Source: Halostagnicola kamekurae (lineage in GTDB: Archaea; Halobacteriota; Halobacteria; Halobacteriales; Natrialbaceae). From it: DNA of 64,000 bases. Under the pieces are notes generated by a model. That model worked only from the letters and a program-made list of their open reading frames with translations, was not told the origin of the DNA and did not search any database. Location of the stretch: positions 1 to 64,000 of the forward strand of contig NZ_FOZS01000004.1 of the NCBI RefSeq assembly GCF_900116205.1. Reading direction: 5' to 3'. Shown here piece after piece: positions 1 to 64,000 of the stretch (within the stretch, counting starts at the first letter, position 1; each line of letters opens with the position of its first letter). The translations under genes and the position numbers were made by a program.

Positions 1-128
1 ACGACGAGCGAAACGAACGCCGGGAGGTCGAGGATGACCAGCATGAGTACGATTACCACAATGCCCGCTACGAGCGAGACAAGTGGTGCCTGTCCGCCCA
101 ATTGTAGTACTGTGTTACCAAACATCAT
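1..128 (-). CDS. N-terminal part of a membrane protein, possibly GntP-type permease
   Basis: Only the first 42 or so codons lie in the window; the gene runs off the left edge. It starts with two consecutive ATG codons (126-128 first). The peptide has a short polar start (MMFGNTVLQLGGQ) followed by a long hydrophobic helix containing VIVLMLVILDLPAFVSLV. A start of this kind is seen in gluconate/sugar-acid permeases of the GntP family, and the neighbouring pseudogene also points to sugar-acid metabolism, but the fragment is too short to decide. An AT-rich stretch upstream (about 130-178) could hold the promoter. Confidence 0.45.
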   Translation of the reverse strand, partial: MMFGNTVLQLGGQAPLVSLVAGIVVIVLMLVILDLPAFVSLV

Positions 129-358
129 GCGGACATAGATAACTATCACACTTTACTGTTTCTATAGTCTCACAATAATGAATCTACAGCGCCCCGTCAC
201 CGCGGCCGCTACTCGTAGACGAGCGTTCGAGACAGGTCCACAACTCCCTGGAGATGCGACCGAAAGTGGCCGAATAACGGGTCAGGATAGCGGTTCGGGA
301 GCAGTTTCGTTCGGTCATTCCACGGCGATAACGGAACGAGTTGGGACATTGAGTCCGT

Positions 359-832
359 CTAGACTTCGACGACCGGGTTCGTGAGTTCGCCAATTTCGTC
401 GATCGCGATATGTACCTCGTCGCTCGGCTCGAGGGTGAAGCCATCATCCGGAACCAACGAGGTGGCGGTAAGCAAGACGGCGAGCTCGGAAACGACATCG
501 GGATCGCGCCAATATGTAACGAGTTCGTCGCAGCTGCGGGCCATATTACCGGTCGAGGTCTCGTCCTCGTAGAGTATCTCGCCGTCACGGCTGATCTCCA
601 TCGAGATCGTTAGCTCGTAGGGATCGTCGATAGAGCCGACGGAAGCGACCACGGGCCCGATCGAACAGCACCGCTCGTACGTCTTCGCTTGCGGAAGGTA
701 GAGCAGGTTGTCGCCCTTGATCGCTCGACTGCTCACGTCGTTGCCGACGGTGTACCCGACGATCGATCCGTCGTAAAAGACGATTCTGAGTGTGTAGTAG
801 CGAAAGCTGTATACACTCGTTTCAGCTCTCAC
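359..832 (-). pseudogene. N-terminally truncated fumarylacetoacetate hydrolase-family protein (2-keto-3-deoxy sugar-acid dehydratase type)
   Basis: The frame encodes about 157 residues, roughly the C-terminal half of a FAH-family enzyme of nearly 300 residues. Recognisable family sequence begins near DGSIVGYTVGNDVSSRAIKG and continues through LLYLPQAKTYERCCSIGPVV to a normal-looking end, NPVVEV. The SSR.I.G.N.LYLPQAK pattern resembles haloarchaeal XacD-type 2-keto-3-deoxyxylonate dehydratases. The N-terminal domain is missing: upstream of about 800 the DNA becomes AT-rich with no matching frame on either strand. I therefore read it as a decayed remnant. The sugar-acid unit at 11.4-18 kb makes a link to pentonate or hexonate catabolism plausible, but that is inference. 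Confidence 0.7.
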
Positions 833-1391
833 CGATAAGTTGCTGAAAATTTAACTAATGATATAAATGAGAGTGAGGAGAGTGGGGAAAAGACAGAATG
901 TCGTATATCGGAAAGAGACGATATAACGGCGATACACCGGCACAGAGGTGGTAACGGAATATAAATACTACAGTCAGTAATACTATAGTCAGTAATTCTA
1001 ACTGAGACGGTTATACTCGTCCGGTTCAGTATAGAAGACCAGTTCGGATTCGAACGGGGCCGAGTAACGCCTCCGTTCCTATACACCTAATTCATATTTC
1101 ATAAGTTTGGATTTGAGGTTTTTCTTATCTATACGGGCTATACAGTGAATCTGGCCTGATACCGGTTACCGGTAAGAAGACAGGAACAAAGAAGACCGCG
1201 ACACAGCCGAGCACTTTGATCGGACCCGATTACTCAGAGGTACCGCATTTCATAGACAGTGTAGTCCGGGAGATCTGTGGCTCTCGAACGGTCGTTGTCG
1301 TGTCTGAGACATCGGTTCCGTCTAGCCTTCCGTTCGAGGATCCGCCCACCAGCGAGCCACTGATCCAGAAGCGTATCCCGGTGTCGACCCG
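833..1391. other. Gene-free AT-rich gap
   Basis: No coding frame with plausible composition was found. The first 300 bases are AT-rich and hold a near-direct repeat around 961-1003 (cagtcagtaatacta followed by tatagtcagtaattcta). It borders the truncated end of the pseudogene, so it may mark a deletion or insertion junction. Confidence 0.5.
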
Positions 1392-1949
1392 TTATGTTTC
1401 CGCCGAAAGGTCACCGAGAATGCGGTCGCCGAATGCGAGCACGAGAAATGCCCCGACCAGGTCGAAGATGAGGTCGAGTGCGGTGTCTTTCGCTCCGTAG
1501 GTAACGAGGATCGGTTCGACGCCGGCGCGTCGAGCCACGACGTGAATAGCGTACTCGAGGAGTTCCCAGAGGAGTCCGAGCGCGGCGACGGCCGCGATGA
1601 CTCGCGGCCGCGGATCGGATCCCCGTCGGCGGCTGATCGCGAAGACAGCACCGCCCAGTATCGTCGCCGAGTGAGTGTGAGTCAGGTGATCCCACCACCA
1701 GACCTCGTCGTAAGGACCGAGCATGCCGACGGCGTGGGTGATCATCGCAGTGTCGACGTACAACCGCTGCCACGGACGGAGTTCGACGTCGAACACCCGC
1801 TCGACGACGTCGGGGAGATACGTGCCGATCGCGGCGACGGCGGCGTTGACGACTGCGCCAGGGTTTCGACGGCGGACGCCCGCGATGAGCACCGATACCA
1901 GTGCATACCGAATCCCGCGTTCCATCGATCGCCCGAGAACGTTCCCCAT
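1392..1949 (-). CDS. Conserved multi-spanning membrane protein (possible YjdF-like)
   Basis: The product has 185 residues with about five hydrophobic segments. A central motif, WWWDHLTHTHSATILGG (residues about 83-99), is rich in His, Asp and Trp and lies between helices. The next helix carries LLWELLEYAIHVVARRAG, and KDTALDLIFDLVG follows near the C-terminus. Asp/His pairs at membrane boundaries with an E-L-x-E-Y helix resemble the YjdF/DUF2238 family of uncharacterised inner-membrane proteins, but I cannot confirm membership. No function is assigned. It lies head-to-tail with the downstream-transcribed region and is not obviously part of an operon. The ATG at 1947-1949 is the only in-frame start before the hydrophobic region. 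Confidence 0.6.
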   Translation of the reverse strand: MGNVLGRSMERGIRYALVSVLIAGVRRRNPGAVVNAAVAAIGTYLPDVVERVFDVELRPWQRLYVDTAMITHAVGMLGPYDEVWWWDHLTHTHSATILGGAVFAISRRRGSDPRPRVIAAVAALGLLWELLEYAIHVVARRAGVEPILVTYGAKDTALDLIFDLVGAFLVLAFGDRILGDLSAET

Positions 1950-2129
1950 GGTCTAGTCAATACTGACTGTCGAGAGCACATATCGGTATCGGGTCACGAA
2001 CGAACGACCGATAGGCCAGAACCGAAGCTAACACGGACGTCGCTTCGGAGACGCTGACGTTCGAACCGGAGTATCGGTCGAGAGTTCGCCAGTGGCGGCC
2101 GAGAAAGCACCGTGCGAGCGTCGAAACGG

Positions 2130-2732
2130 TCAGGCCCCGCGATACCGCTCTGGAAGGTACGGGTGGAGCGGAGCGGGGGCGAACGCCGCGAGGCGCTCTG
2201 CGGCGGTCGCGAGGTGCTTTCGAAACAGAACGTAGACGACCGACACTGCCAGGAGCGCGGCCGTGAGAACGGTGAGCGGTCCGTCTCCCGCGATGATGAC
2301 GGGGACCGCCGCGAACCCGGCGAGGGCGAGATCCTCGGGAGCACCGTCGTAGCGAATCCAGCGGCGGGGCCGGATCCACCGGCCGTGGTAGTGACTGTAG
2401 ACTGCCCGCTCGGAGCCTGCACGCCACGGCCGCAACTCGAGGCCGCCACCGACGGCGTCAGTCGCCGCGTGGAGCGCCGCGGCCGCGAGCGCGACGGCGA
2501 GAACGATGGTCGACGCCGAGGGCACCAAGACCGCGAGCACAAGCGCGAGGACTGCCGCGATCGGCGCGTAGACAGGATAGTGAAGCGTCTTCCGGTGTCC
2601 GGCGTAGAGATCGAGATCCGGAGCGACGCCGCCGACGAGCCCCGCAACGAACGCGGGCGGGGCGAGCTCGGGGGCAGTCGCCAGCACCGGCAGCGCGAGC
2701 GCCATCCCCATGAACGCGTGCGTCGTCGCCAT
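2130..2732 (-). CDS. Membrane-bound metal-dependent hydrolase, YdjM/DUF457 family
   Basis: A 200-residue membrane protein beginning MATTHAFMGMALALP. The early THAFMG and later GGVAPDLDLYAGHRKTLHYP (residues about 33-52) are the conserved His/Asp motifs of the YdjM-like family, thought to form a metal site in a membrane hydrolase. In the family these proteins are linked to membrane or stress functions, but no substrate is known. The start was chosen because a strong GGAGGT ribosome site at 2740-2745 lies 7 nt before the second of two adjacent ATG codons (2730-2732) and 4 nt before the first (2733-2735). Reading from further upstream would add a tail without family character. Several hydrophobic helices follow the motif. 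Confidence 0.75.
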   Translation of the reverse strand: MATTHAFMGMALALPVLATAPELAPPAFVAGLVGGVAPDLDLYAGHRKTLHYPVYAPIAAVLALVLAVLVPSASTIVLAVALAAAALHAATDAVGGGLELRPWRAGSERAVYSHYHGRWIRPRRWIRYDGAPEDLALAGFAAVPVIIAGDGPLTVLTAALLAVSVVYVLFRKHLATAAERLAAFAPAPLHPYLPERYRGA

Positions 2733-2739
2733 CATTGTG

Positions 2740-2745
2740 ACCTCC
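2740..2745 (-). promoter_or_regulatory. Shine-Dalgarno site of the YdjM-like gene
   Basis: On the minus strand the sequence reads GGAGGT followed by CACA and two ATG codons. Many haloarchaeal genes are leaderless, so a full-strength site here is informative about the start and implies a leader transcript. Confidence 0.6.
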
Positions 2746-3389
2746 CATAGAAAACGAAACGGTAAATATGTTTCTGGGACAGAAGTGGCCGCTCGAGCAA
2801 ACCTATCGAGAACAAATAATGAACTAGATATAGATAGGTAGGCGAATGAGATCAAGGCACGATGCCACCTCTCTCCAGTGAACGGCCCACCACTGATCCG
2901 ATTTTGAACTAGTCGGCGTCATTCGTCAGTAACGGATCAGAAAAACGGGTGCGTATTAACTCCACGATCCCCCGTTTTGGGCAGATCGAAATCCATCCCA
3001 TACGGACCCTTACTATAGTAATAGGTAGCTCAGTTAGACTATTATTAATAGGTGCAATTTATTTGGGCGCGTAATTCGAACGATCCGACGAGCTGTTCTT
3101 GCTCAAGTAGGGCGGATCGGACGGAGGTACGGCACGTACGACCAGCGAATTATAGCGGACATCATGCAGACGAACGGATTTTGGTATAGTGTTAATCATT
3201 CATATATGATTATATTATTATAATACAAGTTATATTGTTTGCCACTGCAGTTCGTGACGAGATCGCTCGCCCGTTCGGTCGAGATAAGGGGGAAAAGTAG
3301 AAACGTATCTCTATATAGCCGACATAATGTCCATGTACGGCTTTGAACGGATCAGATCGGACCGGACCGCTCAGAACCGTCCGTACCTC
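2746..3389. other. Gene-free region upstream of the pst operon
   Basis: No credible gene is visible. The part from about 3010 to 3240 is very AT-rich, with runs such as ctattattaata and tatattattataatac. It could hold regulatory sites for phosphate control, but no repeated box is evident by eye. Confidence 0.5.
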
Positions 3390-3398
3390 TATTATAAA
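3390..3398 (+). promoter_or_regulatory. Predicted TATA element of pstS
   Basis: The sequence tattataaa lies about 35 nt before the pstS ATG. That fits an archaeal TATA box giving a short-leader or nearly leaderless transcript. Prediction by eye only. Confidence 0.45.
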
Positions 3399-3431
3399 CC
3401 GCTTTAATTACTCACTGTCCGTCTTCAGTCG

Positions 3432-4511
3432 ATGGCACACGACTCAGATCGTCTGTCCAAGGTGGTATCGCGGCGAAACTTCGTGCTTGCTTCTGGTGCA
3501 GCTGGCGTGGCCACACTCGCGGGATGTTCGAGTCAAAGCGACGAGGAAACCGGAAACACCTCGAGTAACTCCGATATCGCGCCGCTAACAGCGGATGGCT
3601 CCTCGACTGTATTTCCAATCACGAACGGCGCCGCACGGCTGTGGAATGGGAATCCGCCGGCAGACGATCAGGAATACTGGGGGCCCGGGCAGTACGACAT
3701 CGACACGGACCAGAACCTCGCAGATTATTGGGCCGGTATGTACGGTTTCGAGCCAACCGAAGAGCGCAGTGTTCCACCGTTCAATGCGCAGGTAGCACTA
3801 AGTCACTCGGGAACAGGTGTCGAGGCAGTTACCAGCGGACGGGTCGACATCGGGGACGCAAGTTCGACAGCGGAATCCATTCTGGGTTCGGACCACGAGG
3901 AGTTAGAAAACATCGTCGACCACGTCGTCGGCGTCGACGGCCAGCCCATCGTCGTTAGCCGAGAGATCCGCGACGCTGGCGTGAGCCAGATCACGGGTGA
4001 TGAACTTCGGGCGATCTACAAACAGGAGATTACGAACTGGAGCGAAGTCGGCGGACCGGATCAAGAGATCTACGCGATCGGACGCGCAGAAGATTCCGGG
4101 ACCGATACCGCGTTCCGATCCAACCTCTACGGTGATCCGGAAGCACCGATCGAACCGGACACCCGTCGGGGACAGAATCAGCAGGTGGTAAATCAGGTCG
4201 AGCAGACCGACAACGCAATCGCCTACATCGCACTCGCGTTCGTCGAGCCCGATGGTGCAACGCCCCCGATCGGACTCGAGCTCGACGGAACACTTTACGA
4301 ATACGGCGAAAACCTCGGTGCGAAGGAGTACCCGCTGAGCCGCGATCTCCACTGTTATACGTACGACGGAACCGACGACCGGGAGAGCGCATTCATCAAC
4401 ATGATCCTCTCGGAGTTCGGCCAGCAGAACTTCGTCGAGCCGAATAATTACTTCAAGCTTCCCGAGGCGCGCCGAGAGGAAGAGCGATCGAAGCTCGCGG
4501 ATCAATCCTGA
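3432..4511 (+). CDS. pstS: Phosphate ABC transporter, substrate-binding lipoprotein PstS
   Basis: A 359-residue phosphate-binding protein anchored outside the cell membrane. Residues 14-32 (SRRNFVLASGAAGVATLAGC) form a twin-arginine signal with a lipobox whose Cys32 would be lipidated. The mature part starts with the PstS signature LTADGSSTVFPITNGAA, where the Ser/Thr loop binds phosphate, and later has IGDASSTA and AIGRAEDSGTDTAFR, the other phosphate-contacting loops. It is the first gene of an operon with pstC, pstA, pstB and two phoU-type genes, all on this strand. A TATA-like element lies just upstream, and expression under phosphate limitation would be expected for the family. A hairpin follows the stop codon. 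Confidence 0.95.
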   Translation: MAHDSDRLSKVVSRRNFVLASGAAGVATLAGCSSQSDEETGNTSSNSDIAPLTADGSSTVFPITNGAARLWNGNPPADDQEYWGPGQYDIDTDQNLADYWAGMYGFEPTEERSVPPFNAQVALSHSGTGVEAVTSGRVDIGDASSTAESILGSDHEELENIVDHVVGVDGQPIVVSREIRDAGVSQITGDELRAIYKQEITNWSEVGGPDQEIYAIGRAEDSGTDTAFRSNLYGDPEAPIEPDTRRGQNQQVVNQVEQTDNAIAYIALAFVEPDGATPPIGLELDGTLYEYGENLGAKEYPLSRDLHCYTYDGTDDRESAFINMILSEFGQQNFVEPNNYFKLPEARREEERSKLADQS

Positions 4512-4533
4512 TCTGTAAAATATTTTGATTCTT

Positions 4534-4561
4534 CACCCAACTGTCGGCTACCGGCTGGGTG
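4534..4561 (+). promoter_or_regulatory. Hairpin in the pstS-pstC gap
   Basis: CACCCA (4534-4539) pairs with TGGGTG (4556-4561), with an inner CGG/CCG pair at 4545-4547 and 4551-4553. It lies 22 nt after the pstS stop and overlaps the first possible pstC start. Such intercistronic stems often stabilise the upstream message or attenuate read-through, which would give more PstS than permease; that role is inferred. Confidence 0.4.
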
Positions 4562-5698
4562 GTGACTCGAGAATATGACAGACTCATCATGTTAGGAACA
4601 CACGCAAAAATTTTGCAAACGATACCGTGGATGCGAGACCGAACGGCCGCGTTGGTCCGGACGGTGGCGGACTTAGACAGACTAAGTCTGTTTCTCGCGG
4701 CGGCACAGATACTACTGATAACTGGCGCGTTTGGTAGCCTTCTAGCCCAATCGAACTGGACGATGGTGCTCCTGTACGGCTTCCTGCTGGCGGCGGGGGT
4801 CGGCTGGATCGTTCGGCAGGCACTGACAGCGAAGATCGTGACATTCTTGATGACGGCGACGACCCTCGTGACGCTCGGGCTTATCGCCGCGTTTCTAGTT
4901 CGCGAGTCGATCCCGGTGGTTCGTCACAGCGGTCTCGGCCTCATCTCGCCGTTCGGATCGAACGAGTGGGCCGCGTCACAACAGCAGTTCACGCTCGTCC
5001 CGATGATCTGGGGAACCGCGCTGACGACCGGTGTCGCGATACTGGTCGCTGCGCCGTTCGGGGTCGCAGGCGCGCTGTTCATCAGCGACATCGCACCGGA
5101 TTGGCTACGGGAAATCGTCAAGCCGGCGGTCGAACTCCTCGCTGGAATTCCCTCGATCGTATACGGGTTCATCGGCGTTACGATTATCGATCCGTACGTT
5201 GCCAACTTGCTCTCGATCAGTCCGGGCGCGTTGTTCGTAATCGGACTAATCATCGGGTTCATGGCACTTCCCACGGTCATATCCGTGGCTGAAGACGCGC
5301 TCTCGGCCGTACCGGAGTCGATGAAAGACGGATCACTGGCGATGGGGGTAACGGATTGGCAGACAATGAAGAGCGTCTCCATCCCGACGGCCTTCTCCGG
5401 AATATCGGCGGCCGTCCTGCTCGGAGTCGGACGTGCTATCGGAGAAACGATGGCCGCGACCGTCATAATCGCGCACAGTCGGCGACTGCCCGGTCCCGAA
5501 CTGTACAACGTTTTCGACAGCACAGAAACGCTCACCACCTTGATCGCCTCCAGTTACGGGAACGCAACCCCGGGAAGTAAGTTCATGAGCGCACTGTTCG
5601 CCGCTGGAGTCCTGTTGCTGGTGATCGTCACGGGGCTGGGGATCGTCTCACAACTCATCGAACAACGGATGCATCGCAAACTGGGTGAAGGACAATGA
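4559..5698 (+). CDS. pstC: Phosphate ABC transporter permease PstC
   Basis: An inner-membrane permease of up to 379 residues that pairs with PstA to form the phosphate channel. About eight hydrophobic segments are visible. The C-terminal half carries the ABC-permease cytoplasmic loop, SAVPESMKDGSLAMGVTDWQ followed by GVGRAIGETMA. The start is uncertain: the GTG at 4559 lies inside an intercistronic hairpin, and ATG codons at 4589 and 4631 are alternatives that would remove 10 or 24 residues. Homologues vary in this N-terminal stretch. The gene overlaps pstA by ATGA at 5695-5698, indicating translational coupling. Confidence 0.92.
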   Translation: MVTREYDRLIMLGTHAKILQTIPWMRDRTAALVRTVADLDRLSLFLAAAQILLITGAFGSLLAQSNWTMVLLYGFLLAAGVGWIVRQALTAKIVTFLMTATTLVTLGLIAAFLVRESIPVVRHSGLGLISPFGSNEWAASQQQFTLVPMIWGTALTTGVAILVAAPFGVAGALFISDIAPDWLREIVKPAVELLAGIPSIVYGFIGVTIIDPYVANLLSISPGALFVIGLIIGFMALPTVISVAEDALSAVPESMKDGSLAMGVTDWQTMKSVSIPTAFSGISAAVLLGVGRAIGETMAATVIIAHSRRLPGPELYNVFDSTETLTTLIASSYGNATPGSKFMSALFAAGVLLLVIVTGLGIVSQLIEQRMHRKLGEGQ

Positions 5699-7884
5699 GC
5701 GGTGCTCACGAGTTTCGCCTAGTCAACGACAGAAGCACGACCTACGAACAGTTCGCACAGAGTATCGTCGCCGGAGCGCTCGCTGCGTTCGTGCTCGCGG
5801 CGGGAGCCCTGTTCGGATGGGTATCGATCGACGGATCCGTCGGCGGCTTCTCAGTCGCAAGCTACGTTGGCGGAGTGGTTTTCGCGCTCGGCATCGCAAC
5901 CGGAGCGATCGGTGCGCTCTCCCGGTGGGGTGGCATACGAACGACCCCCGACCGTTCACCGGGGCTCGGCGTTGGACTCATCCAGACAGGTCTCTGGATG
6001 ACTACCGCCGGCTTATTCGCCAGCAAGACCATCGGTCTGGGTCGGATCGGTTGGCTCGTCGCCGTTCCCATCGGGCTGTTCGTCGGCTATCTCACGATCG
6101 GGACGCGAGAAGACATCGGCGCGACGTTCCCTGCCGCTGCGTTTCTCTGTCTCGTCGGCATCGTCGTTCTATCGGGAATGATCACTCCGACATGGACCTG
6201 GGAACCCGATGCCTTCGATGCGATCGTTCCCGGAACGGTCGTGATCCCGCTGCTAACGATGTTCGCCAGTCTACTTGCCGGCTGGGCCGGTGCATCGGCC
6301 AGCAACAGGTTCGGAACGCGAGGGAGACAGAACGGTGCGTTCCTGCTGATTTCGCTTTTCGTGTTGCTCGTTCTCTCGGTGCTCGTCTACCTCTTCGTGT
6401 TCGTATTCGAACGGGGAATAATGGTCGTTCTCGAGAATCTCGCAATCGGTGGCGGAAGCATACTCTTGCTGACTGGAACGGCCCTGGTTCTGGGAGTCAA
6501 ATCCGCGAATATCAGACCGACGCTGGCAGATGGAACCGACAAAATCGTCGCGTTCGTCAACTTGGCAGTGATGATCCTGCTTGGGTTAATCTGTGCTGGC
6601 CTGATCTACACGATCGGTGTGGGAGAACCGATATCCGGGTATTCGGTGACGATCGAACCGACAGCGGTCGTCGGTGGGGTCCCGGGTCTCATCGTCGGTA
6701 CAATCTTCCTTACCATTCACCGCCGGGCGTATGCTGACTGGCAACCCGAGACCGATCTAGAACGGCGATTCGATGCGAGCGTCCGCCTCGCCATCGGTGC
6801 GCTGATCGGAACGGCGCTCGTCGAGGTCATCACGCAGTCCGAACTCGCGTTCGCGGGGATAGCCGTCGTGCCGACTCTGGTGATCCTCGTCGGCGGTGTC
6901 GGACTCGGGCTTTTCGTCCTGCGGGGACTAGCCGACCAAACCGAATCGAACATCGTTCCGGCGGGGATTCCGCCCCTGTTCCGTCTCGGAGACGTTCTCC
7001 TGTGGGCGTTCGTCATCGGTTGTCTGCACGTCGCCGTAACCGGCTACCCCCTCGGCGTCGGCCCGATCGACGTCATCACGAGCGGGACGATCGACTGGCC
7101 GTTCGTGATGAATCCCTCACAGGGCCTCGGCATCCAGAAGGGTGTGATGCCGGCGATGTTGGGAACAGTATGGATCGTTCTCGGGGCCGTTACGTTCGCG
7201 GTCCCGCTGGCCGTTGGCGCCGCCGTATTCCTGACGGAGTACGCCACGGATAGCCTGTTCACGAGTGCCGTCGACGTCGCCACGAACGGGCTCTGGAGTA
7301 CGCCGAGCATCGTGTTCGGCCTCTTTGGACTCGCATTCTTGGTCCCACGATTCGGCGGAAACACCTCGATATTCGCGGCCCAACTCGTGCTGGGATTCAT
7401 GTTACTGCCGCTCGTGCTCATCACGAGCCGCGAGGCGATGAAAAGCGTCCCCGACGAGTATCGAGACGCAAGTGCGGCCCTCGGCGTCTCGAAGTGGGAG
7501 ACGATCAAAAGCGTCGTCATCCCCGCGGCCATGCCGGGCGTCGTCACCGGCGCGATCCTCGGCGTCGGTCGGATCGCGGGAGAAACTGCACCGCTCTTGC
7601 TCGTGCTCAAGGGGCCGAACTTCCCGACTTCGTCACCCGGAATCTTCTCGAGTTTCACGTTCACGGTCGGGCTCGAACCGCCGTTCGTCCACGTCTCCAA
7701 TCCGGCACTGCTCGAGCGAGCCAGCGCGCTCCCCTACCAACTGTACGCAGTTATTAAGGCTGGTGTCGGCGGATCGGAAGCCTTCGGCTGGGGGACGACG
7801 CTCGTCCTGTTGGGCGTCGTCCTGTCGTTCTTCGGAATGGGAATCGCGACTCGACGATACTTCAGGAAGAAACTTCACCAATGA
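5695..7884 (+). CDS. pstA: Phosphate ABC transporter permease PstA with long N-terminal membrane extension
   Basis: A 729-residue protein. The last 260 residues (about 470-729) are a complete PstA permease, with [20 protein letters not shown], then [14 protein letters not shown] and [15 protein letters not shown] as the ATPase-contacting loop. The first 440 residues are an additional multi-helix membrane region of some ten hydrophobic segments with no nucleotide-binding or enzymatic motif that I recognise. Bacterial PstA is about 300 residues; haloarchaeal forms are longer, but this is large even by that standard as far as I recall. The gene starts inside the end of pstC (ATGA) and overlaps pstB by four bases, so it is part of one translationally coupled operon. 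Confidence 0.9.
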
Positions 7885-8807
7885 CAGAATCCAGTATGGA
7901 CACTACGACGACGGAACGAACCGACGCGGAAACAACGACCACCGCTACCGAAACGACGACGGGCGAAAGCGACGAACGGACGAACCCGGCGTGGCGAGAG
8001 TACTCGTTCCCCGGCGATCCGGTCCTCTCAATCGAGGACCTGAACGTCTGGTACGACGACGATCACGCGCTGACGGACATTTCGATCGACATCCCCGAGC
8101 AGAGCGTAACGGCGCTGATCGGGCCGTCGGGCTGTGGGAAGTCCACGTTCCTTCGCTGTCTCAACCGGATGAACGACCGGATCAAGAGCGCGCGTATCGA
8201 GGGGACCGTGTCGTTCAACGGGCAGAATATCTACGCCGACGGAGCGAACCTCGTCGAACTCCGAAAACGGATCGGCATGGTCTTCCAGCAGCCCAACCCG
8301 TTCCCGAAATCCATACGCGAAAACGTCGCGTATGCTCCGAGAAAACACGGCGATATCGAGCGGGGGCTCGTGCCGAAGTTACTCGGCCGCGAGGACGTCC
8401 AGAAGGAAGACGAACTGGTAGAGCGGTGTCTTCGCGACGCCGCCCTCTGGGACGAGGTCGACGGACGCCTCGAGGACAACGCGCTCGGGCTTTCTGGCGG
8501 CCAGCAACAGCGGCTCTGTATAGCTCGTTGTCTCGCCGTCGACCCGGAAGTCATCCTGATGGACGAACCGGCCTCGGCGCTCGATCCGATCGCGACCGCT
8601 AAAATCGAGGATCTCATCGACGACCTCGCCGAAGACTACACGGTCGTTATCGTCACGCACAACATGCAACAGGCCGCGAGGATCTCCGACCAGACGGCCG
8701 TCTTCCTCACCGGCGGCGAACTCGTCGAGTACGGCGACACCGATCAGGTCTTCGAAGATCCGGAGAGCCAACGCGTCGAGGACTACATCTCCGGTAAGTT
8801 CGGGTGA
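7881..8807 (+). CDS. pstB: Phosphate ABC transporter ATPase PstB
   Basis: A 308-residue ATPase that energises phosphate import. After an unstructured, Thr/Glu-rich N-terminal tail of about 40 residues come Walker [20 protein letters not shown], the Q-loop VFQQPNPFP, the ABC signature [16 protein letters not shown], Walker [14 protein letters not shown] and the switch histidine in [21 protein letters not shown] and QQPNPFP are PstB hallmarks that separate it from other importers. It overlaps pstA upstream by ATGA and the following phoU by GTGA, so the whole pst unit is tightly coupled. The Thr-rich tail is probably a lineage-specific addition. Confidence 0.96.
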
Positions 8808-9490
8808 TCGATGTGACTCGAGAAACGTACCAACAGTCCCTGGACGACCTCCGGGACGACGTCCTCGCGATGGGCGACCTCGTCGCCGAACGCCTCGAGA
8901 TGGCCCTCGAGAGTCTGAGTACGCGAGACGAAACGCTGGCTCGCGACGTTATCGGTGGAGATAGCGAAATAAACGAGACGTATCTCGCCATAGAACAGCA
9001 GTGTGTCGACCTCGTTGCGCTCCAACAGCCCGTCGCGAGCGATCTGCGCTTCATCACGGCCTCGTTCAAGATCATCACCGACCTCGAGCGCATCGGGGAT
9101 CTGGCGGTCAATCTGGCGGAGTACGCGCTGGCAGCGACGCGCGAACTCGCCCCCGACGTCGAAATCGACGAGATCGGACACAACGCGACGGACCTCCTCG
9201 ATCGGAGTCTCGAGGCATACGAAACGGAGAACGCCGACGCCTGCCACGACATCGCACGGAGTGACGACGACATCGACGCGCTCTGCCAGCGCGCGAGCGA
9301 AAGGGTCACTCGAGACCTGATCGAGCGGGAAGCCGACGGCGACACGCCGTGGGCGCTCGAGCAGTTGTTAGACGACGTCTCGCGCGTACTGTTGACGATC
9401 CGTGACATCGAACGGATCGCAGATCACGCCGTGAACATCGCGGCTCGGATCCTGTATATGGCAGAGAACGACCCCAGTCTGATCTACTAA
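8804..9490 (+). CDS. phoU: Phosphate signalling protein PhoU
   Basis: A 228-residue all-helical protein with two PhoU repeats. Each holds the family's acidic metal-binding pattern, seen in [18 protein letters not shown] and again in [17 protein letters not shown]. PhoU binds metal clusters through these E/D-xxx-D motifs and damps phosphate uptake through PstB. The start is the GTG at 8804, which overlaps the pstB stop (GTGA); [16 protein letters not shown] is the expected family N-terminus. It ends one base before the next phoU-type gene, so the two are surely co-transcribed. Confidence 0.93.
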
Positions 9491-9491
9491 C

Positions 9492-10559
9492 ATGTATACG
9501 CGCAAAGTGCAGACCGTCGGCAGCGGGACCTACACCGTGTCGATCCCGAAAGACTGGGCCCGATCAGCGGACATCGACGGAGGCGACACCGTCAATCTCC
9601 ACGCGCATATCGACGGAGTACTCGCGCTGCAAGCTGAGGAGCGCGAGGACGAGACGCCAGGCCGGGCCACGATGCGAGTTGGCCCCGACGATGTGACCAG
9701 TCTCGAACGAACGATACGAGCGGCCTACGCAGCCGGGACGAAGGAGATACAACTCGAGACGACGGACGGATTCACAGCCGAACAGCGACGCGTCGTCGAT
9801 CGAGTCGCACGGACGCTAACAGGCGTCTCCGTCACCGAAGAATCCGAGTCGAAACTGACGGTTCGAACGCTCCTCGATACGGAGGAGGTGTCGGTTCGAC
9901 AGTCGGTGCGCCAGCTCGCGTTCGTGGCGCTGTCGATGCACCGCGATGCGACAGCCGTGCTGACAGCGGGGACAAGTTCCGGCAACGTAGCTGACCGAGA
10001 CGAGCAAGTCGACCGGCTCTACGCGATGATCGACCGCTCGTTCGCCCGCGGGCTCGCCCGTCTCGACGAAGTCGATTCGCTCGGACTGACCCGTCCGGAA
10101 CTGTTCGAACTCTGGGCGACGACCCGCGAACTCGAGCGCGTCGCCGACCACGCCGGAGGGATCGAAACGGCCGCCGGACGCATCGCCGACTCGATCGACG
10201 CATCGGTCACGGAGGAGGTTCGCGAAATCGCACAGCGCGCACGCGATATCGTCGCGGACGCGGTGGACGTCGTTCTCGGTGATTCGGACGCCGAGACTGC
10301 GCGGCAGGCGTTGGATGCTCGCGATCGGCTCCGCGAAGACATCGCCTCGTTCGAGCGCCGGTTGGACGCCTCGTCGGCCGACGAATCGCAACTCGAACGC
10401 GTCCTCGAGCGACTGGGACGGACGGCCGAACACGGCGCCAATGTCGCGGAGTACGGGCTCCGCCACGCCATCTACCGCGGGGAACTCTCGGAACCGCCGT
10501 TCGTCCCGAACCACGCGGACGACTCCGAGCAAGAATCCCACGCCTCCACGGGTGGATGA
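9492..10559 (+). CDS. AbrB-PhoU phosphate uptake regulator
   Basis: A 355-residue protein with two parts. Residues 1-50 (MYTRKVQTVGSGTYTVSIPK, then DWARSADIDGGDTV) are a SpoVT/AbrB swapped-hairpin DNA-binding domain. The remainder is PhoU-like and helical, with RELERVADHAGGIE near residue 215 and RTAEHGANVAEYGLRHA near the end. In haloarchaea such fusions are found beside pst operons and are taken to be transcriptional regulators of phosphate uptake. It follows phoU with a one-base gap, so it is the last gene of the operon and may control the operon's own promoter. The C-terminus is acidic and probably disordered. Confidence 0.9.
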   Translation: MYTRKVQTVGSGTYTVSIPKDWARSADIDGGDTVNLHAHIDGVLALQAEEREDETPGRATMRVGPDDVTSLERTIRAAYAAGTKEIQLETTDGFTAEQRRVVDRVARTLTGVSVTEESESKLTVRTLLDTEEVSVRQSVRQLAFVALSMHRDATAVLTAGTSSGNVADRDEQVDRLYAMIDRSFARGLARLDEVDSLGLTRPELFELWATTRELERVADHAGGIETAAGRIADSIDASVTEEVREIAQRARDIVADAVDVVLGDSDAETARQALDARDRLREDIASFERRLDASSADESQLERVLERLGRTAEHGANVAEYGLRHAIYRGELSEPPFVPNHADDSEQESHASTGG

Positions 10560-10698
10560 GGGCGACGACAATCACAGCACACTTACACCGATAGAATCTA
10601 CCACGCGATATGAACACATCGGGGCGGGCCCGTTGGAGTGGATCGAGGACGCTCGAGCGTACTCGAGGCGGCCGATTTCGCGGTGTGAGGAGAGAGAC

Positions 10699-11379
10699 AT
10701 GCTCATAGATGCACTTCGATATCCGACGAGTGGAACCTCCACGGTCGCCGTCGCGGGGCTGGTCGTCGCGATCGCGATCGGCTATCGGTACACCGCGGCG
10801 TTCGTTCCCTCGATAGCCGCCCTGCTTCCCGGAACGGTAACGGCGATAGCGGCTATCGCGCTGGTCGGCTACCTGTCGCAGGTGCTCGTCGACGAGAGCG
10901 ACTCGCCGCCGCACATCGACGTGAGCAGGTCGTTTCGGATCGGTTGCAAATCGATCGCGATCACCGCGGCGTATCTGGTCGTCCCCGTCGCGGTGCTGGT
11001 GACGACGATCGGTTCGTTCGCCCAGACGGGCGGAGACGCCGGCGTCCCGGCGTTTTTCCTGATTAGTTCCACCGCGGCGCTGTTTTTCTTCCTCTCGAGT
11101 GCGTACGCGCTGCCAGCGGCGCTGGCGGCGGCGACGCAAACGGAGAGCGTTCGGGCTGCGTTCGATCGGGAACGAGTGGGGCCGCCGCTCACCGATCTGT
11201 CCTACGTCACCGGATGGATAACCGGCTTCACCCTGTTCGGGATCGGCTTCGTTCCCGTGTCGGTCACGATCGACTCCGGGACCGTCGCCGGATTGCTCGC
11301 AGCGCTGTTCGGCGGGTATCTACTACTGGTCGGAAGCCGAGTTATCCACACCGGCTACCGGCGGGCGATGGGACGATAG
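10699..11379 (+). CDS. DUF4013-family membrane protein
   Basis: A 226-residue membrane protein starting MLIDALRYPTSGTSTVAVAG. The ATG at 10699 follows a purine-rich GGAGAGA. Five or six hydrophobic segments follow, with a helix pair typical of DUF4013 proteins, widespread in haloarchaea and methanogens and of unknown function. An open frame continues further upstream in the same phase, but its composition there is the shadow of the AbrB-PhoU gene and it lacks membrane character, so I use the internal start. It lies 140 bases after the phosphate operon; co-transcription is possible but not indicated. Confidence 0.75.
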   Translation: MLIDALRYPTSGTSTVAVAGLVVAIAIGYRYTAAFVPSIAALLPGTVTAIAAIALVGYLSQVLVDESDSPPHIDVSRSFRIGCKSIAITAAYLVVPVAVLVTTIGSFAQTGGDAGVPAFFLISSTAALFFFLSSAYALPAALAAATQTESVRAAFDRERVGPPLTDLSYVTGWITGFTLFGIGFVPVSVTIDSGTVAGLLAALFGGYLLLVGSRVIHTGYRRAMGR

Positions 11380-11432
11380 TTCGTCAGAAAATCGGGCACA
11401 TTCCGAGCGCGACGGAAAATCGATCTCGCGAG

Positions 11433-12602
11433 TTAGAGCTGTGGCGGCTCCGACTCGACCGGTTCGAGTCGTCGGTTGTGCAGCGCCTCGCCCGTCGACG
11501 CGTCGAAAATGTGAATCGCGTCTTCGGGGATGTGTGCTGTCACCCGCTGGCCGCTTTCGAACTGGCGCATACCTCCGACCGTCGCGATCATCGACTCCGT
11601 CTCGAGGGACGCATCATCGTTCTCGAACCTGAGGTAGACGATGTTTTCGTCCCCCATCGGCTCGATTACGTCGATCGTTGCCTCGATATCGTGTGCGTCC
11701 GTCGGGGCCCCGTCGCTAATCGCGATATCTTCCGGCCGAATGCCAAGGACGAGATCCGACGATCCGTCGACGTCCGCCGCGAGTTCGTCCGAGATCGGGT
11801 ACTCGAAGCGATCGGACTGCAAGACGGTTTCGCCCGCCTCCGTTCGGCGGTTCATGTCGACGAAGTTCATCGACGGTTCGCCGACGAATCCGGCGACGAA
11901 CAGATTCGACGGCCGGTGATAGCAATCAAGCGGCGTGCCGACCTGCTGGAGCGTCCCGTCGTTGAGGATCGCGACTCGGTCGCCCATCGTCATCGCCTCG
12001 GTCTGGTCGTGGGTGACGTAGACCGTCGTCGTGTCGAGTTCCTCCTGAAGACGCTGCAGTTCAGTTCGCATCTCCGCGCGAAGTTTGGCGTCGAGGTTCG
12101 ACAGCGGTTCGTCCATGAGAAAGACCGCGGGATCGCGGACGATCGCACGACCCAGCGCGACGCGCTGTTGTTGGCCGCCCGAGAGTTCGCCGGGTTTTCG
12201 ATCCAGCAGGTCTTCGATTCCCATCATCGCCGCGGTGTCTTCGACCCGTGCAGCGATCTCGTCGTCGCCCATCTCCGTCGACTCCTCGAGTCCGAAGGAC
12301 ATGTTCTCTCGCACGGTCATGTGCGGGTACAACGCGTAGGACTGGAACACCATCGCGATGTCTCTGTCCTTCGCGGGCGTCTCATTTATGACGCGGTCGT
12401 CGAGGTTGATCGTGCCGGAACTTACCGTCTCGAGTCCAGCGACCATTCGAAGCGTCGTCGACTTGCCACAGCCGGAGGGGCCGACGAGGACGAGGAACTC
12501 GCCGTCGTCGATATCGATCGATACGTCGTCGACGGCAACGATCTCGTTCCCGTCGTCTTCCGTGAATACTTTCGTGACCTCGTTGAGTTTCGTTTGAGCC
12601 AT
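11433..12602 (-). CDS. Sugar ABC transporter ATPase (MalK/UgpC type)
   Basis: A 389-residue ATPase. The N-terminal domain has Walker [20 protein letters not shown]-loop MVFQSYALYPHMTVRENM, signature [20 protein letters not shown], Walker B FLMDEPLSNLDAKLR and the switch His in YVTHDQTEAMTMGDRV. Residues from about 240 form the regulatory OB-type domain of the MalK/UgpC class (LGIRPEDI near residue 290). The start MAQTKLNEVTKVF is the normal family N-terminus; an upstream extension in frame is non-homologous. It is the last gene of the unit dgoD, binding protein, permease, permease, ATPase. Because MalK-type ATPases can serve several importers, the substrate cannot be read from this gene. Confidence 0.92.
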   Translation of the reverse strand: MAQTKLNEVTKVFTEDDGNEIVAVDDVSIDIDDGEFLVLVGPSGCGKSTTLRMVAGLETVSSGTINLDDRVINETPAKDRDIAMVFQSYALYPHMTVRENMSFGLEESTEMGDDEIAARVEDTAAMMGIEDLLDRKPGELSGGQQQRVALGRAIVRDPAVFLMDEPLSNLDAKLRAEMRTELQRLQEELDTTTVYVTHDQTEAMTMGDRVAILNDGTLQQVGTPLDCYHRPSNLFVAGFVGEPSMNFVDMNRRTEAGETVLQSDRFEYPISDELAADVDGSSDLVLGIRPEDIAISDGAPTDAHDIEATIDVIEPMGDENIVYLRFENDDASLETESMIATVGGMRQFESGQRVTAHIPEDAIHIFDASTGEALHNRRLEPVESEPPQL

Positions 12603-12642
12603 GATTAGTACCTCGTGGTAGAGATAGTTAATTGTCGAGTGA

Positions 12643-13554
12643 TCATACGCGAACTCCCTCCGCGAACTCGTCGGCGAACAGGAGATAGACCGCAAGCGTC
12701 GGCAGCGCCGTGAGCAACGCACCCGCCATTCGGAGCGGATAATCGATTCCCTCGAGGGAGGTACCGAGACCCGAGAGGATCAGCGTCGCGGAGGCCGCCG
12801 GATCGTTGACGCTGCCGATGAGCGTCAACGAGAACAGGAACTCGTTCCAGATCTGTGTGAACTGGAAGATAAAGACGACCGCGAACATCGGGAGCGACAA
12901 CGGCAGGACGATACGCTTGTAGATCCGCCAGACCGACGCCCCGTCGAGTTTCGCGGCCTCGATCATCTCCCAGGACATCGTCTTGTACTGCGAGCGGAAC
13001 AACAGCGTACAGATCGGGATCCCGTACGCGGTGTGGGTGATGATGAGTTCCAGGATCGTCGCGAACCGCGGTGTCAACAACAGCCCGAGGCGGTGATCGA
13101 GCATTGCGATGTTCGACCAGAACTGCGTCAGCGGAATAATGACGGCCTGGTAGGGGATGAAGATCCCCGCGATGAACAGGACGAACACCGCGACCTGTCC
13201 CCGCCAATCGACGAGCGTCAGTCCGTACGCCGCCATGCTTCCGAAGACGGCACAGAGGATCGTCGCCGGAACGGTGAATATCAGGCTGTTTACCATCCCC
13301 TGTGCGAGGGCGTCGAACGCGAACGTCCAGCTCTCGACCGTCGCACCGGTCGGCCCCGGTGGAGCGAACGGCTGGGTGTTACCCACCGCGTCGGAGGTCT
13401 TGATCGACGTGACCAATCCGGACTCGATCGGAATCAGGTAGACGATCGCCAACCCGACGATCGTCACGTAGAGGAGGATCCGATCGAATCCGACCCCCTC
13501 GAGAAGACCTTCGTCGTCGGTACGGCTCCCCGCTGACAGTGTTTCTTCACTCAT
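12643..13554 (-). CDS. Sugar ABC transporter permease (MalG-like)
   Basis: A 303-residue inner-membrane permease with six hydrophobic segments. The EAA loop reads MIEAAKLDGASVWRIYKRIV, with PLSLPMFAVVFIFQFTQIWN following, as in MalG-type CUT1 permeases. The N-terminal 30 residues are polar and cytoplasmic. It overlaps the other permease gene by four bases (ATGA at 13551-13554), so the two are translationally coupled and form a heterodimeric channel. A 40-base gap separates it from the ATPase gene. Confidence 0.92.
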   Translation of the reverse strand: MSEETLSAGSRTDDEGLLEGVGFDRILLYVTIVGLAIVYLIPIESGLVTSIKTSDAVGNTQPFAPPGPTGATVESWTFAFDALAQGMVNSLIFTVPATILCAVFGSMAAYGLTLVDWRGQVAVFVLFIAGIFIPYQAVIIPLTQFWSNIAMLDHRLGLLLTPRFATILELIITHTAYGIPICTLLFRSQYKTMSWEMIEAAKLDGASVWRIYKRIVLPLSLPMFAVVFIFQFTQIWNEFLFSLTLIGSVNDPAASATLILSGLGTSLEGIDYPLRMAGALLTALPTLAVYLLFADEFAEGVRV

Positions 13555-14519
13555 AGGTTACCTCGTTTGTACTCCGTGTACAGATACGGCGCGATCACGG
13601 CCAGCGAGAGGACGAACAGCGTGAGACCGATCGCCGAACTGTAGGCCCACTCGCTGCTGTTGAATCCCTCCCGCATCATTTTCGTCGCGAGAATGTCCGC
13701 ACCCTGTCGCGGGCGGTAGCCACCGAAAATCGCGTACAGGAAGTCGAAGGCCTTCAGTGCGAACAACACGAGCGTCACCGTCGCGCTGACCATCGCAGGT
13801 TTCAGTTGCGGAACGATTACGCGCCAGTACATGCGAAGCGTCCCCGCCCCGTCGACTCGCGCCGCTTCGTACTGCTCGGACGGGATCGAACGAAGCGCCG
13901 CGAGATATATCACCATGGCATAGCCGCTGAACTGCCAGATCAACGCGATGATGACCGACCCGAGGACGAGTCGCGGGTCCGCCAGCCAGTCCGGCGTGAA
14001 TCCGAACAGACCGAAAAACTGGTTGATAATTCCGTCCTGACTGTTGTACATCCACTGCCAGAACTTGGCGGTGACGATGAACGAGAGGCTGAACGGGAGG
14101 AGATAGATCGTTCGGAACGACCGTCCGAACCGGATCTCCCGGTCGAGCAGGATCGCAAGCACGAGGCCTATCGCCAGACAGGCGACGGTAAACGCGACGA
14201 GTAACACGAGCGTGTTCCGGGTCGCGTCCCAGATCGCCGGATCCTCGAGCATCCGGAGATAGTTGGACAGGGTCAGATTGGAGTAATCCGGCTCGCCGAA
14301 TCCGGAGTAGTTAGTCAGCGAGAGGAGGAAGTTCCATCCGATCGCTGCGTAGACGAAAAAGCCCATGAGCACGAGCGGGGGGCCCCAGAAGGGCATGGAC
14401 TGAACGAAATCGCTATCCAGCCAGCTCCTCGTCGAAGACCGTTCGGTGACCGTTCCACCGTCCGTCTGGACCCGGCGCTTGTCCCGTATGGAACGCAAAA
14501 ACGCTACAAGACGTTTCAT
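13551..14519 (-). CDS. Sugar ABC transporter permease (MalF-like)
   Basis: A 322-residue permease, partner of the MalG-like protein. After a charged N-terminal segment of about 45 residues come six hydrophobic segments. The EAA motif reads EQYEAARVDGAGTLRMYWRV followed by IVPQLKPAM, typical of the MalF/UgpA side of CUT1 importers. It starts 12 bases after the binding-protein stop codon and overlaps the next permease by four bases. The gene order, binding protein then MalF-like then MalG-like then ATPase, is the standard one for sugar importers. Confidence 0.92.
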   Translation of the reverse strand: MKRLVAFLRSIRDKRRVQTDGGTVTERSSTRSWLDSDFVQSMPFWGPPLVLMGFFVYAAIGWNFLLSLTNYSGFGEPDYSNLTLSNYLRMLEDPAIWDATRNTLVLLVAFTVACLAIGLVLAILLDREIRFGRSFRTIYLLPFSLSFIVTAKFWQWMYNSQDGIINQFFGLFGFTPDWLADPRLVLGSVIIALIWQFSGYAMVIYLAALRSIPSEQYEAARVDGAGTLRMYWRVIVPQLKPAMVSATVTLVLFALKAFDFLYAIFGGYRPRQGADILATKMMREGFNSSEWAYSSAIGLTLFVLSLAVIAPYLYTEYKRGNL

Positions 14520-14531
14520 TTGAGTTATCAG

Positions 14532-15803
14532 TTAGACGTTATTCATGAAGCCTTCGGTTGCACCGTCGACGTCGTACGGATCTGCGAAGTTGTCGTTGAG
14601 AACGCCCTCGAGATCCGACTGCGTTTGCTGATCGACGGCGAGACCGTGGGCGAGCGTCGGTGGTTTGTCAGAGACCTCGTTGAAGTCCTCGATCGTCTCC
14701 GTGAGGTAGGGGTTGAACTCGTCCGTCGGGACGTCCGTTCGAGTCGGGATCGAACCCTTGTACTGGTTGAACGCGACCTGCGCCGTTTCGCCGCCGATGA
14801 ATTGCAGGAAGGTCGCGGTGTCCTCCGGAGTCGGGTTCTCTCCGGGGTAGATGAACGAGTCGATGTGCAACCCGTACATGTCTTCCGTCCCCGGGAATCG
14901 AATCGCGTCCCATTCTTCGCCGTACGTGAGTTCCTCGCTGATGTACGCGCCCGCGAGCCAGTTGCCGCCGTGGATGAACGCCGCCTCGCCGTTCATTATC
15001 TCCTCGTTGACTGAGGTGAAACCAACAGATGCTGCGTCGCTGTTGATGTAGTCCGACAGCATCTCCTCGAGCGTTTCGAAGGTCTCGCGGACGGCTTCCT
15101 CGTCACCCTCGCCATTGATGAAGTCCATGTAGGCTTGGTATCCCTGCGTACCGAGCATCACGACGGCCCAGGTCTGGAGAATAGCCCACGGCTTGAGGGA
15201 CATCCCAAGCGGCGTCGCATCCGTCTCGGACTGGATCGTATCGAACGCCTCGATCAGCGCGTCGGCGTCGTCGATCGATTCGGGATCGACACCGGCCTCC
15301 TCGAGGACGCTCACGTTGTAGAAGATGTCGTTCATCCGGTGAGAGCCAAGCGGCACCGCCGAGTAACCGTCGTTGTGCTGGCAGGCCTCGACCGCCTCCT
15401 GTATGTGGGAATCCTCGAATCCGGCTTCCTCCCACACCTCGGATTCGATATTTCCGAGCGCATCACCGTAACGCTCGAGGTTCGCTCCTGGCCAGCCGGC
15501 GAACGAACTCGGCGGGTTGCTGTTTCGCAGTCTGGTAGCGATGGTCTGGTCGAGGCTTTGGTTGCCACCCCCGCCGATGGCTTCGTCTTCGAAGTCCATG
15601 TCCGGGTACTCCTCGTCGAACGCGTCGAACAGCGCTTGCTGGGCTCGTTTTCCGTCGCCCCCCGTCCACGCGTGAAGCACTTCCACCGTGGTGCCGCCAT
15701 CTTCCCCCGTGAGACAGCCGGCGAGTCCGAGCATTCCTGCGGCCCCTGCTGCACCTGCACCCTTCAGTACGCGGCGTCGCGAATGTGTGTCATTGTTGGA
15801 CAT
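14532..15803 (-). CDS. Sugar ABC transporter substrate-binding lipoprotein
   Basis: A 423-residue extracellular solute-binding protein of the CUT1 type. The N-terminus carries a twin-arginine signal (SRRRVLKGAGAAGAAGM) and lipobox LAGC. The mature region has VEVLHAWTGGDGKRAQQAL, a family-1 opening, and FIHGGNWLAGAY, with aromatic residues likely to stack on a sugar. ATG at 15801-15803 (MSNNDTHSRRR) is preferred over an ATG three codons upstream. It lies between dgoD and the permeases in one leftward unit. By context the ligand is a galactonate-like sugar acid or a sugar that yields one; this is inference only. Confidence 0.88.
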   Translation of the reverse strand: MSNNDTHSRRRVLKGAGAAGAAGMLGLAGCLTGEDGGTTVEVLHAWTGGDGKRAQQALFDAFDEEYPDMDFEDEAIGGGGNQSLDQTIATRLRNSNPPSSFAGWPGANLERYGDALGNIESEVWEEAGFEDSHIQEAVEACQHNDGYSAVPLGSHRMNDIFYNVSVLEEAGVDPESIDDADALIEAFDTIQSETDATPLGMSLKPWAILQTWAVVMLGTQGYQAYMDFINGEGDEEAVRETFETLEEMLSDYINSDAASVGFTSVNEEIMNGEAAFIHGGNWLAGAYISEELTYGEEWDAIRFPGTEDMYGLHIDSFIYPGENPTPEDTATFLQFIGGETAQVAFNQYKGSIPTRTDVPTDEFNPYLTETIEDFNEVSDKPPTLAHGLAVDQQTQSDLEGVLNDNFADPYDVDGATEGFMNNV

Positions 15804-15944
15804 AGTTCGCACATATAGAGCGAGGGATCAATCTCACTTAACTTTTATGATGATGAACGATGACTGTGATCGAAATCGTACATACAAACGGGATACAGTA
15901 CCCAAAGGCGTTTATTTCGATTCAGAAAACGAACGGTCAGGACC

Positions 15945-17099
15945 TCACCACTCGGCGACGCTGCCATCGTCGTGTCGCCAGACTGGATTGTGCCAGTCGA
16001 CATCGGTCTCCGATTGCTTACGAATGTAGGATTCGTCGAGTTCGATCCCGAGGCCCGGCTTATCGGGGACCGTCACGTATCCCCCCTCGTACTCGAAGAC
16101 ATCGGTATCCTCGAGGTAGTCGAGTACGTCGTTGGTCTGATTGTAGTGGATGTCCAGACTTTGCTCCTGAATCAGGGCGTTGGGGGTACACATATCCACC
16201 TGCATACACGAGGCGAGCGCGATCGGACCGAGCGGGCAATGGGGTGCAAGCGCGACGTCGTAGGCTTCCGCCATCGACGCGATCTTTTTGACCTCGGTGA
16301 TGCCCCCTGCATGCGATAGGTCTGGCTGGATAACGTCGACGGCTCCGTCCTCGAAGATCGGCTTGAAATCCCACCTGGAGAACATTCGCTCGCCGGTCGC
16401 GATCGGAACGGTGGTATGGGCGGCGATCTCCGGCAGCGCGTCGTTGTGCTCTGGGAGGACCGGTTCCTCGACGAACATTGGTTCGTGGGGCTCGAGCGCT
16501 TTGACCAGTCGTTTGGCCATCGGTTTGGCTACTCGCCCGTGGAAATCCACCCCGATATCGATCTCGGGACCGACGCGTTCGCGAACCTCGCGGAGTCGAT
16601 CGACGGCCGACTGTACGGACGCCGGATCGTCGAGGTGTTCGATCTCGGAGGTTGCGTTCATCTTCAGGGCAGTGAAGCCTTCGTCGACTTTTTCGGCCGC
16701 GGACTGACCCACGTCCGACGGGCGATCGCCGCCGATCCACTGGTAGACCCGAATGCGGTCTCGAGCGGCGCCGCCAAGCAGTTCGTAGACCGGAGCGTCG
16801 TAGTGTTTGCCCTTGATGTCCCACAGCGCCTGATCGATCCCGGCGATCGCGCTCATCAGGATCGGCCCGCCTCGGTAGAATCCACCGCGGTACATCGTTT
16901 GCCAGTGGTTTTCGATGTCGAACGGACCCTCGTTCAGAAGGTACGTGTCCATCAACTCCTCGACCGCCGTCCGGACGGTCTTGGCGCGACCCTCGACGAC
17001 CGGTTCGCCCCAGCCGACCAGACCCGTGTCGGTTTCGACGCGCAGGAACAACCACCGCGGCGGCACTTCGAACAGTTCGTAATCGACGATTTCGGTCAT
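15945..17099 (-). CDS. dgoD: D-galactonate dehydratase (enolase superfamily)
   Basis: A 384-residue enzyme that would dehydrate D-galactonate to 2-keto-3-deoxygalactonate. It matches the E. coli DgoD sequence pattern as I recall it over the full length, including PPRWLFLRVETD, MYRGGFYRGGPILMSAIAGI and the terminal WRHDDGSVAEW. Catalytic positions can be read off: Asp185 and His187 (GVDFHGRV), Glu211/Glu212 (FVEEPVL), Glu237 (ATGERMF) and His287 (LAPHCPLGP); the Asp and two Glu bind Mg2+. Closely related family members use gluconate or other hexonates, so the substrate is likely but not certain. It is the first gene of the leftward transporter unit, divergent from an IclR regulator. Confidence 0.85.
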   Translation of the reverse strand: MTEIVDYELFEVPPRWLFLRVETDTGLVGWGEPVVEGRAKTVRTAVEELMDTYLLNEGPFDIENHWQTMYRGGFYRGGPILMSAIAGIDQALWDIKGKHYDAPVYELLGGAARDRIRVYQWIGGDRPSDVGQSAAEKVDEGFTALKMNATSEIEHLDDPASVQSAVDRLREVRERVGPEIDIGVDFHGRVAKPMAKRLVKALEPHEPMFVEEPVLPEHNDALPEIAAHTTVPIATGERMFSRWDFKPIFEDGAVDVIQPDLSHAGGITEVKKIASMAEAYDVALAPHCPLGPIALASCMQVDMCTPNALIQEQSLDIHYNQTNDVLDYLEDTDVFEYEGGYVTVPDKPGLGIELDESYIRKQSETDVDWHNPVWRHDDGSVAEW

Positions 17100-17231
17100 G
17101 TGTAGCAGCGTCGTTCTGATGGTACGAGGCGCGTTACATGTAGCTGTCGGTCATTCGAGAAACCACTCGGCTGCGCCGTCGAAGGACGCACAGAAATCTC
17201 GAGCGGTGAACGATCTCCGGTCCGTCGGGCC

Positions 17232-17248
17232 GTTCTCGAGACGAGAAC
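17232..17248. promoter_or_regulatory. 17-bp palindromic operator candidate
   Basis: GTTCTCG (17232-17238), spacer AGA, then CGAGAAC (17242-17248) form a perfect inverted repeat. It lies 34 nt before the iclR ATG and immediately upstream of a TATA-like cttatc at 17252-17257, in the divergent dgoD/iclR promoter region. It is a good candidate for the IclR binding site. Confidence 0.55.
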
Positions 17249-17282
17249 AGGCTTATCACGCTCGTAACCGAAGCACTGTCCA

Positions 17283-17996
17283 ATGGGAGACGAGACGAAC
17301 ACGATCAACGCAACGCAGACGAGTTTCGAGATTCTCGAGCTCCTCCGCGAGGACGGACCGCTCACGACGACCGAGATCGCCGACGAGATCGGGTTCGCCA
17401 AAAGCGCCGTCCACAAACACCTCCAGACGCTACTCGAGTTGCAGTACGTAACCAGAACGGGATACCAGTACTCGCTGGGAATGCAGTGTTTCACGCTCGG
17501 AACCGCCGCCCGTGACGCGCATCGGTTGTTCGAACCGGTGACGAGCGAAGTCGACAACCTCGCAAAGGTGACCGGCGAACACGTAAGCGCCGTCGTCGTC
17601 GACGGGGAAACGGGCTATCACATCTACTCGCGGACCGGTGAAAACCAGCCGAGCAGAACGGAACGCGACGGAACCGCGTTCGATCCATCCAGATCGGCTG
17701 CCGGTCACGCCATCATGAGCGACGATGCGGACGAGTCCCACCGTTACGAGACGCAGGCTCCGTCACGAACGCAAATCACCCACGAGCAGGGACTCACGTT
17801 TTCGATCGACGGCGAGACGTCGGGACAGAACTCGATCGCCATCTCGGTAGTCGGACCGACAGATCAACCCCTCGGGGCCCTCGAGATCTCCGGTCCGGCT
17901 CGCAGAGTCCACGGAAAGCGGTTGAAAGAAGACTTCGCCGGGTTACTCGTGAGCGCCAAGTCGTCGATAGAGACGGCCCTGCGAAACCGATCCTAA
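17283..17996 (+). CDS. IclR-family transcriptional regulator
   Basis: A 237-residue regulator. Residues about 10-70 are a winged helix-turn-helix (SFEILELLREDGPLTTTEIA then FAKSAVHKHLQTLLEL). The remainder is the IclR ligand-binding domain, with the effector-pocket segments SAAGHAIMS and NSIAISVVGP. It is shorter than many IclR proteins because the segment between these motifs is reduced. It is divergent from dgoD and the importer genes and has a palindrome at its own promoter, so it most likely controls both directions in response to a sugar-acid catabolite. The TATA-like element 26-31 nt before the ATG suggests a leaderless transcript. Confidence 0.88.
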   Translation: MGDETNTINATQTSFEILELLREDGPLTTTEIADEIGFAKSAVHKHLQTLLELQYVTRTGYQYSLGMQCFTLGTAARDAHRLFEPVTSEVDNLAKVTGEHVSAVVVDGETGYHIYSRTGENQPSRTERDGTAFDPSRSAAGHAIMSDDADESHRYETQAPSRTQITHEQGLTFSIDGETSGQNSIAISVVGPTDQPLGALEISGPARRVHGKRLKEDFAGLLVSAKSSIETALRNRS

Positions 17997-18634
17997 CGCC
18001 ACGCTCGAAATAGTAACTATTATAGTTGTATACGTTCTTGGCTTAACTACGCGAGAGGTCGTGTTAGACGAGGGTGTGGAGTTATCGTTACACATATATG
18101 GTTGTAATAGATATCCATATCGCTCCGAGTGTCAGCAGAAAATAGCTACTTGTTCTCGAGCGAGGAAATATTCCAATTCTAATACTGGAGAAATAAGTAG
18201 AGTAATCTGTGAGATTTATCCCATTAACAATAGTAAAATATATACATAATAGTAATTTAGTAATTACTATCTTGTTCCATATATTTTTGAATAGATGCTA
18301 ATACACTTCAAAGCCCAAAATCTGACATAGATAGCAAATGATAGAGTACAACCATAAACTATTTTATTATAAATTAATCTTATTCCCTTGTTATTCATAA
18401 TAATTTTATCTATAGATAGGTATGGTGATGATGTGTAGCCACGTCGATCGCCATTCGAGCAGATCAAAAGAGGGTGCCACCGAAACGCAAATGTATTGAC
18501 CACATCCGTTCTGGAAACGAACGTATGACTCGAGTTGGACGGGACCGACCGATCTCGGATCGAGTCTTCGGGAGCGAGACTAACGAAACGCATCTCGGTT
18601 CGAATACTACACGCTGGAAATCCCATCCATCGCA
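17997..18634. other. AT-rich gene-free island
   Basis: No credible gene is seen on either strand. From about 18080 to 18420 the DNA is markedly AT-rich compared with its surroundings. It contains a palindrome, TAGTAATT / AATTACTA, at 18250-18257 and 18262-18269. It lies directly upstream of an integrase-like gene, so it may be a remnant of an integrated element. Confidence 0.5.
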
Positions 18635-19741
18635 ATGACGACCGTCGCAATTTCGGACGCCGTCGATGCGTACCTTCGACGCAAATCGATCGGAGGCGCG
18701 ACCGGAGCCGGTTCCGGAGCGTACGCCTCGAACGCCGAGTCGATCCTCCGCCGGTGGACAAGCTGGCTCGAGACCGACCGTGAAACGGCGAACCTCGCCG
18801 AACTCACGGACGACGACCTCGTCGCGTACGCTCGAGAACTCGCCGGCCGCGTCGAACGAGGGACATACGTCTCGTCAACGGCACGAACCTATTACGCGGT
18901 GGTCCGCGCGTTCCTCTCGTGGTGTGTCAGCGGCGGTCTCCTCGAGGCGAACCCCGCAGCGATTCGACGGGCGCAAGTTCGACTTCCCGCAGAGAGCGAT
19001 CGCCAACGGACCTGGACTGACCGCCAGCGGGAAGCCCTCGAGGAGCACGTCAGACGACGAGCCCTGTCGTCACTCGAGGACGCCAGCGAGGACCGGTGTC
19101 GTCGCCTCCGCGAGTACGCCATCGTTTCGCTACTGGCACATACGGAAATCCGCGGCTCGGAACTGTTTCGCGCTCCGGACGACGCGCGACGGACCGGCGC
19201 GACCTGGGAAGACGTGGATTTCTACACCGGGACGATTCGTGTCCTGGGAAAATCCCAGCGCGAGGAAACCGTCCCGCTGCCAGCGCCGGCGCGAACACCG
19301 CTTCGGCGGTACCGAATCGCCCTCGACCCGCCGACCAACGAGTGGCCGCTGTTCCCGACGCGACACGCGCCCTCGATCGCGCGTCACGTCCGCTCGAAAC
19401 TCGAAGACCGCGGCTACGGCGAGACTGAGATCGAATCACTGCTCGAGGAGTCGACGGCGAAGTCGCTTCTGCGGGAGTACGCGCTTACACCTCCCGCGAT
19501 AACGACCGAGGGGGCTCGCTCCGTCCTGAAACGGCTGTGTGAAGACGCGGGGATCGACGTCGACGGCGAGTACCTCACGCCGAGCGGCGTCGGTCGAGAC
19601 GTCGAACACTCTCGCCGACGCGCCGCGACCGCGCCGACGAACGCCCTTCGGGTCGCCTTTCTCGAGCAATCGATCGCGCGCGTCGAAGACGACCCCCGCG
19701 TGATCGACGTCCCCGCGCCGTCGTTCTCGCGGGAGGAGTGA
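18635..19741 (+). CDS. Tyrosine-recombinase-like protein lacking the nucleophile
   Basis: A 368-residue relative of phage-type integrases. Residues 1-115 resemble the core-binding SAM-like domain. The catalytic domain keeps the first Arg (HTEIRGSELF, Arg173) and the beta-hairpin Lys (RVLGKSQREE, Lys206). The family's C-terminal block, normally LxPHGxRR with a distal Tyr, is instead LTPSGVGRDVEHSRRR (314-329), and no tyrosine follows residue 313. It therefore cannot cleave DNA by the usual mechanism. Good haloarchaeal codon use and an intact frame argue that it is expressed, perhaps as a DNA-binding or accessory protein. It may equally be an integrase decaying at its 3' end. Confidence 0.75.
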   Translation: MTTVAISDAVDAYLRRKSIGGATGAGSGAYASNAESILRRWTSWLETDRETANLAELTDDDLVAYARELAGRVERGTYVSSTARTYYAVVRAFLSWCVSGGLLEANPAAIRRAQVRLPAESDRQRTWTDRQREALEEHVRRRALSSLEDASEDRCRRLREYAIVSLLAHTEIRGSELFRAPDDARRTGATWEDVDFYTGTIRVLGKSQREETVPLPAPARTPLRRYRIALDPPTNEWPLFPTRHAPSIARHVRSKLEDRGYGETEIESLLEESTAKSLLREYALTPPAITTEGARSVLKRLCEDAGIDVDGEYLTPSGVGRDVEHSRRRAATAPTNALRVAFLEQSIARVEDDPRVIDVPAPSFSREE

Positions 19742-19844
19742 AGGGCGTTCGCTCGGGTTCGAATCGGGGACGAGGAAACAGGAGTAGTATTGAAACCCGG
19801 TAGAAGATGATTGCTCTGGGACCGCTGTGGTAAGTACAGGGAAA

Positions 19845-20168
19845 CTATTGCTCGAATCCCCTATTCAGATAGGTATGTACTCCCAAAATAACCCCCCAAA
19901 TTCCGACAAGAGCAAGAATCACTACGGCGAGGAGGCTCCAATCCCGTACAAGTAGCAACCCGGAAAGAGCCACTGAAAGGATACCAATCCCTGTGATTAC
20001 TATTGGGTATGCTTTTGGCTTGATAACAATACTGAGGAGGCCAACACTACCGATAAAAGGGTAGATGGTCGCTATAGGGGAACCAAGGTACCCTCCGATA
20101 CTAGACAGTCCCAAAAGGACAATCCCCAAAATAATCCACGGGTATTGCCACCGCTCAACTTCGACCAT
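19845..20168 (-). CDS. Small four-helix membrane protein, unknown function
   Basis: A 107-residue protein starting MVEVERWQYPW and consisting of about four hydrophobic helices separated by short polar turns, ending HTYLNRGFEQ. I do not recognise the family. The start at 20168 is supported by a TATA-like ttatata at 20191-20197 (read on the minus strand), 23-30 nt upstream, consistent with a leaderless transcript; a longer frame to 20225 is possible. Codons are AT-richer than the neighbouring antiporter operon, which suggests recent acquisition together with the adjacent integrase relative. It is convergent with the integrase-like gene. Confidence 0.5.
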   Translation of the reverse strand: MVEVERWQYPWIILGIVLLGLSSIGGYLGSPIATIYPFIGSVGLLSIVIKPKAYPIVITGIGILSVALSGLLLVRDWSLLAVVILALVGIWGVILGVHTYLNRGFEQ

Positions 20169-20292
20169 AATTTGTCTTTTGACAATCGAGTTATATAGAT
20201 GTTCTCTCTCGTATTCAGTTTGCACCTGTAGTAGACATGTGCTTCACGCCCAAATACTGCTGAATAAGAGGATTTCAACAGAACAAACTCGC

Positions 20293-22119
20293 CTAGACGA
20301 GCAAGAGCAGCAGAATCGTCAGAATCGCCGTCAGCACCAGGATTGTAAAGCCGATACTCGCCCGAAGGTGGATCGTCGAGGGGCGACCGCCGTCGGCTGG
20401 CTGGCGCTCCTCGAGTTCGACGACCCAGTTTGGAAGCCGTCGGAAAACGGCGTCGACGGCCAATACTGGATTGTTACCGATCCAGTAGACGCGTCGTACG
20501 AGTCCCACCGCGACCGAGTCGACCGCACGATACGTTTCCGTGACAGCCAGCATCGAACCGCGTCCGGTGTAGTACCCGATGGGATTGACGATCATCGCCG
20601 GATCGCCGAGATCGAGTTTCGAGAGCGGTTTCCGAATCAGGACGAACGCGACCGCGGCGATCGCGAACAGGATCACGGCGTCCTGAACGTGACCCGGACT
20701 GTAGGGGTGGAGATGGTGTGATTCGGCACCCCCACCGACGATAACCGACGTGCCGTCGATGAATGGGAGCAGATTCGTGAAAAACGGCCAACCTATCTCG
20801 GGCAGTCCGAGCGCGAGACAGGCACCGCCGACCGAGAGCATTGCGACGGTCTGGCCCGGTCTAGCGTCGTCGACCTCCCGGTCGCTCGGCCCGTGGAGGA
20901 AGACGTAGTAGCCGAGTTTGATAAACGAGAGGAAGGTGCCGACCGCGCCGATGAAAAGCAGCCAGTAAAGCGCCTCGTACTTCGGTCCGCCGAAGTACCC
21001 GGACGCGGCGTCGAGGACCATTCCCTTGCTAATGAAGCCGCTGAACCCGGGGACTGCGGTGATCGAGAGTGCCCCCAGGAGGTACCCGATGGCGGTGATA
21101 GGCATTTCCTTCCAGAGCCCGCCCAGTTTGTACAGATCGTTCTCGCCGGTTCGGTAGATCACGACGCCGACGGCCATGAACAGGAGGCTCTTATAGAGGA
21201 TATTGTTGAACAGGTGCCCCATCGCGCCGGCGACGCCGAGCGCGGAGCCGAGACCGATCCCGGCGACGATATACCCCAGCTGGGCCTGAATGTGATAGGA
21301 CAACAGCGCTCGCATATCGTGCTGGAGCAACGCGAACCCGGCTCCGTAGACGGCCATCAGTCCGCCCATGTACGCGAGAAACAGATTCGTCTCGGGGAAC
21401 GCGCGATAGAATATCAGCGCGCTGGTCTTCGTGGTGAACACCGAGAGAAACACCGAGGCCGCGAAGTGCGGCTTGGGATACGTATCCGGGAGCCACGTGT
21501 GGAACCCGATAAAGGCGACGTTGATCCCCATCCCGAGCGTGGCGAACATCGCCGGAAGGCCGGACGCGATCCCCGATCCGTAGGCGAAGTTGCCGACCGC
21601 CGCGTAGTGTGCGGCGACCGCCAACAGGACGAGGTTCCCCGCGATACCGTGGGCGATGGCATAGCGGTACCCCGAACGGACCGCGTCGCCGCCGTAGTTC
21701 CAGACCACGAACGTACTCGTGACGGCCATCAGTTCCCACATGAACACCAACACGAGCCAGTCGCCAGTGAACGCCGTTCCGATCGCCGAGGCGACGTAAA
21801 TCAGCGCGTACGATCCCATCGTCCGGGACGCCTCGCTCGAGTACGCGTAGATCACGGCGAACGTGCCGAGGAATCCGAGGCCGAGGCCGACGAGCCGACT
21901 GAAGTCGTCGACGAAGAACGGCTGGATTTCCGTAAACCCGAGGAACTCGGTCGTAAGGTGGGTTCCCTCAGGAACGAAGAACGCGATCGCCGTCACGGCA
22001 GCGAGACTCAGCGTCCCGATCGCGTAGCCGAGTCGACGCGGCAGGACCAACATCAGGAGCGCCGCCGCGAGGACGATAAACGGCGGGTACGCGTAGGTGA
22101 GTAGTTCCGTCTCGATCAT
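20293..22119 (-). CDS. Mrp-type antiporter large subunit (MrpD/NuoL-like), third copy
   Basis: A 608-residue polytopic protein of the complex-I antiporter-like family. Family landmarks are the helix-5 Glu in FMWELMAVTS, the helix-7 Lys in FTTKTSALIF, HDMRALLSYHIQAQLGYI between helices, and a further Lys in LFNNILYKSLLFMA. The C-terminal 130 residues form extra helices and a charged loop. It is the last gene of the nine-gene antiporter operon and overlaps the preceding gene by four bases. All ionisable channel residues are present, so proton or cation translocation is likely. The operon thus carries three large subunits, compared with the MrpA/MrpD pair of bacterial systems. Confidence 0.88.
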   Translation of the reverse strand: MIETELLTYAYPPFIVLAAALLMLVLPRRLGYAIGTLSLAAVTAIAFFVPEGTHLTTEFLGFTEIQPFFVDDFSRLVGLGLGFLGTFAVIYAYSSEASRTMGSYALIYVASAIGTAFTGDWLVLVFMWELMAVTSTFVVWNYGGDAVRSGYRYAIAHGIAGNLVLLAVAAHYAAVGNFAYGSGIASGLPAMFATLGMGINVAFIGFHTWLPDTYPKPHFAASVFLSVFTTKTSALIFYRAFPETNLFLAYMGGLMAVYGAGFALLQHDMRALLSYHIQAQLGYIVAGIGLGSALGVAGAMGHLFNNILYKSLLFMAVGVVIYRTGENDLYKLGGLWKEMPITAIGYLLGALSITAVPGFSGFISKGMVLDAASGYFGGPKYEALYWLLFIGAVGTFLSFIKLGYYVFLHGPSDREVDDARPGQTVAMLSVGGACLALGLPEIGWPFFTNLLPFIDGTSVIVGGGAESHHLHPYSPGHVQDAVILFAIAAVAFVLIRKPLSKLDLGDPAMIVNPIGYYTGRGSMLAVTETYRAVDSVAVGLVRRVYWIGNNPVLAVDAVFRRLPNWVVELEERQPADGGRPSTIHLRASIGFTILVLTAILTILLLLLV

Positions 22120-24038
22120 GGGACGGACACACCCGTTACGACTCGCACTATTTCACTGGCGAGGTCGAGAAAGACCGCGAGGTCGGGAACGACCCCGAGG
22201 ACGATCCCGCCGGTCGCGATAACCGCGATCGGCACGAGCATGAGCCAGGTGCTCTCGTCGAACGGAGAACGACGGTCCCATCCACTCGGTGGCGGACCGC
22301 CGTGGTGGTGATCGTGCTCATCGGCCTGGGGAGTCACGGCGGTACCGTGGTCCCCGCTGGGACCGGCAACCTGTCCATCAGCGCCGTTGTCAGCACTGTC
22401 GTCGGCAGACGCGCCGAACGGAACGTCGGCGTCGCTCGGATACTCGTCGACCGCGAAGCCGTCGTCGGTGTCACGGTCCTGGACGTTGGTATCGTTGCGG
22501 TCGCCGTCGTGAGTGTCCTCGTGGTCCCCCCCGTCGGTCGCGACGTCGTGTTCGGACTCGCGCCGATCGGCTCCGCCGAGCGTTCCACCCGGCGGGAACT
22601 CGAGCAGCGGTTTGGCGTCGTGTCGATCCTCGCTCTCGAAGAAGGCCGTGTAGACGACGGGCCAAAAGTAGACGATGTTGAGAACGCCCGAGAGCACGAG
22701 CGCGACCGCGAACGGCCAGTAACTGGCCTGCATCCCGCCGACGAGCATGTAGAACTTGCTGACGAATCCGGCGGCGAGCGGTATGCCGGCCATGCCGGCA
22801 GAGCCGACAGCGAAGGCGGCCATCGTCAGCGGCATCCGTTTTCCGATACCAGCCATTTCGCTGATATAGTCGGTGTGAGTTTCGACGTGGATCGATCCCG
22901 CACAGAAAAACAGGGTGAGCTTTCCGAACGCGTGGGCGGGGATGTGAAACAGTCCGCCGAGTATCGCCATCGGATGGAGCATCGACAGCCCGAGGACGAT
23001 GTAGGACAACTGCGCGGTCGTCGAGTACGCGAGCCGCCGCTTGAGGTGGTCCTTTCGTAACGCGATGATACTCGCCGCCAGAAGGGTAAACGTCGCCAGT
23101 ATCGCGACGGGAATGTTCAGTCCGACCTCGCCGATGCCCGGAACCGACAGCGGGAGGTCACGAATCGTTTCGACCCCGTAGACCTCAAGGATGACGCGGG
23201 CGATACCGAACGCGCCGGATTTGACGACCGCGACCGCGTGGAGCAATCCAGAGACGGGTGTGGGCGCGACCATCGCGTCGGCGAGCCAAGAGTGAAGCGG
23301 CATTATCGCGGCCTTCACGCCGAAGCCGGCGATCAGGAGGAAAAACGCCGCCTGCGCGTACGCCTGCGCGCCGTCTGCCGTCGCGGCGCTCGCGAGGGCG
23401 TCCATCCCGCCGGACTGGAACGCGACCGTCGGATCGCCGACGCCGCTCGTAAGCCAGTAGATCAGCACCGTCCCCGCCAGCAACAGGACGCCGCCGCCGA
23501 AGAACGTGTACGTGATGTACTTTCGCCCGGCGATCCGAGCCTCGGCGTCGTCGTTGTGCGCGACCAGCGGGTAGGTGACCAGCGAGAGCAGTTCGTAGAA
23601 GACGAAGAGGGTGATTAAATTCGCCGAGAACGCGATCCCGACTGCGGTCGAGAGACTGGCCGCGAACGCCGCGAAGAACCGCGTCTGGGAGTGCTCGTCT
23701 AACCCCCGCATGTAGCCGGCCGCGTAGAACGAGGTGAAGATCCACAGCAGGCTCGCGAGCAACGCAAACAGCATTCCGAGCGGGTCCGCCTCGAGCGCGA
23801 AGTCGATGCCGGCGATGAACTCGACGCCGGTCGCGGCCTCGAGGCTCCACTCGTAGGTCTCGCCGGAGAGCACGCCGGGGAGCATGCTCGCGATGATGCC
23901 GAACTTCGCCAGTGCGGCCGCGACCGACCAGCTTTCGCGGACGTTCGGATAGCGATACGACGCGATAATCAACACCACCGCGATCGCCGAGACCAGAACG
24001 GCCGCGAGCGGGCGGATGGTCGGGATCGGATCAGCCAT
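22116..24038 (-). CDS. Mrp-type antiporter large subunit with Asp/His-rich loop
   Basis: A 640-residue antiporter-like subunit. The conserved Glu is in FYELLSLVTYPLVAHND, the helix-7 Lys in LLHAVAVVKSGAFGIARV and the later Lys in PAHAFGKLTLFFCAG, so the proton path is complete. Between two C-terminal helices, residues about 466-594 form a long soluble loop extremely rich in Asp, Gly and His, ending in ADEHDHHHGGPPP. Such a loop is absent from bacterial Mrp proteins and could bind divalent metal or simply be a halophilic linker. The gene overlaps its neighbours by one base upstream and four bases downstream. Confidence 0.88.
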   Translation of the reverse strand: MADPIPTIRPLAAVLVSAIAVVLIIASYRYPNVRESWSVAAALAKFGIIASMLPGVLSGETYEWSLEAATGVEFIAGIDFALEADPLGMLFALLASLLWIFTSFYAAGYMRGLDEHSQTRFFAAFAASLSTAVGIAFSANLITLFVFYELLSLVTYPLVAHNDDAEARIAGRKYITYTFFGGGVLLLAGTVLIYWLTSGVGDPTVAFQSGGMDALASAATADGAQAYAQAAFFLLIAGFGVKAAIMPLHSWLADAMVAPTPVSGLLHAVAVVKSGAFGIARVILEVYGVETIRDLPLSVPGIGEVGLNIPVAILATFTLLAASIIALRKDHLKRRLAYSTTAQLSYIVLGLSMLHPMAILGGLFHIPAHAFGKLTLFFCAGSIHVETHTDYISEMAGIGKRMPLTMAAFAVGSAGMAGIPLAAGFVSKFYMLVGGMQASYWPFAVALVLSGVLNIVYFWPVVYTAFFESEDRHDAKPLLEFPPGGTLGGADRRESEHDVATDGGDHEDTHDGDRNDTNVQDRDTDDGFAVDEYPSDADVPFGASADDSADNGADGQVAGPSGDHGTAVTPQADEHDHHHGGPPPSGWDRRSPFDESTWLMLVPIAVIATGGIVLGVVPDLAVFLDLASEIVRVVTGVSVP

Positions 24039-25579
24039 CAGTGAAACACCTCCGAAGTGAACGGCTCGAGCAGATCGAACAGCGCACCGCCGGCAAAGCC
24101 GAAGGCGACCGCGAGAACCGCGAGGACGACCACGAACGCTATCATACCGAACGAAACGCCGTCCGGCGAATCGGTCATCTGATCACCGGTTCCGCCGTCG
24201 GTCGCCACCTGCGACGTCCCCGCACTCCCGTCGGAGCCGTGCGCTGTCTCGGCCGGTGGGGTGAAGTACATCTTCTCGAGCACTCGAGCGGCGTAGGCGA
24301 GCGTGAACATCGTGCTGAGGAGGATGACCGCGGCGACCGGCCAGGCCTCTGCCTGAACCGCTCCAAGTGCGATGTACCACTTCCCGACGAAACCGGCGGA
24401 GGGTGGAATACCGACGAGCGCGGCGAGTAAGACGCCGACGCCGGCCGCCGAGACTGGTCGCTCGCGTGCCAGACCAGCGTACTCGTCGACCGTCCGCGCA
24501 CCGTATCCCAGCGAGACGACGCAGGCGGCACCGAACAGTCCCGCCTTCAGGATGCCGTGGCCGATCAGGTGGATAACCGCACCCGTAAACGCCGTCTCCG
24601 TGACGACGCCGTAGGCGGCGACGACGAGGCCGAACTGCGAGACCGACGAGTACGCGAACATGCGTTTCACGTCGGTCTGGATCGCGGCGAGCGCACTTCC
24701 CGCGACGACGCTTACCGAGCCGACGGTGACGATTATTTCGGAGGCGTAGGGCGTCTGTATCAGGAATTCCGGACCGAAGACGTCGAACAAAATTCGGCCG
24801 AGCGCGTAGGCGGCGACCGTCGAGACGAGCGCCGCGATAAGTGGCGTGACGCCGTCGGGCGCGTGCTGGTAGGCGTCGGGTTGCCACGTGTGCAACGGCC
24901 ACTGGGCGACCTTGATCGAGAAGCCGACGAAGATGAACGCGAACGCGGTTCGAACCAGACTCAGTTGCTGCTGGTCCAGCGTCCCGTTCTGTAACACATC
25001 GGCGAGTTCGGCCATGTTCAACGTTCCCGTCGCCATGAACAGGAACGCGACCCCGATCAGGTAAAACGACGCGCCGATCGTCCCGAGAATGAGGTACTTC
25101 AACGCCGCGACGGCCGACTCGGGACCGTCACCGCTCGAGATCAGCGCGTACGTTCCGAGGCCGACGATTTCAAGGAAGACAAACATGTTGAACACGTCGC
25201 CGGTAAGCGCGAGGCCGAGCAAACCGCCCGTCAGAAGCAAGTAGCCGGTGTAGAAGACGTTCCCCCGCGGACCGCCGAGGCGAGTGATCGCCAGCACGCC
25301 CGCCGCGATCAATGTCACTAGGAGCACCACGAGCGTCGAGAGGGGATCGGCGACGAGTTCGATTCCGTACTCGGGGGGGAAGTCGCCGAGCTCGTGCGTG
25401 ACCGAGGCGCCGTCGACGAACACGGTGGCCGCGAGCGAGACGCTCATCGCGAAGAGACCGGTCGTCGTGACCGCTGCGACCGACCAGCCGGTCCGGTCGT
25501 AGCGAAGGCCAAGTGCGATCGGAACGACCGCAGCGATGATCGGCACCACGATGAGCAACACCGGAAGGGCGCTACTCAT
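24038..25579 (-). CDS. mnhD: Mrp-type antiporter subunit MrpD, helix-7 lysine replaced
   Basis: A 513-residue antiporter-like subunit with about 14 helices. Glu137 (MFVFLEIVGLGTYAL) and the distal Lys (GHGILKAGLFGAACVV) are conserved. After the family motif WPLHTWQPDAYQHAPDGVTP, the helix that normally reads LLTKVGVYA instead reads ALVSTVAAYALGRIL: the channel lysine is Thr254. In Mrp and complex I this lysine is needed for ion movement, so this subunit may be structural or have altered coupling. The start lies inside the end of mnhC, and the stop overlaps the following gene by one base. Confidence 0.88.
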   Translation of the reverse strand: MSSALPVLLIVVPIIAAVVPIALGLRYDRTGWSVAAVTTTGLFAMSVSLAATVFVDGASVTHELGDFPPEYGIELVADPLSTLVVLLVTLIAAGVLAITRLGGPRGNVFYTGYLLLTGGLLGLALTGDVFNMFVFLEIVGLGTYALISSGDGPESAVAALKYLILGTIGASFYLIGVAFLFMATGTLNMAELADVLQNGTLDQQQLSLVRTAFAFIFVGFSIKVAQWPLHTWQPDAYQHAPDGVTPLIAALVSTVAAYALGRILFDVFGPEFLIQTPYASEIIVTVGSVSVVAGSALAAIQTDVKRMFAYSSVSQFGLVVAAYGVVTETAFTGAVIHLIGHGILKAGLFGAACVVSLGYGARTVDEYAGLARERPVSAAGVGVLLAALVGIPPSAGFVGKWYIALGAVQAEAWPVAAVILLSTMFTLAYAARVLEKMYFTPPAETAHGSDGSAGTSQVATDGGTGDQMTDSPDGVSFGMIAFVVVLAVLAVAFGFAGGALFDLLEPFTSEVFH

Positions 25580-25943
25580 CGGAGCGCACCTCCCGAAGCG
25601 TGTCCTCTCGGAGCGTCCCGTACTCCGAATAGATCCGGATGATCAACGCGAGACCGACCGCGGTGAGCGCGATTCCGACGACGATCGCCGTGAGGACGAT
25701 CACCTGCGGGAGCGGACTCGCGACGAAGAGTTCCCCTTCGGTCGGATGGGGAGGAACGATTGGCGAGGAGCCACCGTCGACGTAGGCCATCGAGACGAAA
25801 AACAGGAAGATCGCCGACTGAAAGAGGTTGACGCCGATCAGCTTCTTGACGAGGTTTTCGTGTGCGATCATCATGTAGAGCCCAATTCCGAGTAGAACGA
25901 ACATGAGCGCGTACGCGTAGCGTGTGGTGAGTATCTCAATCAT
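25572..25943 (-). CDS. mnhC: Antiporter subunit MrpC/MnhC (NuoK-like)
   Basis: A 123-residue protein with three helices, the size and layout of MrpC. It starts MIEILTTRYAYALMFVLLGI and has HENLVKKLIGVNLFQSAIFL, the conserved NuoK-like helix segment with Lys and Asn. VLTAIVVGIALTAVGLALII forms the last helix. The polar C-terminus overlaps the start of mnhD by eight bases, and its own start overlaps the end of mnhB, so translation of the cluster is coupled. In Mrp complexes MrpC bridges the large antiporter subunits. Confidence 0.9.
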   Translation of the reverse strand: MIEILTTRYAYALMFVLLGIGLYMMIAHENLVKKLIGVNLFQSAIFLFFVSMAYVDGGSSPIVPPHPTEGELFVASPLPQVIVLTAIVVGIALTAVGLALIIRIYSEYGTLREDTLREVRSDE

Positions 25944-26430
25944 CCTCAGTGACCTCCTGTGAGTTCTCGGCCTTGCGTTCGGGGGTGAATCCCGCAGCCG
26001 TCGCGAAGAACAGCGTGATGACGACCCCCGCGACGATCAGCGTGATCCCGCCGATCTCGATGGCCTCCATCGCCCACTTGCCGCCGTTGGGAATCCCGAG
26101 TGCGGACTCGAAGCGCCCGTACTCGAGGAATTTGCCGCCGAGCACCATCGTCACAGCGCCGATGGAGAAGAAAATCGCGACACCGCCGACGACTAACCCG
26201 ACGATAGCCGAATTACTGAGCCACTGTCGGGTCGGTTCGATGCCGAACGCGAACGCGATCATCAGAATCGTCACCCCGACGATCGCGCCGCCCTGAAATC
26301 CGCCGCCGGGGCTGTCGGCACCGTGCAGTGCCATGAACATGCCGTACGTGAGCGTAAACGGCGAGATGATCTTAACCGTCGTCAAAATCACCTGACTCTC
26401 CGTGTACCTGTCGTCGTATCGGTCCGCCAT
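25936..26430 (-). CDS. mnhB: Antiporter subunit MrpB/MnhB
   Basis: A 164-residue membrane protein with an MnhB domain. MADRYDDRYTESQVILTTVK is followed by ISPFTLTYGMFMALHGADSP and GGGFQGGAIVGVTILMI, the clear family signature. The start at 26430 was chosen because it overlaps the stop of the preceding gene as TGATG and because the longer in-frame extension is non-homologous. The C-terminal 15 residues are charged and cytoplasmic. It overlaps mnhC by eight bases. Confidence 0.92.
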   Translation of the reverse strand: MADRYDDRYTESQVILTTVKIISPFTLTYGMFMALHGADSPGGGFQGGAIVGVTILMIAFAFGIEPTRQWLSNSAIVGLVVGGVAIFFSIGAVTMVLGGKFLEYGRFESALGIPNGGKWAMEAIEIGGITLIVAGVVITLFFATAAGFTPERKAENSQEVTEDD

Positions 26431-26969
26431 CAGACGAACACCTCCCGTTTGAGGACCAGCAGGACGGCGATGCCGGCCGAGAAGACGACGACCGCCTCCC
26501 CGAAGGTATCGAAGCCACGGTACGCGGCGAGGACGGCCGTGACGGTGTTTTCGACGCCCGTCTGTTCGTACGCGTGTTCGATATAGTGCTGGGAAACCTC
26601 CTCCGTCGCCCAGGCGGGGGCGTCCTCGAACCCGATCGGGTACATTTCGGGCAAGACGGCGACCAGCAAGACGAGGACGAACGCGCCGACGACGAACACC
26701 GCCGGAACGTCGACCCGTTCGAATAGTCGATCGGTCGACGGCCGCGACGTCCGTGCGATCGTCAACAACAGCAGAATCGTCGTCACTCCGGCCCCGATCG
26801 CCGCCTCGGTCATCGCGACGTCCGGTGCGAGCAAGAGCGTGTACAGAATCGCCATTCCGAGGCTGTAGGCGGCAAAGACGATGATCGTCGAAAGGACGTC
26901 GCGGACGATCGCCGTCGCGACGGCAGTCGCGAGGATGAAAAGCGCGAGCGTGTACGCGATCGCACTCAT
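26430..26969 (-). CDS. Antiporter subunit: MrpA C-terminal/MbhD-like (DUF4040) domain protein
   Basis: A 179-residue protein matching the C-terminal part of MrpA, which in archaea is a separate subunit, as MbhD/MbhE in membrane-bound hydrogenases. The core FAAYSLGMAILYTLLLAPDV and MTEAAIGAGVTTILLLLTI is the MbhD-type motif with a buried Glu. After a soluble stretch of about 50 residues, GFDTFGEAVVVFSAGIAVLL forms the MbhE-like last helix, so this is an MbhD-MbhE fusion. The neighbours overlap on both sides (four bases with mnhG, TGATG with mnhB). Confidence 0.85.
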   Translation of the reverse strand: MSAIAYTLALFILATAVATAIVRDVLSTIIVFAAYSLGMAILYTLLLAPDVAMTEAAIGAGVTTILLLLTIARTSRPSTDRLFERVDVPAVFVVGAFVLVLLVAVLPEMYPIGFEDAPAWATEEVSQHYIEHAYEQTGVENTVTAVLAAYRGFDTFGEAVVVFSAGIAVLLVLKREVFV

Positions 26970-27319
26970 TTCTCATCACCGTCGGTTTGCTCGTCGGTCG
27001 TTTCCCACGGCGTTGCACCCGTTTCGGCGGCGGATCGAGCGATCGCGTGAGCCGCCGTCGGATTCGTGATGAACACGAAGAACAACAGCAGGACGGTGTA
27101 CGCCGTCGTGTCTTGCCAGCCCAACGCCAGTGCGACGCCAGCGAGCGTCAGTCCGGCACCCAGCGTGTCGGTCTGGGAGGCCGTGTGCGTCCGCGCGAAT
27201 AAATCAGGCAAGCGGAGCACGCCGACCGTCGAAACGAACGTAAAGAAGACTCCGAGAGCTAGCAGAACGACGATGGCGGCGAACCGAAGATCCGAAAGGA
27301 CCGCCGCGAGGGCGCTCAC
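26966..27319 (-). CDS. mnhG: Antiporter subunit MrpG/MnhG
   Basis: A 117-residue protein with three helices. FFTFVSTVGVLRLPDLFART and HTASQTDTLGAGLTLAGVAL are the diagnostic MnhG segments, the first having the conserved G-hydrophobic-R-hydrophobic-P-D pattern. Its acidic tail (EQTDGDEK) is typical of a halophile. It overlaps both neighbouring genes by four bases. MrpG is a small essential subunit of the antiporter complex. Confidence 0.93.
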   Translation of the reverse strand: MSALAAVLSDLRFAAIVVLLALGVFFTFVSTVGVLRLPDLFARTHTASQTDTLGAGLTLAGVALALGWQDTTAYTVLLLFFVFITNPTAAHAIARSAAETGATPWETTDEQTDGDEK

Positions 27320-27597
27320 AGGACGCCACCCCGTTCGACCGTGAACTTAGAGATGGCAATCGCCATCAGGAAGTTAAGCAGCGCGTAGATCAACGCCACG
27401 TCGAGGAACCACTCCTGGTCGAGTCCGACCGAAAGCAGTGCGAGGATGACGACCGTATTCGTTCCGATGACGTTCACGGCCAGCAGCCGATCCTGCGTCG
27501 TCGGACCGACAACCGCGCGATAGAAAAGCGCGATCGCGAGAACGACGAACGATACCGCAGCGGCGATGAAGATGTGACTCAGGAGTTCGCCAGTCAT
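27316..27597 (-). CDS. mnhF: Antiporter subunit MrpF/MnhF
   Basis: A 93-residue, three-helix protein of normal MrpF length. The conserved core YRAVVGPTTQDRLLAVNVIG and LDVALIYALLNFLMAIAISK is present, including the Gly-Pro-Thr-x-x-Asp-Arg element. It overlaps mnhE by four bases upstream and mnhG by four bases downstream. Confidence 0.93.
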   Translation of the reverse strand: MTGELLSHIFIAAAVSFVVLAIALFYRAVVGPTTQDRLLAVNVIGTNTVVILALLSVGLDQEWFLDVALIYALLNFLMAIAISKFTVERGGVL

Positions 27598-28625
27598 AGC
27601 TCATCACCGCCGACGATCTCGGCGTCGTCGCGCTCTTCGGGCGTCGGAATCGACGCCGAGTCCCGGCCGTAGAACACGAACCGAACCGCGCGCTCGAGAC
27701 CGCCGTCGAAGAGGTCCTCGCGAGCGCTCGGGATGAGCGTGTGGACGAGCAACCGCTGGTCGTTCGCTCTGACCGTGAGCGTTCCCGGCGTAAGCGTGAT
27801 GCTGTTTGCCAGCGCCAGCAGCGGCAGTCCGCCTCCGACGCGAGCATCGAGGCGCGTTAGCGTCGGTTCGATCGGCATCGACGGCCGCAAGATGACGGCC
27901 GAAATCGCCAGATTCGCTTTGACGATTTCGTACGCGAGATACGGCACGTAGAGCACGAACCGGACCGTTCGAAGCGGCGACTGAATCCGGTCCGGCGCGA
28001 CGGTAAAGGTCACACTCGAGAGCGTGACCGACACGATGGCGGCGACCGCTGCCCCCGTGAGAAGGTCGAACCAGTACGTCGGATCGCCGAGGACGAGATA
28101 AAAGCCATAGGAGATCCAAAACAGCGCGAACATCCGGTCGAAGCTCTCCTGTCCGACGAGGCGCTCGTGTTCGGCGGGCCGCTCGACTGGGGCTTCGTCG
28201 TACTCGAGCCCGACGTTCGAGAGCTCGCGCTCGAGGGGCTGGAGCATCGGCGCGGTGACGCCGGGACGGTACTCCGGATCGAGGACAATAGTCTCGAGCC
28301 CGTGTTCGTCCGCGTAGGCCGCGAACGCTTCAGCGTACTCCCGGGGTCCAAAGAGGTACTCGTCCGCACCAAGGACGCTCGTTTCGACCGTCACGTCGTC
28401 GCTTCCAGCGTCCTCGTTGGCCCAGCTTTCGGCCCGCTCGAGGAGGCGTTCGGCTTCCTCGAGTTCCGTCTCGCCCGTTGGGCTATCACCCTCTTGCGGG
28501 AGCGCGACGACCAGATGACAATCGAGTTCGTCGGCGTCCTCGAGGGCGGATTGAACCGCGTACCCGACCGTCTGGCGGACCGTGACGGTGTCCGACAGCG
28601 GGACGAGGATCCCGTTAGCCGCCAC
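27594..28625 (-). CDS. mnhE: Antiporter subunit MrpE fused to a UspA-like domain
   Basis: A 343-residue protein, about twice the usual length of MrpE. Residues 1-165 are soluble and resemble a universal-stress-protein fold: MAANGILVPLSDTVTVRQTV opens like UspA, followed by HLVVALP and HGLETIVLDPEYRPG. Residues about 170-320 are MrpE, with ISYGFYLVLGD, the helix PYLAYEIVKANLAISAVIL, and LANSITLTPGTLTVRANDQ as hallmark. It is the first gene of the nine-gene leftward operon. Fusion of a possible nucleotide-binding sensor to an antiporter subunit hints at regulation of activity; that is inference. Confidence 0.88.
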   Translation of the reverse strand: MAANGILVPLSDTVTVRQTVGYAVQSALEDADELDCHLVVALPQEGDSPTGETELEEAERLLERAESWANEDAGSDDVTVETSVLGADEYLFGPREYAEAFAAYADEHGLETIVLDPEYRPGVTAPMLQPLERELSNVGLEYDEAPVERPAEHERLVGQESFDRMFALFWISYGFYLVLGDPTYWFDLLTGAAVAAIVSVTLSSVTFTVAPDRIQSPLRTVRFVLYVPYLAYEIVKANLAISAVILRPSMPIEPTLTRLDARVGGGLPLLALANSITLTPGTLTVRANDQRLLVHTLIPSAREDLFDGGLERAVRFVFYGRDSASIPTPEERDDAEIVGGDEL

Positions 28626-28935
28626 GGGGCAGGCCTCCGTCGTACCGTCGTTTAGTTGTCATTTCGTTACTGTCGTTACTCGACCCAAGCGGAACCGGTA
28701 GGAAAACTATTTCGTTATGTGACGGACACGAAAACGCTGTCCCGCAGACGTGAAGACGACACAACGCGTCCCATTGAAGTGAGAGTCTATTTTCGAGGGC
28801 GATTCGAATTCCGGCGGGCGTGGGAGGCGACAGTTCGGAGGGAAAACCGGCCGACCCTGCGAATAGAATCGCCTGTCCCTCGAGCATAGCGGTATCTTCG
28901 AGAGGTTTACCTGTCCACCGAACGCATCGGCTTCC
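28626..28935. other. Divergent promoter region between mnhE and pyrD
   Basis: No coding frame of plausible composition was found in this 310-base gap. It must contain the promoters of the leftward antiporter operon and rightward pyrD; no clear operator is visible by eye. Confidence 0.4.
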
Positions 28936-30000
28936 ATGAGCATCTACTCGAGGATCCGGCCACTGGCGTTCAGACTCCCGGCCGAGACAGCCCACGAACT
29001 CGGGAAAGGACTGCTCCGGACGGCACAGTCGACCCGACCGACGAAGGCCGGGTTGGCCGCCGTCTACCAGTACGAGAACCCGACCCTCGAGATCGAGCGG
29101 TTCGGCACGCGATTCCCGAATCCGGTCGGTGTCGCGGCGGGATTCGACAAGAACGCCGAGGTGACACACGCCCTCTCGGCGCTCGGATTCGGGTTCGTCG
29201 AGATCGGAACCGTCACGCCGTACCCACAGCAGGGGAATCGACGACCGCGCCTGTTCCGACTTCGCGAGGACGAGGCGATGGTCAACCGAATGGGGTTCAA
29301 CGGCTACGGCATGGACCACGTCAAAGAGCAACTCCAGCGCGACGGGCTACCGCCGGTCCCGATCGGGGTGAACGTCGGCAAGATGAACACCTCGAGCCAG
29401 CGGGAGGCGATCGAAGACTACCGCCGCGTCTTCGATCGCCTGTCGCCGTTCGCCGACTACGTCGTCGTCAACGTCTCGTGTCCGAACACGCCCGAGGAGT
29501 TCGACGAATCCTCGCCGGAACACCTCCGCGAGATATTCGAAACCCTCGAGGACGAAAACGAGCGAGACGTGCCGATCTTGGTCAAGATCGGCCCCGACTC
29601 CCCCACCGAGTCGGTGCTCGAACTCGTCGACATCGTCGAGGGCCTCGGCGTCGACGGCATCGTCGCGACGAACACGACGACCGAGAGAGACGGCCTCGAG
29701 TCGCCCAACCGGGAGGAGTGGGGCGGGCTGAGTGGAGCGCCGCTCGAGGACCGATCGACCGAAGTAATCCGAACGATCGCCGGCCACACCGACCTCCCGA
29801 TCGTCGGCGTCGGCGGCGTCGACTCCGCCGAAAGCGCCTACGAGAAGATCAGGGCCGGCGCGTCGCTGGTCCAACTGTACACCGGATTCGTCTACAACGG
29901 GCCGGCGACTGCCAGGGAGATCAACAGAGGCCTGGTCGAACTACTCACCCGCGACGGCTTTCGATCGGTCGAAGAAGCGATCGGCGCGGATCTCGAGTAA
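28936..30000 (+). CDS. pyrD: Dihydroorotate dehydrogenase (class 2 type)
   Basis: A 354-residue FMN enzyme oxidising dihydroorotate to orotate in pyrimidine synthesis. The N-terminal amphipathic segment (MSIYSRIRPLAFRLPAETAH) and the strong FPNPVGVAAGFDKNAEV and MVNRMGFNGYGMDHV motifs are those of the membrane-associated quinone-dependent class 2. GGVDSAESAYEKIRAGASLV and LYTGFVYNGPATAREI bind the FMN phosphate. The catalytic-base motif reads NVSCPNTPEEF, with Cys182, whereas class 2 enzymes normally have Ser there and class 1 Cys. It stands alone, divergent from the antiporter operon. Confidence 0.95.
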   Translation: MSIYSRIRPLAFRLPAETAHELGKGLLRTAQSTRPTKAGLAAVYQYENPTLEIERFGTRFPNPVGVAAGFDKNAEVTHALSALGFGFVEIGTVTPYPQQGNRRPRLFRLREDEAMVNRMGFNGYGMDHVKEQLQRDGLPPVPIGVNVGKMNTSSQREAIEDYRRVFDRLSPFADYVVVNVSCPNTPEEFDESSPEHLREIFETLEDENERDVPILVKIGPDSPTESVLELVDIVEGLGVDGIVATNTTTERDGLESPNREEWGGLSGAPLEDRSTEVIRTIAGHTDLPIVGVGGVDSAESAYEKIRAGASLVQLYTGFVYNGPATAREINRGLVELLTRDGFRSVEEAIGADLE

Positions 30001-30095
30001 CGTCTCCGTGAACCGCTCGGCCTGCGCCGCCTGAATATGAACGAACGTCTGACTATCCCTATCGGTTTTGAATCCCGAGCGGATATGCTCCCGAT

Positions 30096-30299
30096 GTGAA
30101 CAGACAACTCGCGTGGGGAATCGGGACGCTCGTGCTCGGTGTCATCTGTCTCGTGGCGCTCGGTGTTTCCGGTGCGTTTCAGGACCCGTTCGGGTCGGGC
30201 CTCCAAAATAGGCCGGTCAATTCGACTGCAATCGGCGGGAGCCTCCTCCTCACCGTCGCAGGAGGCGTAACGATTGCACGGGCTCGTAGTTCTGAGTGA
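30096..30299 (+). CDS. Small two-helix membrane protein
   Basis: A 67-residue protein with a GTG start. MNRQLAWGIGTLVLGVICLV forms a first helix and GGSLLLTVAGGVTIARA a second, separated by a Pro/Asn-rich loop. I do not recognise the family. The composition fits a membrane protein better than chance, and the neighbouring strand has no competing gene, but such short frames are frequent in high-GC DNA. It lies 95 bases after pyrD on the same strand. Confidence 0.4.
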   Translation: MNRQLAWGIGTLVLGVICLVALGVSGAFQDPFGSGLQNRPVNSTAIGGSLLLTVAGGVTIARARSSE

Positions 30300-30393
30300 G
30301 ATCGCCACTCCATTCGTATTCCTCTCAGCCTAACGTCTGTACAGGTACTTCTGCGACAGTTCGAACGTGAATCATAGCGAACGATTATTCGAA

Positions 30394-30834
30394 CTAGCCC
30401 GACAGAACGGGCGCGTATCTCCGAAGGGAGGGACGAAGCAAGTACTCGACGAATCCACAGAAAAGAGCGACGGCGAGTAAGAGAGCCCAGAGAGTAAGCA
30501 CCAGTTCGAACATCGTCATGGTTGCGCTTACGCCGGCAGAGCGAGCGGAGTCGACCAGATTCGGCCACGAAGTGACGAGGGAGAGCAGATAGCCGCCGCC
30601 GGAGACGAGAATCGGCGTTCGAAGCTGGTATCGGACCCACGCGACGGCCGGAATCGCCCCGAGGAGAGCGGCCCCAGCGAGTAGCCAACCGAGTTCGAGG
30701 GAACTATCCGCGAGTCCATCCCCATACTCGAGGCCGGCGAGAAAGAGGTGGACGGTGACCGTACACAGACAGAGGGCGAGTCCGAACGCTGCCGGTACCG
30801 CGATCGACCTCGAGCGGTGGAGGGGGTTGGCCAT
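30394..30834 (-). CDS. Membrane protein of unknown function
   Basis: A 146-residue protein with four hydrophobic segments, starting MANPLHRSRSIAVPAAFGLA and ending LRPSLRRYAPVLSG. Helices are at about residues 11-33, 48-65, 72-90 and 108-132. No family motif is recognised. The frame remains open upstream, but that part shadows the regulator gene at 30897 in another phase, so I start at 30834. It is probably transcribed separately from or after the CARF-like regulator gene, 62 bases away on the same strand. Confidence 0.55.
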   Translation of the reverse strand: MANPLHRSRSIAVPAAFGLALCLCTVTVHLFLAGLEYGDGLADSSLELGWLLAGAALLGAIPAVAWVRYQLRTPILVSGGGYLLSLVTSWPNLVDSARSAGVSATMTMFELVLTLWALLLAVALFCGFVEYLLRPSLRRYAPVLSG

Positions 30835-30896
30835 ACGAATACTACTAATGCAAACACAATGAAGTTTTCTCCCGAGATACCTCTCAGGAGCGTCGC

Positions 30897-31649
30897 CTAC
30901 AACTTGTGACGGAAGGCCCGCAAGGCGTTCGTCCCGGTCTCGGTCAGCGAAACCTGTTTCGAGCGACCGACCGATTCGACCTGCAGGTAGCCGTTTTCGA
31001 CCAGCGGGGAGATGATGCGGTTGTTCAAGAGGGCGAACTTCGCCTTGTCGTTTGCGGGCGCCGATTTCGTCATGAAGTCGAGTTCGGCGTCCTCGGCGAA
31101 CGTGATCAGATCGCTCTTTTTCGGCGTGTAGGCCGGGTCGTCGGTTTCCTCGACGTAATTCAGGATCCGGACCTGATCCTCGGTCGGCGTTTCGATGGGG
31201 TAGGAGGGCAGCTGTTCGGCCATTTTCATTCCTTCGGTTCGGGGGGTTTCGACAACGGGATGTGAACGAGATTCCGGATGGACATGGTATCCGCTCGCGT
31301 CCGCCGCCATGCACGCAAGCGCTGCCCCGATGGCGGCCAACTTCGGTCCGCTCGAGACGTTTATCCGTACGATGTCGTCGTCGTAGCTAGCCGCGATGGT
31401 CGTAATCTCACCCAGCACGTCGTACATGTCACCGAGATCAATCTGCCGAAAGTGGACGGCAACGCCGTGGTCCGTGAGTGTCTCCGCTAGGTCCTCGTGG
31501 TAGTCCAGTCGCTTCTGGTGTCTATCCCGAAGCAGGTGCAGAACGTCGGCGTCGTACTCGAGAACCGGGTCCTTGATCCGGTCGAGCTCGTACCCGAGCG
31601 GGGCGATGTGGACCTCGTCGATCGATCGAAGCTCCGTATCAGGTGTCAT
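30897..31649 (-). CDS. CARF-like domain and winged-helix regulator (DUF6293/HFX_2341 type)
   Basis: A 250-residue two-domain protein. The N-terminal part (about 1-150) has a Rossmann-like pattern: VHIAPLGYELDRIKDPVLEY opens it and DDIVRINVSSGPKLAAIGAA (91-110) resembles the ligand loop of CARF domains, as in Csa3 (INxxxGxKxxxxA). Residues about 152-250 are a winged helix with TPTEDQVRILNYVEETD and a final SVGRSKQVSLTETGTNALRA wing. Haloarchaeal proteins of this type are annotated as HFX_2341-family regulators. CARF domains bind cyclic oligoadenylates in CRISPR systems, but no CRISPR gene is present here. Its promoter contains palindromes that may be its own operator. Confidence 0.72.
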   Translation of the reverse strand: MTPDTELRSIDEVHIAPLGYELDRIKDPVLEYDADVLHLLRDRHQKRLDYHEDLAETLTDHGVAVHFRQIDLGDMYDVLGEITTIAASYDDDIVRINVSSGPKLAAIGAALACMAADASGYHVHPESRSHPVVETPRTEGMKMAEQLPSYPIETPTEDQVRILNYVEETDDPAYTPKKSDLITFAEDAELDFMTKSAPANDKAKFALLNNRIISPLVENGYLQVESVGRSKQVSLTETGTNALRAFRHKL

Positions 31650-31654
31650 TATAG

Positions 31655-31687
31655 ATAGTATTGAAGGTAGTAATACTATAATAGTAT
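31655..31687. promoter_or_regulatory. Triple ATAGTAT half-site operator candidate
   Basis: ATAGTATT (31655-31662), AATACTAT (31672-31679) and ATAGTAT (31681-31687) lie in alternating orientation. The last two make a perfect 15-bp palindrome at 31673-31687. The cluster starts six bases before the CARF-like gene and stands between two divergent regulators. Confidence 0.5.
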
Positions 31688-31748
31688 CGTTTGTACTGGT
31701 AGTAAGGGGATAGAATTGAACATACCCCTCGCTGTACGATTAGTTGTC

Positions 31749-32087
31749 ATGCAGACGATGGAAACACAGGAACCAGACGTCGACGTCGAAGCCGCCCTCT
31801 CGCTGTTCGGCGACGAATACGCGATGGACATCCTCGAGACGCTCAAAGAGAACCCATCGACGGCGGCCCAGCTCCGGGAGCGCTGTGACGGGTCGAAGGT
31901 GACGATCTACCGACGGCTCAACAGCCTCGAGGACGCGGGCCTCATCGGGTCCCGGCTGAAGGTACGGTGTGGCGGGAACCACTGCAAGCTGTACTACCCG
32001 GCCGTCGAACGCGTCACGATCGCGATCACGGATGACGGGTTCGACACGGAGGTCCACGGTCGGAACGACCGGCCGCACGAATCGTAG
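31749..32087 (+). CDS. Winged-helix (ArsR-like) transcriptional regulator
   Basis: A 112-residue single-domain DNA-binding protein. ALSLFGDEYAMDILETLKEN, then PSTAAQLRERCDGSKVTIYR and RLNSLEDAGLIGSRLKV, form helix-turn-helix and wing. The sequence RCGGNHCKLYYPAVERVTIA contains two Cys (CGGNHC) that could bind metal or sense redox. It starts at the ATG in MQTMETQEP rather than 11 codons upstream, because that stretch overlaps the operator region. It is divergent from the CARF-like regulator, and the shared palindromes suggest coupled control. No target gene is obvious. Confidence 0.75.
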   Translation: MQTMETQEPDVDVEAALSLFGDEYAMDILETLKENPSTAAQLRERCDGSKVTIYRRLNSLEDAGLIGSRLKVRCGGNHCKLYYPAVERVTIAITDDGFDTEVHGRNDRPHES

Positions 32088-32168
32088 CGCGAACGCCGAT
32101 CCGCGTCGACCCCGCGAACCACCACACGCGGCTCGATCCCCAGAGAGTGGAGTCGACAACGCAGTTCG

Positions 32169-32924
32169 TTACCGAAAGTCCCAGAGGAGTTCTGCGGATG
32201 CTTTCCGCTTTCGATACTGCGTTCGAGCCCACGAAACCGCGTTTGGAGCGTCGTTGTAGATCACACCGCTGAACCCACCCGAACTGTAGACGGTGATGCC
32301 TGCGTACTCCCTGTCTGCGTACTCGAGAATCCAGATCGCGAACGAATCGGTCAGCTCGGTCCGCAGCAACGTGCCCTCAGCGCGTCGGAGCAGTTCCCGT
32401 AGCTCTTCGCGTTGTGCCGAGTCCAGCGATTCGAACACGGCTTCGTCGATAACGAGTTCACAGGTGAGACCGTGGTTTTCGACCGATCGGTCGATGTCGT
32501 CGTAGAATTTTCGAAAGACCGCCGGGCCGGTGCCGTACATCGTCGTCGCCTCGTCGACCAGGGCGCTGCTCTGATCGAGAACCTTCCACGGCCGCCGCGG
32601 ATCTGCTACGTTGACCGTCGCCCCCCGGAGGAACTCGAGCGAGAGCGACTCGAGATCGATCTCCGCCAGTAATGGGCCGGCAGTCTGAATCTGATCGATT
32701 GCACGTTCGTACTCCAATCGGGCCTCGAGCGCCAGCCGTCCCGTCTCGGTCAGTCGAAACTGGGAGTCGACCTTCCTGACACATCCCCGGTCGACGAGCT
32801 CCGTAATGCCGCGATCGACCGTCGACCGGGAAACGGCGGTTCTGTCGACGATCTCGGGCTTGGGGGACGGATTGTCGCGTAGCGCCTCGAGCAAATCTCG
32901 CCGCCGTCGCAGTACCCGTTCCAT
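32169..32924 (-). CDS. Haloarchaeal winged-helix regulator with DUF1724-type effector domain
   Basis: A 251-residue protein. Residues 1-65 are a winged helix (MERVLRRRRDLLEALRDNPS, TAVSRSTVDRGITELVDRGC). The remainder resembles the methanogen/haloarchaeal regulator domain, with conserved PLLAEIDLESLSLEFLRGAT, then ELVIDEAVFESL and a terminal SGVIYNDAPNAVSWARTQYR. The function in the family is unknown. The start was taken at the methionine directly preceding the helix-turn-helix; the frame upstream has no family resemblance. It is convergent with the ArsR-like gene, and no target is evident. Confidence 0.8.
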   Translation of the reverse strand: MERVLRRRRDLLEALRDNPSPKPEIVDRTAVSRSTVDRGITELVDRGCVRKVDSQFRLTETGRLALEARLEYERAIDQIQTAGPLLAEIDLESLSLEFLRGATVNVADPRRPWKVLDQSSALVDEATTMYGTGPAVFRKFYDDIDRSVENHGLTCELVIDEAVFESLDSAQREELRELLRRAEGTLLRTELTDSFAIWILEYADREYAGITVYSSGGFSGVIYNDAPNAVSWARTQYRKRKASAELLWDFR

Positions 32925-33103
32925 TGTGTCTTCGACCACCGGTATTGATCGTAGCGTTCTCTGTGGATCGGTATATATCCCGCGGCCGCGTACACGAGTG
33001 CGAAATCGGCGACTCAACGATCGCAAGAGAGAACGGGTACTAGCAACTGTCGTCTCAACGGATCAACGGGGATGGTGCGCATTGAGCGTGTGTACTCCGA
33101 GTA

Positions 33104-34117
33104 TCAGTCGCTTTCGCCGTTTTTCCCGCCCGAATCGGGGTGGGACTGGGGCTCAAGATTCGATGTCGTATCACGGTGCGGCGTGTCGCTCGGTGTGTCC
33201 GTCCGTGTATTCATCGCCTGATTTTGATCCGTACTGGCTCCAGAGTCGTCTGAATTTTTTTCCCTCCCGAGAGCCGATCGAAGCCGATTCTCGTAGGCTT
33301 CGAGGTCGATACCGAAGTCCTCCTCGAGCGACCATCGGCCGACGAATCGATCTGCGGCTTTGACCGTGACGATAGCCAGAATGATTCCGAAAACGACGTC
33401 GATGGCCCAGTGCATACCGAGGTACATCGTCGAGACCGCGACGCTCACTGCCAGCGGAACCGAGACGAGAAACCAGATCGGATAGGACTCTCTCGTTCGG
33501 TACGCGAACAAGGCGATGGTCGCAGAGAGAGACGTGTGCAACGACGGAAAGACGTTCGTCTTGTGGTTGACCTCGCTAGTGAGTGTCATATACTGCGGAT
33601 TGAATTGATACAAGGCAGTTCCGATGGCATCCGGCATGAGGTTTCGTGGTCCGTAGGCCAAGACGAACAAGTAGAGGATCAACCCGAGAACGTAGTTGAG
33701 CGCGTACGCGGACAACAGTTCCCTGAACGGTCGCGTATCCGAGAGCGCGAAGTACGCGATCACCGGGAATATCAGCATAAACGCATAGCCGTAGATATAG
33801 ACGAACGAAAGGTACTGTGTGAGCGCTGGCGTCGCGAACGACTGGAACCAAAGGACAGTCTCCCCCTCGATGTTGTAAAAAAGCGGGGTCAAGTTCCAGT
33901 CGATCGCCCGCGAGAGGGGCGGGATCCGCGGTCGCGCGATCCGATTGAGCAGTAACACAGCGATAACGATGACAACCACGGGTGCTGACTGGCGCAATCT
34001 ATCCGGCCACTCTCGGCGGGTTCGTCGAAGGCGCTCGCGACCGACGCAGACGGTGGTAAAGACGGCGAGCATGAGCGAAACCACGATCAATACCTGAGCG
34101 ACAAGTTCGGCGAGCAC
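33104..34117 (-). CDS. PAP2-superfamily membrane enzyme (inositolphosphotransferase/phosphatase-like)
   Basis: A 337-residue membrane protein with about eight helices and a soluble polar tail of some 65 residues. NVFPSLHTSLSATIALFAYR (188-207) and STMYLGMHWAIDVVFGIILA (229-248) are the second and third PAP2 motifs; His194, His236 and Asp240 would form the catalytic set. The spacing and helices resemble the AUR1/inositolphosphorylceramide-synthase branch more than soluble phosphatases, so the reaction could be transfer of a phosphoryl-head group on lipids. The substrate is unknown. It begins two bases after the stop of the permuted binding-protein gene, so the two form an operon. Confidence 0.8.
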   Translation of the reverse strand: MLAELVAQVLIVVSLMLAVFTTVCVGRERLRRTRREWPDRLRQSAPVVVIVIAVLLLNRIARPRIPPLSRAIDWNLTPLFYNIEGETVLWFQSFATPALTQYLSFVYIYGYAFMLIFPVIAYFALSDTRPFRELLSAYALNYVLGLILYLFVLAYGPRNLMPDAIGTALYQFNPQYMTLTSEVNHKTNVFPSLHTSLSATIALFAYRTRESYPIWFLVSVPLAVSVAVSTMYLGMHWAIDVVFGIILAIVTVKAADRFVGRWSLEEDFGIDLEAYENRLRSALGREKNSDDSGASTDQNQAMNTRTDTPSDTPHRDTTSNLEPQSHPDSGGKNGESD

Positions 34118-34119
34118 GG

Positions 34120-35907
34120 CTATCTCACCAGGCGTTCGCGGTCGTCGCTGTACTGAAAGCCATAGCCTTCGAAGGCTCGTTTTGCCTGTTCGACATCGAG
34201 TGTATCCGATCCTTCGGACCTTGTTTCATCACTCTTGCGGAAAAAGGGCGCGTAGGGCGCGGTTCCGTCCCACTCGAGTTCCTTGGGTGTCCACTCGTCC
34301 GTAACCGGAGTGACGATCGGTGTGGCGTATCCGCCAAACACGTCAGAAACGATCATCTCCCGGTCGATCAAACCTGCAACGACTTTCCGGAAGTTCGGAT
34401 TGCTGAAGGGGGCATTCCGGACGTTGAACCCGATGTGATAGAACTGCCACGACTGCGGTTCGACGAGCTCGAGGGCGTCGTCGGTGATCTCGCCGATCTC
34501 AGAGATTGCCATCGGCATCGCCGTCATATCCCTGGGTTGGGTTGCGCTTTCACCACTGAGGCCCCTCAGGACTAGCCCGCTGTTGAGTGCTACTTCGAAA
34601 CGGATCTCGTCGGCGGACGGCTCCGGGAAATCGACGGTATCGCGGGTCGTGAAGTGTCGGTCAAACCGCTCGAGTCGGAGCCGCTCGCGCTGTTCCCGTT
34701 CGACGAAGGCATACGGGCCGCTACCAATCGTTGAGATTCCATCCTCACTCACTATACTCCAGGTGCCCTGAATGGGGTTTTGACCGTTCTCGAGGCGCGT
34801 CTCGACTTCAGGCTTCCAGACGTGTCTCGGAAGGATCGGGATCGTGAGCGCGCGTTCTGCGACATCGGCGTGTGCATCGACTTCGATCTCGACGGTCTGT
34901 CCGTCGAGGACGCTGGTGCTCTCGACGATGTCGATCAGTCCGCGATGTCTGGGTGCCGGCGATCGAACACCCTGTTCGTCTCCGAGCGATGTGTCCGCAA
35001 AGAATTCGTAGGTGAACTCGATATCCTGTGAGGTGACCGGTTGTCCGTCGTGAAACTGACAGTCAGGCCGGATAGTGACGGTCGCGGTCGATTCGTCCCA
35101 CTCCCACGATTCGGCGAGCCACGGACGGAACGACCCCCCGTTCGGAACCGCCAGCGAATCGTACAGCAGATCGATTATCGTCCCCTGATCGCGTTGGGTT
35201 GCAGCGAGCGGGTTGAGATTCCGCGTCGGTCGGGTATCAGTGATAATCCCCCGCAGGATTACGTCCTCTCCATCGTCCCATTCGTGTTCGATCGGCTCGA
35301 GTCCGAGATAGCCCAGTTTCCGGCCGAGCGGGTGCTCACTCCAACCGTCGAATCGATCGGTTCTGACGACTCTGCGGTCGTCTGTCCGGCAGATCGGAAC
35401 AATCGGGTGGGCCTGTGCGATCCGGGTGAGGAGGTCGGTGATCGCCTCCGTTCGTTCGTCGCCGTCCATCGAACGCTGTCGTTCGAGCAAGTCGTCGACT
35501 TCGAGGTTCGTAAACCCGTAGGGGTTTTGCCAACCCGCTTCCGGATCGTACGTCGAGTGGAATAGTTCGTACAGATAGTCCGGATCTGAACCACCGTGTC
35601 GGCTGGCGACAAAACAATCGAAGTCGTGCTCGAGTAAGACTGCGCGGAGCAGTTGGGATCGAGATCGCGGTTCGATCGTGGCATTGATCCCGACCGCACT
35701 GAGGTTTTTTTCGAAGGTGCGAGCAATCTGACTGCTCCGCCGATCGTTATCCGCCGGCAGCGTGAGAATCGTTACGGACATCTGCTCGGGCGAATCGTTC
35801 GTGAGTACTCGGCGTATCGCAGTGCCGCCGACTGCACCGGCTACCACACCCCCACCGGCGATCAGCGCCGAACGTCTGCTTACCCGTTTATCCAGTTTAT
35901 CGGACAT
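34120..35907 (-). CDS. Family-5 solute-binding protein with circularly permuted domain order
   Basis: A 595-residue exported protein. Residues 8-31 form a Tat signal (SRRSALIAGGGVVAGAVGGT) without a lipobox Cys. Residues 44-205 correspond to what is normally the C-terminal third of peptide/nickel binding proteins: VTILTL, ARTFEKNLSAVGINATIEP, FVASRHGGSDPDYLYELFHS, YGFTNLEVDDLLERQRSMD. Residues about 215-490 then give the normal N-terminal lobe (RNLNPLAATQRDQGTIIDLL, RPWLAESWEW, CQFHDGQPVTSQDIEFTYEF). The end, FNVRNAPFSNPNFRKVVAGL up to EQAKRAFEGYGFQYSDDR, is where a standard protein would continue into VTILTL. It is co-transcribed with a PAP2 enzyme and has no permease or ATPase beside it. 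Ligand unknown. Confidence 0.85.
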   Translation of the reverse strand: MSDKLDKRVSRRSALIAGGGVVAGAVGGTAIRRVLTNDSPEQMSVTILTLPADNDRRSSQIARTFEKNLSAVGINATIEPRSRSQLLRAVLLEHDFDCFVASRHGGSDPDYLYELFHSTYDPEAGWQNPYGFTNLEVDDLLERQRSMDGDERTEAITDLLTRIAQAHPIVPICRTDDRRVVRTDRFDGWSEHPLGRKLGYLGLEPIEHEWDDGEDVILRGIITDTRPTRNLNPLAATQRDQGTIIDLLYDSLAVPNGGSFRPWLAESWEWDESTATVTIRPDCQFHDGQPVTSQDIEFTYEFFADTSLGDEQGVRSPAPRHRGLIDIVESTSVLDGQTVEIEVDAHADVAERALTIPILPRHVWKPEVETRLENGQNPIQGTWSIVSEDGISTIGSGPYAFVEREQRERLRLERFDRHFTTRDTVDFPEPSADEIRFEVALNSGLVLRGLSGESATQPRDMTAMPMAISEIGEITDDALELVEPQSWQFYHIGFNVRNAPFSNPNFRKVVAGLIDREMIVSDVFGGYATPIVTPVTDEWTPKELEWDGTAPYAPFFRKSDETRSEGSDTLDVEQAKRAFEGYGFQYSDDRERLVR

Positions 35908-36143
35908 TATTTACACTTGTGAGAATTCGACAAGAGAGATTCGAATACGATGAGTCTCGGCGCCACTATCATAGTTACCAACGTATGTCAAGGCGCGTAA
36001 TCAAAGTAATACCGCACAGAGCGATGTTCATTTAGTGTGATGGGCTTCAAACTGAACCGTATTGAAATTTATGGGGTGTCTCGAAAACGCATAGCGTTCG
36101 TGTGGGCGCATGAAATCCCGCGGACTCAAGGGCGTCACAGCGA

Positions 36144-36362
36144 TCACGCATCGTCCTCGAGCAATCCCATATCGTCGGCGACCAGATCGGCCAGCGAATC
36201 CGCGACGTCCGGGTCGACGACCGCTCGTTGCCGACCGTCGTGCAATCGATCGTTGTGCCCAGCGAGCGTTTCCGCTAACTCCGACAGCGGGACTCGGGCC
36301 GTCGTCTCGCACTGATCGCACACGATCGGCACGCGGGGCCCGCCTTCGTCATCGTTGGCCAT
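36144..36362 (-). CDS. Small CxxC haloarchaeal protein
   Basis: A 72-residue acidic protein with a single CxxC motif (PIVCDQCETTARVPLSELAE). One CxxC cannot complete a zinc site, so it may dimerise or use His35/His41 (GHNDRLHD). The C-terminal half is helical and strongly acidic (DVADSLADLVADDMGLLED). Such small zinc-finger-like proteins are common in haloarchaea, and many have unknown roles. It is divergent from arfC, with a 96-base gap. Confidence 0.65.
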   Translation of the reverse strand: MANDDEGGPRVPIVCDQCETTARVPLSELAETLAGHNDRLHDGRQRAVVDPDVADSLADLVADDMGLLEDDA

Positions 36363-36458
36363 AGTCGATCGGTCCTTGCGCGGTGGCCGACAAAACCTCC
36401 CCGATTTGTCCCGCTACGGGACACGGGATTCTTTACCGAACGCGTTAGAGAAACGAGT

Positions 36459-37121
36459 ATGAACGTCGTCGTCAACGCCGCGATGAGCGCGGACGGAAAG
36501 CTGTCCTCGAGACGCCGCGAGCAGGTCACCATCAGCGGGAGCGAGGACTTCGAACGCGTCGACCGGCTCCGGGCCGACAGCGACGCCGTCGTCGTGGGTA
36601 TCGGAACGGTGCTGGCCGACGATCCGCGCCTCACAGTCAAAGACCGCGACCGGCGTGAACGCCGACTCGAGAACGGCGAGCCGGCGAATCCCGCGCGCGT
36701 CGTGGTCGATTCGAACGCCCGAACCCCGCCGGACGCGCGGATCGTCGACGAGCAGGCGGAGACGTACCTCTGTGTCAGCGAGAACGCCCCGGTCGAACGG
36801 CGGATGAACCTCTCCGATCGAGCGACGCTGGTCACCGCGGGGGAAAAACGAGTCGACCTGCTGCGGGCGTTCGCAATGCTCCAGCAAAACGGGCTCGAGC
36901 GACTGATGGTCGAGGGCGGCGGCGAACTCATCTTCTCCCTGCTGGAAAACGGTCTGGTCGACGAACTGACCGTCTTCGTCGGTCCACAGATCATCGGCGG
37001 ACGCGACGCCCCGACGCTCGCCGACGGCGACGGGTTCGTCGAGAACTTTCCCGAACTCTCACTCGAGGAACTCGAGAAGGTGGACGACGGCGTGTTACTG
37101 CGTTGGACGGTCCAGTACTGA
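36459..37121 (+). CDS. arfC: 2,5-diamino-6-(ribosylamino)-pyrimidinone 5'-phosphate reductase
   Basis: A 220-residue RibD C-terminal-type reductase. The archaeal enzyme reduces the ribosyl side chain to ribityl with NADPH in riboflavin biosynthesis. MNVVVNAAMSADGKLSSRRR, then DAVVVGIGTVLADDPRLTVK (substrate loop), and LMVEGGGELIFSLLENGLVD with VFVGPQIIGGRDAPTL (NADPH pocket) are conserved. There is no deaminase domain, as expected for the archaeal pathway. It is a single gene followed by msrA with a 113-base gap. Confidence 0.92.
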   Translation: MNVVVNAAMSADGKLSSRRREQVTISGSEDFERVDRLRADSDAVVVGIGTVLADDPRLTVKDRDRRERRLENGEPANPARVVVDSNARTPPDARIVDEQAETYLCVSENAPVERRMNLSDRATLVTAGEKRVDLLRAFAMLQQNGLERLMVEGGGELIFSLLENGLVDELTVFVGPQIIGGRDAPTLADGDGFVENFPELSLEELEKVDDGVLLRWTVQY

Positions 37122-37234
37122 CCGCTCGATCCCGAACGCACCAACCGATGACGTGGTCCCAATCACACCACTGACGTACCGTCCCGAACGCACCGACCCG
37201 TCACACCTTTCCTCGTCGAACGCCGAGTACGAGT

Positions 37235-37762
37235 ATGGCCCGAGCGACTTTCGGCGGCGGTTGTTTCTGGTGTGTCGAGGCGGCGTTCGAACAACTCGAG
37301 GGCGTCGAATCGGCGACGTCAGGCTACGCCGGTGGCGATACCGAGAACCCCTCCTACCGGGAGGTATGTACCGGACGGACCGGACACGCCGAAGTCGTCC
37401 AACTGGAGTACGATCCGGGGACCGTCGGCTACGACACGCTACTGGAGGTGTTCTTTACGATCCACAATCCGACGACTCGCGACAGGGAAGGACCCGACGT
37501 CGGCTCGCAGTACCGGTCCGCGATTTACGCCCACGACGAGGATCAACTCGAGCGCGCGAAGGCGTTCGTCGAGGCACTCGAGGCCGAGGAGGCCTACGAG
37601 GACCCCATCGTAACGGAGATCGAACCGCTGGAGACGTTCTACGAAGCAGAGCAAAAACATCAGAACTACTTCGAGAAGAACCCGAACGACGCGTACTGTT
37701 CGATGCACGCCGCGCCCAAAATGGAGAAGGTTCGCGAGCGGTTCGAGAAACAGAGCGCGTGA
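37235..37762 (+). CDS. msrA: Peptide-methionine (S)-S-oxide reductase
   Basis: A 175-residue enzyme that repairs oxidised methionine in proteins. The catalytic motif GGGCFWCVEAAFEQLEGV has Cys10 as nucleophile and Cys13 as possible resolver. GYAGGDTENPSYREVCTGRT binds the substrate, QYRSAIYAHDEDQ is the conserved core, and EQKHQNYFEKNP lies near the C-terminus. The length and motifs are normal for cytoplasmic MsrA. The ATG at 37235 is the only start giving the full domain. Confidence 0.96.
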   Translation: MARATFGGGCFWCVEAAFEQLEGVESATSGYAGGDTENPSYREVCTGRTGHAEVVQLEYDPGTVGYDTLLEVFFTIHNPTTRDREGPDVGSQYRSAIYAHDEDQLERAKAFVEALEAEEAYEDPIVTEIEPLETFYEAEQKHQNYFEKNPNDAYCSMHAAPKMEKVRERFEKQSA

Positions 37763-37909
37763 GCGCGCCTCGCACGACTGGTCTCCGAATCACCATCATA
37801 TTTACTACACATACTAGTTACTGTCGGAGTTCAGATAGTAGTTCAGGACGCTCGCGAGTGAAACACAAGAGACGTATCAGGACGTGAACTCACCCGAAAG
37901 AAAGTATCG

Positions 37910-38458
37910 TCAGGAATCGCCGTACTCGAGATACTGGCGTCCCTCCTCGGTTTCGGCGAGGATGTCGTCGAAGATCGCCGCTTCGGTCTGGAACTTGTGA
38001 ACGCTGTGGAGCATCGTGTTGTGGAACCCTGAGAGGAGATCGCCGTGCGTTTTGAAGAACTCGTGTACCCATCGCTCCATCTGATCGTTCGTCCTGAACT
38101 GAGCGATGCAATGCCAGTGATAGTTGCTGTCTGCGGTGAAAAATACGAGAATGTGCGGATCGTTCATCAGGTCTTCGTAACACGACCGCCAGTGGTCCTC
38201 GAAGTTGGGGAAATTAAACGAGATTCGGAACTGATAATGGCGAAATATCTCCCGGTTCGGGAGAATCGTTTCCCGAAAGATCTCTTCTTCGGACAATGTC
38301 CGAAGGATCTCGTTTATTCGGTTGTGTGAGAGGGTAATTCCGTACTCCGACTCGAGAACCTGGCTGAGTTTCCGGGTCGATGCCGTCGGGTTATCGACCC
38401 TCGCTTTGAGGATGACGATATCCCGTGGAGAGACGTCAAACGATTCGTCGTCTACCAT
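37910..38458 (-). CDS. Lrp/AsnC-like winged-helix regulator
   Basis: A 182-residue protein. Residues about 8-60 form a winged helix (SPRDIVILKARVDNPTASTR, LSHNRINEILRTLSEEEIFR). The remainder has alternating beta and helix segments with HYQFRISFNFPNFEDHWRSC and HILVFFTADSNYHWHCIAQF, like the RAM-type sensing domain of Lrp proteins but divergent and aromatic-rich. HWHC could form a metal site. The ligand is unknown. It lies between msrA and the thioesterase gene, facing away from the latter, which it might regulate. Confidence 0.7.
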   Translation of the reverse strand: MVDDESFDVSPRDIVILKARVDNPTASTRKLSQVLESEYGITLSHNRINEILRTLSEEEIFRETILPNREIFRHYQFRISFNFPNFEDHWRSCYEDLMNDPHILVFFTADSNYHWHCIAQFRTNDQMERWVHEFFKTHGDLLSGFHNTMLHSVHKFQTEAAIFDDILAETEEGRQYLEYGDS

Positions 38459-38654
38459 TATCGTCTACGTGGGAGAGTCGTCGTAAAAAGGTATCTACAC
38501 CTGTAGCTTCACGCCGGTCAAAGAGCTCGTCAGTGTGTTCATACCATTTTCGCATATAGATACATTATATGATATTCTTGGAACAGAGATATGTGCCAGG
38601 CCGGCGAGGATGACACTACATTTATATTGAGTCGAAAGTACCAATCTAGCATCG

Positions 38655-39068
38655 ATGAGTTTTACGCGAACCTGGACAGTGCGGTTTTCGGATACGGACC
38701 CGTTCGGCATCGCTCACTACCCGCGAATGATCGACGCGATTCACGAATCGTCGGACATGCTAATGGAATCGATCGGATGGCCGTTCTGGCAGCTGTCCCA
38801 AGAGGAAGGGTTCGGGCTACCGCTCGTCTCGATGGACTTCGACTTCGTCGGACAGGTCAACGCGGGTGACACGGTCGAGATCGAAGTGACGCCGACGGTC
38901 GGCGAAACGAGCGTTCAGTTCGAGTACACGGCTACCCACGACGGCGAAGTCGTGTTCAACGGCTCCGAACACCGCGTCTGCGTTCCGGTCGGCGAAGACA
39001 GCGGAATGGAAGTACCCGACGGGTTGCGAACGGCACTGAAAACCGTCGACACGCGGTACGACGAGTAG
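38655..39068 (+). CDS. Acyl-CoA thioesterase (4-hydroxybenzoyl-CoA thioesterase family)
   Basis: A 137-residue single hotdog-fold protein. MSFTRTWTVRFSDTDPFGIA followed by HYPRMIDAIHESSDMLMES is the 4HBT/YbgC pattern, in which the Asp in DTDPFG is catalytic. GFGLPLVSMDFDFVGQVNAG and the later strands complete the hotdog core. The substrate cannot be deduced. It is divergent from an Lrp-like regulator, with a 196-base AT-rich gap. Confidence 0.87.
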   Translation: MSFTRTWTVRFSDTDPFGIAHYPRMIDAIHESSDMLMESIGWPFWQLSQEEGFGLPLVSMDFDFVGQVNAGDTVEIEVTPTVGETSVQFEYTATHDGEVVFNGSEHRVCVPVGEDSGMEVPDGLRTALKTVDTRYDE

Positions 39069-39494
39069 TTCAAGCAACTTAGTATGCATTGAGCACAGCT
39101 TGCGTTGTTGTATCGGTGGTTTTTGCGACTTTGAGGATCTGAAAGAGCTAATTCCTTCGTTGGTGGTGGCGGCTTGCACGGGCTTGTTCACGGAGTGTCG
39201 CAGATCTCCTTGAGATGGTGTTACGATGAACACGAATATAATTATAAATACTTTCCATGAATGTATCACCATAATCTATTGGATTCGTCCATATTTCGGC
39301 TCACTCGGTGCAACACTCATTCTTTACCCATCAAAAACAGAAATTAGTGCAAATATAGGAATGTTGAGATGTGAGTGTCGTGCGATTATAGCAGAGAGTA
39401 GTAAAACGGAGTCTTTTGCCCAAAAACCGTCGGCCAAGTCGCTAATAGTTTCTAATCGGTACAAAAAAGGACCTCCGGAAGATCACAGAAACTA
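39069..39494. other. AT-rich region with no recognised gene
   Basis: The stretch after the thioesterase has lower GC than its surroundings. On the minus strand, about 39080-39230 gives broken peptide-like sequence that could be a transposase remnant, but I cannot identify it. A weak 89-codon frame leads into the protease gene and is listed separately. Confidence 0.35.
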
Positions 39495-39495
39495 A
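39226..39495 (+). CDS. Doubtful small reading frame coupled to the protease gene
   Basis: An 89-codon frame beginning MNTNIIINTFHECITIIYWI, with one hydrophobic helix, a Cys-x-Cys (RCECRA) and a basic tail. It ends exactly at the start of the M48 protease gene with a TAATG overlap at 39493-39497, which would fit translational coupling. Codon use is AT-rich and not haloarchaeal, and no family is recognised, so it may be chance. Confidence 0.2.
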   Translation: MNTNIIINTFHECITIIYWIRPYFGSLGATLILYPSKTEISANIGMLRCECRAIIAESSKTESFAQKPSAKSLIVSNRYKKGPPEDHRN

Positions 39496-40469
39496 TGCAT
39501 AGATCAATTGAACAATCACTCGCACTTCGGATGGGACTTTCTCTGTCGCTGTTGCTGATAGCTACTGGAGGATTTATTGGGATGATCTGGGGTGTCTTTG
39601 TCGCCATTCTTCTTTTGGCTCGAGTATCTCTCTCTACAGCCATGATACTCTCAACCGTTCCGGCGCTCATAGTGCTTCTGTGGATCATTATCGTCGAGTA
39701 TCGTGACGGCGTGACGATTGAACAGGGGGCGACTGCTACCCCAGTAACCGCCAAAGAACGTCCTCCCCTCCACGCTACGGTAAACCGAGTTTCATCGATT
39801 CTCAATGTACCAACGCCGACAATCGCGATTTCGGACAGTCAAGTGCCCGAAGCGATGGTTGTCGGCGTTCGACCAACGAACAGCCGACTCATCCTTTCGG
39901 AGGGAACGCTTGAAGCGCTCAACGAAGATGAACTCGAAGCCGTAATCGCTCACGAACTGGCACACGTGAAAAATTACGATGCCTCCGTAATGACGGTCAT
40001 TTCAGTACCGGTAGCCCTCGCGGATGGGCTTGTTGCTCGGGCACGGGAGTTAGCACGACATCGCGGCGACCTCGCCATCGTACTCGGCGCTGTCGGCCTC
40101 GTGGGGGTGGCGGTCACGCAAGCAATTACCTCTGTTTGTTCCCGAACGCGAGAGCTCGCAGCGGATCAAGCTGCCGTCGAAGTACTCGGATCAGGTGCAC
40201 CGCTTGCGAGCGCACTCCTAACGTTGGATCAGCGAATCAAACAGGCACCATCCCAGGATTTGCGAGATGTTCATGCAGTATCATCGCTCTCAATCCTCCC
40301 ATTTGAGAGGTATGACCGGGATCTACCATCGGGATATTGGGAGGAAGTTAATGTCAATCCATTTTTGGGATTTGTTCGAAAACCAGTGTCCCAGTATACC
40401 TCATGGGTATTTCGTACACACCCAACTACTGAAAAGAGACTCCAATTACTGTCTGAGCTTGAGGAGTGA
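39495..40469 (+). CDS. M48-family membrane metalloprotease (HtpX-like)
   Basis: A 324-residue protein. Two hydrophobic helices (about 14-42 and 46-67) precede the catalytic domain, as in HtpX. IAHELAHVKNYDASVMTVIS (151-170) holds the zinc motif HExxH (His153, Glu154, His157), and SRTRELAADQAAVEVLGSGA supplies the third, glutamate ligand. VPEAMVVGVRP is the conserved loop before it. HtpX-type proteases degrade damaged membrane proteins. The coding sequence is AT-richer than neighbouring metabolic genes, suggesting acquisition or relaxed codon bias, although the enzyme looks complete. Confidence 0.87.
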   Translation: MHRSIEQSLALRMGLSLSLLLIATGGFIGMIWGVFVAILLLARVSLSTAMILSTVPALIVLLWIIIVEYRDGVTIEQGATATPVTAKERPPLHATVNRVSSILNVPTPTIAISDSQVPEAMVVGVRPTNSRLILSEGTLEALNEDELEAVIAHELAHVKNYDASVMTVISVPVALADGLVARARELARHRGDLAIVLGAVGLVGVAVTQAITSVCSRTRELAADQAAVEVLGSGAPLASALLTLDQRIKQAPSQDLRDVHAVSSLSILPFERYDRDLPSGYWEEVNVNPFLGFVRKPVSQYTSWVFRTHPTTEKRLQLLSELEE

Positions 40470-40715
40470 TCGATACTCATTCGATAAAACGTATCGAAGC
40501 GAATTCAGAACAATGAGGGGAAATGAGGGCGTAGTCGACGAATCCACTGCCACCGCTCAGAATGGTGGATTTATTTGGTCACGAAAACCGAACTCTTCCA
40601 CTTCAACACCTTTGATCTACTAACCTTCCCTGAGGCCGTCTAGTGATTCAACGTAGCCAACGATAGTGACCAAAAGACAAGAGTATTAACGCTTTAGGCC
40701 AATTCCGAGTACACC

Positions 40716-41870
40716 ATGGACAACAGTCCGCGGTCAGTTACACCTGTGGGAGACGTGGGTGTCGATCCCCTCTCACAGGGCGACCTCGAGATCGACACCT
40801 ACCAAGTGGTCCGCCCGGACGGGACGTTCGACTCCGATCGGGTACCGGACGTAGACGACGAGTCGCTTCGAGACCTCTACCGGTGGATGCTCGTACAGCG
40901 GCTGTACGACGACCGCGCAACCAAACTCCAGCGTCGGGGGAAACTCGGGACGGTCGCGTCCGGACGCGGACAGGAAGCGGCCATCGTCGGCAGCGGCTTT
41001 TCGCTCGCGAAACAGGACTGGATCTTTCCGTACGGGCGGGAAGCGGCTGCCTTGTTGATGCACGGACTGTCGTTGCGCGACCTGTTGTTGTACTGGCGCG
41101 GCATCGAAGACGCCTCCCGGATGAACGGCGCGAACGTCTTCGGACTCGCCATCTCGATCGGCTCTCACATCCCGCTCGCGACCGGCAAAGCCTGGGGGAT
41201 GCAACTGGCGGACGAATCGGCGATCGCGTTCGCGAACCTCGGTGACGGCGCGACCTCGACGGGCGCGTTCCACGAGGGCATGAACCTCGCGGGCGTCCTC
41301 GAGGTTCCGGCCGTCTTCTTCTGTCAGAACAACCAGTACGCGATCTCGCTGCCGTTCGACGGACAGACGAAGGCTAACACGGTTGCACAGAAGGCGCTGG
41401 CGTACGGAATCGACGGGATCCGCGTCGACGGCAACGACGTACTCGCCGTCTACAACGCCGTCTCGAAAGCTCGAGAGCGGGCCCTCGAGGGCAATCCCGT
41501 GTTAGTCGAAGCGGTGACCTACCGCCGCGGCGCCCACACGACGAGCGACGACCCGACGCGTTACCGAGACGACGAGGAAGTCGAGGCGTGGAAAGACCGC
41601 GACCCGCTCGAACGCTATCGGTCGTTCCTCGAGAAGACCGGCCGCTGGGAGGGGATCGACGAGGAAGCGATCCGCGAGGACATCGACGCGAAATTCTCCG
41701 ACGCCGTCGAGGCGGCCGATGCGTTCGAAGAACGCGACGTCGAGGAAATCTTCGACTACCTCTACGAAGAGATGCCGCCGGAGCTCGAGCGCCAACTCGC
41801 GGACTTCGAAGCGCTGCTCGAGGAGCGACCCGAGCTGTACGACCACATCGAACGACGACCGAAGGGGTGA
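40716..41870 (+). CDS. pdhA: 2-oxoacid (pyruvate-type) dehydrogenase E1 component, alpha subunit
   Basis: A 384-residue thiamine-diphosphate enzyme subunit. FANLGDGATSTGAFHEGMNL followed by VPAVFFCQNNQYAISLPF is the TPP motif (GDG...NN), with DGIRVDGNDVLAVYNA downstream. VEAVTYRRGAHTTSDDPTRY is the conserved loop of E1 alpha. With the beta subunit it decarboxylates a 2-oxoacid and passes the acyl group to the E2 lipoyl arm. The true substrate (pyruvate or branched-chain) is not determined by sequence, and physiological roles of haloarchaeal complexes are unsettled. It is followed six bases later by pdhB. Confidence 0.92.
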   Translation: MDNSPRSVTPVGDVGVDPLSQGDLEIDTYQVVRPDGTFDSDRVPDVDDESLRDLYRWMLVQRLYDDRATKLQRRGKLGTVASGRGQEAAIVGSGFSLAKQDWIFPYGREAAALLMHGLSLRDLLLYWRGIEDASRMNGANVFGLAISIGSHIPLATGKAWGMQLADESAIAFANLGDGATSTGAFHEGMNLAGVLEVPAVFFCQNNQYAISLPFDGQTKANTVAQKALAYGIDGIRVDGNDVLAVYNAVSKARERALEGNPVLVEAVTYRRGAHTTSDDPTRYRDDEEVEAWKDRDPLERYRSFLEKTGRWEGIDEEAIREDIDAKFSDAVEAADAFEERDVEEIFDYLYEEMPPELERQLADFEALLEERPELYDHIERRPKG

Positions 41871-41876
41871 GCCAGT

Positions 41877-42845
41877 ATGAACGCCACAATCATCGAAGCC
41901 ATCAACGACGCACTACACGAAGAGATGACAACCGACGAGAAGACCGTCGTCTTCGGACAGGACGTCGCCGAATCCGGCGGCGTCTTCCGGGCGACCGAGG
42001 GCCTGCTCGAGGAGTTCGGCGCCGATCGCGTCCTCGATACGCCGCTTTCGGAGATCGCCATCGTCGGTGCCGCCACGGGCCTCGCGACCCACGGCTATCG
42101 GCCGATCGCCGAGATCCAGTTCTCGGGCTTCCTGCCGCCCGCGTTCGACCAACTCGTGACGAACGCCAGTCGCATTCGCTGGCGCACTCGCGGCGAGCTC
42201 ACCGCCCCCATGGTCGTTCGGACACCCTACGGTGCCGGCGTCCGCGCACTCGAGCACCACTCCGAGAGTCTTGAAGGAGCTTATGGACATATCCCCGGCC
42301 TGAAACTCGCGATCCCTTCGACGCCCCACGACGCGAAGGGGATGCTCATCAGCGCCATCCGGGATCCCGATCCGGTCCTGTTCATGGAGCCCAAACACGT
42401 CTATCGCTCGATCCGCGAGGAGGTTCCCGAGGGCTCCTACACTGAGCCACTCGGCGAGGCAGCGGTGCGACGAGAGGGCGAGGACCTCACCGTGATCTCC
42501 TGGGGCGCCATGATGCACAACACCCTCGAGGCGGTCGACGAACTCGAGGGCGTCGACGCCGACGTGATCGACCTTCGGACGATCTCGCCGTTCGACAAGG
42601 AGACCGTCCTCGAGTCGGTCGAGAAAACGGGTCGATGTGTCGTCGTCCATGAGGCGGCCAAAACTGGCGGCTTCGGCGCCGAAATCATCGCCACCATCAA
42701 CGACGAGGCCCTGATGTACCTCGAGGCACCCGTCAACCGCGTCACCGGTTTCGACGTGCCCGTGCCGCTGCTCTCGATGGAAGACTACTACATCCCGCAC
42801 CCGCCGCGGATTGCGGCGGCCATCGAAGAAACGCTCGAGTACTAA
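41877..42845 (+). CDS. pdhB: 2-oxoacid dehydrogenase E1 component, beta subunit
   Basis: A 322-residue subunit completing the E1 heterotetramer. MNATIIEAINDALHEEMTTD is the normal N-terminus. KTVVFGQDVAESGGVFRATE, EIQFSGFLPPAFDQLVTNAS and YGHIPGLKLAIPSTPHDAKG are conserved family blocks. VIDLRTISPFDKETVLESVE and VHEAAKTGGFGAEI form the C-terminal transketolase-type domain. It is on the same strand as the alpha gene, separated by six bases. Downstream it meets the leftward E3 gene tail-to-tail with a gap of 24 bases. Confidence 0.93.
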   Translation: MNATIIEAINDALHEEMTTDEKTVVFGQDVAESGGVFRATEGLLEEFGADRVLDTPLSEIAIVGAATGLATHGYRPIAEIQFSGFLPPAFDQLVTNASRIRWRTRGELTAPMVVRTPYGAGVRALEHHSESLEGAYGHIPGLKLAIPSTPHDAKGMLISAIRDPDPVLFMEPKHVYRSIREEVPEGSYTEPLGEAAVRREGEDLTVISWGAMMHNTLEAVDELEGVDADVIDLRTISPFDKETVLESVEKTGRCVVVHEAAKTGGFGAEIIATINDEALMYLEAPVNRVTGFDVPVPLLSMEDYYIPHPPRIAAAIEETLEY

Positions 42846-42869
42846 GTGGATCGGTTCGGCTCGATATCC

Positions 42870-44291
42870 CTATCGGTTCAACGTGTGAATCGCCTTCTCC
42901 TGTGCGTTTTCGGCTGCTTCCATCACCGCCTCCGAGAGCGTCGGGTGCGTGTGGACGGTGCCGGCGATATCCTCGAGTTTCGCGCCCATCTCGATCGCCA
43001 GCCCGACTTCGGCGACGAGTTCTGATGCCTTGGGGGCGACGATCTGTGCACCGAGGACGAATTCCGTTTCTTCGTCGGCGACGATCCGGACGAAGCCTTC
43101 GGACTCGTCCATCGTGAGCGCCCGACCGCTCGCGCGCAGGGGCATCGTTCCCACTATCGGATCGAAGCCAGCGCCCTCGGCTTCGGACTCGGTCATCCCG
43201 ACTGTCCCGATTTCGGGGTCAGTAAAGACGGCGGCGGGGATCGCCTGCTGATCGAGCGCCGCCGGCTCACCGGCCGCGACACCGGCGGCCACGAGCCCTT
43301 CGGCGCTGGCTTTGTGCGCTAACATCGGCTCGCCTGCGACATCGCCCACCGCCATTACGTGCTCGAGATCGGTCCGAGTATGGTCGTCGGTTTCGAGAAA
43401 GCCGCGTTCGTCGGTCTCGAGGCCCAAGGCGTCTACCTCGAGCGCGTCGGTCACGGGTTCACGCCCGACCGCGACCAGCACGCGGTCGGCGTCGAAGGCC
43501 GACTCCTCACCGTCCTCGTCGGCGACGACTTCGATCCCGTCGTCCGTCCCGCGCCACTCGCTCGCCCCGAGGCCGAACTCGAAGTCGATGCCGAGTTCTT
43601 CGGCCCGATTTCGGACGACGCGCGAAATATCGTCCTCGTAGGTCGGCAGCGCGTTCTCGAGCATTTCGATAACTGTCACATCCGCGCCGGCTTTCGCGAA
43701 CACCGTCGAGAGCTCCATCCCGATGTAACCGGCGCCGACCACCACGAGTTCCTCGGGAATTTCGTCCGCTTCAAGCGCCTCGCGCGAGGACCAGACTTGG
43801 TCGTCTGCGAAGTCGAAGCCGGGAATAGACATCGCTCGGCTTCCCGTCGCGATAATGGCGTGCTCGAACTCGATGGATTCGCTGCCTTGGCCCTCGCCGC
43901 CGTGGGCGACGCGAACCGTCTCCTCGTCGACGAACGTCGCCGTCCCTTCGAGCAGCGAGACGCCGTTTGCCTTACACAGTTTCTCGACGCCGCCGGTGAG
44001 CTGGTCGACGACGCCGTCTTTCCACTCGACGAGCGCTCGCATGTCGATCGAGGGGTCGGCACGGATGCCCATTTCCTCGGCCGACGCCGCGTCGTGGGCG
44101 ATATCGGTCGCGGTGATCATCGCCTTGGAGGGGATACAGCCGTAGTTCAGGCAGGTGCCACCGTAGGCGTCGCGCTCGACGAGCGTCGCGTCGAGGCCGT
44201 GTTGGGCGGCGCGGATCGCGGCCACGTAGCCGCCGGGGCCGCCGCCGATTACCAGTACGTCAGTCGCCGTCGTGATATCTCCCATAACCAT
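42870..44291 (-). CDS. lpdA: Dihydrolipoyl dehydrogenase (E3)
   Basis: A 473-residue flavoprotein that reoxidises the lipoyl arm with NAD+. VLVIGGGPGGYVAAIRAAQH binds FAD, GGTCLNYGCIPSKAMI carries the redox Cys pair, VVVGAGYIGMELSTVFAKAG binds NAD, and VHTHPTLSEAVMEAAE contains the catalytic His-Glu of the other subunit. The start may be ATG 44291, overlapping the E2 stop as TAATG, or ATG 44285 two codons later. It forms an operon with E2, convergent to E1. Confidence 0.96.
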   Translation of the reverse strand: MVMGDITTATDVLVIGGGPGGYVAAIRAAQHGLDATLVERDAYGGTCLNYGCIPSKAMITATDIAHDAASAEEMGIRADPSIDMRALVEWKDGVVDQLTGGVEKLCKANGVSLLEGTATFVDEETVRVAHGGEGQGSESIEFEHAIIATGSRAMSIPGFDFADDQVWSSREALEADEIPEELVVVGAGYIGMELSTVFAKAGADVTVIEMLENALPTYEDDISRVVRNRAEELGIDFEFGLGASEWRGTDDGIEVVADEDGEESAFDADRVLVAVGREPVTDALEVDALGLETDERGFLETDDHTRTDLEHVMAVGDVAGEPMLAHKASAEGLVAAGVAAGEPAALDQQAIPAAVFTDPEIGTVGMTESEAEGAGFDPIVGTMPLRASGRALTMDESEGFVRIVADEETEFVLGAQIVAPKASELVAEVGLAIEMGAKLEDIAGTVHTHPTLSEAVMEAAENAQEKAIHTLNR

Positions 44292-45967
44292 TATTCTAAG
44301 AGCAGCAGTTCGGGGTCGTTCAGGTATCGCTTGACCTCGTTCGTAAACCGTGCGGCCTCCGCGCCGTCGACGATCCGGTGATCGACCGACATCGAAATCG
44401 GCAGCGTCTCTCGAGCGACGACCTCGCCGTCCTCAGCCCACGGCCGTTCTTTGAGCGAGCCGAGCGCGAGGATGCCCGCCTCGGGGTAGTTGATGATCGG
44501 CGAGACGTACTCGCCGCCGATCGCCCCCACGTTCGTGATCGTAAACGTCCCGCCCTGCATCTCCTCGAGCCCGATCGACCGGTCTCGGGCTCGCTCGGCC
44601 TTATCACCGATCTCGTCTGCCAACTCGAGCAACCCCTTCTGATCCGCATCGTCGATCACCGGCACCATCAACCCGGCGTCGCTGGCGACCGCGATTCCGA
44701 TATTGTACTCGTCGTGGAGCACGATTTCCTCGTTCTCCTCGTCCAGTTCGGCGTTGATCGCCGGCACTTCTTTGAGCCCGGCAACGACTGCTTTGACCGC
44801 GAACGGGAGATAGGTGAGGTCCGTACCGCGCTCGGCGGCCGAAGATTTGAGCCGACTTCGTACCTCGACGAGAGCCGAGACCTCGACCTCGTCGTGGTGG
44901 CTCACGTGCGGAGCCGTATACTTCGAGGTCGCCATCTGCTCGCCGATCGTTCGCCGCACCCCGGCGTAGGGAATCCGATCGCCGGGTCCTGCTCGAGCCG
45001 CGCCGTCGGTCCCGCTCGTCACCGAATCTGAGCTGCTCATCTCTGGGCCAGAGCCGCCCATCTTCGGATCTGAGAGGCCAGCCGCGGACTCGTCGCCTCG
45101 AGCGTATCGGTCGACGTCTTCGGGTGTCACGAACGGGTCGCCGTCGCGTCGTTCGCTCGCTGGCACGTCGTCAATGTCGACCTCGTGCTCGCGTGCGAGT
45201 CGCCGCGTTGCCGGCATCGCGAGCGTCCGGTCTCGGCCGGCCTGCTCGAGTCGGTCGGCCGCCTCGGGTCGCTCGGTCGCTTCGAGGCGGTCGGCCCCTC
45301 GAGAACGCGACACGGTGGCGCTGCCGCTCGAAGCGCTCGCTTCCGAGTCCCGCGTAACCGAATCGGACCGTTCAGGTTCGAGGCGCTCCCGCGCGGGCGG
45401 TTCGCTCGACTCCGCGTGGCCGTCCGCGAAAGCGTGAACGTCCGATTCCGTGAGCCGTCTGTCGGCGGCACCCACCGCACGGCAAACGGCAGCCGGTTCC
45501 ACACCCAGTTCGCGAGCGAGGCGTCGAACGCTCGGCGGGGCGAAGACCCGGCCGCTGTCGGCAGGCACGACCGACTCAGTCACCTCACCCGAACTCGCCT
45601 CCGACTCCCCCTCTCCATCCGAACTCCGCTCTGACTCCGTCTCACCGTCCGTACCTGTCGCGTTTGATTCCGTGGTGTCGTCGGAACTCTCCGTACTCGA
45701 GGACGACCGCTGCTCGAGTTCGGACTCGTCGACGTCGAAGACGACGAACGGTTCGCCGACCTGGATCGTTTCGCCTTCTTCGCCGCGATGTTCCGCGACG
45801 ACACCGTCGTAGGGCGAGGGGATCTCAACGAGCGCCTTGTCCGTCTCGACGGTCGCGATCGGTTGGTCTTCCGCGACTCGGTCGCCTGGGTCGATGAGCC
45901 AGGTGACGAGTTCGCCCTCGGCGACTCCTTCGCCAACGTCGGGTAGTTCGAACGCCGTGCTAACCAT
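44291..45967 (-). CDS. pdhC: Dihydrolipoamide acyltransferase (E2), two subunit-binding domains
   Basis: A 558-residue E2. Residues 1-80 are a lipoyl domain with Lys44 in ETDKALVEIP. After an acidic Ser/Glu linker, residues 141-183 (VFAPPSVRRLARELGVEP onward) form one peripheral subunit-binding domain, and residues 248-291 (TLAMPATRRLAREHEVDIDD onward) a second, separated by another disordered linker. The catalytic domain begins about residue 330 and ends with VDHRIVDGAEAARFTNEV, with the active-site His. The start MVSTAFELPDVGEG is preferred over an ATG four codons upstream. It overlaps lpdA. Two binding domains are unusual for haloarchaeal E2. Confidence 0.92.
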   Translation of the reverse strand: MVSTAFELPDVGEGVAEGELVTWLIDPGDRVAEDQPIATVETDKALVEIPSPYDGVVAEHRGEEGETIQVGEPFVVFDVDESELEQRSSSSTESSDDTTESNATGTDGETESERSSDGEGESEASSGEVTESVVPADSGRVFAPPSVRRLARELGVEPAAVCRAVGAADRRLTESDVHAFADGHAESSEPPARERLEPERSDSVTRDSEASASSGSATVSRSRGADRLEATERPEAADRLEQAGRDRTLAMPATRRLAREHEVDIDDVPASERRDGDPFVTPEDVDRYARGDESAAGLSDPKMGGSGPEMSSSDSVTSGTDGAARAGPGDRIPYAGVRRTIGEQMATSKYTAPHVSHHDEVEVSALVEVRSRLKSSAAERGTDLTYLPFAVKAVVAGLKEVPAINAELDEENEEIVLHDEYNIGIAVASDAGLMVPVIDDADQKGLLELADEIGDKAERARDRSIGLEEMQGGTFTITNVGAIGGEYVSPIINYPEAGILALGSLKERPWAEDGEVVARETLPISMSVDHRIVDGAEAARFTNEVKRYLNDPELLLLE

Positions 45968-45979
45968 GCGTGAAGTCAT

Positions 45980-46436
45980 CTCTCCCCCCGAGTACCATAC
46001 GCTCTTCGGTACGCCTGATCGAGCTCGAGAGGGCGGTCAGGGCCGTACTTTCACCGTAGTTCGATCCGATCGAACGAACGGCTATTTTCGTCCGACACCG
46101 CGCCCCAGATCGGCGGGGAACGCGTCATAGCTGCAAGGGAGTAGCGATAAGCACGGAATTGTTCGACAGAGGAGGAAGGTAAGGAGTCTGTGCCGAACGC
46201 GGTCCTGCCCACTCATCCGTGTATGGCCCACCGGCTGGGAAGTGGGCGTTTGACCGTCTTGGCGAGTAGCGCGACAAGGCTGCTCGAGCCATTACAAGTA
46301 TAGCGTTGTAATTTGATGAGAACACTCGGGTCAGCCACGCCACGATTGGCGACGCACGCTCACGCCGACGATACTCTGCTCTCTCACCGAGTCGTTCGAG
46401 TGTAGAAAACGATCGTTCTCTAGAATCTGACGAGAG
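45980..46436. other. Gap without recognisable gene
   Basis: Between the E2 gene and the IclR gene I find only a weak 72-codon frame at 46125-46343 (minus strand). Its peptide has many Pro, Ser and Arg residues and no known motif, so I do not annotate it as a gene. The E2 promoter should be near 45980-46030. Confidence 0.4.
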
Positions 46437-47195
46437 TTACGAGAAGATAAATTGGAGTTCGATGACGTTCGCTATTTCCTCGACCGCCTCGCAAAGCTGC
46501 TCCTTTCGAGGCGCGGCAGTCAGCCGACTGACCGGGCCGGAGACGCTGATCGATCCAATCGCGCGCTCGTCGACGACGATAGGGGCGGCGATACAGAAGA
46601 GACCGTTAACCGTCTCCTCTCGGTCGAAGGCGAGTCCGCGCTCACGAACGCCCTCGAGTTCCGATTCGAGCGCCGGTCGCGATGAGATGGTCTGATCGGT
46701 CAACTCCGGGAGACCATGACGCTCGAGGAGTGCCTCGACATCGGGGCCGGGCATGTGCGCGAGAATCGCCTTTCCCGTCGCCGAGGCGTGCATGTGATTT
46801 TGCTGGCCGGCGGACATGTACACGTCGGGCGAATCCCTGGGGTTCGTCGCGTAGAGACAGGTCCCCTTCCCGTCCTCTTCGATCACGAGGTTCGAGGATT
46901 CGTCCGCCTCGTGCGCGAGTTCGTCGACGTGTCGTTTTCCCACGCGATAGAGTTCGAATCGTTCCTGCACGGACGACCCGATGTCCAAAAACGTACAGCT
47001 CAATCGATACTCATCGTCCTCGCGAATAACGTACCCCGCGTCAGTGAGCGTCGCCAGATGCGTGTGGACGGTACTCTTCGAAACCGACACGTTCCGTGCG
47101 AGGTCGGAGACGCCGACGGGTTCGAGATCGCGAATGGTCTCGACGAGCTCGAGCGTTCGCTCGACGGCGCGTATCTTCTTGGTGTCTGTCGCCAT
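46437..47195 (-). CDS. IclR-family transcriptional regulator
   Basis: A 252-residue regulator of normal IclR length. Residues about 8-65 are the winged helix (AVERTLELVETIRDLEPVGV, VSKSTVHTHLATLTDAGY). The effector domain has HMHASATGKAILAHMP, GLPELTDQTIS, GLAFDREETVNGLFCIAAPI and IGSISVSGPVSRLT, the standard IclR ligand-domain blocks. It is on the same strand as the YjiH-type transporter gene 120 bases upstream, so it may regulate that transporter. It differs from the shortened IclR at 17283, so the two are not recent duplicates. Confidence 0.92.
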   Translation of the reverse strand: MATDTKKIRAVERTLELVETIRDLEPVGVSDLARNVSVSKSTVHTHLATLTDAGYVIREDDEYRLSCTFLDIGSSVQERFELYRVGKRHVDELAHEADESSNLVIEEDGKGTCLYATNPRDSPDVYMSAGQQNHMHASATGKAILAHMPGPDVEALLERHGLPELTDQTISSRPALESELEGVRERGLAFDREETVNGLFCIAAPIVVDERAIGSISVSGPVSRLTAAPRKEQLCEAVEEIANVIELQFIFS

Positions 47196-47315
47196 TGTCG
47201 AAGACTCGTTCGCCGCTCTCTAACGTCTTTCCTTCCGCGACGGCTCGAGTAACGAACGGTTCGACGGCTAGCCGTGAGACGACGAAACCAGCGCGTGGAG
47301 AAAGTGACTGAAGAC

Positions 47316-48779
47316 CTAGAGCAATCCGAGTGCGGCTGCGGCGTGTGTGAGCGCGGCCGCGATCGGGACGAGGACGACGGTTCGCTGGACGAACAGGACG
47401 AACAGATCGCGGAATCGGATCGGGACGTCGTCGAACATGTCGACCATCATCGGCGCGGATGCCGCGAAGAAGATGGCCTGCGAACTGACAACGATCACGA
47501 TGAAGACCTGCGTGATCGTGCTCGCTTCGACGACCAGCGTCGCGGCGATGAACATCTCAGCACCGCCGATAATGATCGCCGAGGCCGCCAACTGCGGATC
47601 GGGGATACCGAACGCGCTCATAACCGGGACGATCGGGGTCGCGACGATTTCGAAAAACGGCGTGTAGACGTTGAGTACGACCACGCTCATCCCGATCGTG
47701 AGGATCGTTCCGAGCATCATCGCGGTCAGTTTCAATCCGTCGATCAGCCCGATAACGGCGGATCGAGTAATCGACGACCCGTCTTCTGCGGTTTTGACCG
47801 CTTCGTTGAACGCGAACCGCAGGTAATCGGAGACGCTCCCCGAAAACACCGGTTCCGGGTCTGGTTCCGCGACGAACTCTTTCGGGATCGTCGACAGGGG
47901 CGGAACGCGAACGAGGATAACGGCGGCGAGAACGACGCTAATCAGATAGAGCACCACGACGACCGGGAAGATGTCGAGGATACCTAACACGGCAGCGATT
48001 CCGCCGACCGTGCCGAGGTTTCCGGTCGCAAAACAGGTGCAGATCACGAACACTTCCCGCTTGTTGTACCCGCCACGGTCGAACACGTTTCGGGTCAGAT
48101 AGTAGCCGATACTGAACGAACCGGCCCACGAGGCGGCGCTGTCGAGGGCCGCCCGCCCGGGAAGATTGAACATCGGTTTCATCACCGGCTGTGCGAGCGT
48201 TCCGACGAACTGGAGGCCGCCGAGTTCTGCGAGCAGGTTGACGAAAACCGCACCGATGGGGATGACGAGCGCGATCGTCAGCAACAACGCCCCCCAGACG
48301 ACTCCCGAAGTGTCCCCGCTGAGAAGCCACTCCGGACCGAACTCGAACAGGATCGGAACCGCGAGAACGATCCCGACCAGCCGAAACAGCCAGAATATGT
48401 TTGATGTTTGCCAATAATCTAGTTCGAGGCGGTCGACCGTCGACTGATCCAACGAAATCCACCCCTTGTAGTGGGCCATCGAAACGGTCGTAAAGAGTCC
48501 GCCCGCGGCGATGAGCAGGAACGTCAACACCTCCACAAACATCGGACTCTGGGCCTGTATAAACGAAACGACGATGTCGAGTGGTATCGTCGTTTGACCG
48601 TCGCTGGTCTGAATCGGAAAGAGGAAGAAGAACACGCCGATCGAGAACGCGGCGATGAACTTCGCTGTCGGTCTAATCCGTTTTTTAATCAGATCGATGT
48701 CATCGATCGTCTTCGTTTCGGGATCGACCGTTCCCTCTGATATTGAATCGTCATCCTCCCAGGCATTACTACCGAACAT
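47316..48779 (-). CDS. YjiH-family transporter with nucleoside-recognition (GATE) domains
   Basis: A 487-residue membrane protein with ten or more helices. It starts MFGSNAWEDDDSISEGTVDP with an acidic tail, then ISIGVFF-like helices with RPTAKFIAAFSIGVFFFLFP. TICTCFATGNLG-like CTCFATGNLGTVGGIAAVLG and the later IIIGGAEMFIAATLVVEAST are GATE-domain helices of the YjiH family, related to nucleoside transporters. The substrate is unknown; some YjiH-linked proteins are associated with purine or amino-acid derivatives. The start at 48779 is chosen because the residues before it lie in the promoter region. An IclR gene follows on the same strand. Confidence 0.82.
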   Translation of the reverse strand: MFGSNAWEDDDSISEGTVDPETKTIDDIDLIKKRIRPTAKFIAAFSIGVFFFLFPIQTSDGQTTIPLDIVVSFIQAQSPMFVEVLTFLLIAAGGLFTTVSMAHYKGWISLDQSTVDRLELDYWQTSNIFWLFRLVGIVLAVPILFEFGPEWLLSGDTSGVVWGALLLTIALVIPIGAVFVNLLAELGGLQFVGTLAQPVMKPMFNLPGRAALDSAASWAGSFSIGYYLTRNVFDRGGYNKREVFVICTCFATGNLGTVGGIAAVLGILDIFPVVVVLYLISVVLAAVILVRVPPLSTIPKEFVAEPDPEPVFSGSVSDYLRFAFNEAVKTAEDGSSITRSAVIGLIDGLKLTAMMLGTILTIGMSVVVLNVYTPFFEIVATPIVPVMSAFGIPDPQLAASAIIIGGAEMFIAATLVVEASTITQVFIVIVVSSQAIFFAASAPMMVDMFDDVPIRFRDLFVLFVQRTVVLVPIAAALTHAAAALGLL

Positions 48780-49767
48780 AGAACGAGAATACCACACACA
48801 TACTATAAAATTGCCGATTTTATCTGGTTATTCATTACCATACTTCGGGGAGGAGAAGACGGAGTCGAGTCGGTTGCGTCGGGCACAGTCAGGGTAATGG
48901 ACGGCGAGCGGCCTGTCAACCGGCCAAATTCGGACCACAGAAACTCGAATCGACAGATGGGTTCCGGTCGCTGGGATCGGGAGATAGCGTCTAACTCGAG
49001 ACCACGTGTAGCAGTCGACTCGATTAAAATACGAAACGAGGGTAACGGAGGATAAGTACCGTAGAACGACATGTCTCGAAACTTTCGTCCGTGGTTTTTT
49101 CGTTCTGTAGTAATATCTACGCAGTATTGATTTTTAATCTCCAGTGCGTTCGTACTCTCGAGAACGCGTGGTCAAATGCCGAAAGCGAGTACCATACGGG
49201 GAGATTATACTGTCACAATCAATACTGAGTGTTTTCTATTACAGGTGTAGGTGTGTAATTCAACTTCGGGAACGCATGGTGATTAATGGTGATAGAAAAG
49301 TTGGCAGAGACAGACGCCCGTTCCAGACCGTGGGTACGACCAGAGGTCTATCGATTCGATGTGCAACCAGTGGCCAGAAGTAGTGGATAGAGCTACATTG
49401 GTTGGGAGGGATGAAAACACTATGGCGTACTGCGACCCCAAGATGGCGATGGCGAAGCTGATTAGGTCAAACGTCACGCCGCCATCGACTATCGCGCTTC
49501 AACGTCGTGGCGGAACGTGATCGGGAAGAACCGTCCATTACGCCCGTGTTGCGAGCACGTGCGTGCGTTCCGCATCGCCGACGGACCGACCAGTTCACCG
49601 GCAGGCGATCGCCAGACACGCGTTCGAGGACGTCTACGACAGCGATTTCGAGAACGTGTTGTGATTCGACCAAGACCGCGGGATCGAGGCGCTCGAGGAG
49701 TCCGACACGACGGATTCGACTCGAGAACGCAAGCCGTTTGAGAGCGAGCAGGGAAGTGTGGACCACG
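48780..49767. other. Long gap without a credible gene
   Basis: Nearly 1 kb separates the YjiH gene from the MTH865-like gene. Short frames occur on both strands (for example around 49283-49477), but none has family sequence. A stretch at about 49500-49740 has haloarchaeal-like composition in one frame interrupted by stops, which could be a gene remnant. I cannot identify it. Confidence 0.35.
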
Positions 49768-50043
49768 ATGACCGAACCTGATACCGAAGCGATTCGACGG
49801 CAACTGATCGACGCGTTCGAAGGCGCGGACTATCCCGTTTCGAATCCGATAGAGCTCCTGCCGGCCCTTCCCAACGGCCCCGCAACGACGTTCGAATCGG
49901 GGGAGTTCTCGATGTCGGTCCTGGAACTGCGAGACGGCGCACAGCGTACCGACGGCGCGACCGACGGGTTTCCCTACGAGACGCCGGAAGCGCTTGCCGA
50001 CGACATCATCGACGGCTTGCAGGACGTGGGGAAACTCCCCTGA
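49768..50043 (+). CDS. MTH865-family protein, copy 1
   Basis: A 91-residue helical protein. IRRQLIDAFEGADYPVSNPI then ELLPALPNGPATTFESGEFS is the MTH865 core, a small EF-hand-like fold known from Methanothermobacter and haloarchaea, with unknown function. The start at 49768 is the ATG directly before TEPDTEAIRRQ; a long upstream extension is non-homologous. A close relative occurs 4.3 kb away at 54056. It has an insertion of about eight residues (DGAQRTDGATDG) relative to that copy. Confidence 0.8.
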   Translation: MTEPDTEAIRRQLIDAFEGADYPVSNPIELLPALPNGPATTFESGEFSMSVLELRDGAQRTDGATDGFPYETPEALADDIIDGLQDVGKLP

Positions 50044-50377
50044 AAGAGCGCGCGTTCGGTCTCCCGATTCGGCGCAAGCGAGCGACTCGAGGTCGTCCCG
50101 TTGGTCAGTAGTTGCTTCCAAATTATACAATACTATTCGCATAGAGTGTTTGTGTTGATGTTTTCTTATATATTTGGATTCCAATATCATACATTTTGGC
50201 CGACAATTATGGACATACCCCCATATACAAGTGCAATATGATATATAGATCGAGATCGTTATCTATCACTCCTGATTCGGATCTCCAAGAGTGTTATTGA
50301 TATTGTCCCATGGGAGAAATACTACACAGCTATCGAGATACTATCGGTAGGCGATGAACCGGTATCCGCGAGGGCCG
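50044..50377. other. AT-rich gap without a gene
   Basis: The 334 bases between the MTH865-like gene and the convergent regulator are AT-rich in the middle (50120-50270). Nothing recognisable is present. Confidence 0.45.
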
Positions 50378-50749
50378 TTACCGCGAGAACTCCTCGACGA
50401 GTTCCGGCCAGACGCCGTCGGGACCCGCGGGGGATCTATCGACCGAAACCTGGAGCGAGCGTTCCTCGTCGAGTTCGATGACGATTTGGCTGAAATCCGT
50501 GACGTACCGCGAGGTTCGACTTCGACCGGGGCGAACTTCGGCCGTCTCGCGCACGAGCGACGCCTCGGACAACATATCTAATTTCTTGTACGTCGACGAG
50601 AGAGGGATGTCTGCGGCGGTCGCGATCTCGTTCGCGGACATCGGTTCGTCCAGCGTCGAGAGTATTTTCCGGCAGGCGGCATCGTCCAGAACCGTGACGA
50701 CACGCTCGAGATCTGCGTCGTCTTCGGACGGCGGAAACTCGACCGACAT
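50378..50749 (-). CDS. Winged-helix (ArsR-like) regulator
   Basis: A 123-residue DNA-binding protein. VVTVLDDAACRKILSTLDEP and MSANEIATAADIPLSSTYKK, then LDMLSEASLVRETAEVRPG, form the winged helix. RSRTSRYVTDFSQIVIELDE is a short C-terminal strand pair. It resembles haloarchaeal regulators of the ArsR/HTH-20 type. The target is unknown; the adjacent divergent gene is the cobalamin adenosyltransferase at 50975, separated by 225 bases, and is a candidate. Confidence 0.78.
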   Translation of the reverse strand: MSVEFPPSEDDADLERVVTVLDDAACRKILSTLDEPMSANEIATAADIPLSSTYKKLDMLSEASLVRETAEVRPGRSRTSRYVTDFSQIVIELDEERSLQVSVDRSPAGPDGVWPELVEEFSR

Positions 50750-50974
50750 GACCCCACGTTGAACGCGGAGCCTAATGACGTAATTGGTCGTGAGATCGAG
50801 TAGTGTACGCCGACCCTACCCGAGGAAATAGCCTATTTCCTGGACGTAATACCTCTCGGCGGTCGTTTTGGAGCGAGATATCGCCGGTGTCGTTCCCCAT
50901 ATCCGTTGGTCGGACTCGAGTATCGAACCTCGAGAGGAGAATATAACTACCAGCGACAACAAAGCGGAGAAACG

Positions 50975-51664
50975 ATGACCACCGAGCGCACTCCCGAAGC
51001 GAGCGCCGAGCAGACGCCCGGCCGGGGGCGGTCCCCCGAAGCAGCCGAAATCGAGCCCGCAGCGCCGGAGGAGTTCGGACTCGTCCAGGTCTGGTGGGGC
51101 GACGGCAAAGGCAAGACGACGGCGACGCTCGGCATGGGAATGCGCGCGGCGGGCCACGGCTACCGGGTGCATCTCCTCCAGTTCATGAAAGGGGGCGCCG
51201 CGAGCGTCGACGCGGTGCGAGGCGAGTACAACGCCATCGCCGCCCTCCCCGGGATTTCCTACGAGAACCTCGGCCACTACGGGTGGCACGGGATGAACGA
51301 CGGCAGCGAGGAAACCGATCACGAAGCCGAGGCTCAAGCCGGCTTAGAGCGCACTCACGACCTGCTCGAGTCGGCCGCCGACGCCGATCTCTCGACGCCG
51401 TTCGCGCTGGATGGACCGGCAGACGACGGCATCCACATGCTCGTGCTCGACGAGGTTCTCTACGCGGCTGATCGCGGGCTGATCGAAGAGCGAGACGTCC
51501 TCGAGGTGATCGAAACCAAACCCGAGGGGCTCGAACTCGTCCTCTCGGGCAGCCACGACCGTCCGGCCTATCTGCTCGAGGAGGCAGACCTCGTGACGAA
51601 CGTCAGCAAGGAGAAACACCCGATCGACGAGAACCAGCGCGCGAGACGCGGCACGGAGTACTGA
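50975..51664 (+). CDS. cobA: ATP:cob(I)alamin adenosyltransferase, CobA type
   Basis: A 229-residue enzyme that transfers the adenosyl group of ATP to cobalamin or its precursors. VQVWWGDGKGKTTATLGMGM (38-57) holds the Walker A of the CobA/CobO family. LHMVLDEVLYAADRGLI-like HMLVLDEVLYAADRGLIEER gives Walker B, and VLSGSHDRPAYLLEEADLVT with NVSKEKHPIDENQRARRGTE is the conserved C-terminus. The first 35 residues are Pro/Glu-rich and disordered. The start at 50975 follows GGAGA; an upstream frame is non-homologous. cobQ follows 118 bases later on the same strand. Confidence 0.93.
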   Translation: MTTERTPEASAEQTPGRGRSPEAAEIEPAAPEEFGLVQVWWGDGKGKTTATLGMGMRAAGHGYRVHLLQFMKGGAASVDAVRGEYNAIAALPGISYENLGHYGWHGMNDGSEETDHEAEAQAGLERTHDLLESAADADLSTPFALDGPADDGIHMLVLDEVLYAADRGLIEERDVLEVIETKPEGLELVLSGSHDRPAYLLEEADLVTNVSKEKHPIDENQRARRGTEY

Positions 51665-51782
51665 CCCCGAACGGCCCGCATATCCGATTGTAACGTCGAA
51701 CGTCTCCCTGTTCTCGAGCGTAGCGATCTGGCCGTGAAATCGATAGGACGATAGGATCGCACACGCGATGCAAACCAAGCGG

Positions 51783-53408
51783 ATGACACGAACGATTCTG
51801 GTTGCGGGGACCGCGAGCCACGTCGGGAAGTCGACGGTCGCGGCCGGCTTGTGTCGGTACCTCGCGAACCGCGGCGTCTCCGTCGCGCCGTTCAAGGGAC
51901 AGAACATGAGTAACAACGCGCGCGTCGTCGTTCGACCGACCGCTGTCGAAGAGCCGCCTGTCACCGAGCGGGGTTCCGACGAGACAGCGACGCACGCGGA
52001 TCAGTGGGGTGAAATCGGCGTCTCGCAGTACGTTCAAGCGAAAGCGGCCGGAATCGCCCCCACGACCGACATGAACCCGGTCCTGTTGAAGCCTCGCGGA
52101 GACGGCGAGAGCCAACTCGTCGTCCACGGGAGCGCGCGCACGCATCTCGCAGCCGGCGAGTACTACGAAGACTACTGGGGCCTCGCGCGCGAGGCGGCAC
52201 GCAAATCCTATCGGGGCCTCGCGGCGGATCACGACGTGATCGTCGCTGAAGGCGCGGGGAGCATCGCCGAGATCAACCTCCACGACCGAGATCTGGCGAA
52301 CGTCGAAACCGCACACTTTACCGACGCGACGATCGTGCTACTCGTCGATATCGAACGAGGCGGCGCGTTCGCGAGCCTCTACGGAACCCTCGAGTTGCTT
52401 CCGGACGATATTCGCGAGCGGGTTGCAGGCGCGATCATCACCAAATTCCGCGGCGATAGATCCCTCCTCGAGCCAGGGATCGAGTCGATCGAACGGCGAA
52501 CGGGCGTCCCAATTCTGGGCGTGATTCCGTACGACGATCCGGGGCTTCCGGAAGAAGACAGCGTGTCGCTTCCCGGGCCCGAGACGCGAAAAACGATCGG
52601 CGTCGACGACGGGACCCAGCGCGATCGATACCTCAAAATCGCCGTCCCCCGACTGCCACGTATTTCGAACGCGACGGATCTCGAGGCGCTCGCGGCCCAC
52701 CCCGATGTCGCGGTCGAGTACGTCCCGCTCGAGGGAGGGGCTATCGACTCCGATGAGTCCGACGCCATCGTTCTACCCGGCACAAAGAACACGGTCGACG
52801 ATCTACTCGCGATCGAAGCGTCGGGACTCGGTGCTGAAATTGCGGATTTCGACGGCCCGATCGTCGGCATCTGCGGCGGCTATCAGATGCTCGGCGAGCG
52901 GATAACGAACGCGTCAGTCGAGGGAACCGGCGACCGTGACGTCGTCGAGGGGATCGGCTTGCTCCCGATCGAGACCGCTTTCGACGGTGAGAAGGTGGTA
53001 GAGCAGACCACCGTCGAAATCGACGGAAGCGAGTCGACGCTGCTGGCGGAGGCGACCGGGACCGCGTCGGGATACGAGATCCACGTCGGCAAAACCACCG
53101 CCCTCGAGCGCGTCGGACGCCCGCTGGGCGAGGCGAGCGCCGCACGCGGAAAGGTCCTCGGAACCTACCTGCACGGACTCTTCGAGAACGACGCCGTTCG
53201 CCACGCGTTCGTCGACTACCTCCGTGCTCGAGCGGACGACTCGATACTCCAAACCGACGGAGACGCGGCCGAACGATCGGGATCGGCGGACGGCGCTCGA
53301 GCGAGCGACCCAGATAAAACGCACGCGGCGAAATCGCCCTACGACCGCGCGGCGGCGCTCGTCGCCGACCACGTCGATTTATCGGAACTCGGAGTTGAAT
53401 TCGACTAA
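51783..53408 (+). CDS. cobQ: Adenosylcobyric acid synthase
   Basis: A 541-residue amidotransferase (CbiP/CobQ) that amidates adenosylcobyrinic acid side chains using glutamine and [23 protein letters not shown] is the P-loop of the BioD-like synthetase domain, followed by [13 protein letters not shown] and [20 protein letters not shown]. The C-terminal glutaminase domain has [14 protein letters not shown] with the nucleophilic Cys and [12 protein letters not shown] with the His. The start at 51783 is preferred; an ATG 15 bases earlier adds five residues. It has a charged insertion near the end (about 480-505) with no family counterpart. It is in the same direction as cobA. Confidence 0.93.
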
Positions 53409-53472
53409 CGGGCGTGTACAGTTCGCGCCTAGTAAGACCGGTTTCGAACCGCCCGCGTCTAATCCGTATCGA

Positions 53473-53874
53473 TTAATTGGTAGTAGAACTCGACTCCTGA
53501 CGATACGTGCCGAGTAACTCCTCGAGAATCAGACACTCCTGGTCGGTCTGATCGTAGTGGGTGTCGATAAACCGTTCTGCGGCCTCGTAGTTGCCGCGGA
53601 GGCCGTGCTTTCGAACGGCGATCACCGACTCGAGGAAGAAGGTTCCGCCGTCGGCGTTGGCCGTGGGTTTACGGTTTCTGTCAGCGAAGTTCAGTTCAGA
53701 TTTGATCTCGTCGAAGTTGAAGGTCTCGACTTCGTGGTCCGGATCGAGCAGGGTGAGTACGTATTCGGCCGAGAATCGATAGAACTCGGATTTGCTCTCG
53801 AACATACCGTCTTCGACGAGGCCGTCGATCTCCTCGACCACGTCGTCCGGATATCTGACGGTATCCTTTGCCAT
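53473..53874 (-). CDS. Ribbon-helix-helix (CopG-like) protein
   Basis: A 133-residue protein. MAKDTVRYPDDVVEEIDGLV and EDGMFESKSEFYRFSAEYVL form a ribbon-helix-helix DNA-binding motif. The remaining 80 residues have an acidic, helical character with no known domain (HEVETFNFDEIKSELNFADR). Haloarchaeal proteins of this kind regulate various operons, including cell-division genes in the CdrS/CdrL case; I cannot assign this one. The start MAKDT is chosen because the longer frame lacks family sequence. It is convergent with cobQ. Confidence 0.72.
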   Translation of the reverse strand: MAKDTVRYPDDVVEEIDGLVEDGMFESKSEFYRFSAEYVLTLLDPDHEVETFNFDEIKSELNFADRNRKPTANADGGTFFLESVIAVRKHGLRGNYEAAERFIDTHYDQTDQECLILEELLGTYRQESSSTTN

Positions 53875-54055
53875 GTAAAGTCCAATACAGCGAGAGATAA
53901 TGATAGTTTTGGGCCGCGCGGATGGAGGGTGCACGGAAGCAAACTCCGTGTGGTGTATCGGACTCGGTCGAAACGTCTCGCACGAACATACTGTAAATTA
54001 TCCTATAGTATGTATAAACAGGTTTATTATTTATCATACGGTACTAGCGCTCGCA

Positions 54056-54307
54056 ATGGTAGACGAATCCGAACTCCGAGACCAGATGACAGAAGCGTTC
54101 GAAGGCGCAGACTACCCCATTTCCAGTCCGATGGACCTCGTCCCGGCACTGCCGAACGGGCCCGGAACGAAGTTCGAGTCGGGGGACTTCTCGATGACGG
54201 CGATGGAACTGAACACGAAACTCTCGGGTGGAGACTTTCCCTACGAGTCCGTCGACGCGTTCGTCGACGACGTCATCGAGAATTTGAAAGAGCAAGGAGA
54301 GATCTAA
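54056..54307 (+). CDS. MTH865-family protein, copy 2
   Basis: An 83-residue protein closely related to the one at 49768. LRDQMTEAFEGADYPISSPM and DLVPALPNGPGTKFESGDFS align directly with copy 1, and FPYESVDAFVDDVIENLKEQ is the common C-terminus. Its upstream DNA is AT-rich, with a TATA-like segment (tttattatttat) about 20-30 nt before the ATG, consistent with its own leaderless promoter. Function unknown. Confidence 0.82.
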   Translation: MVDESELRDQMTEAFEGADYPISSPMDLVPALPNGPGTKFESGDFSMTAMELNTKLSGGDFPYESVDAFVDDVIENLKEQGEI

Positions 54308-54592
54308 CGGCGTTGGCAGTTCCTGATCGATTCTGAATATTCGACTCGATCGACCACTTCGTTGAGTATACACGACAGCCGGCCCCGGATCGGTTTCCGA
54401 TGACGGATTTCGAACGAGTTCGATAGCGATGGATTCTCGGCGGTAGACAGCCTCCCCTCGCTTTGATCGCTGCTGCCTGCCGGCGGCCCGACGAACAGAC
54501 CACTACCTTTTTGTTTCATCACGACAATCCATTGATAGAAATGAATGGTGTGTTGGTGCGTCGGCCGTCCGTTCGCTTTACCTCGAGAGCGT

Positions 54593-56587
54593 ATGAGTGA
54601 TGTCCTCGACGGCGACATCGTACTGGTTTCACCAGCTGATCGGGGACGACTGGAGTCCACGTTCGAGAACGACGATCGCGTGACCGTCCGGCGAGTCGTC
54701 GAACCGGCAGAGGTTTCGCGATCGATCGTCGACGGCAGTTCGACATCCCTCGTCCTCGAACTCGACGATCCGGAGACCGTTCAAACGACACTCCGACGGA
54801 TCGACCCGGTGACGACTTCGTCGAGCGTGCTGGTCGCACCGAAGGCGGGAAGCGAGAAACTCGCAGCAGTCGCATTTCGGAACGGAGCCACGGACTACAT
54901 CGTCGAGGACGCGGAGGCGCCGACCGGTGATCGAATCGTAGACAGTCTCCAACGACGACGAGCCGCCACCGACCCGGCGGTCGGCGTTTCCATGGGTCAC
55001 GCGGTCGAGAACGACGAGCGGCTGTTCGAGCGGGGGCTCCCCGAAGAGGCGTTCGTCATCGACGAGGACGGAACGTATCTCGACGCGCAGATCAGCGAAA
55101 ACGCCTCGGAGCTGTACTCGTTTCCCGCGGAGGATCTCATCGGACTACAGTTCGACGACGTCTTCTCGCCGACGGTCGCGTCCAAGTTACACGAGTGTGT
55201 CACGCGGACGATCGAAACCGGCGAGATCCAATCGATCGAATACACGGCCCAGACGGCTGCCGGCGCACGGAAGTTCGAGGCGCGCGTCGTTCTGGTCGAC
55301 GAGGAGAGACGGGGCGACCGAGCAGTCGTCTGGCTCGCTCGGGACATCACCGATCTACGAGCCAAACAGGAGGCAGTTCGGTCCCGCCAGGAGCGTCTCG
55401 AGCGGATCAACGAAATCAACGAGGTCATCAAAGAGGTCGTCGGAACGGTCGTCGAATCACCGACCCGGTCTGCGATCGAACGAAACGTCTGTGAGCGACT
55501 CGTCGAATCAAACCTCTATCGCTGTGCTATCGTCGGTGGTATCGGACAGGATACCGACGTGTTCTACCGGACCGGACGCGGCGGCACTGACCCCGAACTC
55601 GAATCACTACTCGAGGAGGACCTTGGATACGAGACGGTTATCGAGACGGCCGAAGCGCGTACGTTCAGCAACGGTGCTCACGGATATCAGCTTCCCGAAT
55701 CGCTCGGAAAGACCGAACCGCACCTCGAGAGTAACTCGGCGATCGTCGTTCCCATCGATCACGACGAGGTCGTCTACGGTGTGTTGGTGGTGCTCGCGAC
55801 CAGAGCGAACGCGTTCGGATCGAGAGAGCGCGAGTGCTTTCAGTTGTTGGGTGAATCCGTGGGCTTTTCGATCAACGCTGTAAAGAACAGACGGCTACTC
55901 TTTTCGGATTCGGTCGTCGAACTCGAGATCAGGATCGACGGCGGCGATTCGATCTCGTTTGATCTGACGGAAGAGTACGACTGTACGTGCTCGCTGAAAT
56001 GGGCTGGAGTGACGACCGACGGCAAAACGTATCAGTACGTCGTGGTCGACGGAATCGACGGCGAGACCGTTCGCCAGGAGGCGACCGACCACGACTCCGT
56101 ACAGGAGTGTCGTGTGATCCACGACGGGGACCGCCGGTGTATCATCGAACTCCGACTCGTCGAATCGGCCGTCCGAGCGCTCTCGAATCTCGGGGTCACG
56201 ATCCGAGACATCACGGTCGAGGATACCGTTGGAACCTGCATCCTCGACGTTCCCGGAGAGGCGGACATCAGGGAGATACTCACGACGCTCGGACAGATCT
56301 ACCAGCGCACCGAACTCGTCGCCCGACGCGAAGTCGACCGATCGATACGGACGACCGCGCAAAAACGGGATCGAGTACTCGACGCGTTGACGGACAAACA
56401 ACTCACCACCCTCAGGGTGGCCTACTACGGCGGGTACTTCGATTGGCCGCGCGGGAGCACCGGCGAAGAAATAGCAGCGGCGATGGACGTCGCACCGCCG
56501 ACGATGCACCAGCATCTGCGGAAAGCATTACAGGAACTGCTCCGCGAATTCCTCGAGGAAGGGACGAAAGCGGATTTCGGTCGCTGA
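54593..56587 (+). CDS. Bat-like sensor/regulator with PAS, GAF and HTH-10 domains
   Basis: A 664-residue regulator of the bacterio-opsin activator type. Residues about 1-125 look like a receiver fold (GDIVLVSPADRGRLEST, FRNGATDYIVEDAE) but lack the phospho-Asp. Residues about 145-265 are a PAS domain (EEAFVIDEDGTYLDAQISEN ... VVWLARDITDLRA). A GAF-like segment follows (about 290-440), then the bacterioopsin-activator domain (SFDLTEEYDCTCSLKWAGVT) and a C-terminal HTH-10 helix-turn-helix (LTDKQLTTLRVAYYGGYFDW, TGEEIAAAMDVAPPTMHQHL). Such proteins sense oxygen, light or redox signals and activate transcription. The target is unknown. The start at 54593 precedes the receiver-like domain. Confidence 0.85.
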   Translation: MSDVLDGDIVLVSPADRGRLESTFENDDRVTVRRVVEPAEVSRSIVDGSSTSLVLELDDPETVQTTLRRIDPVTTSSSVLVAPKAGSEKLAAVAFRNGATDYIVEDAEAPTGDRIVDSLQRRRAATDPAVGVSMGHAVENDERLFERGLPEEAFVIDEDGTYLDAQISENASELYSFPAEDLIGLQFDDVFSPTVASKLHECVTRTIETGEIQSIEYTAQTAAGARKFEARVVLVDEERRGDRAVVWLARDITDLRAKQEAVRSRQERLERINEINEVIKEVVGTVVESPTRSAIERNVCERLVESNLYRCAIVGGIGQDTDVFYRTGRGGTDPELESLLEEDLGYETVIETAEARTFSNGAHGYQLPESLGKTEPHLESNSAIVVPIDHDEVVYGVLVVLATRANAFGSRERECFQLLGESVGFSINAVKNRRLLFSDSVVELEIRIDGGDSISFDLTEEYDCTCSLKWAGVTTDGKTYQYVVVDGIDGETVRQEATDHDSVQECRVIHDGDRRCIIELRLVESAVRALSNLGVTIRDITVEDTVGTCILDVPGEADIREILTTLGQIYQRTELVARREVDRSIRTTAQKRDRVLDALTDKQLTTLRVAYYGGYFDWPRGSTGEEIAAAMDVAPPTMHQHLRKALQELLREFLEEGTKADFGR

Positions 56588-56734
56588 GTCGCTACAACTT
56601 CACACTCGATTCGGGGTACCACCGTATGGCAATTGCGTCTTCCAGTACGGTTTTGCGCTACCGACAGAGGGCGAGACCGGTGCTCGAGAGTTGGCACTCC
56701 AAGCTGCGGGTCGTTGAGAATAGCCAGTGGCTCG

Positions 56735-57082
56735 TTATTCCTCGTCAGAATCTTCGTCGCCGCGTGCGAAGCTCGCCGCAGTGTTCGACGCTTCGCCGGC
56801 ACCGGCGGACGGTCCTTCGATGAGTTCCTCGAAGTCGTCCACTTCGTTGTACTGATCCTGATAGACCAGCGCTGCTTTTCCGAGCGACGTGATCTCGTAC
56901 AGTCCGGAGCGCTCGGCGGGTCCGATTTTCTCGACGAGACCGTAGTCCTCGAGCACCGGCAGTCGGGTATTGATGTTCTTTCGGCTCTTGTCGGTATGGG
57001 CAGACAAATTCGTTGCGACGTTTCGGCCCTTGTCTTCGAGCGCCTCGAGAATCAGGAAGTCGGTTGGTTGTCTCAGTTTCAT
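56735..57082 (-). CDS. PhiH1-repressor-like winged-helix protein
   Basis: A 115-residue DNA-binding protein. MKLRQPTDFLILEALEDKGR, then NVATNLSAHTDKSRKNINTR and LPVLEDYGLVEKIGPAERSG with LYEITSLGKAALVYQDQY, form the winged helix of the family named after the phage phiH1 repressor. The C-terminal 35 residues are an acidic tail. Such proteins are widespread in haloarchaeal chromosomes and need not be phage-derived. It is convergent with the Bat-like gene. Confidence 0.82.
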   Translation of the reverse strand: MKLRQPTDFLILEALEDKGRNVATNLSAHTDKSRKNINTRLPVLEDYGLVEKIGPAERSGLYEITSLGKAALVYQDQYNEVDDFEELIEGPSAGAGEASNTAASFARGDEDSDEE

Positions 57083-57269
57083 CTCTTGTTCTCTTGTACT
57101 GTACTCTATTTCCAGTGGTAACTAATACTTTCGGCTTCGACCCGACAAAAATTGTGAAAAGATTTAGAGTGTTTCGCAGAAATGTTCGCATTATCGGGCA
57201 GTTATACACGATTTTGTGTCGATAAAACCCGTCAATTCCGGTGTGTAGTCGAAGAGCGTACAGTATCTG

Positions 57270-58121
57270 TCACTGGACGGTCCGCTGGGAGGGCCGTCCG
57301 ACCGCGTTCATCTGAGAACGCTTCGAGCGCGCGAGCGCGTCTGACTCGAGCCAGTGTAAGAACGATGCAACTGCGGCTGGCGAATCGAGCCGCGCAGACG
57401 CCCTGGACGGGGCTGGCTCGCCGACGAGGATTCCGATCCCCTCGGGTTCGACGGCCTCGAACGCTAATTCGTCCGTCGTATCATCGCCGAGATAGACTAC
57501 CAGCGAGTCCGCGGGGACGGACCGCCGGAGGACTTCGACCGCGTTTCCTTTCCCCCAGGGGATTCGCGGCGAGATCTCGAGGATCCGTCTGCCGCGCGAG
57601 TACGTCAATCGGCCCTCACCGACTCGGTCGAGGACCGATTTCGTTACTCGCCGGATCGTCTCGCGTCTGTCTGGCGAGTTCGACCGCCGGTGAACGGTCG
57701 CCGTCAGTCGCTTGTTTTCGACCCAACAATCATCGAACGAATCGAACGCGTCCGAGAGTTCGATACAGGAACGGTCGACGAGCGTCGAGCGTTTCCGAGC
57801 GATCGGGTGGACCGAAACCGAACCGCGACGCTGAATCTCGAGGCCGTGATTGCCGGCGAAGAGACTCGGGCCGTCGAGTCTCGAGCGGACGTCTGCGAGC
57901 GAGCGCCCGCTCACGACCGCCGTTCGAACCGTCGGATTCGATGCGAGAGACTGCACCGCGTCGACGGCCGTCGTCAGCGGGGTCGCCTCCGACGGGTCGT
58001 CGACGATCGGAGCCATCGTTCCGTCGAAATCCAGACAGAGCAAGACGGAATCCGTCTCGCGAAGCGCCGATCGGATGCGTGGCAACTGCTCGTCGACGGG
58101 TATCGGGCTGTCCTTCGACAT
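57270..58121 (-). CDS. otsB: Trehalose-6-phosphate phosphatase
   Basis: A 283-residue HAD-family phosphatase that releases trehalose from trehalose-6-phosphate. VLLCLDFDGTMAPIVDDPSE (26-45) contains the nucleophile Asp31 and Asp33. VRTAVVSGRSLADVRSRLDG and FAGNHGLEIQRRGSV follow, and VVYLGDDTTDELAFEAVEPE is the Mg-binding HAD motif. It starts two bases after the otsA stop, so the two form an operon. Trehalose, or its sulfated form in some haloalkaliphiles, acts as a compatible solute. Confidence 0.93.
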   Translation of the reverse strand: MSKDSPIPVDEQLPRIRSALRETDSVLLCLDFDGTMAPIVDDPSEATPLTTAVDAVQSLASNPTVRTAVVSGRSLADVRSRLDGPSLFAGNHGLEIQRRGSVSVHPIARKRSTLVDRSCIELSDAFDSFDDCWVENKRLTATVHRRSNSPDRRETIRRVTKSVLDRVGEGRLTYSRGRRILEISPRIPWGKGNAVEVLRRSVPADSLVVYLGDDTTDELAFEAVEPEGIGILVGEPAPSRASARLDSPAAVASFLHWLESDALARSKRSQMNAVGRPSQRTVQ

Positions 58122-58123
58122 CG

Positions 58124-59809
58124 TTAGACCGGCGACTGGTGTTCGTTCGTCAGTTCGTCGAGAGTGTCAGCGCCGTCTCGAACACGCTGCATCTGGGCGA
58201 ACTGGTCTCGCATCCACGAATCCAAATCGGCGTCGAAGACGCGCTCGCGAAGCACCGACATCCGTCGTCGCTTCTCCCCTCGCGCCGTCGTCAAGACACG
58301 CTCGAGCGTTTCCGTGAACTGATCGGTCCTGTTGGGAGCGATCGAAAACGCGTGGGAGCCGAGCATCTCGTGTGCGCCGACGCGATTGCTCAACAGCAGC
58401 GCTCCCAGTTCGTCGACGCTGGCGGCCAGATACTCCTGTGCGACTAGATTCATCCCGTCGCAGACGGGACTCACCAACATTACGTCGGCGTTGCGGTACA
58501 ATGCGCACAAATCCTCCTGTGGAAGGATGTCTTCGGTGTAGACGATCGGTTGCCACTCGTCGGTGCCAAAACGTACGTTGATCCGTTCGACTTGCTGTCG
58601 GACAGCAGACCCCAGTTGTTGATAGGCAGGAATAGTAGTTCGCGACGGCGTCGCTTTCTGGACGAACGTAAACGACCCCCGCCACTGCGGATTCCGTTCG
58701 AAGAACGTTTCGACCGCGGCGAGTCGTTGGGGAATACCCTTCGTGTAATCGAGCCGGTCGACGCCGAGTCCGACCGCGTTCGACTGGGGAATCCCGTACT
58801 CGTCGCAGATCGATTCCCAGTTGCTCGAATCTGTCTCTCGGGACATCGTCGCGTACGACGACGCATCGACGCCCATCGGCGTCGCGACGACTCGAGTCTC
58901 GTTTCCGTCGTACCTGATCGTTCGGGTAGATCGGTCAACCGTCGCGGACGGGAGGAAGACGTCGACACACTCGAGGAACGTATCCGCGTACTGATCGACG
59001 TGAAAACCCAGCAAATCGTTCCCGAGCAAACCGTCGAGTAACTCGGACCCTATCGGGCAGTGGTCGAACGTCTCCGGGGATGGCCACGGGATGTGCCAGA
59101 AGTGAGCGACCGTCACCGAATCGGGAACGCGGTCCCGGATGAGTCGCGGTGCGAAACCGAGGTGATAATCCTGTAACCAGACGACCGACTCCTCGGACGC
59201 GTGTCTCGAAACTGCCGTCGCGAACCGGTCGTTGATCCGTCGGTACCACTCGAGATCGCCCGGCCGGTCGTCTATCAGCTGTTCGAACCCGTGACAGAGC
59301 GGCCACAGTACCCGGTTGCTAAATCCGTAGTAGTACGAATCTACGGCTTGCTCGGAAAACCAGAGCCGTCGAAGCGTGTACTCTCCCTCGTCCGGCGGAA
59401 CGCGCACGCAGTCGTTCTCGTCGACGACCGCCTCGTCAGCGTCGCCGTCGCCCCACGCGATCCACGTCCCGTTCGATCGACGAAGGACGGGATCCAGTCC
59501 AGCAGTGAGGCCGCCAGTCGGTTCGTCGACCGTGATCTGTCGGTCCGACGCATCGGTAGCGTCTTCCTCACCGTCCGATACTGATTCCACTCCGGATTCG
59601 TCGGGCTCATCGATCTCCTCTGCGAACTCGTGGCGATAGGGCTGGCGGTTCGAAACCACGATCAGCGATTCGGGACACACGCTCGAAAGAGACGGCAGCT
59701 GCGTATCGCGGTCGGTCCGTCCACCGGACCGATAGTCCGAGTCGATTCGGTTGGTAGTAGAGACACTTCGTCGCCCGATCGATCGCCCTCGCTTCTCGAG
59801 ATTTCGCAT
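58124..59809 (-). CDS. otsA: Trehalose-6-phosphate synthase
   Basis: A 561-residue GT-B glycosyltransferase (family 20) joining UDP-glucose or a related donor with glucose-6-phosphate. LIVVSNRQPYRHEFAEEIDE and TVDEPTGGLTAGLDPVLRRS form the N-terminal substrate loop, VWLQDYHLGFAPRLIRDRVP and AHFWHIPWPSPETF follow, then LGVDRLDYTKGIPQRLAAVE and VCDGMNLVAQEYLAAS bind the donor. It is longer than E. coli OtsA, with an N-terminal polar extension of about 47 residues and an acidic insertion at about residues 67-90. The promoter must lie between 59810 and 60030. It heads the otsA-otsB operon. Confidence 0.92.
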   Translation of the reverse strand: MRNLEKRGRSIGRRSVSTTNRIDSDYRSGGRTDRDTQLPSLSSVCPESLIVVSNRQPYRHEFAEEIDEPDESGVESVSDGEEDATDASDRQITVDEPTGGLTAGLDPVLRRSNGTWIAWGDGDADEAVVDENDCVRVPPDEGEYTLRRLWFSEQAVDSYYYGFSNRVLWPLCHGFEQLIDDRPGDLEWYRRINDRFATAVSRHASEESVVWLQDYHLGFAPRLIRDRVPDSVTVAHFWHIPWPSPETFDHCPIGSELLDGLLGNDLLGFHVDQYADTFLECVDVFLPSATVDRSTRTIRYDGNETRVVATPMGVDASSYATMSRETDSSNWESICDEYGIPQSNAVGLGVDRLDYTKGIPQRLAAVETFFERNPQWRGSFTFVQKATPSRTTIPAYQQLGSAVRQQVERINVRFGTDEWQPIVYTEDILPQEDLCALYRNADVMLVSPVCDGMNLVAQEYLAASVDELGALLLSNRVGAHEMLGSHAFSIAPNRTDQFTETLERVLTTARGEKRRRMSVLRERVFDADLDSWMRDQFAQMQRVRDGADTLDELTNEHQSPV

Positions 59810-59953
59810 TCGCTGAAACAGGACAGGGTCCCCACGCGTTGGTTCGCCGCCTGCAACCGCATGGTAGTCTAATAGCGCCCGATAGTAGTCAGTCTCGAGA
59901 ACTGGTCAGTCGACTGGTGAACGAGTTCGTGTGCCGAGTAACCGTATGGGCGG

Positions 59954-59972
59954 ACACCACGTTTCCGGTGAA
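59954..59972 (+). repeat. Origin repeat copy, distal
   Basis: The 19-mer acaccacgtttccggtgaa is identical to the copy at 61249-61267 but lies on the far side of orc1, between its stop codon and the otsA start. Confidence 0.7.
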
Positions 59973-60030
59973 TAGAGGAGTCGGAAAAGCGGTGATCGAT
60001 CCCGAGGCGAGTGGCTGCCGAGATGGACTG

Positions 60031-61239
60031 TTACTCGGATTCGACGGTTTCGACGAGGACCTTCTGTACTACGTCCGGATCCTCGAGCAACTGGTGTTCC
60101 GTATAACTTCCCTCGGCGCTACCCCCGCTCTGTCGGGACTGCTCGATGATATCGAGGAACGCGTGTTCTTTCAGCAGGTCCCTGACCCGCCGCAACGAGA
60201 GCGTGTCCGATCCCTCCTGCCGGCAGATCTCCTCGTAGACGTCGAAAATTCGGGTCGTCCGGAAACCGTCTTCGTCCGTTTCGTTCAACGAAAGTACCGC
60301 AAGCGCCTGCAGAACGTACCGCGAGTGTGGGGTCGACCCGCGGATGAGCTCGCGGAACCGATCGGTTTCGGCCCGCTCACGGGCCTGCACCACGAACTCC
60401 TCGCGAACGGTTTCGCTCGAGTTCGACTGGGCGATCTCACCCGCGTACCGGAGAATGTCGATCGCTTTCCTGGCGTCTCCGTGCTCTCTGGCGGCAAGGG
60501 CCGCCGCACGCGGAATGACGGAGGGCTCGAGCACGCCGTCTTTGAAGGCGTCGCTCCGGGCCTGCATGATATCTCGTAGCTGGTTCGCATCGTAGGGCGG
60601 AAAGACGAACTCGCGCTCACACAGCGACGATTTGACGCGTTCGTCCATTCGATCCTTGTACTTGATCTTGTTGCTGATGCCGATGACACCAATCTTGCAG
60701 TCCGTCAGCTTCCCGGCTTCGCCCGCGCGCGAAAGTTGCATTAGAATGTCGTCGTCGTCGAGTTTGTCGACTTCGTCCAGGATGATGAGAACGACGCCAT
60801 ACTGGGAGTCGAGAACCTGCCAGAGACGCTTGTAGTACGTCGACGTGCTCAACCCTTTGTCCGGGATTTTGATGTCGGTCGCCTCCGAGTTGTTCATCGA
60901 ATAGGCGATCGTCTGGACGGCCTGCGTTTCCGTGTTGTCCTGTGCGCAGTCGACGTAGGCGAACTCCGCGGTGACACCCTCCTCTTTGGCGACCCGCACG
61001 AGTCGTTCGGAGATATGTTTGGCACAGAGCGATTTCCCGGTACCCGTTTTTCCGTATATCAATAGATTGCTGGGGCTTTGTCCGAAGATAGCGGGGTTGA
61101 CGGCGTTCGCGAGGTCCGCAATTTCGTCGTCTCGACCGACGATACGGCCTTCCTCTGGCAGATGGTTGATCTCGAGGAGTTCTTTGTTCTCGAATATGTG
61201 GTCGTCTCTCGTAAAGAGATCGTCACCGGAACTCGACAT
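60031..61239 (-). CDS. orc1: Orc1/Cdc6 replication initiator protein
   Basis: A 402-residue AAA+ protein that binds origin recognition boxes and loads the MCM helicase. NLLIYGKTGTGKSLCAKHI (59-77) is Walker A, and GVVLIILDEVDKLDDDDI is Walker B. GVIGISNKIKYKDRMDERVK is the sensor-1 region, and SSLCEREFVFPPYDANQL lies near sensor 2. The C-terminal 100 residues are the winged helix that contacts the repeats (SHYVLQALAVL-like SRYVLQALAVLSLNETDEDG). Repeats in direct and inverted orientation lie on both sides of it, so it probably specifies a cognate origin. It is transcribed away from the AT-rich origin centre. Confidence 0.95.
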   Translation of the reverse strand: MSSSGDDLFTRDDHIFENKELLEINHLPEEGRIVGRDDEIADLANAVNPAIFGQSPSNLLIYGKTGTGKSLCAKHISERLVRVAKEEGVTAEFAYVDCAQDNTETQAVQTIAYSMNNSEATDIKIPDKGLSTSTYYKRLWQVLDSQYGVVLIILDEVDKLDDDDILMQLSRAGEAGKLTDCKIGVIGISNKIKYKDRMDERVKSSLCEREFVFPPYDANQLRDIMQARSDAFKDGVLEPSVIPRAAALAAREHGDARKAIDILRYAGEIAQSNSSETVREEFVVQARERAETDRFRELIRGSTPHSRYVLQALAVLSLNETDEDGFRTTRIFDVYEEICRQEGSDTLSLRRVRDLLKEHAFLDIIEQSRQSGGSAEGSYTEHQLLEDPDVVQKVLVETVESE

Positions 61240-61248
61240 GGGTCACTG

Positions 61249-61267
61249 ACACCACGTTTCCGGTGAA
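61249..61267 (+). repeat. Origin recognition box, left copy 1 (orc1 promoter)
   Basis: acaccacgtttccggtgaa, located 10-28 bases upstream of the orc1 start codon, so Orc1 binding here could also control its own gene. Confidence 0.8.
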
Positions 61268-61391
61268 TTATCTTTACTGTTTGGATCGGATGGAATCGGT
61301 CGGCAGCGAATCGCGGATCTCGTCTCGAGGGAGGGATCGGCGTTCCCAGAGAAGGACCACCGGTGGGCGAAGCGTATTCTCGAGCGCGCAC

Positions 61392-61410
61392 ACACCGAGT
61401 TTCCGGTGAA
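61392..61410 (+). repeat. Origin recognition box, left copy 2
   Basis: acaccgagtttccggtgaa, followed by aggg. Confidence 0.8.
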
Positions 61411-61517
61411 AGGGATCGAAGGGCGGCCGATCGCCAGAAACACTGGATACGGAGATAGTGGACGATAGGTACAGCGGAGACTGACAAACACAGTGGAGAT
61501 AGTTGGTGGAGACAGAC

Positions 61518-61536
61518 ACACCGTGTTTCCGGTGAA
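61518..61536 (+). repeat. Origin recognition box, left copy 3
   Basis: acaccgtgtttccggtgaa, followed by a G-rich stretch (gaaagggcgggg). Confidence 0.82.
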
Positions 61537-61910
61537 AGGCGACGAAAGGGCGGGGTTGTGATCGGCCCGGTGGATTTTGTCCACCTGACTGATCTTGTTC
61601 GTTCGTCAGATCTCATTTTCCGGCGAGTTCCGTTCGGGGGGTTATATCGGAGTAGTTCCGGATAATGGAGTGTTCTCAGAAGAAGGTGTGTTCCGCGTTA
61701 ATTTCCGCAACAACCGATCGTCTGAAGTATAAAAGTTGGAGAAGAAAAGTTGGAAGAAAACAATATTGAGTGTTGGATTAAGCCGGCTTTGGATTGCTGT
61801 ATCTATACTAACTCACTGTTCTTACTACAGCAAATTATTAATATTAGTAGTGAGTATAGCCCATTGATTGGATCGGTTTGAAAAGAAGACGGTAGTCGGT
61901 TTGCAGCCGT

Positions 61911-61925
61911 TTTCACCGGAACTTG
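61911..61925 (-). repeat. Partial inverted origin repeat
   Basis: tttcaccggaacttg matches the first ten bases of the inverted repeat (ttcaccggaa) and then diverges. It lies at the right edge of the AT-rich segment. Confidence 0.45.
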
Positions 61926-62168
61926 CGCTGATCGCCTCTTGTTCGGCGTTTCATCCCGGTGTTTCTTCTCGACGTTTCCCTTCGATTTTCTCTCACTTTG
62001 TTCCGCTCTCGTTCGTGAGCAATTGTAAGTGTGATCGGATATGGGTTCTGAGCCCTTCTCGCTCGAGTTTCACAGAGAACACCTCGAGAATTGACTACTG
62101 GTACCGACCGTTCGACTATCGGTACGAATCATTCGACTACTGGTTCTGATCGTTCACACTCTCCTCGC

Positions 62169-62187
62169 ACACCGTCTTTCCGGTGAA
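62169..62187 (+). repeat. Origin recognition box, forward copy right of the AT-rich core
   Basis: acaccgtctttccggtgaa, in the same orientation as the left copies; it pairs with the inverted copy at 62230. Confidence 0.75.
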
Positions 62188-62229
62188 ATACACCGCCCCC
62201 TCACCCGCCCCACCCCCCTTCAGACCCGT

Positions 62230-62248
62230 TTCACCGGAAACCCGGTGT
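62230..62248 (-). repeat. Origin recognition box, right copy 1
   Basis: ttcaccggaaacccggtgt on the plus strand, preceded by a C-rich stretch at 62200-62220, the complement of the G-runs following left copies. Confidence 0.82.
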
Positions 62249-62371
62249 GTGCGCGCTCAAGAAAAAATCACCCACCATACGCGAGTATCGTTCCTCCGTG
62301 TCGCTCTCAGCCAACCGATCCGATCGAAATTCGCTCGGGTATCGCGGGCGTTCACCGATCAGGACCGGTGT

Positions 62372-62390
62372 TTCACTGGAAACCCGGTGT
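62372..62390 (-). repeat. Origin recognition box, right copy 2
   Basis: ttcactggaaacccggtgt, one base changed from copy 1. Confidence 0.8.
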
Positions 62391-62419
62391 CTTCTCTCTC
62401 GGTGCACTCTCGTCGCCGC

Positions 62420-62438
62420 TTCACCGGAAATCTGGTGT
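62420..62438 (-). repeat. Origin recognition box, right copy 3
   Basis: ttcaccggaaatctggtgt, two bases changed from copy 1. Confidence 0.8.
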
Positions 62439-62490
62439 GTTCTCCGCCGATCACGCGGATGACCCACGCCGGCTCTCGACGATCGCTCTC

Positions 62491-62509
62491 TCCACCGGAA
62501 ACCCGGTGT
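62491..62509 (-). repeat. Origin recognition box, right copy 4
   Basis: tccaccggaaacccggtgt, one base changed from copy 1. Confidence 0.8.
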
Positions 62510-62667
62510 GTCGATTTCGCGCGTGTGTCGTTTACACCTCTCGCAGTATCCCGTGTCGAGTATCGGATCCTGTTACCCGTTCCACTATCCAGCGATCCGC
62601 CACAGCATCACGAACTCACACATGGATTCGTGGTGAGTTGCACCCCTTTTCAACCCTGTTCGCCCCC

Positions 62668-62850
62668 TCAGTAGAAGTATACCTCGAGTTCGTGTCCACA
62701 CGACCGACATTCGGTTTCGGTCCCGCGGAGTTGGCTCCGGCTGTCAGATGCTGTCGCGTCGATCGTCGTTCCTCGCGGAACACTGGCGCTAATTATCGTC
62801 TCACATTTGGGACAGCCGACCTCCATCGTGGTTCGATTCACGCTCGCCAT
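62668..62850 (-). CDS. Small zinc-ribbon protein (two CxxC)
   Basis: A 60-residue protein with two CxxC pairs, VGCPKCETI (residues 12-20) and ECRSCGHELEVYFY at the end, a compact zinc ribbon. CPxC and CxxCG knuckles of this type are typical of small haloarchaeal zinc-finger proteins, several of which affect growth or motility, but none can be assigned here. It lies at the outer edge of the origin region and is transcribed towards it. The start MASVNRTTMEVGCP is the only one before the first knuckle apart from the internal Met. Confidence 0.7.
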   Translation of the reverse strand: MASVNRTTMEVGCPKCETIISASVPRGTTIDATASDSRSQLRGTETECRSCGHELEVYFY

Positions 62851-63612
62851 ATGTGGCCGTCAGACAGCCACTGGGTTAGTTATCCCAACCGTACTTTCCG
62901 CATCGTCGCATTCGAGTTCGAAATCGGCCTGAACCGAGCGATGCGCTTCGTTTCTCACAGTTTTGAAACAGCCGCGTCTATTTCTCGCGATCTCCACAGT
63001 ACCGATTCCGTATCGCGCTCGAGTCGCCGTTATTTCGCTGTTTCGTTCGCTCCTCCAAGCGCTTCGGTCGATTTCGAACAGTTACTATCGAAAATCTGAC
63101 GCCCCCAAACCGGGTCAATCGTCGGTTTCGCCATCTGCTCTCAGGAGATGTCGGTCGTTACTCGTCTACACTCTCATCGCAACGAGAACGTTCGTCGATG
63201 CAACGCGTTGGATTCGAGTTCAGCGGCACGATTTGCTCGAGCTGATGGTTCACCGCCGGCGATTCCCAGTCACCCGTAACGAACCAACGAGCATTTGATA
63301 CTGTGGTCGAAGGAGTATACATGGACGGACGGTCGTCTCTCGGTTCGCTGGCGAGAAGCGATATCTTCGTCCCCGGAGTACGCTTCGACAGCACCGGCGG
63401 TAACCGGCCTTCCGATAGTACCGCGACCGTCGGTAGTAGCGAGACAAGCCATCTCGAGTTTCCCCCTTCGAATCACGGTTCGAAACTGACGGTCCCAACG
63501 TCGCGTTCGTTCCCGAAACAGCGACCCCCCACATCGAAGCGATCGTCTTCGCGATTTCGAACGCCCGCATCGATTGATTCGTCCGCCGACGGCCGAACGG
63601 AGGTCGGACGCG
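62851..63612. other. Gap without recognised gene
   Basis: No frame on either strand in this 760-base stretch has family sequence. Several open frames exist because of the high GC, but they have low-complexity Arg/Ser-rich translations. It should contain the promoters of the two flanking genes. Confidence 0.4.
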
Positions 63613-64000
63613 ATGCGTAGACGCGAGTTGCTCGCCGGCATCGGGAGCATCGGTGTTCTCGGGACCGCCGGTACCGCGGCAGTGTACGGCGTTCCGTCGA
63701 TACCGGGGTTGACGGGCGACGAGGGCGAACGCCGTCACGATCCGGTCCCGATTCAGACCCTCGACGCGCCGGGGAGCGAATCGGGCGAGATCTTGGTTCC
63801 GAACGAAGAGCGGGTGATGTTCGTCGATCTGTTCGCGACCGACTGTATTCCGTGTCAAGACCAGATGCCGGAGCTGCGAGAAGCCCACGACCGAATCGGC
63901 GACGAGGTGCAGTTCGTTTCCGTCACCAACGAAAGCGAGGACATCGTCACGGACGAGGACGTCGCCGACTGGTGGAACGAGTACGACGGCAACTGGACCG
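63613..64000 (+). CDS. TlpA-like exported thioredoxin (partial)
   Basis: The first 129 codons of a gene running off the right edge. MRRRELLAGIGSIGVLGTAG is a Tat-type signal. The mature region has MFVDLFATDCIPCQDQMPEL, a thioredoxin fold with the redox motif CIPC, and VQFVSVTNESEDIVTDEDVA, the typical strand and insertion of TlpA/ResA proteins. Such proteins reduce disulfides outside the membrane, often for cytochrome c or copper-centre assembly. The ATG at 63613 is chosen because it gives the complete signal peptide. Partner genes such as ccdA would be expected downstream, outside the window. Confidence 0.85.
   Translation, partial: MRRRELLAGIGSIGVLGTAGTAAVYGVPSIPGLTGDEGERRHDPVPIQTLDAPGSESGEILVPNEERVMFVDLFATDCIPCQDQMPELREAHDRIGDEVQFVSVTNESEDIVTDEDVADWWNEYDGNWT

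Follow-up and report, generated by a model that had tools for sequence, protein, structure and literature searches.

Circularly permuted family-5 solute-binding proteins of haloarchaea and bacteria, with the order of their halves probably exchanged several times and in place

Here we describe a family-5 solute-binding protein (SBP) in which the two halves of the standard chain have exchanged places. The gene lies in a window of 64,000 nucleotides from Halostagnicola kamekurae, the window being the whole stretch of DNA that was analyzed. Judging from sequence and a predicted structure, its product is very probably an exported, two-lobed and working binding protein, and one of a family in which the permutation took place several times, in place. 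The coordinates given in the original prediction, which first described the permutation, are correct, and the strand, which it did not give, is minus. The features are as follows.

34120 to 35907, minus strand: permuted family-5 solute-binding protein gene, 595 amino acids plus stop, with an ATG start and no internal stop.
35797 to 35907, minus strand: residues 1–37, a twin-arginine-type signal (RRSALIAGGG) without a lipobox cysteine, from the sequence; pLDDT is below 50.
35293 to 35778, minus strand: residues 44–205, the C-terminal block of standard family-5 proteins (LxI strand, DPD, evD.Ll), here placed first, from profile and structure alignments.
35260 to 35292, minus strand: residues 206–216, a new linker from the old C-terminus to the old N-terminus, lying between two profile matches and predicted to be well ordered.
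34123 to 35259, minus strand: residues 217–595, the N-terminal block of standard proteins, from Pfam, profiles and the model; it ends with an A..LL..AGY-type helix (residues 572–581) and one hairpin strand, as placed by the model and profiles.
33104 to 34117, minus strand: PAP2_3-family membrane protein of 337 amino acids, directly downstream (Pfam PF14378, 1.9e-17, and PF01569).

The window protein scores 151.1 bits against PF00496 (SBP_bac_5), for which the curated cut-off is 32.4. The Pfam match covers residues 260–591, corresponding to profile positions 2 to 285 out of 368, and the end of the profile (positions 288–363) matches upstream, at residues ~44–118 (genome positions 35554–35778). 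The collinear order of N-lobe and then C-terminal block is not found, which makes this a permuted rather than a standard member of SBP_bac_5. The displaced segment comprises the final ~160 residues of the standard-type chain, which now stand immediately behind the twin-arginine signal. A single-sequence alignment to 5u4o places residues 58–193 on 375–509, residues 228–312 on 54–141 and residues 393–536 on 198–330, and a 23-member profile of its clade aligned to Bacillus AppA (1xoc) places 236–533 on 38–312 and 43–198 on 352–503. Half-profiles of the window clade also match E. coli DppA, with the moved block at 386–515 and the other block at 60–334, and at the level of sequence these matches lie far beyond chance. 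The original prediction had taken residues 44–205 for the moved C-terminal block, as the DppA and AppA alignments now confirm. All alignment and profile tests likewise agree with its claim of a clean circular permutation, that is, two segments from one parent, each present in one copy, with their order exchanged. No second full C-terminal block follows residue 595, and the PAP2-family gene begins at 34117, 3 bases past the stop. Because none of the solved structures listed in searches with the window protein and its relatives was matched across the swapped junction, we are aware of no solved permuted member.

An AlphaFold2 model of the window protein, built with 23 relatives, is a confident single predicted fold in which residues 44–205 are well ordered (mean pLDDT 82.8, pTM 0.82), with values below 50 only in the signal region and a few loops. 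The modeled chain starts at a strand (residues 44–49) and stops just after the helix at 572–581, which puts the cut into the hairpin behind the helix that carries A..LL..AGY in standard proteins. As originally predicted, the break is at a single loop, but it does not directly follow the PF.N...R block. The PDB matches listed by Foldseek are all family-5 binding proteins, with ~250–430 columns and target-normalized TM-scores of 0.31–0.51 from a sequential, order-dependent aligner. Such partial coverage is expected, since a sequential aligner sees one of the two swapped parts, and does not prove a complete fold. For L052, a recent permutant, the AlphaFold model was poor (pLDDT 54.7), probably through a shallow alignment, and was left unused.

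The permutation is no isolated oddity: it is an old and widespread arrangement with many members, invented repeatedly and common in haloarchaea. This genome alone encodes six family-5 proteins, four of them permuted (the window protein, L002, L004 and L005) and two in standard order (L001 and L003). Across 287 loci, 272 family-5 ORFs were classified by half-profile order and separately by geometry, with agreement in 267, giving 193 permuted and 79 standard proteins. In 25 haloarchaeal genomes, where most but not all matches were covered, 30 of the 94 inspected proteins are permuted. Most of the 61 Natrialbaceae genomes that were searched carry a full- or near-full-length orthologue of the window protein with its length and block order. 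The Salinigranum rubrum orthologue (L297:2911-4705) carries a frame change and is annotated as two CDS, and its adjoining PAP2 gene is intact. With respect to haloarchaeal lipoprotein signals, L009, a Halostagnicola relative, resembles the window protein in having the twin arginine and in having lost the lipobox cysteine; most relatives have a lipobox, including nearly all haloarchaeal ones.

The permuted order also extends to bacteria, where a scan that used three permuted proteins from bacteria yielded 69 loci. Named bacterial relatives come from many Alphaproteobacteria and from Trueperaceae, Thermomicrobiales, ANGP1 and Armatimonadetes assemblies, and one permuted clade joins haloarchaea with Alphaproteobacteria, Trueperaceae and Thermomicrobiales. 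Bacterial and several haloarchaeal permuted members head complete permease-permease-ATPase-ATPase operons; permease and ATPase neighbors are present for the L002, L004, L240, L246 and L267 types as well as for the bacterial relatives. Three bacterial permuted SBPs (L038, L039 and L040) head dpp-type operons near genes for a hydantoinase/oxoprolinase, M20/M28 peptidases and an IclR-type regulator, and these neighbors suggest cyclic imides, oxoproline or amino-acid derivatives as substrates.

The order demonstrably changed in place in two cases, each a pair of orthologous dppABCDF operons with collinear flanks in which only the binding-protein gene differs in order. In the first, permuted L052 groups with standard L067 as its sister (100/99), and their halves are 73% and 73% identical and their signal peptides 82% identical. 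The operon DNA of this pair is collinear, at 75% identity upstream, 76% across the start and signal peptide and 73.7% in a 4.07-kb stretch of permease and ATPase genes, and between these flanks the two binding-protein segments are crossed over. In the second pair, permuted L267 and standard L253, the parts are 53% and 48% identical, and the downstream operon is 74.8% identical over 4.4 kb.

In the permuted chain, the old N- and C-termini, both on the N-lobe side, would be joined by the short linker, and the new chain ends would lie at a hairpin of the second lobe (old domain III), from which the signal or membrane anchor would now hang. The protein is expected to fold, form its cleft and capture ligand as standard ones do, given the confident model, the conservation across phyla and the position of most permuted relatives at the head of a normal dppABCDF operon. 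The permutation happened inside existing operons and retained the signal peptide, the promoter side and the permeases downstream. Because neither the signal peptide nor either operon flank moves, two routes would work and are the likely ones: a tandem gene duplication and fusion may have been followed by deletion of the outer halves, or the C-terminal segment may have been copied into the low-complexity linker behind the signal peptide, with truncation afterwards. In L052 and L067 this linker is repetitive (GNGNGG-type) and may ease such rearrangement. Permutation by duplication predicts fused tandem copies, and in another lineage a 1292-aa ORF (L266:1511-5389) holds two complete standard-order family-5 SBPs head to tail (N-C-N-C), which shows that the first step, duplication with fusion, happens. 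Three-block intermediates (C-N-C, or N-C-N with truncation) were looked for among the loci examined and none was found. Duplication followed by loss, which the original prediction had proposed, is a plausible route as a whole. The simplest reading of the permutation itself is a structurally tolerated, near-neutral change.

A further, rather tentative reading is that order switching is recurrent and possibly reversible, with in-place flips between standard and permuted states, so that L067 could be a return from a permuted ancestor. Gene fission with later re-fusion of the halves in the opposite order seems unlikely. Traces that could fit such a path are a lone C-terminal-block ORF of ~200 aa (L299:3198-3800) and a permuted gene with its two blocks in overlapping different frames, either a frameshift or a genuine split (L298:2859-4596). 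However, the former looks like a remnant and the latter like a frameshift, none of the sampled genomes has two intact separate half-genes, and the signal peptide stays in front when L052 is compared with L067.

It is similarly improbable that the permutation serves membrane tethering, a purpose suggested by the authors who described the permuted Treponema binding protein TpMglB-2 (PMC4990184). A lipobox is indeed present in 119 of 123 haloarchaeal permuted proteins, but it is as frequent in the standard haloarchaeal proteins (71 of 75), and 67 of 70 bacterial permuted proteins have none, like the window protein and its closest relative. The lipobox counts in permuted versus standard proteins therefore do not support tethering as the purpose.

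Phylogenies point to a change of order that arose repeatedly. A joint tree of 70 proteins, built from re-aligned halves, needs seven order changes, and its starred branches force seven; the single-half trees need eight and nine, with six forced by starred branches in each. We count about six changes rather than seven, since the seventh needs the pairing of L043 and L049, which a denser tree of the L004 family does not support; Halocatena L043 is a standard-order relative of L004 and not permuted. Constraining all permuted proteins to one clade was rejected (AU p=2.6e-6). Separate placements are taken by a large clade (the window protein, L002 and bacteria), the L004 family, L246/L247/L258, L267 and L240. 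The break points differ as well. In the large clade and the L004 family the cut falls in the hairpin behind the A..LL..AGY helix, whereas L246/L247/L258 and L267 are cut ~30–45 residues earlier, before this helix, a position that L240 probably shares, so that cuts have fallen in two neighboring loops, more than once in each. The L004 family contains 20 permuted proteins alongside 11 close relatives in standard order, and monophyly of its permuted members was rejected (p=5.9e-5, and 6.2e-5 in a second test). With L052 set as its own event, the remaining permutants of this family are compatible with one origin (p=0.137), and a reversion at L067 fits these data as well. A weakly supported tree of the neighboring DppB permease calls for five changes.

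A single ancient permutation, with the standard-order proteins among the permuted ones as reversions, is harder still to accept. Gain and loss are not distinguishable by the trees, and the fewest-change tree of the L004 family (two changes) can be read as one gain plus a reversal at L067. However, the differently cut permutants (L246/L247/L258, L267 and L240) adjoin standard relatives far from the main clade, a single origin would need one reversal per nested case, each back to the exact standard order, and E. coli and most family-5 proteins have the standard arrangement. Almost certainly wrong are the readings of residues 44–205 as an unrelated domain fused to a truncated SBP, or of the order as an assembly artefact: we found no support for either, the block profiles find the C-terminal part of DppA and AppA, and the same order recurs in >100 independent genomes or records, on which grounds both were rejected.

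The window clade has a genetic context of its own. All its sampled members have a PAP2-family membrane protein directly downstream, and some carry tandem SBP-PAP2-SBP-PAP2 arrays (L042). The permuted SBP and the PAP2_3 protein form a conserved two-gene unit without an ABC permease, which in the window spans 33104–35907. No permease genes lie near the window gene or in the annotated neighborhoods of clade members, and the adjacent permease and ATPase genes of a Dpp-type importer are found for neither. On visual inspection, PSLH and HW..D motifs of the kind typical for its family are retained in the PAP2 protein. Our best guess from this gene order, held with low confidence, is that the window SBP is partnered with a lipid-phosphate enzyme rather than with an adjacent ABC importer. 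Outside the cytoplasm it may bind a phosphorylated compound or a lipid head-group for processing by the PAP2 protein, again as a best guess from gene order.

Most work on circular permutation concerns engineered proteins, or natural pairs that are ancient and have diverged strongly. In family 5 there are many naturally permuted members, several separate events at a pair of neighboring loops and at least two operon pairs that differ only in order, and with these the genetic route, the folding cost and the effect of a moved membrane anchor become directly testable. This turns the family into an unusually clean natural experiment on the evolution of circular permutation. There is a practical side as well, in that collinear profiles such as PF00496 report permuted proteins as truncated and order-dependent structure searches catch only part of them.

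Searches of one open-access library turned up no account of family-5 binding proteins in permuted order, which does not by itself prove novelty. The standard proteins DppA, OppA, NikA, GsiB and AppA (SBP_bac_5, cluster C) are homologous to the permuted ones end to end in both halves, are exported and of similar length, and head the same type of permease-ATPase operon as most permuted relatives. Unlike them, the permuted proteins have their halves reversed and new termini in old domain III, and the window clade has a PAP2 protein beside the SBP rather than permease genes. The nearest precedent is from a different cluster. TpMglB-2 (Tp0684) of Treponema pallidum, called 'Type Ic / Cluster Bc', is a natural circular permutant among the binding proteins of ABC transporters and retains both ligand binding and closure on the ligand (PMC4990184). 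It has the cluster B (MglB) fold, its last ~70–100 residues are the old N-terminus, with poor sequence similarity, and the available part of its report mentions neither a near-identical standard sister nor a repeated origin (PMC4990184). The window protein does not share this cluster-B sugar-binding fold, as all its listed sequence and fold matches belong to family 5, cluster C. General routes of circular permutation have been reviewed (PMC3320104). In saposin/swaposin and the DNA methyltransferases the order change is likewise explained by duplication, fusion and truncation, and repeated permutation within one family is known for the methyltransferases (PMC3320104). Unlike in those families, the change in the SBPs is seen in place, in orthologous operons at ~73% identity and in a transporter family.
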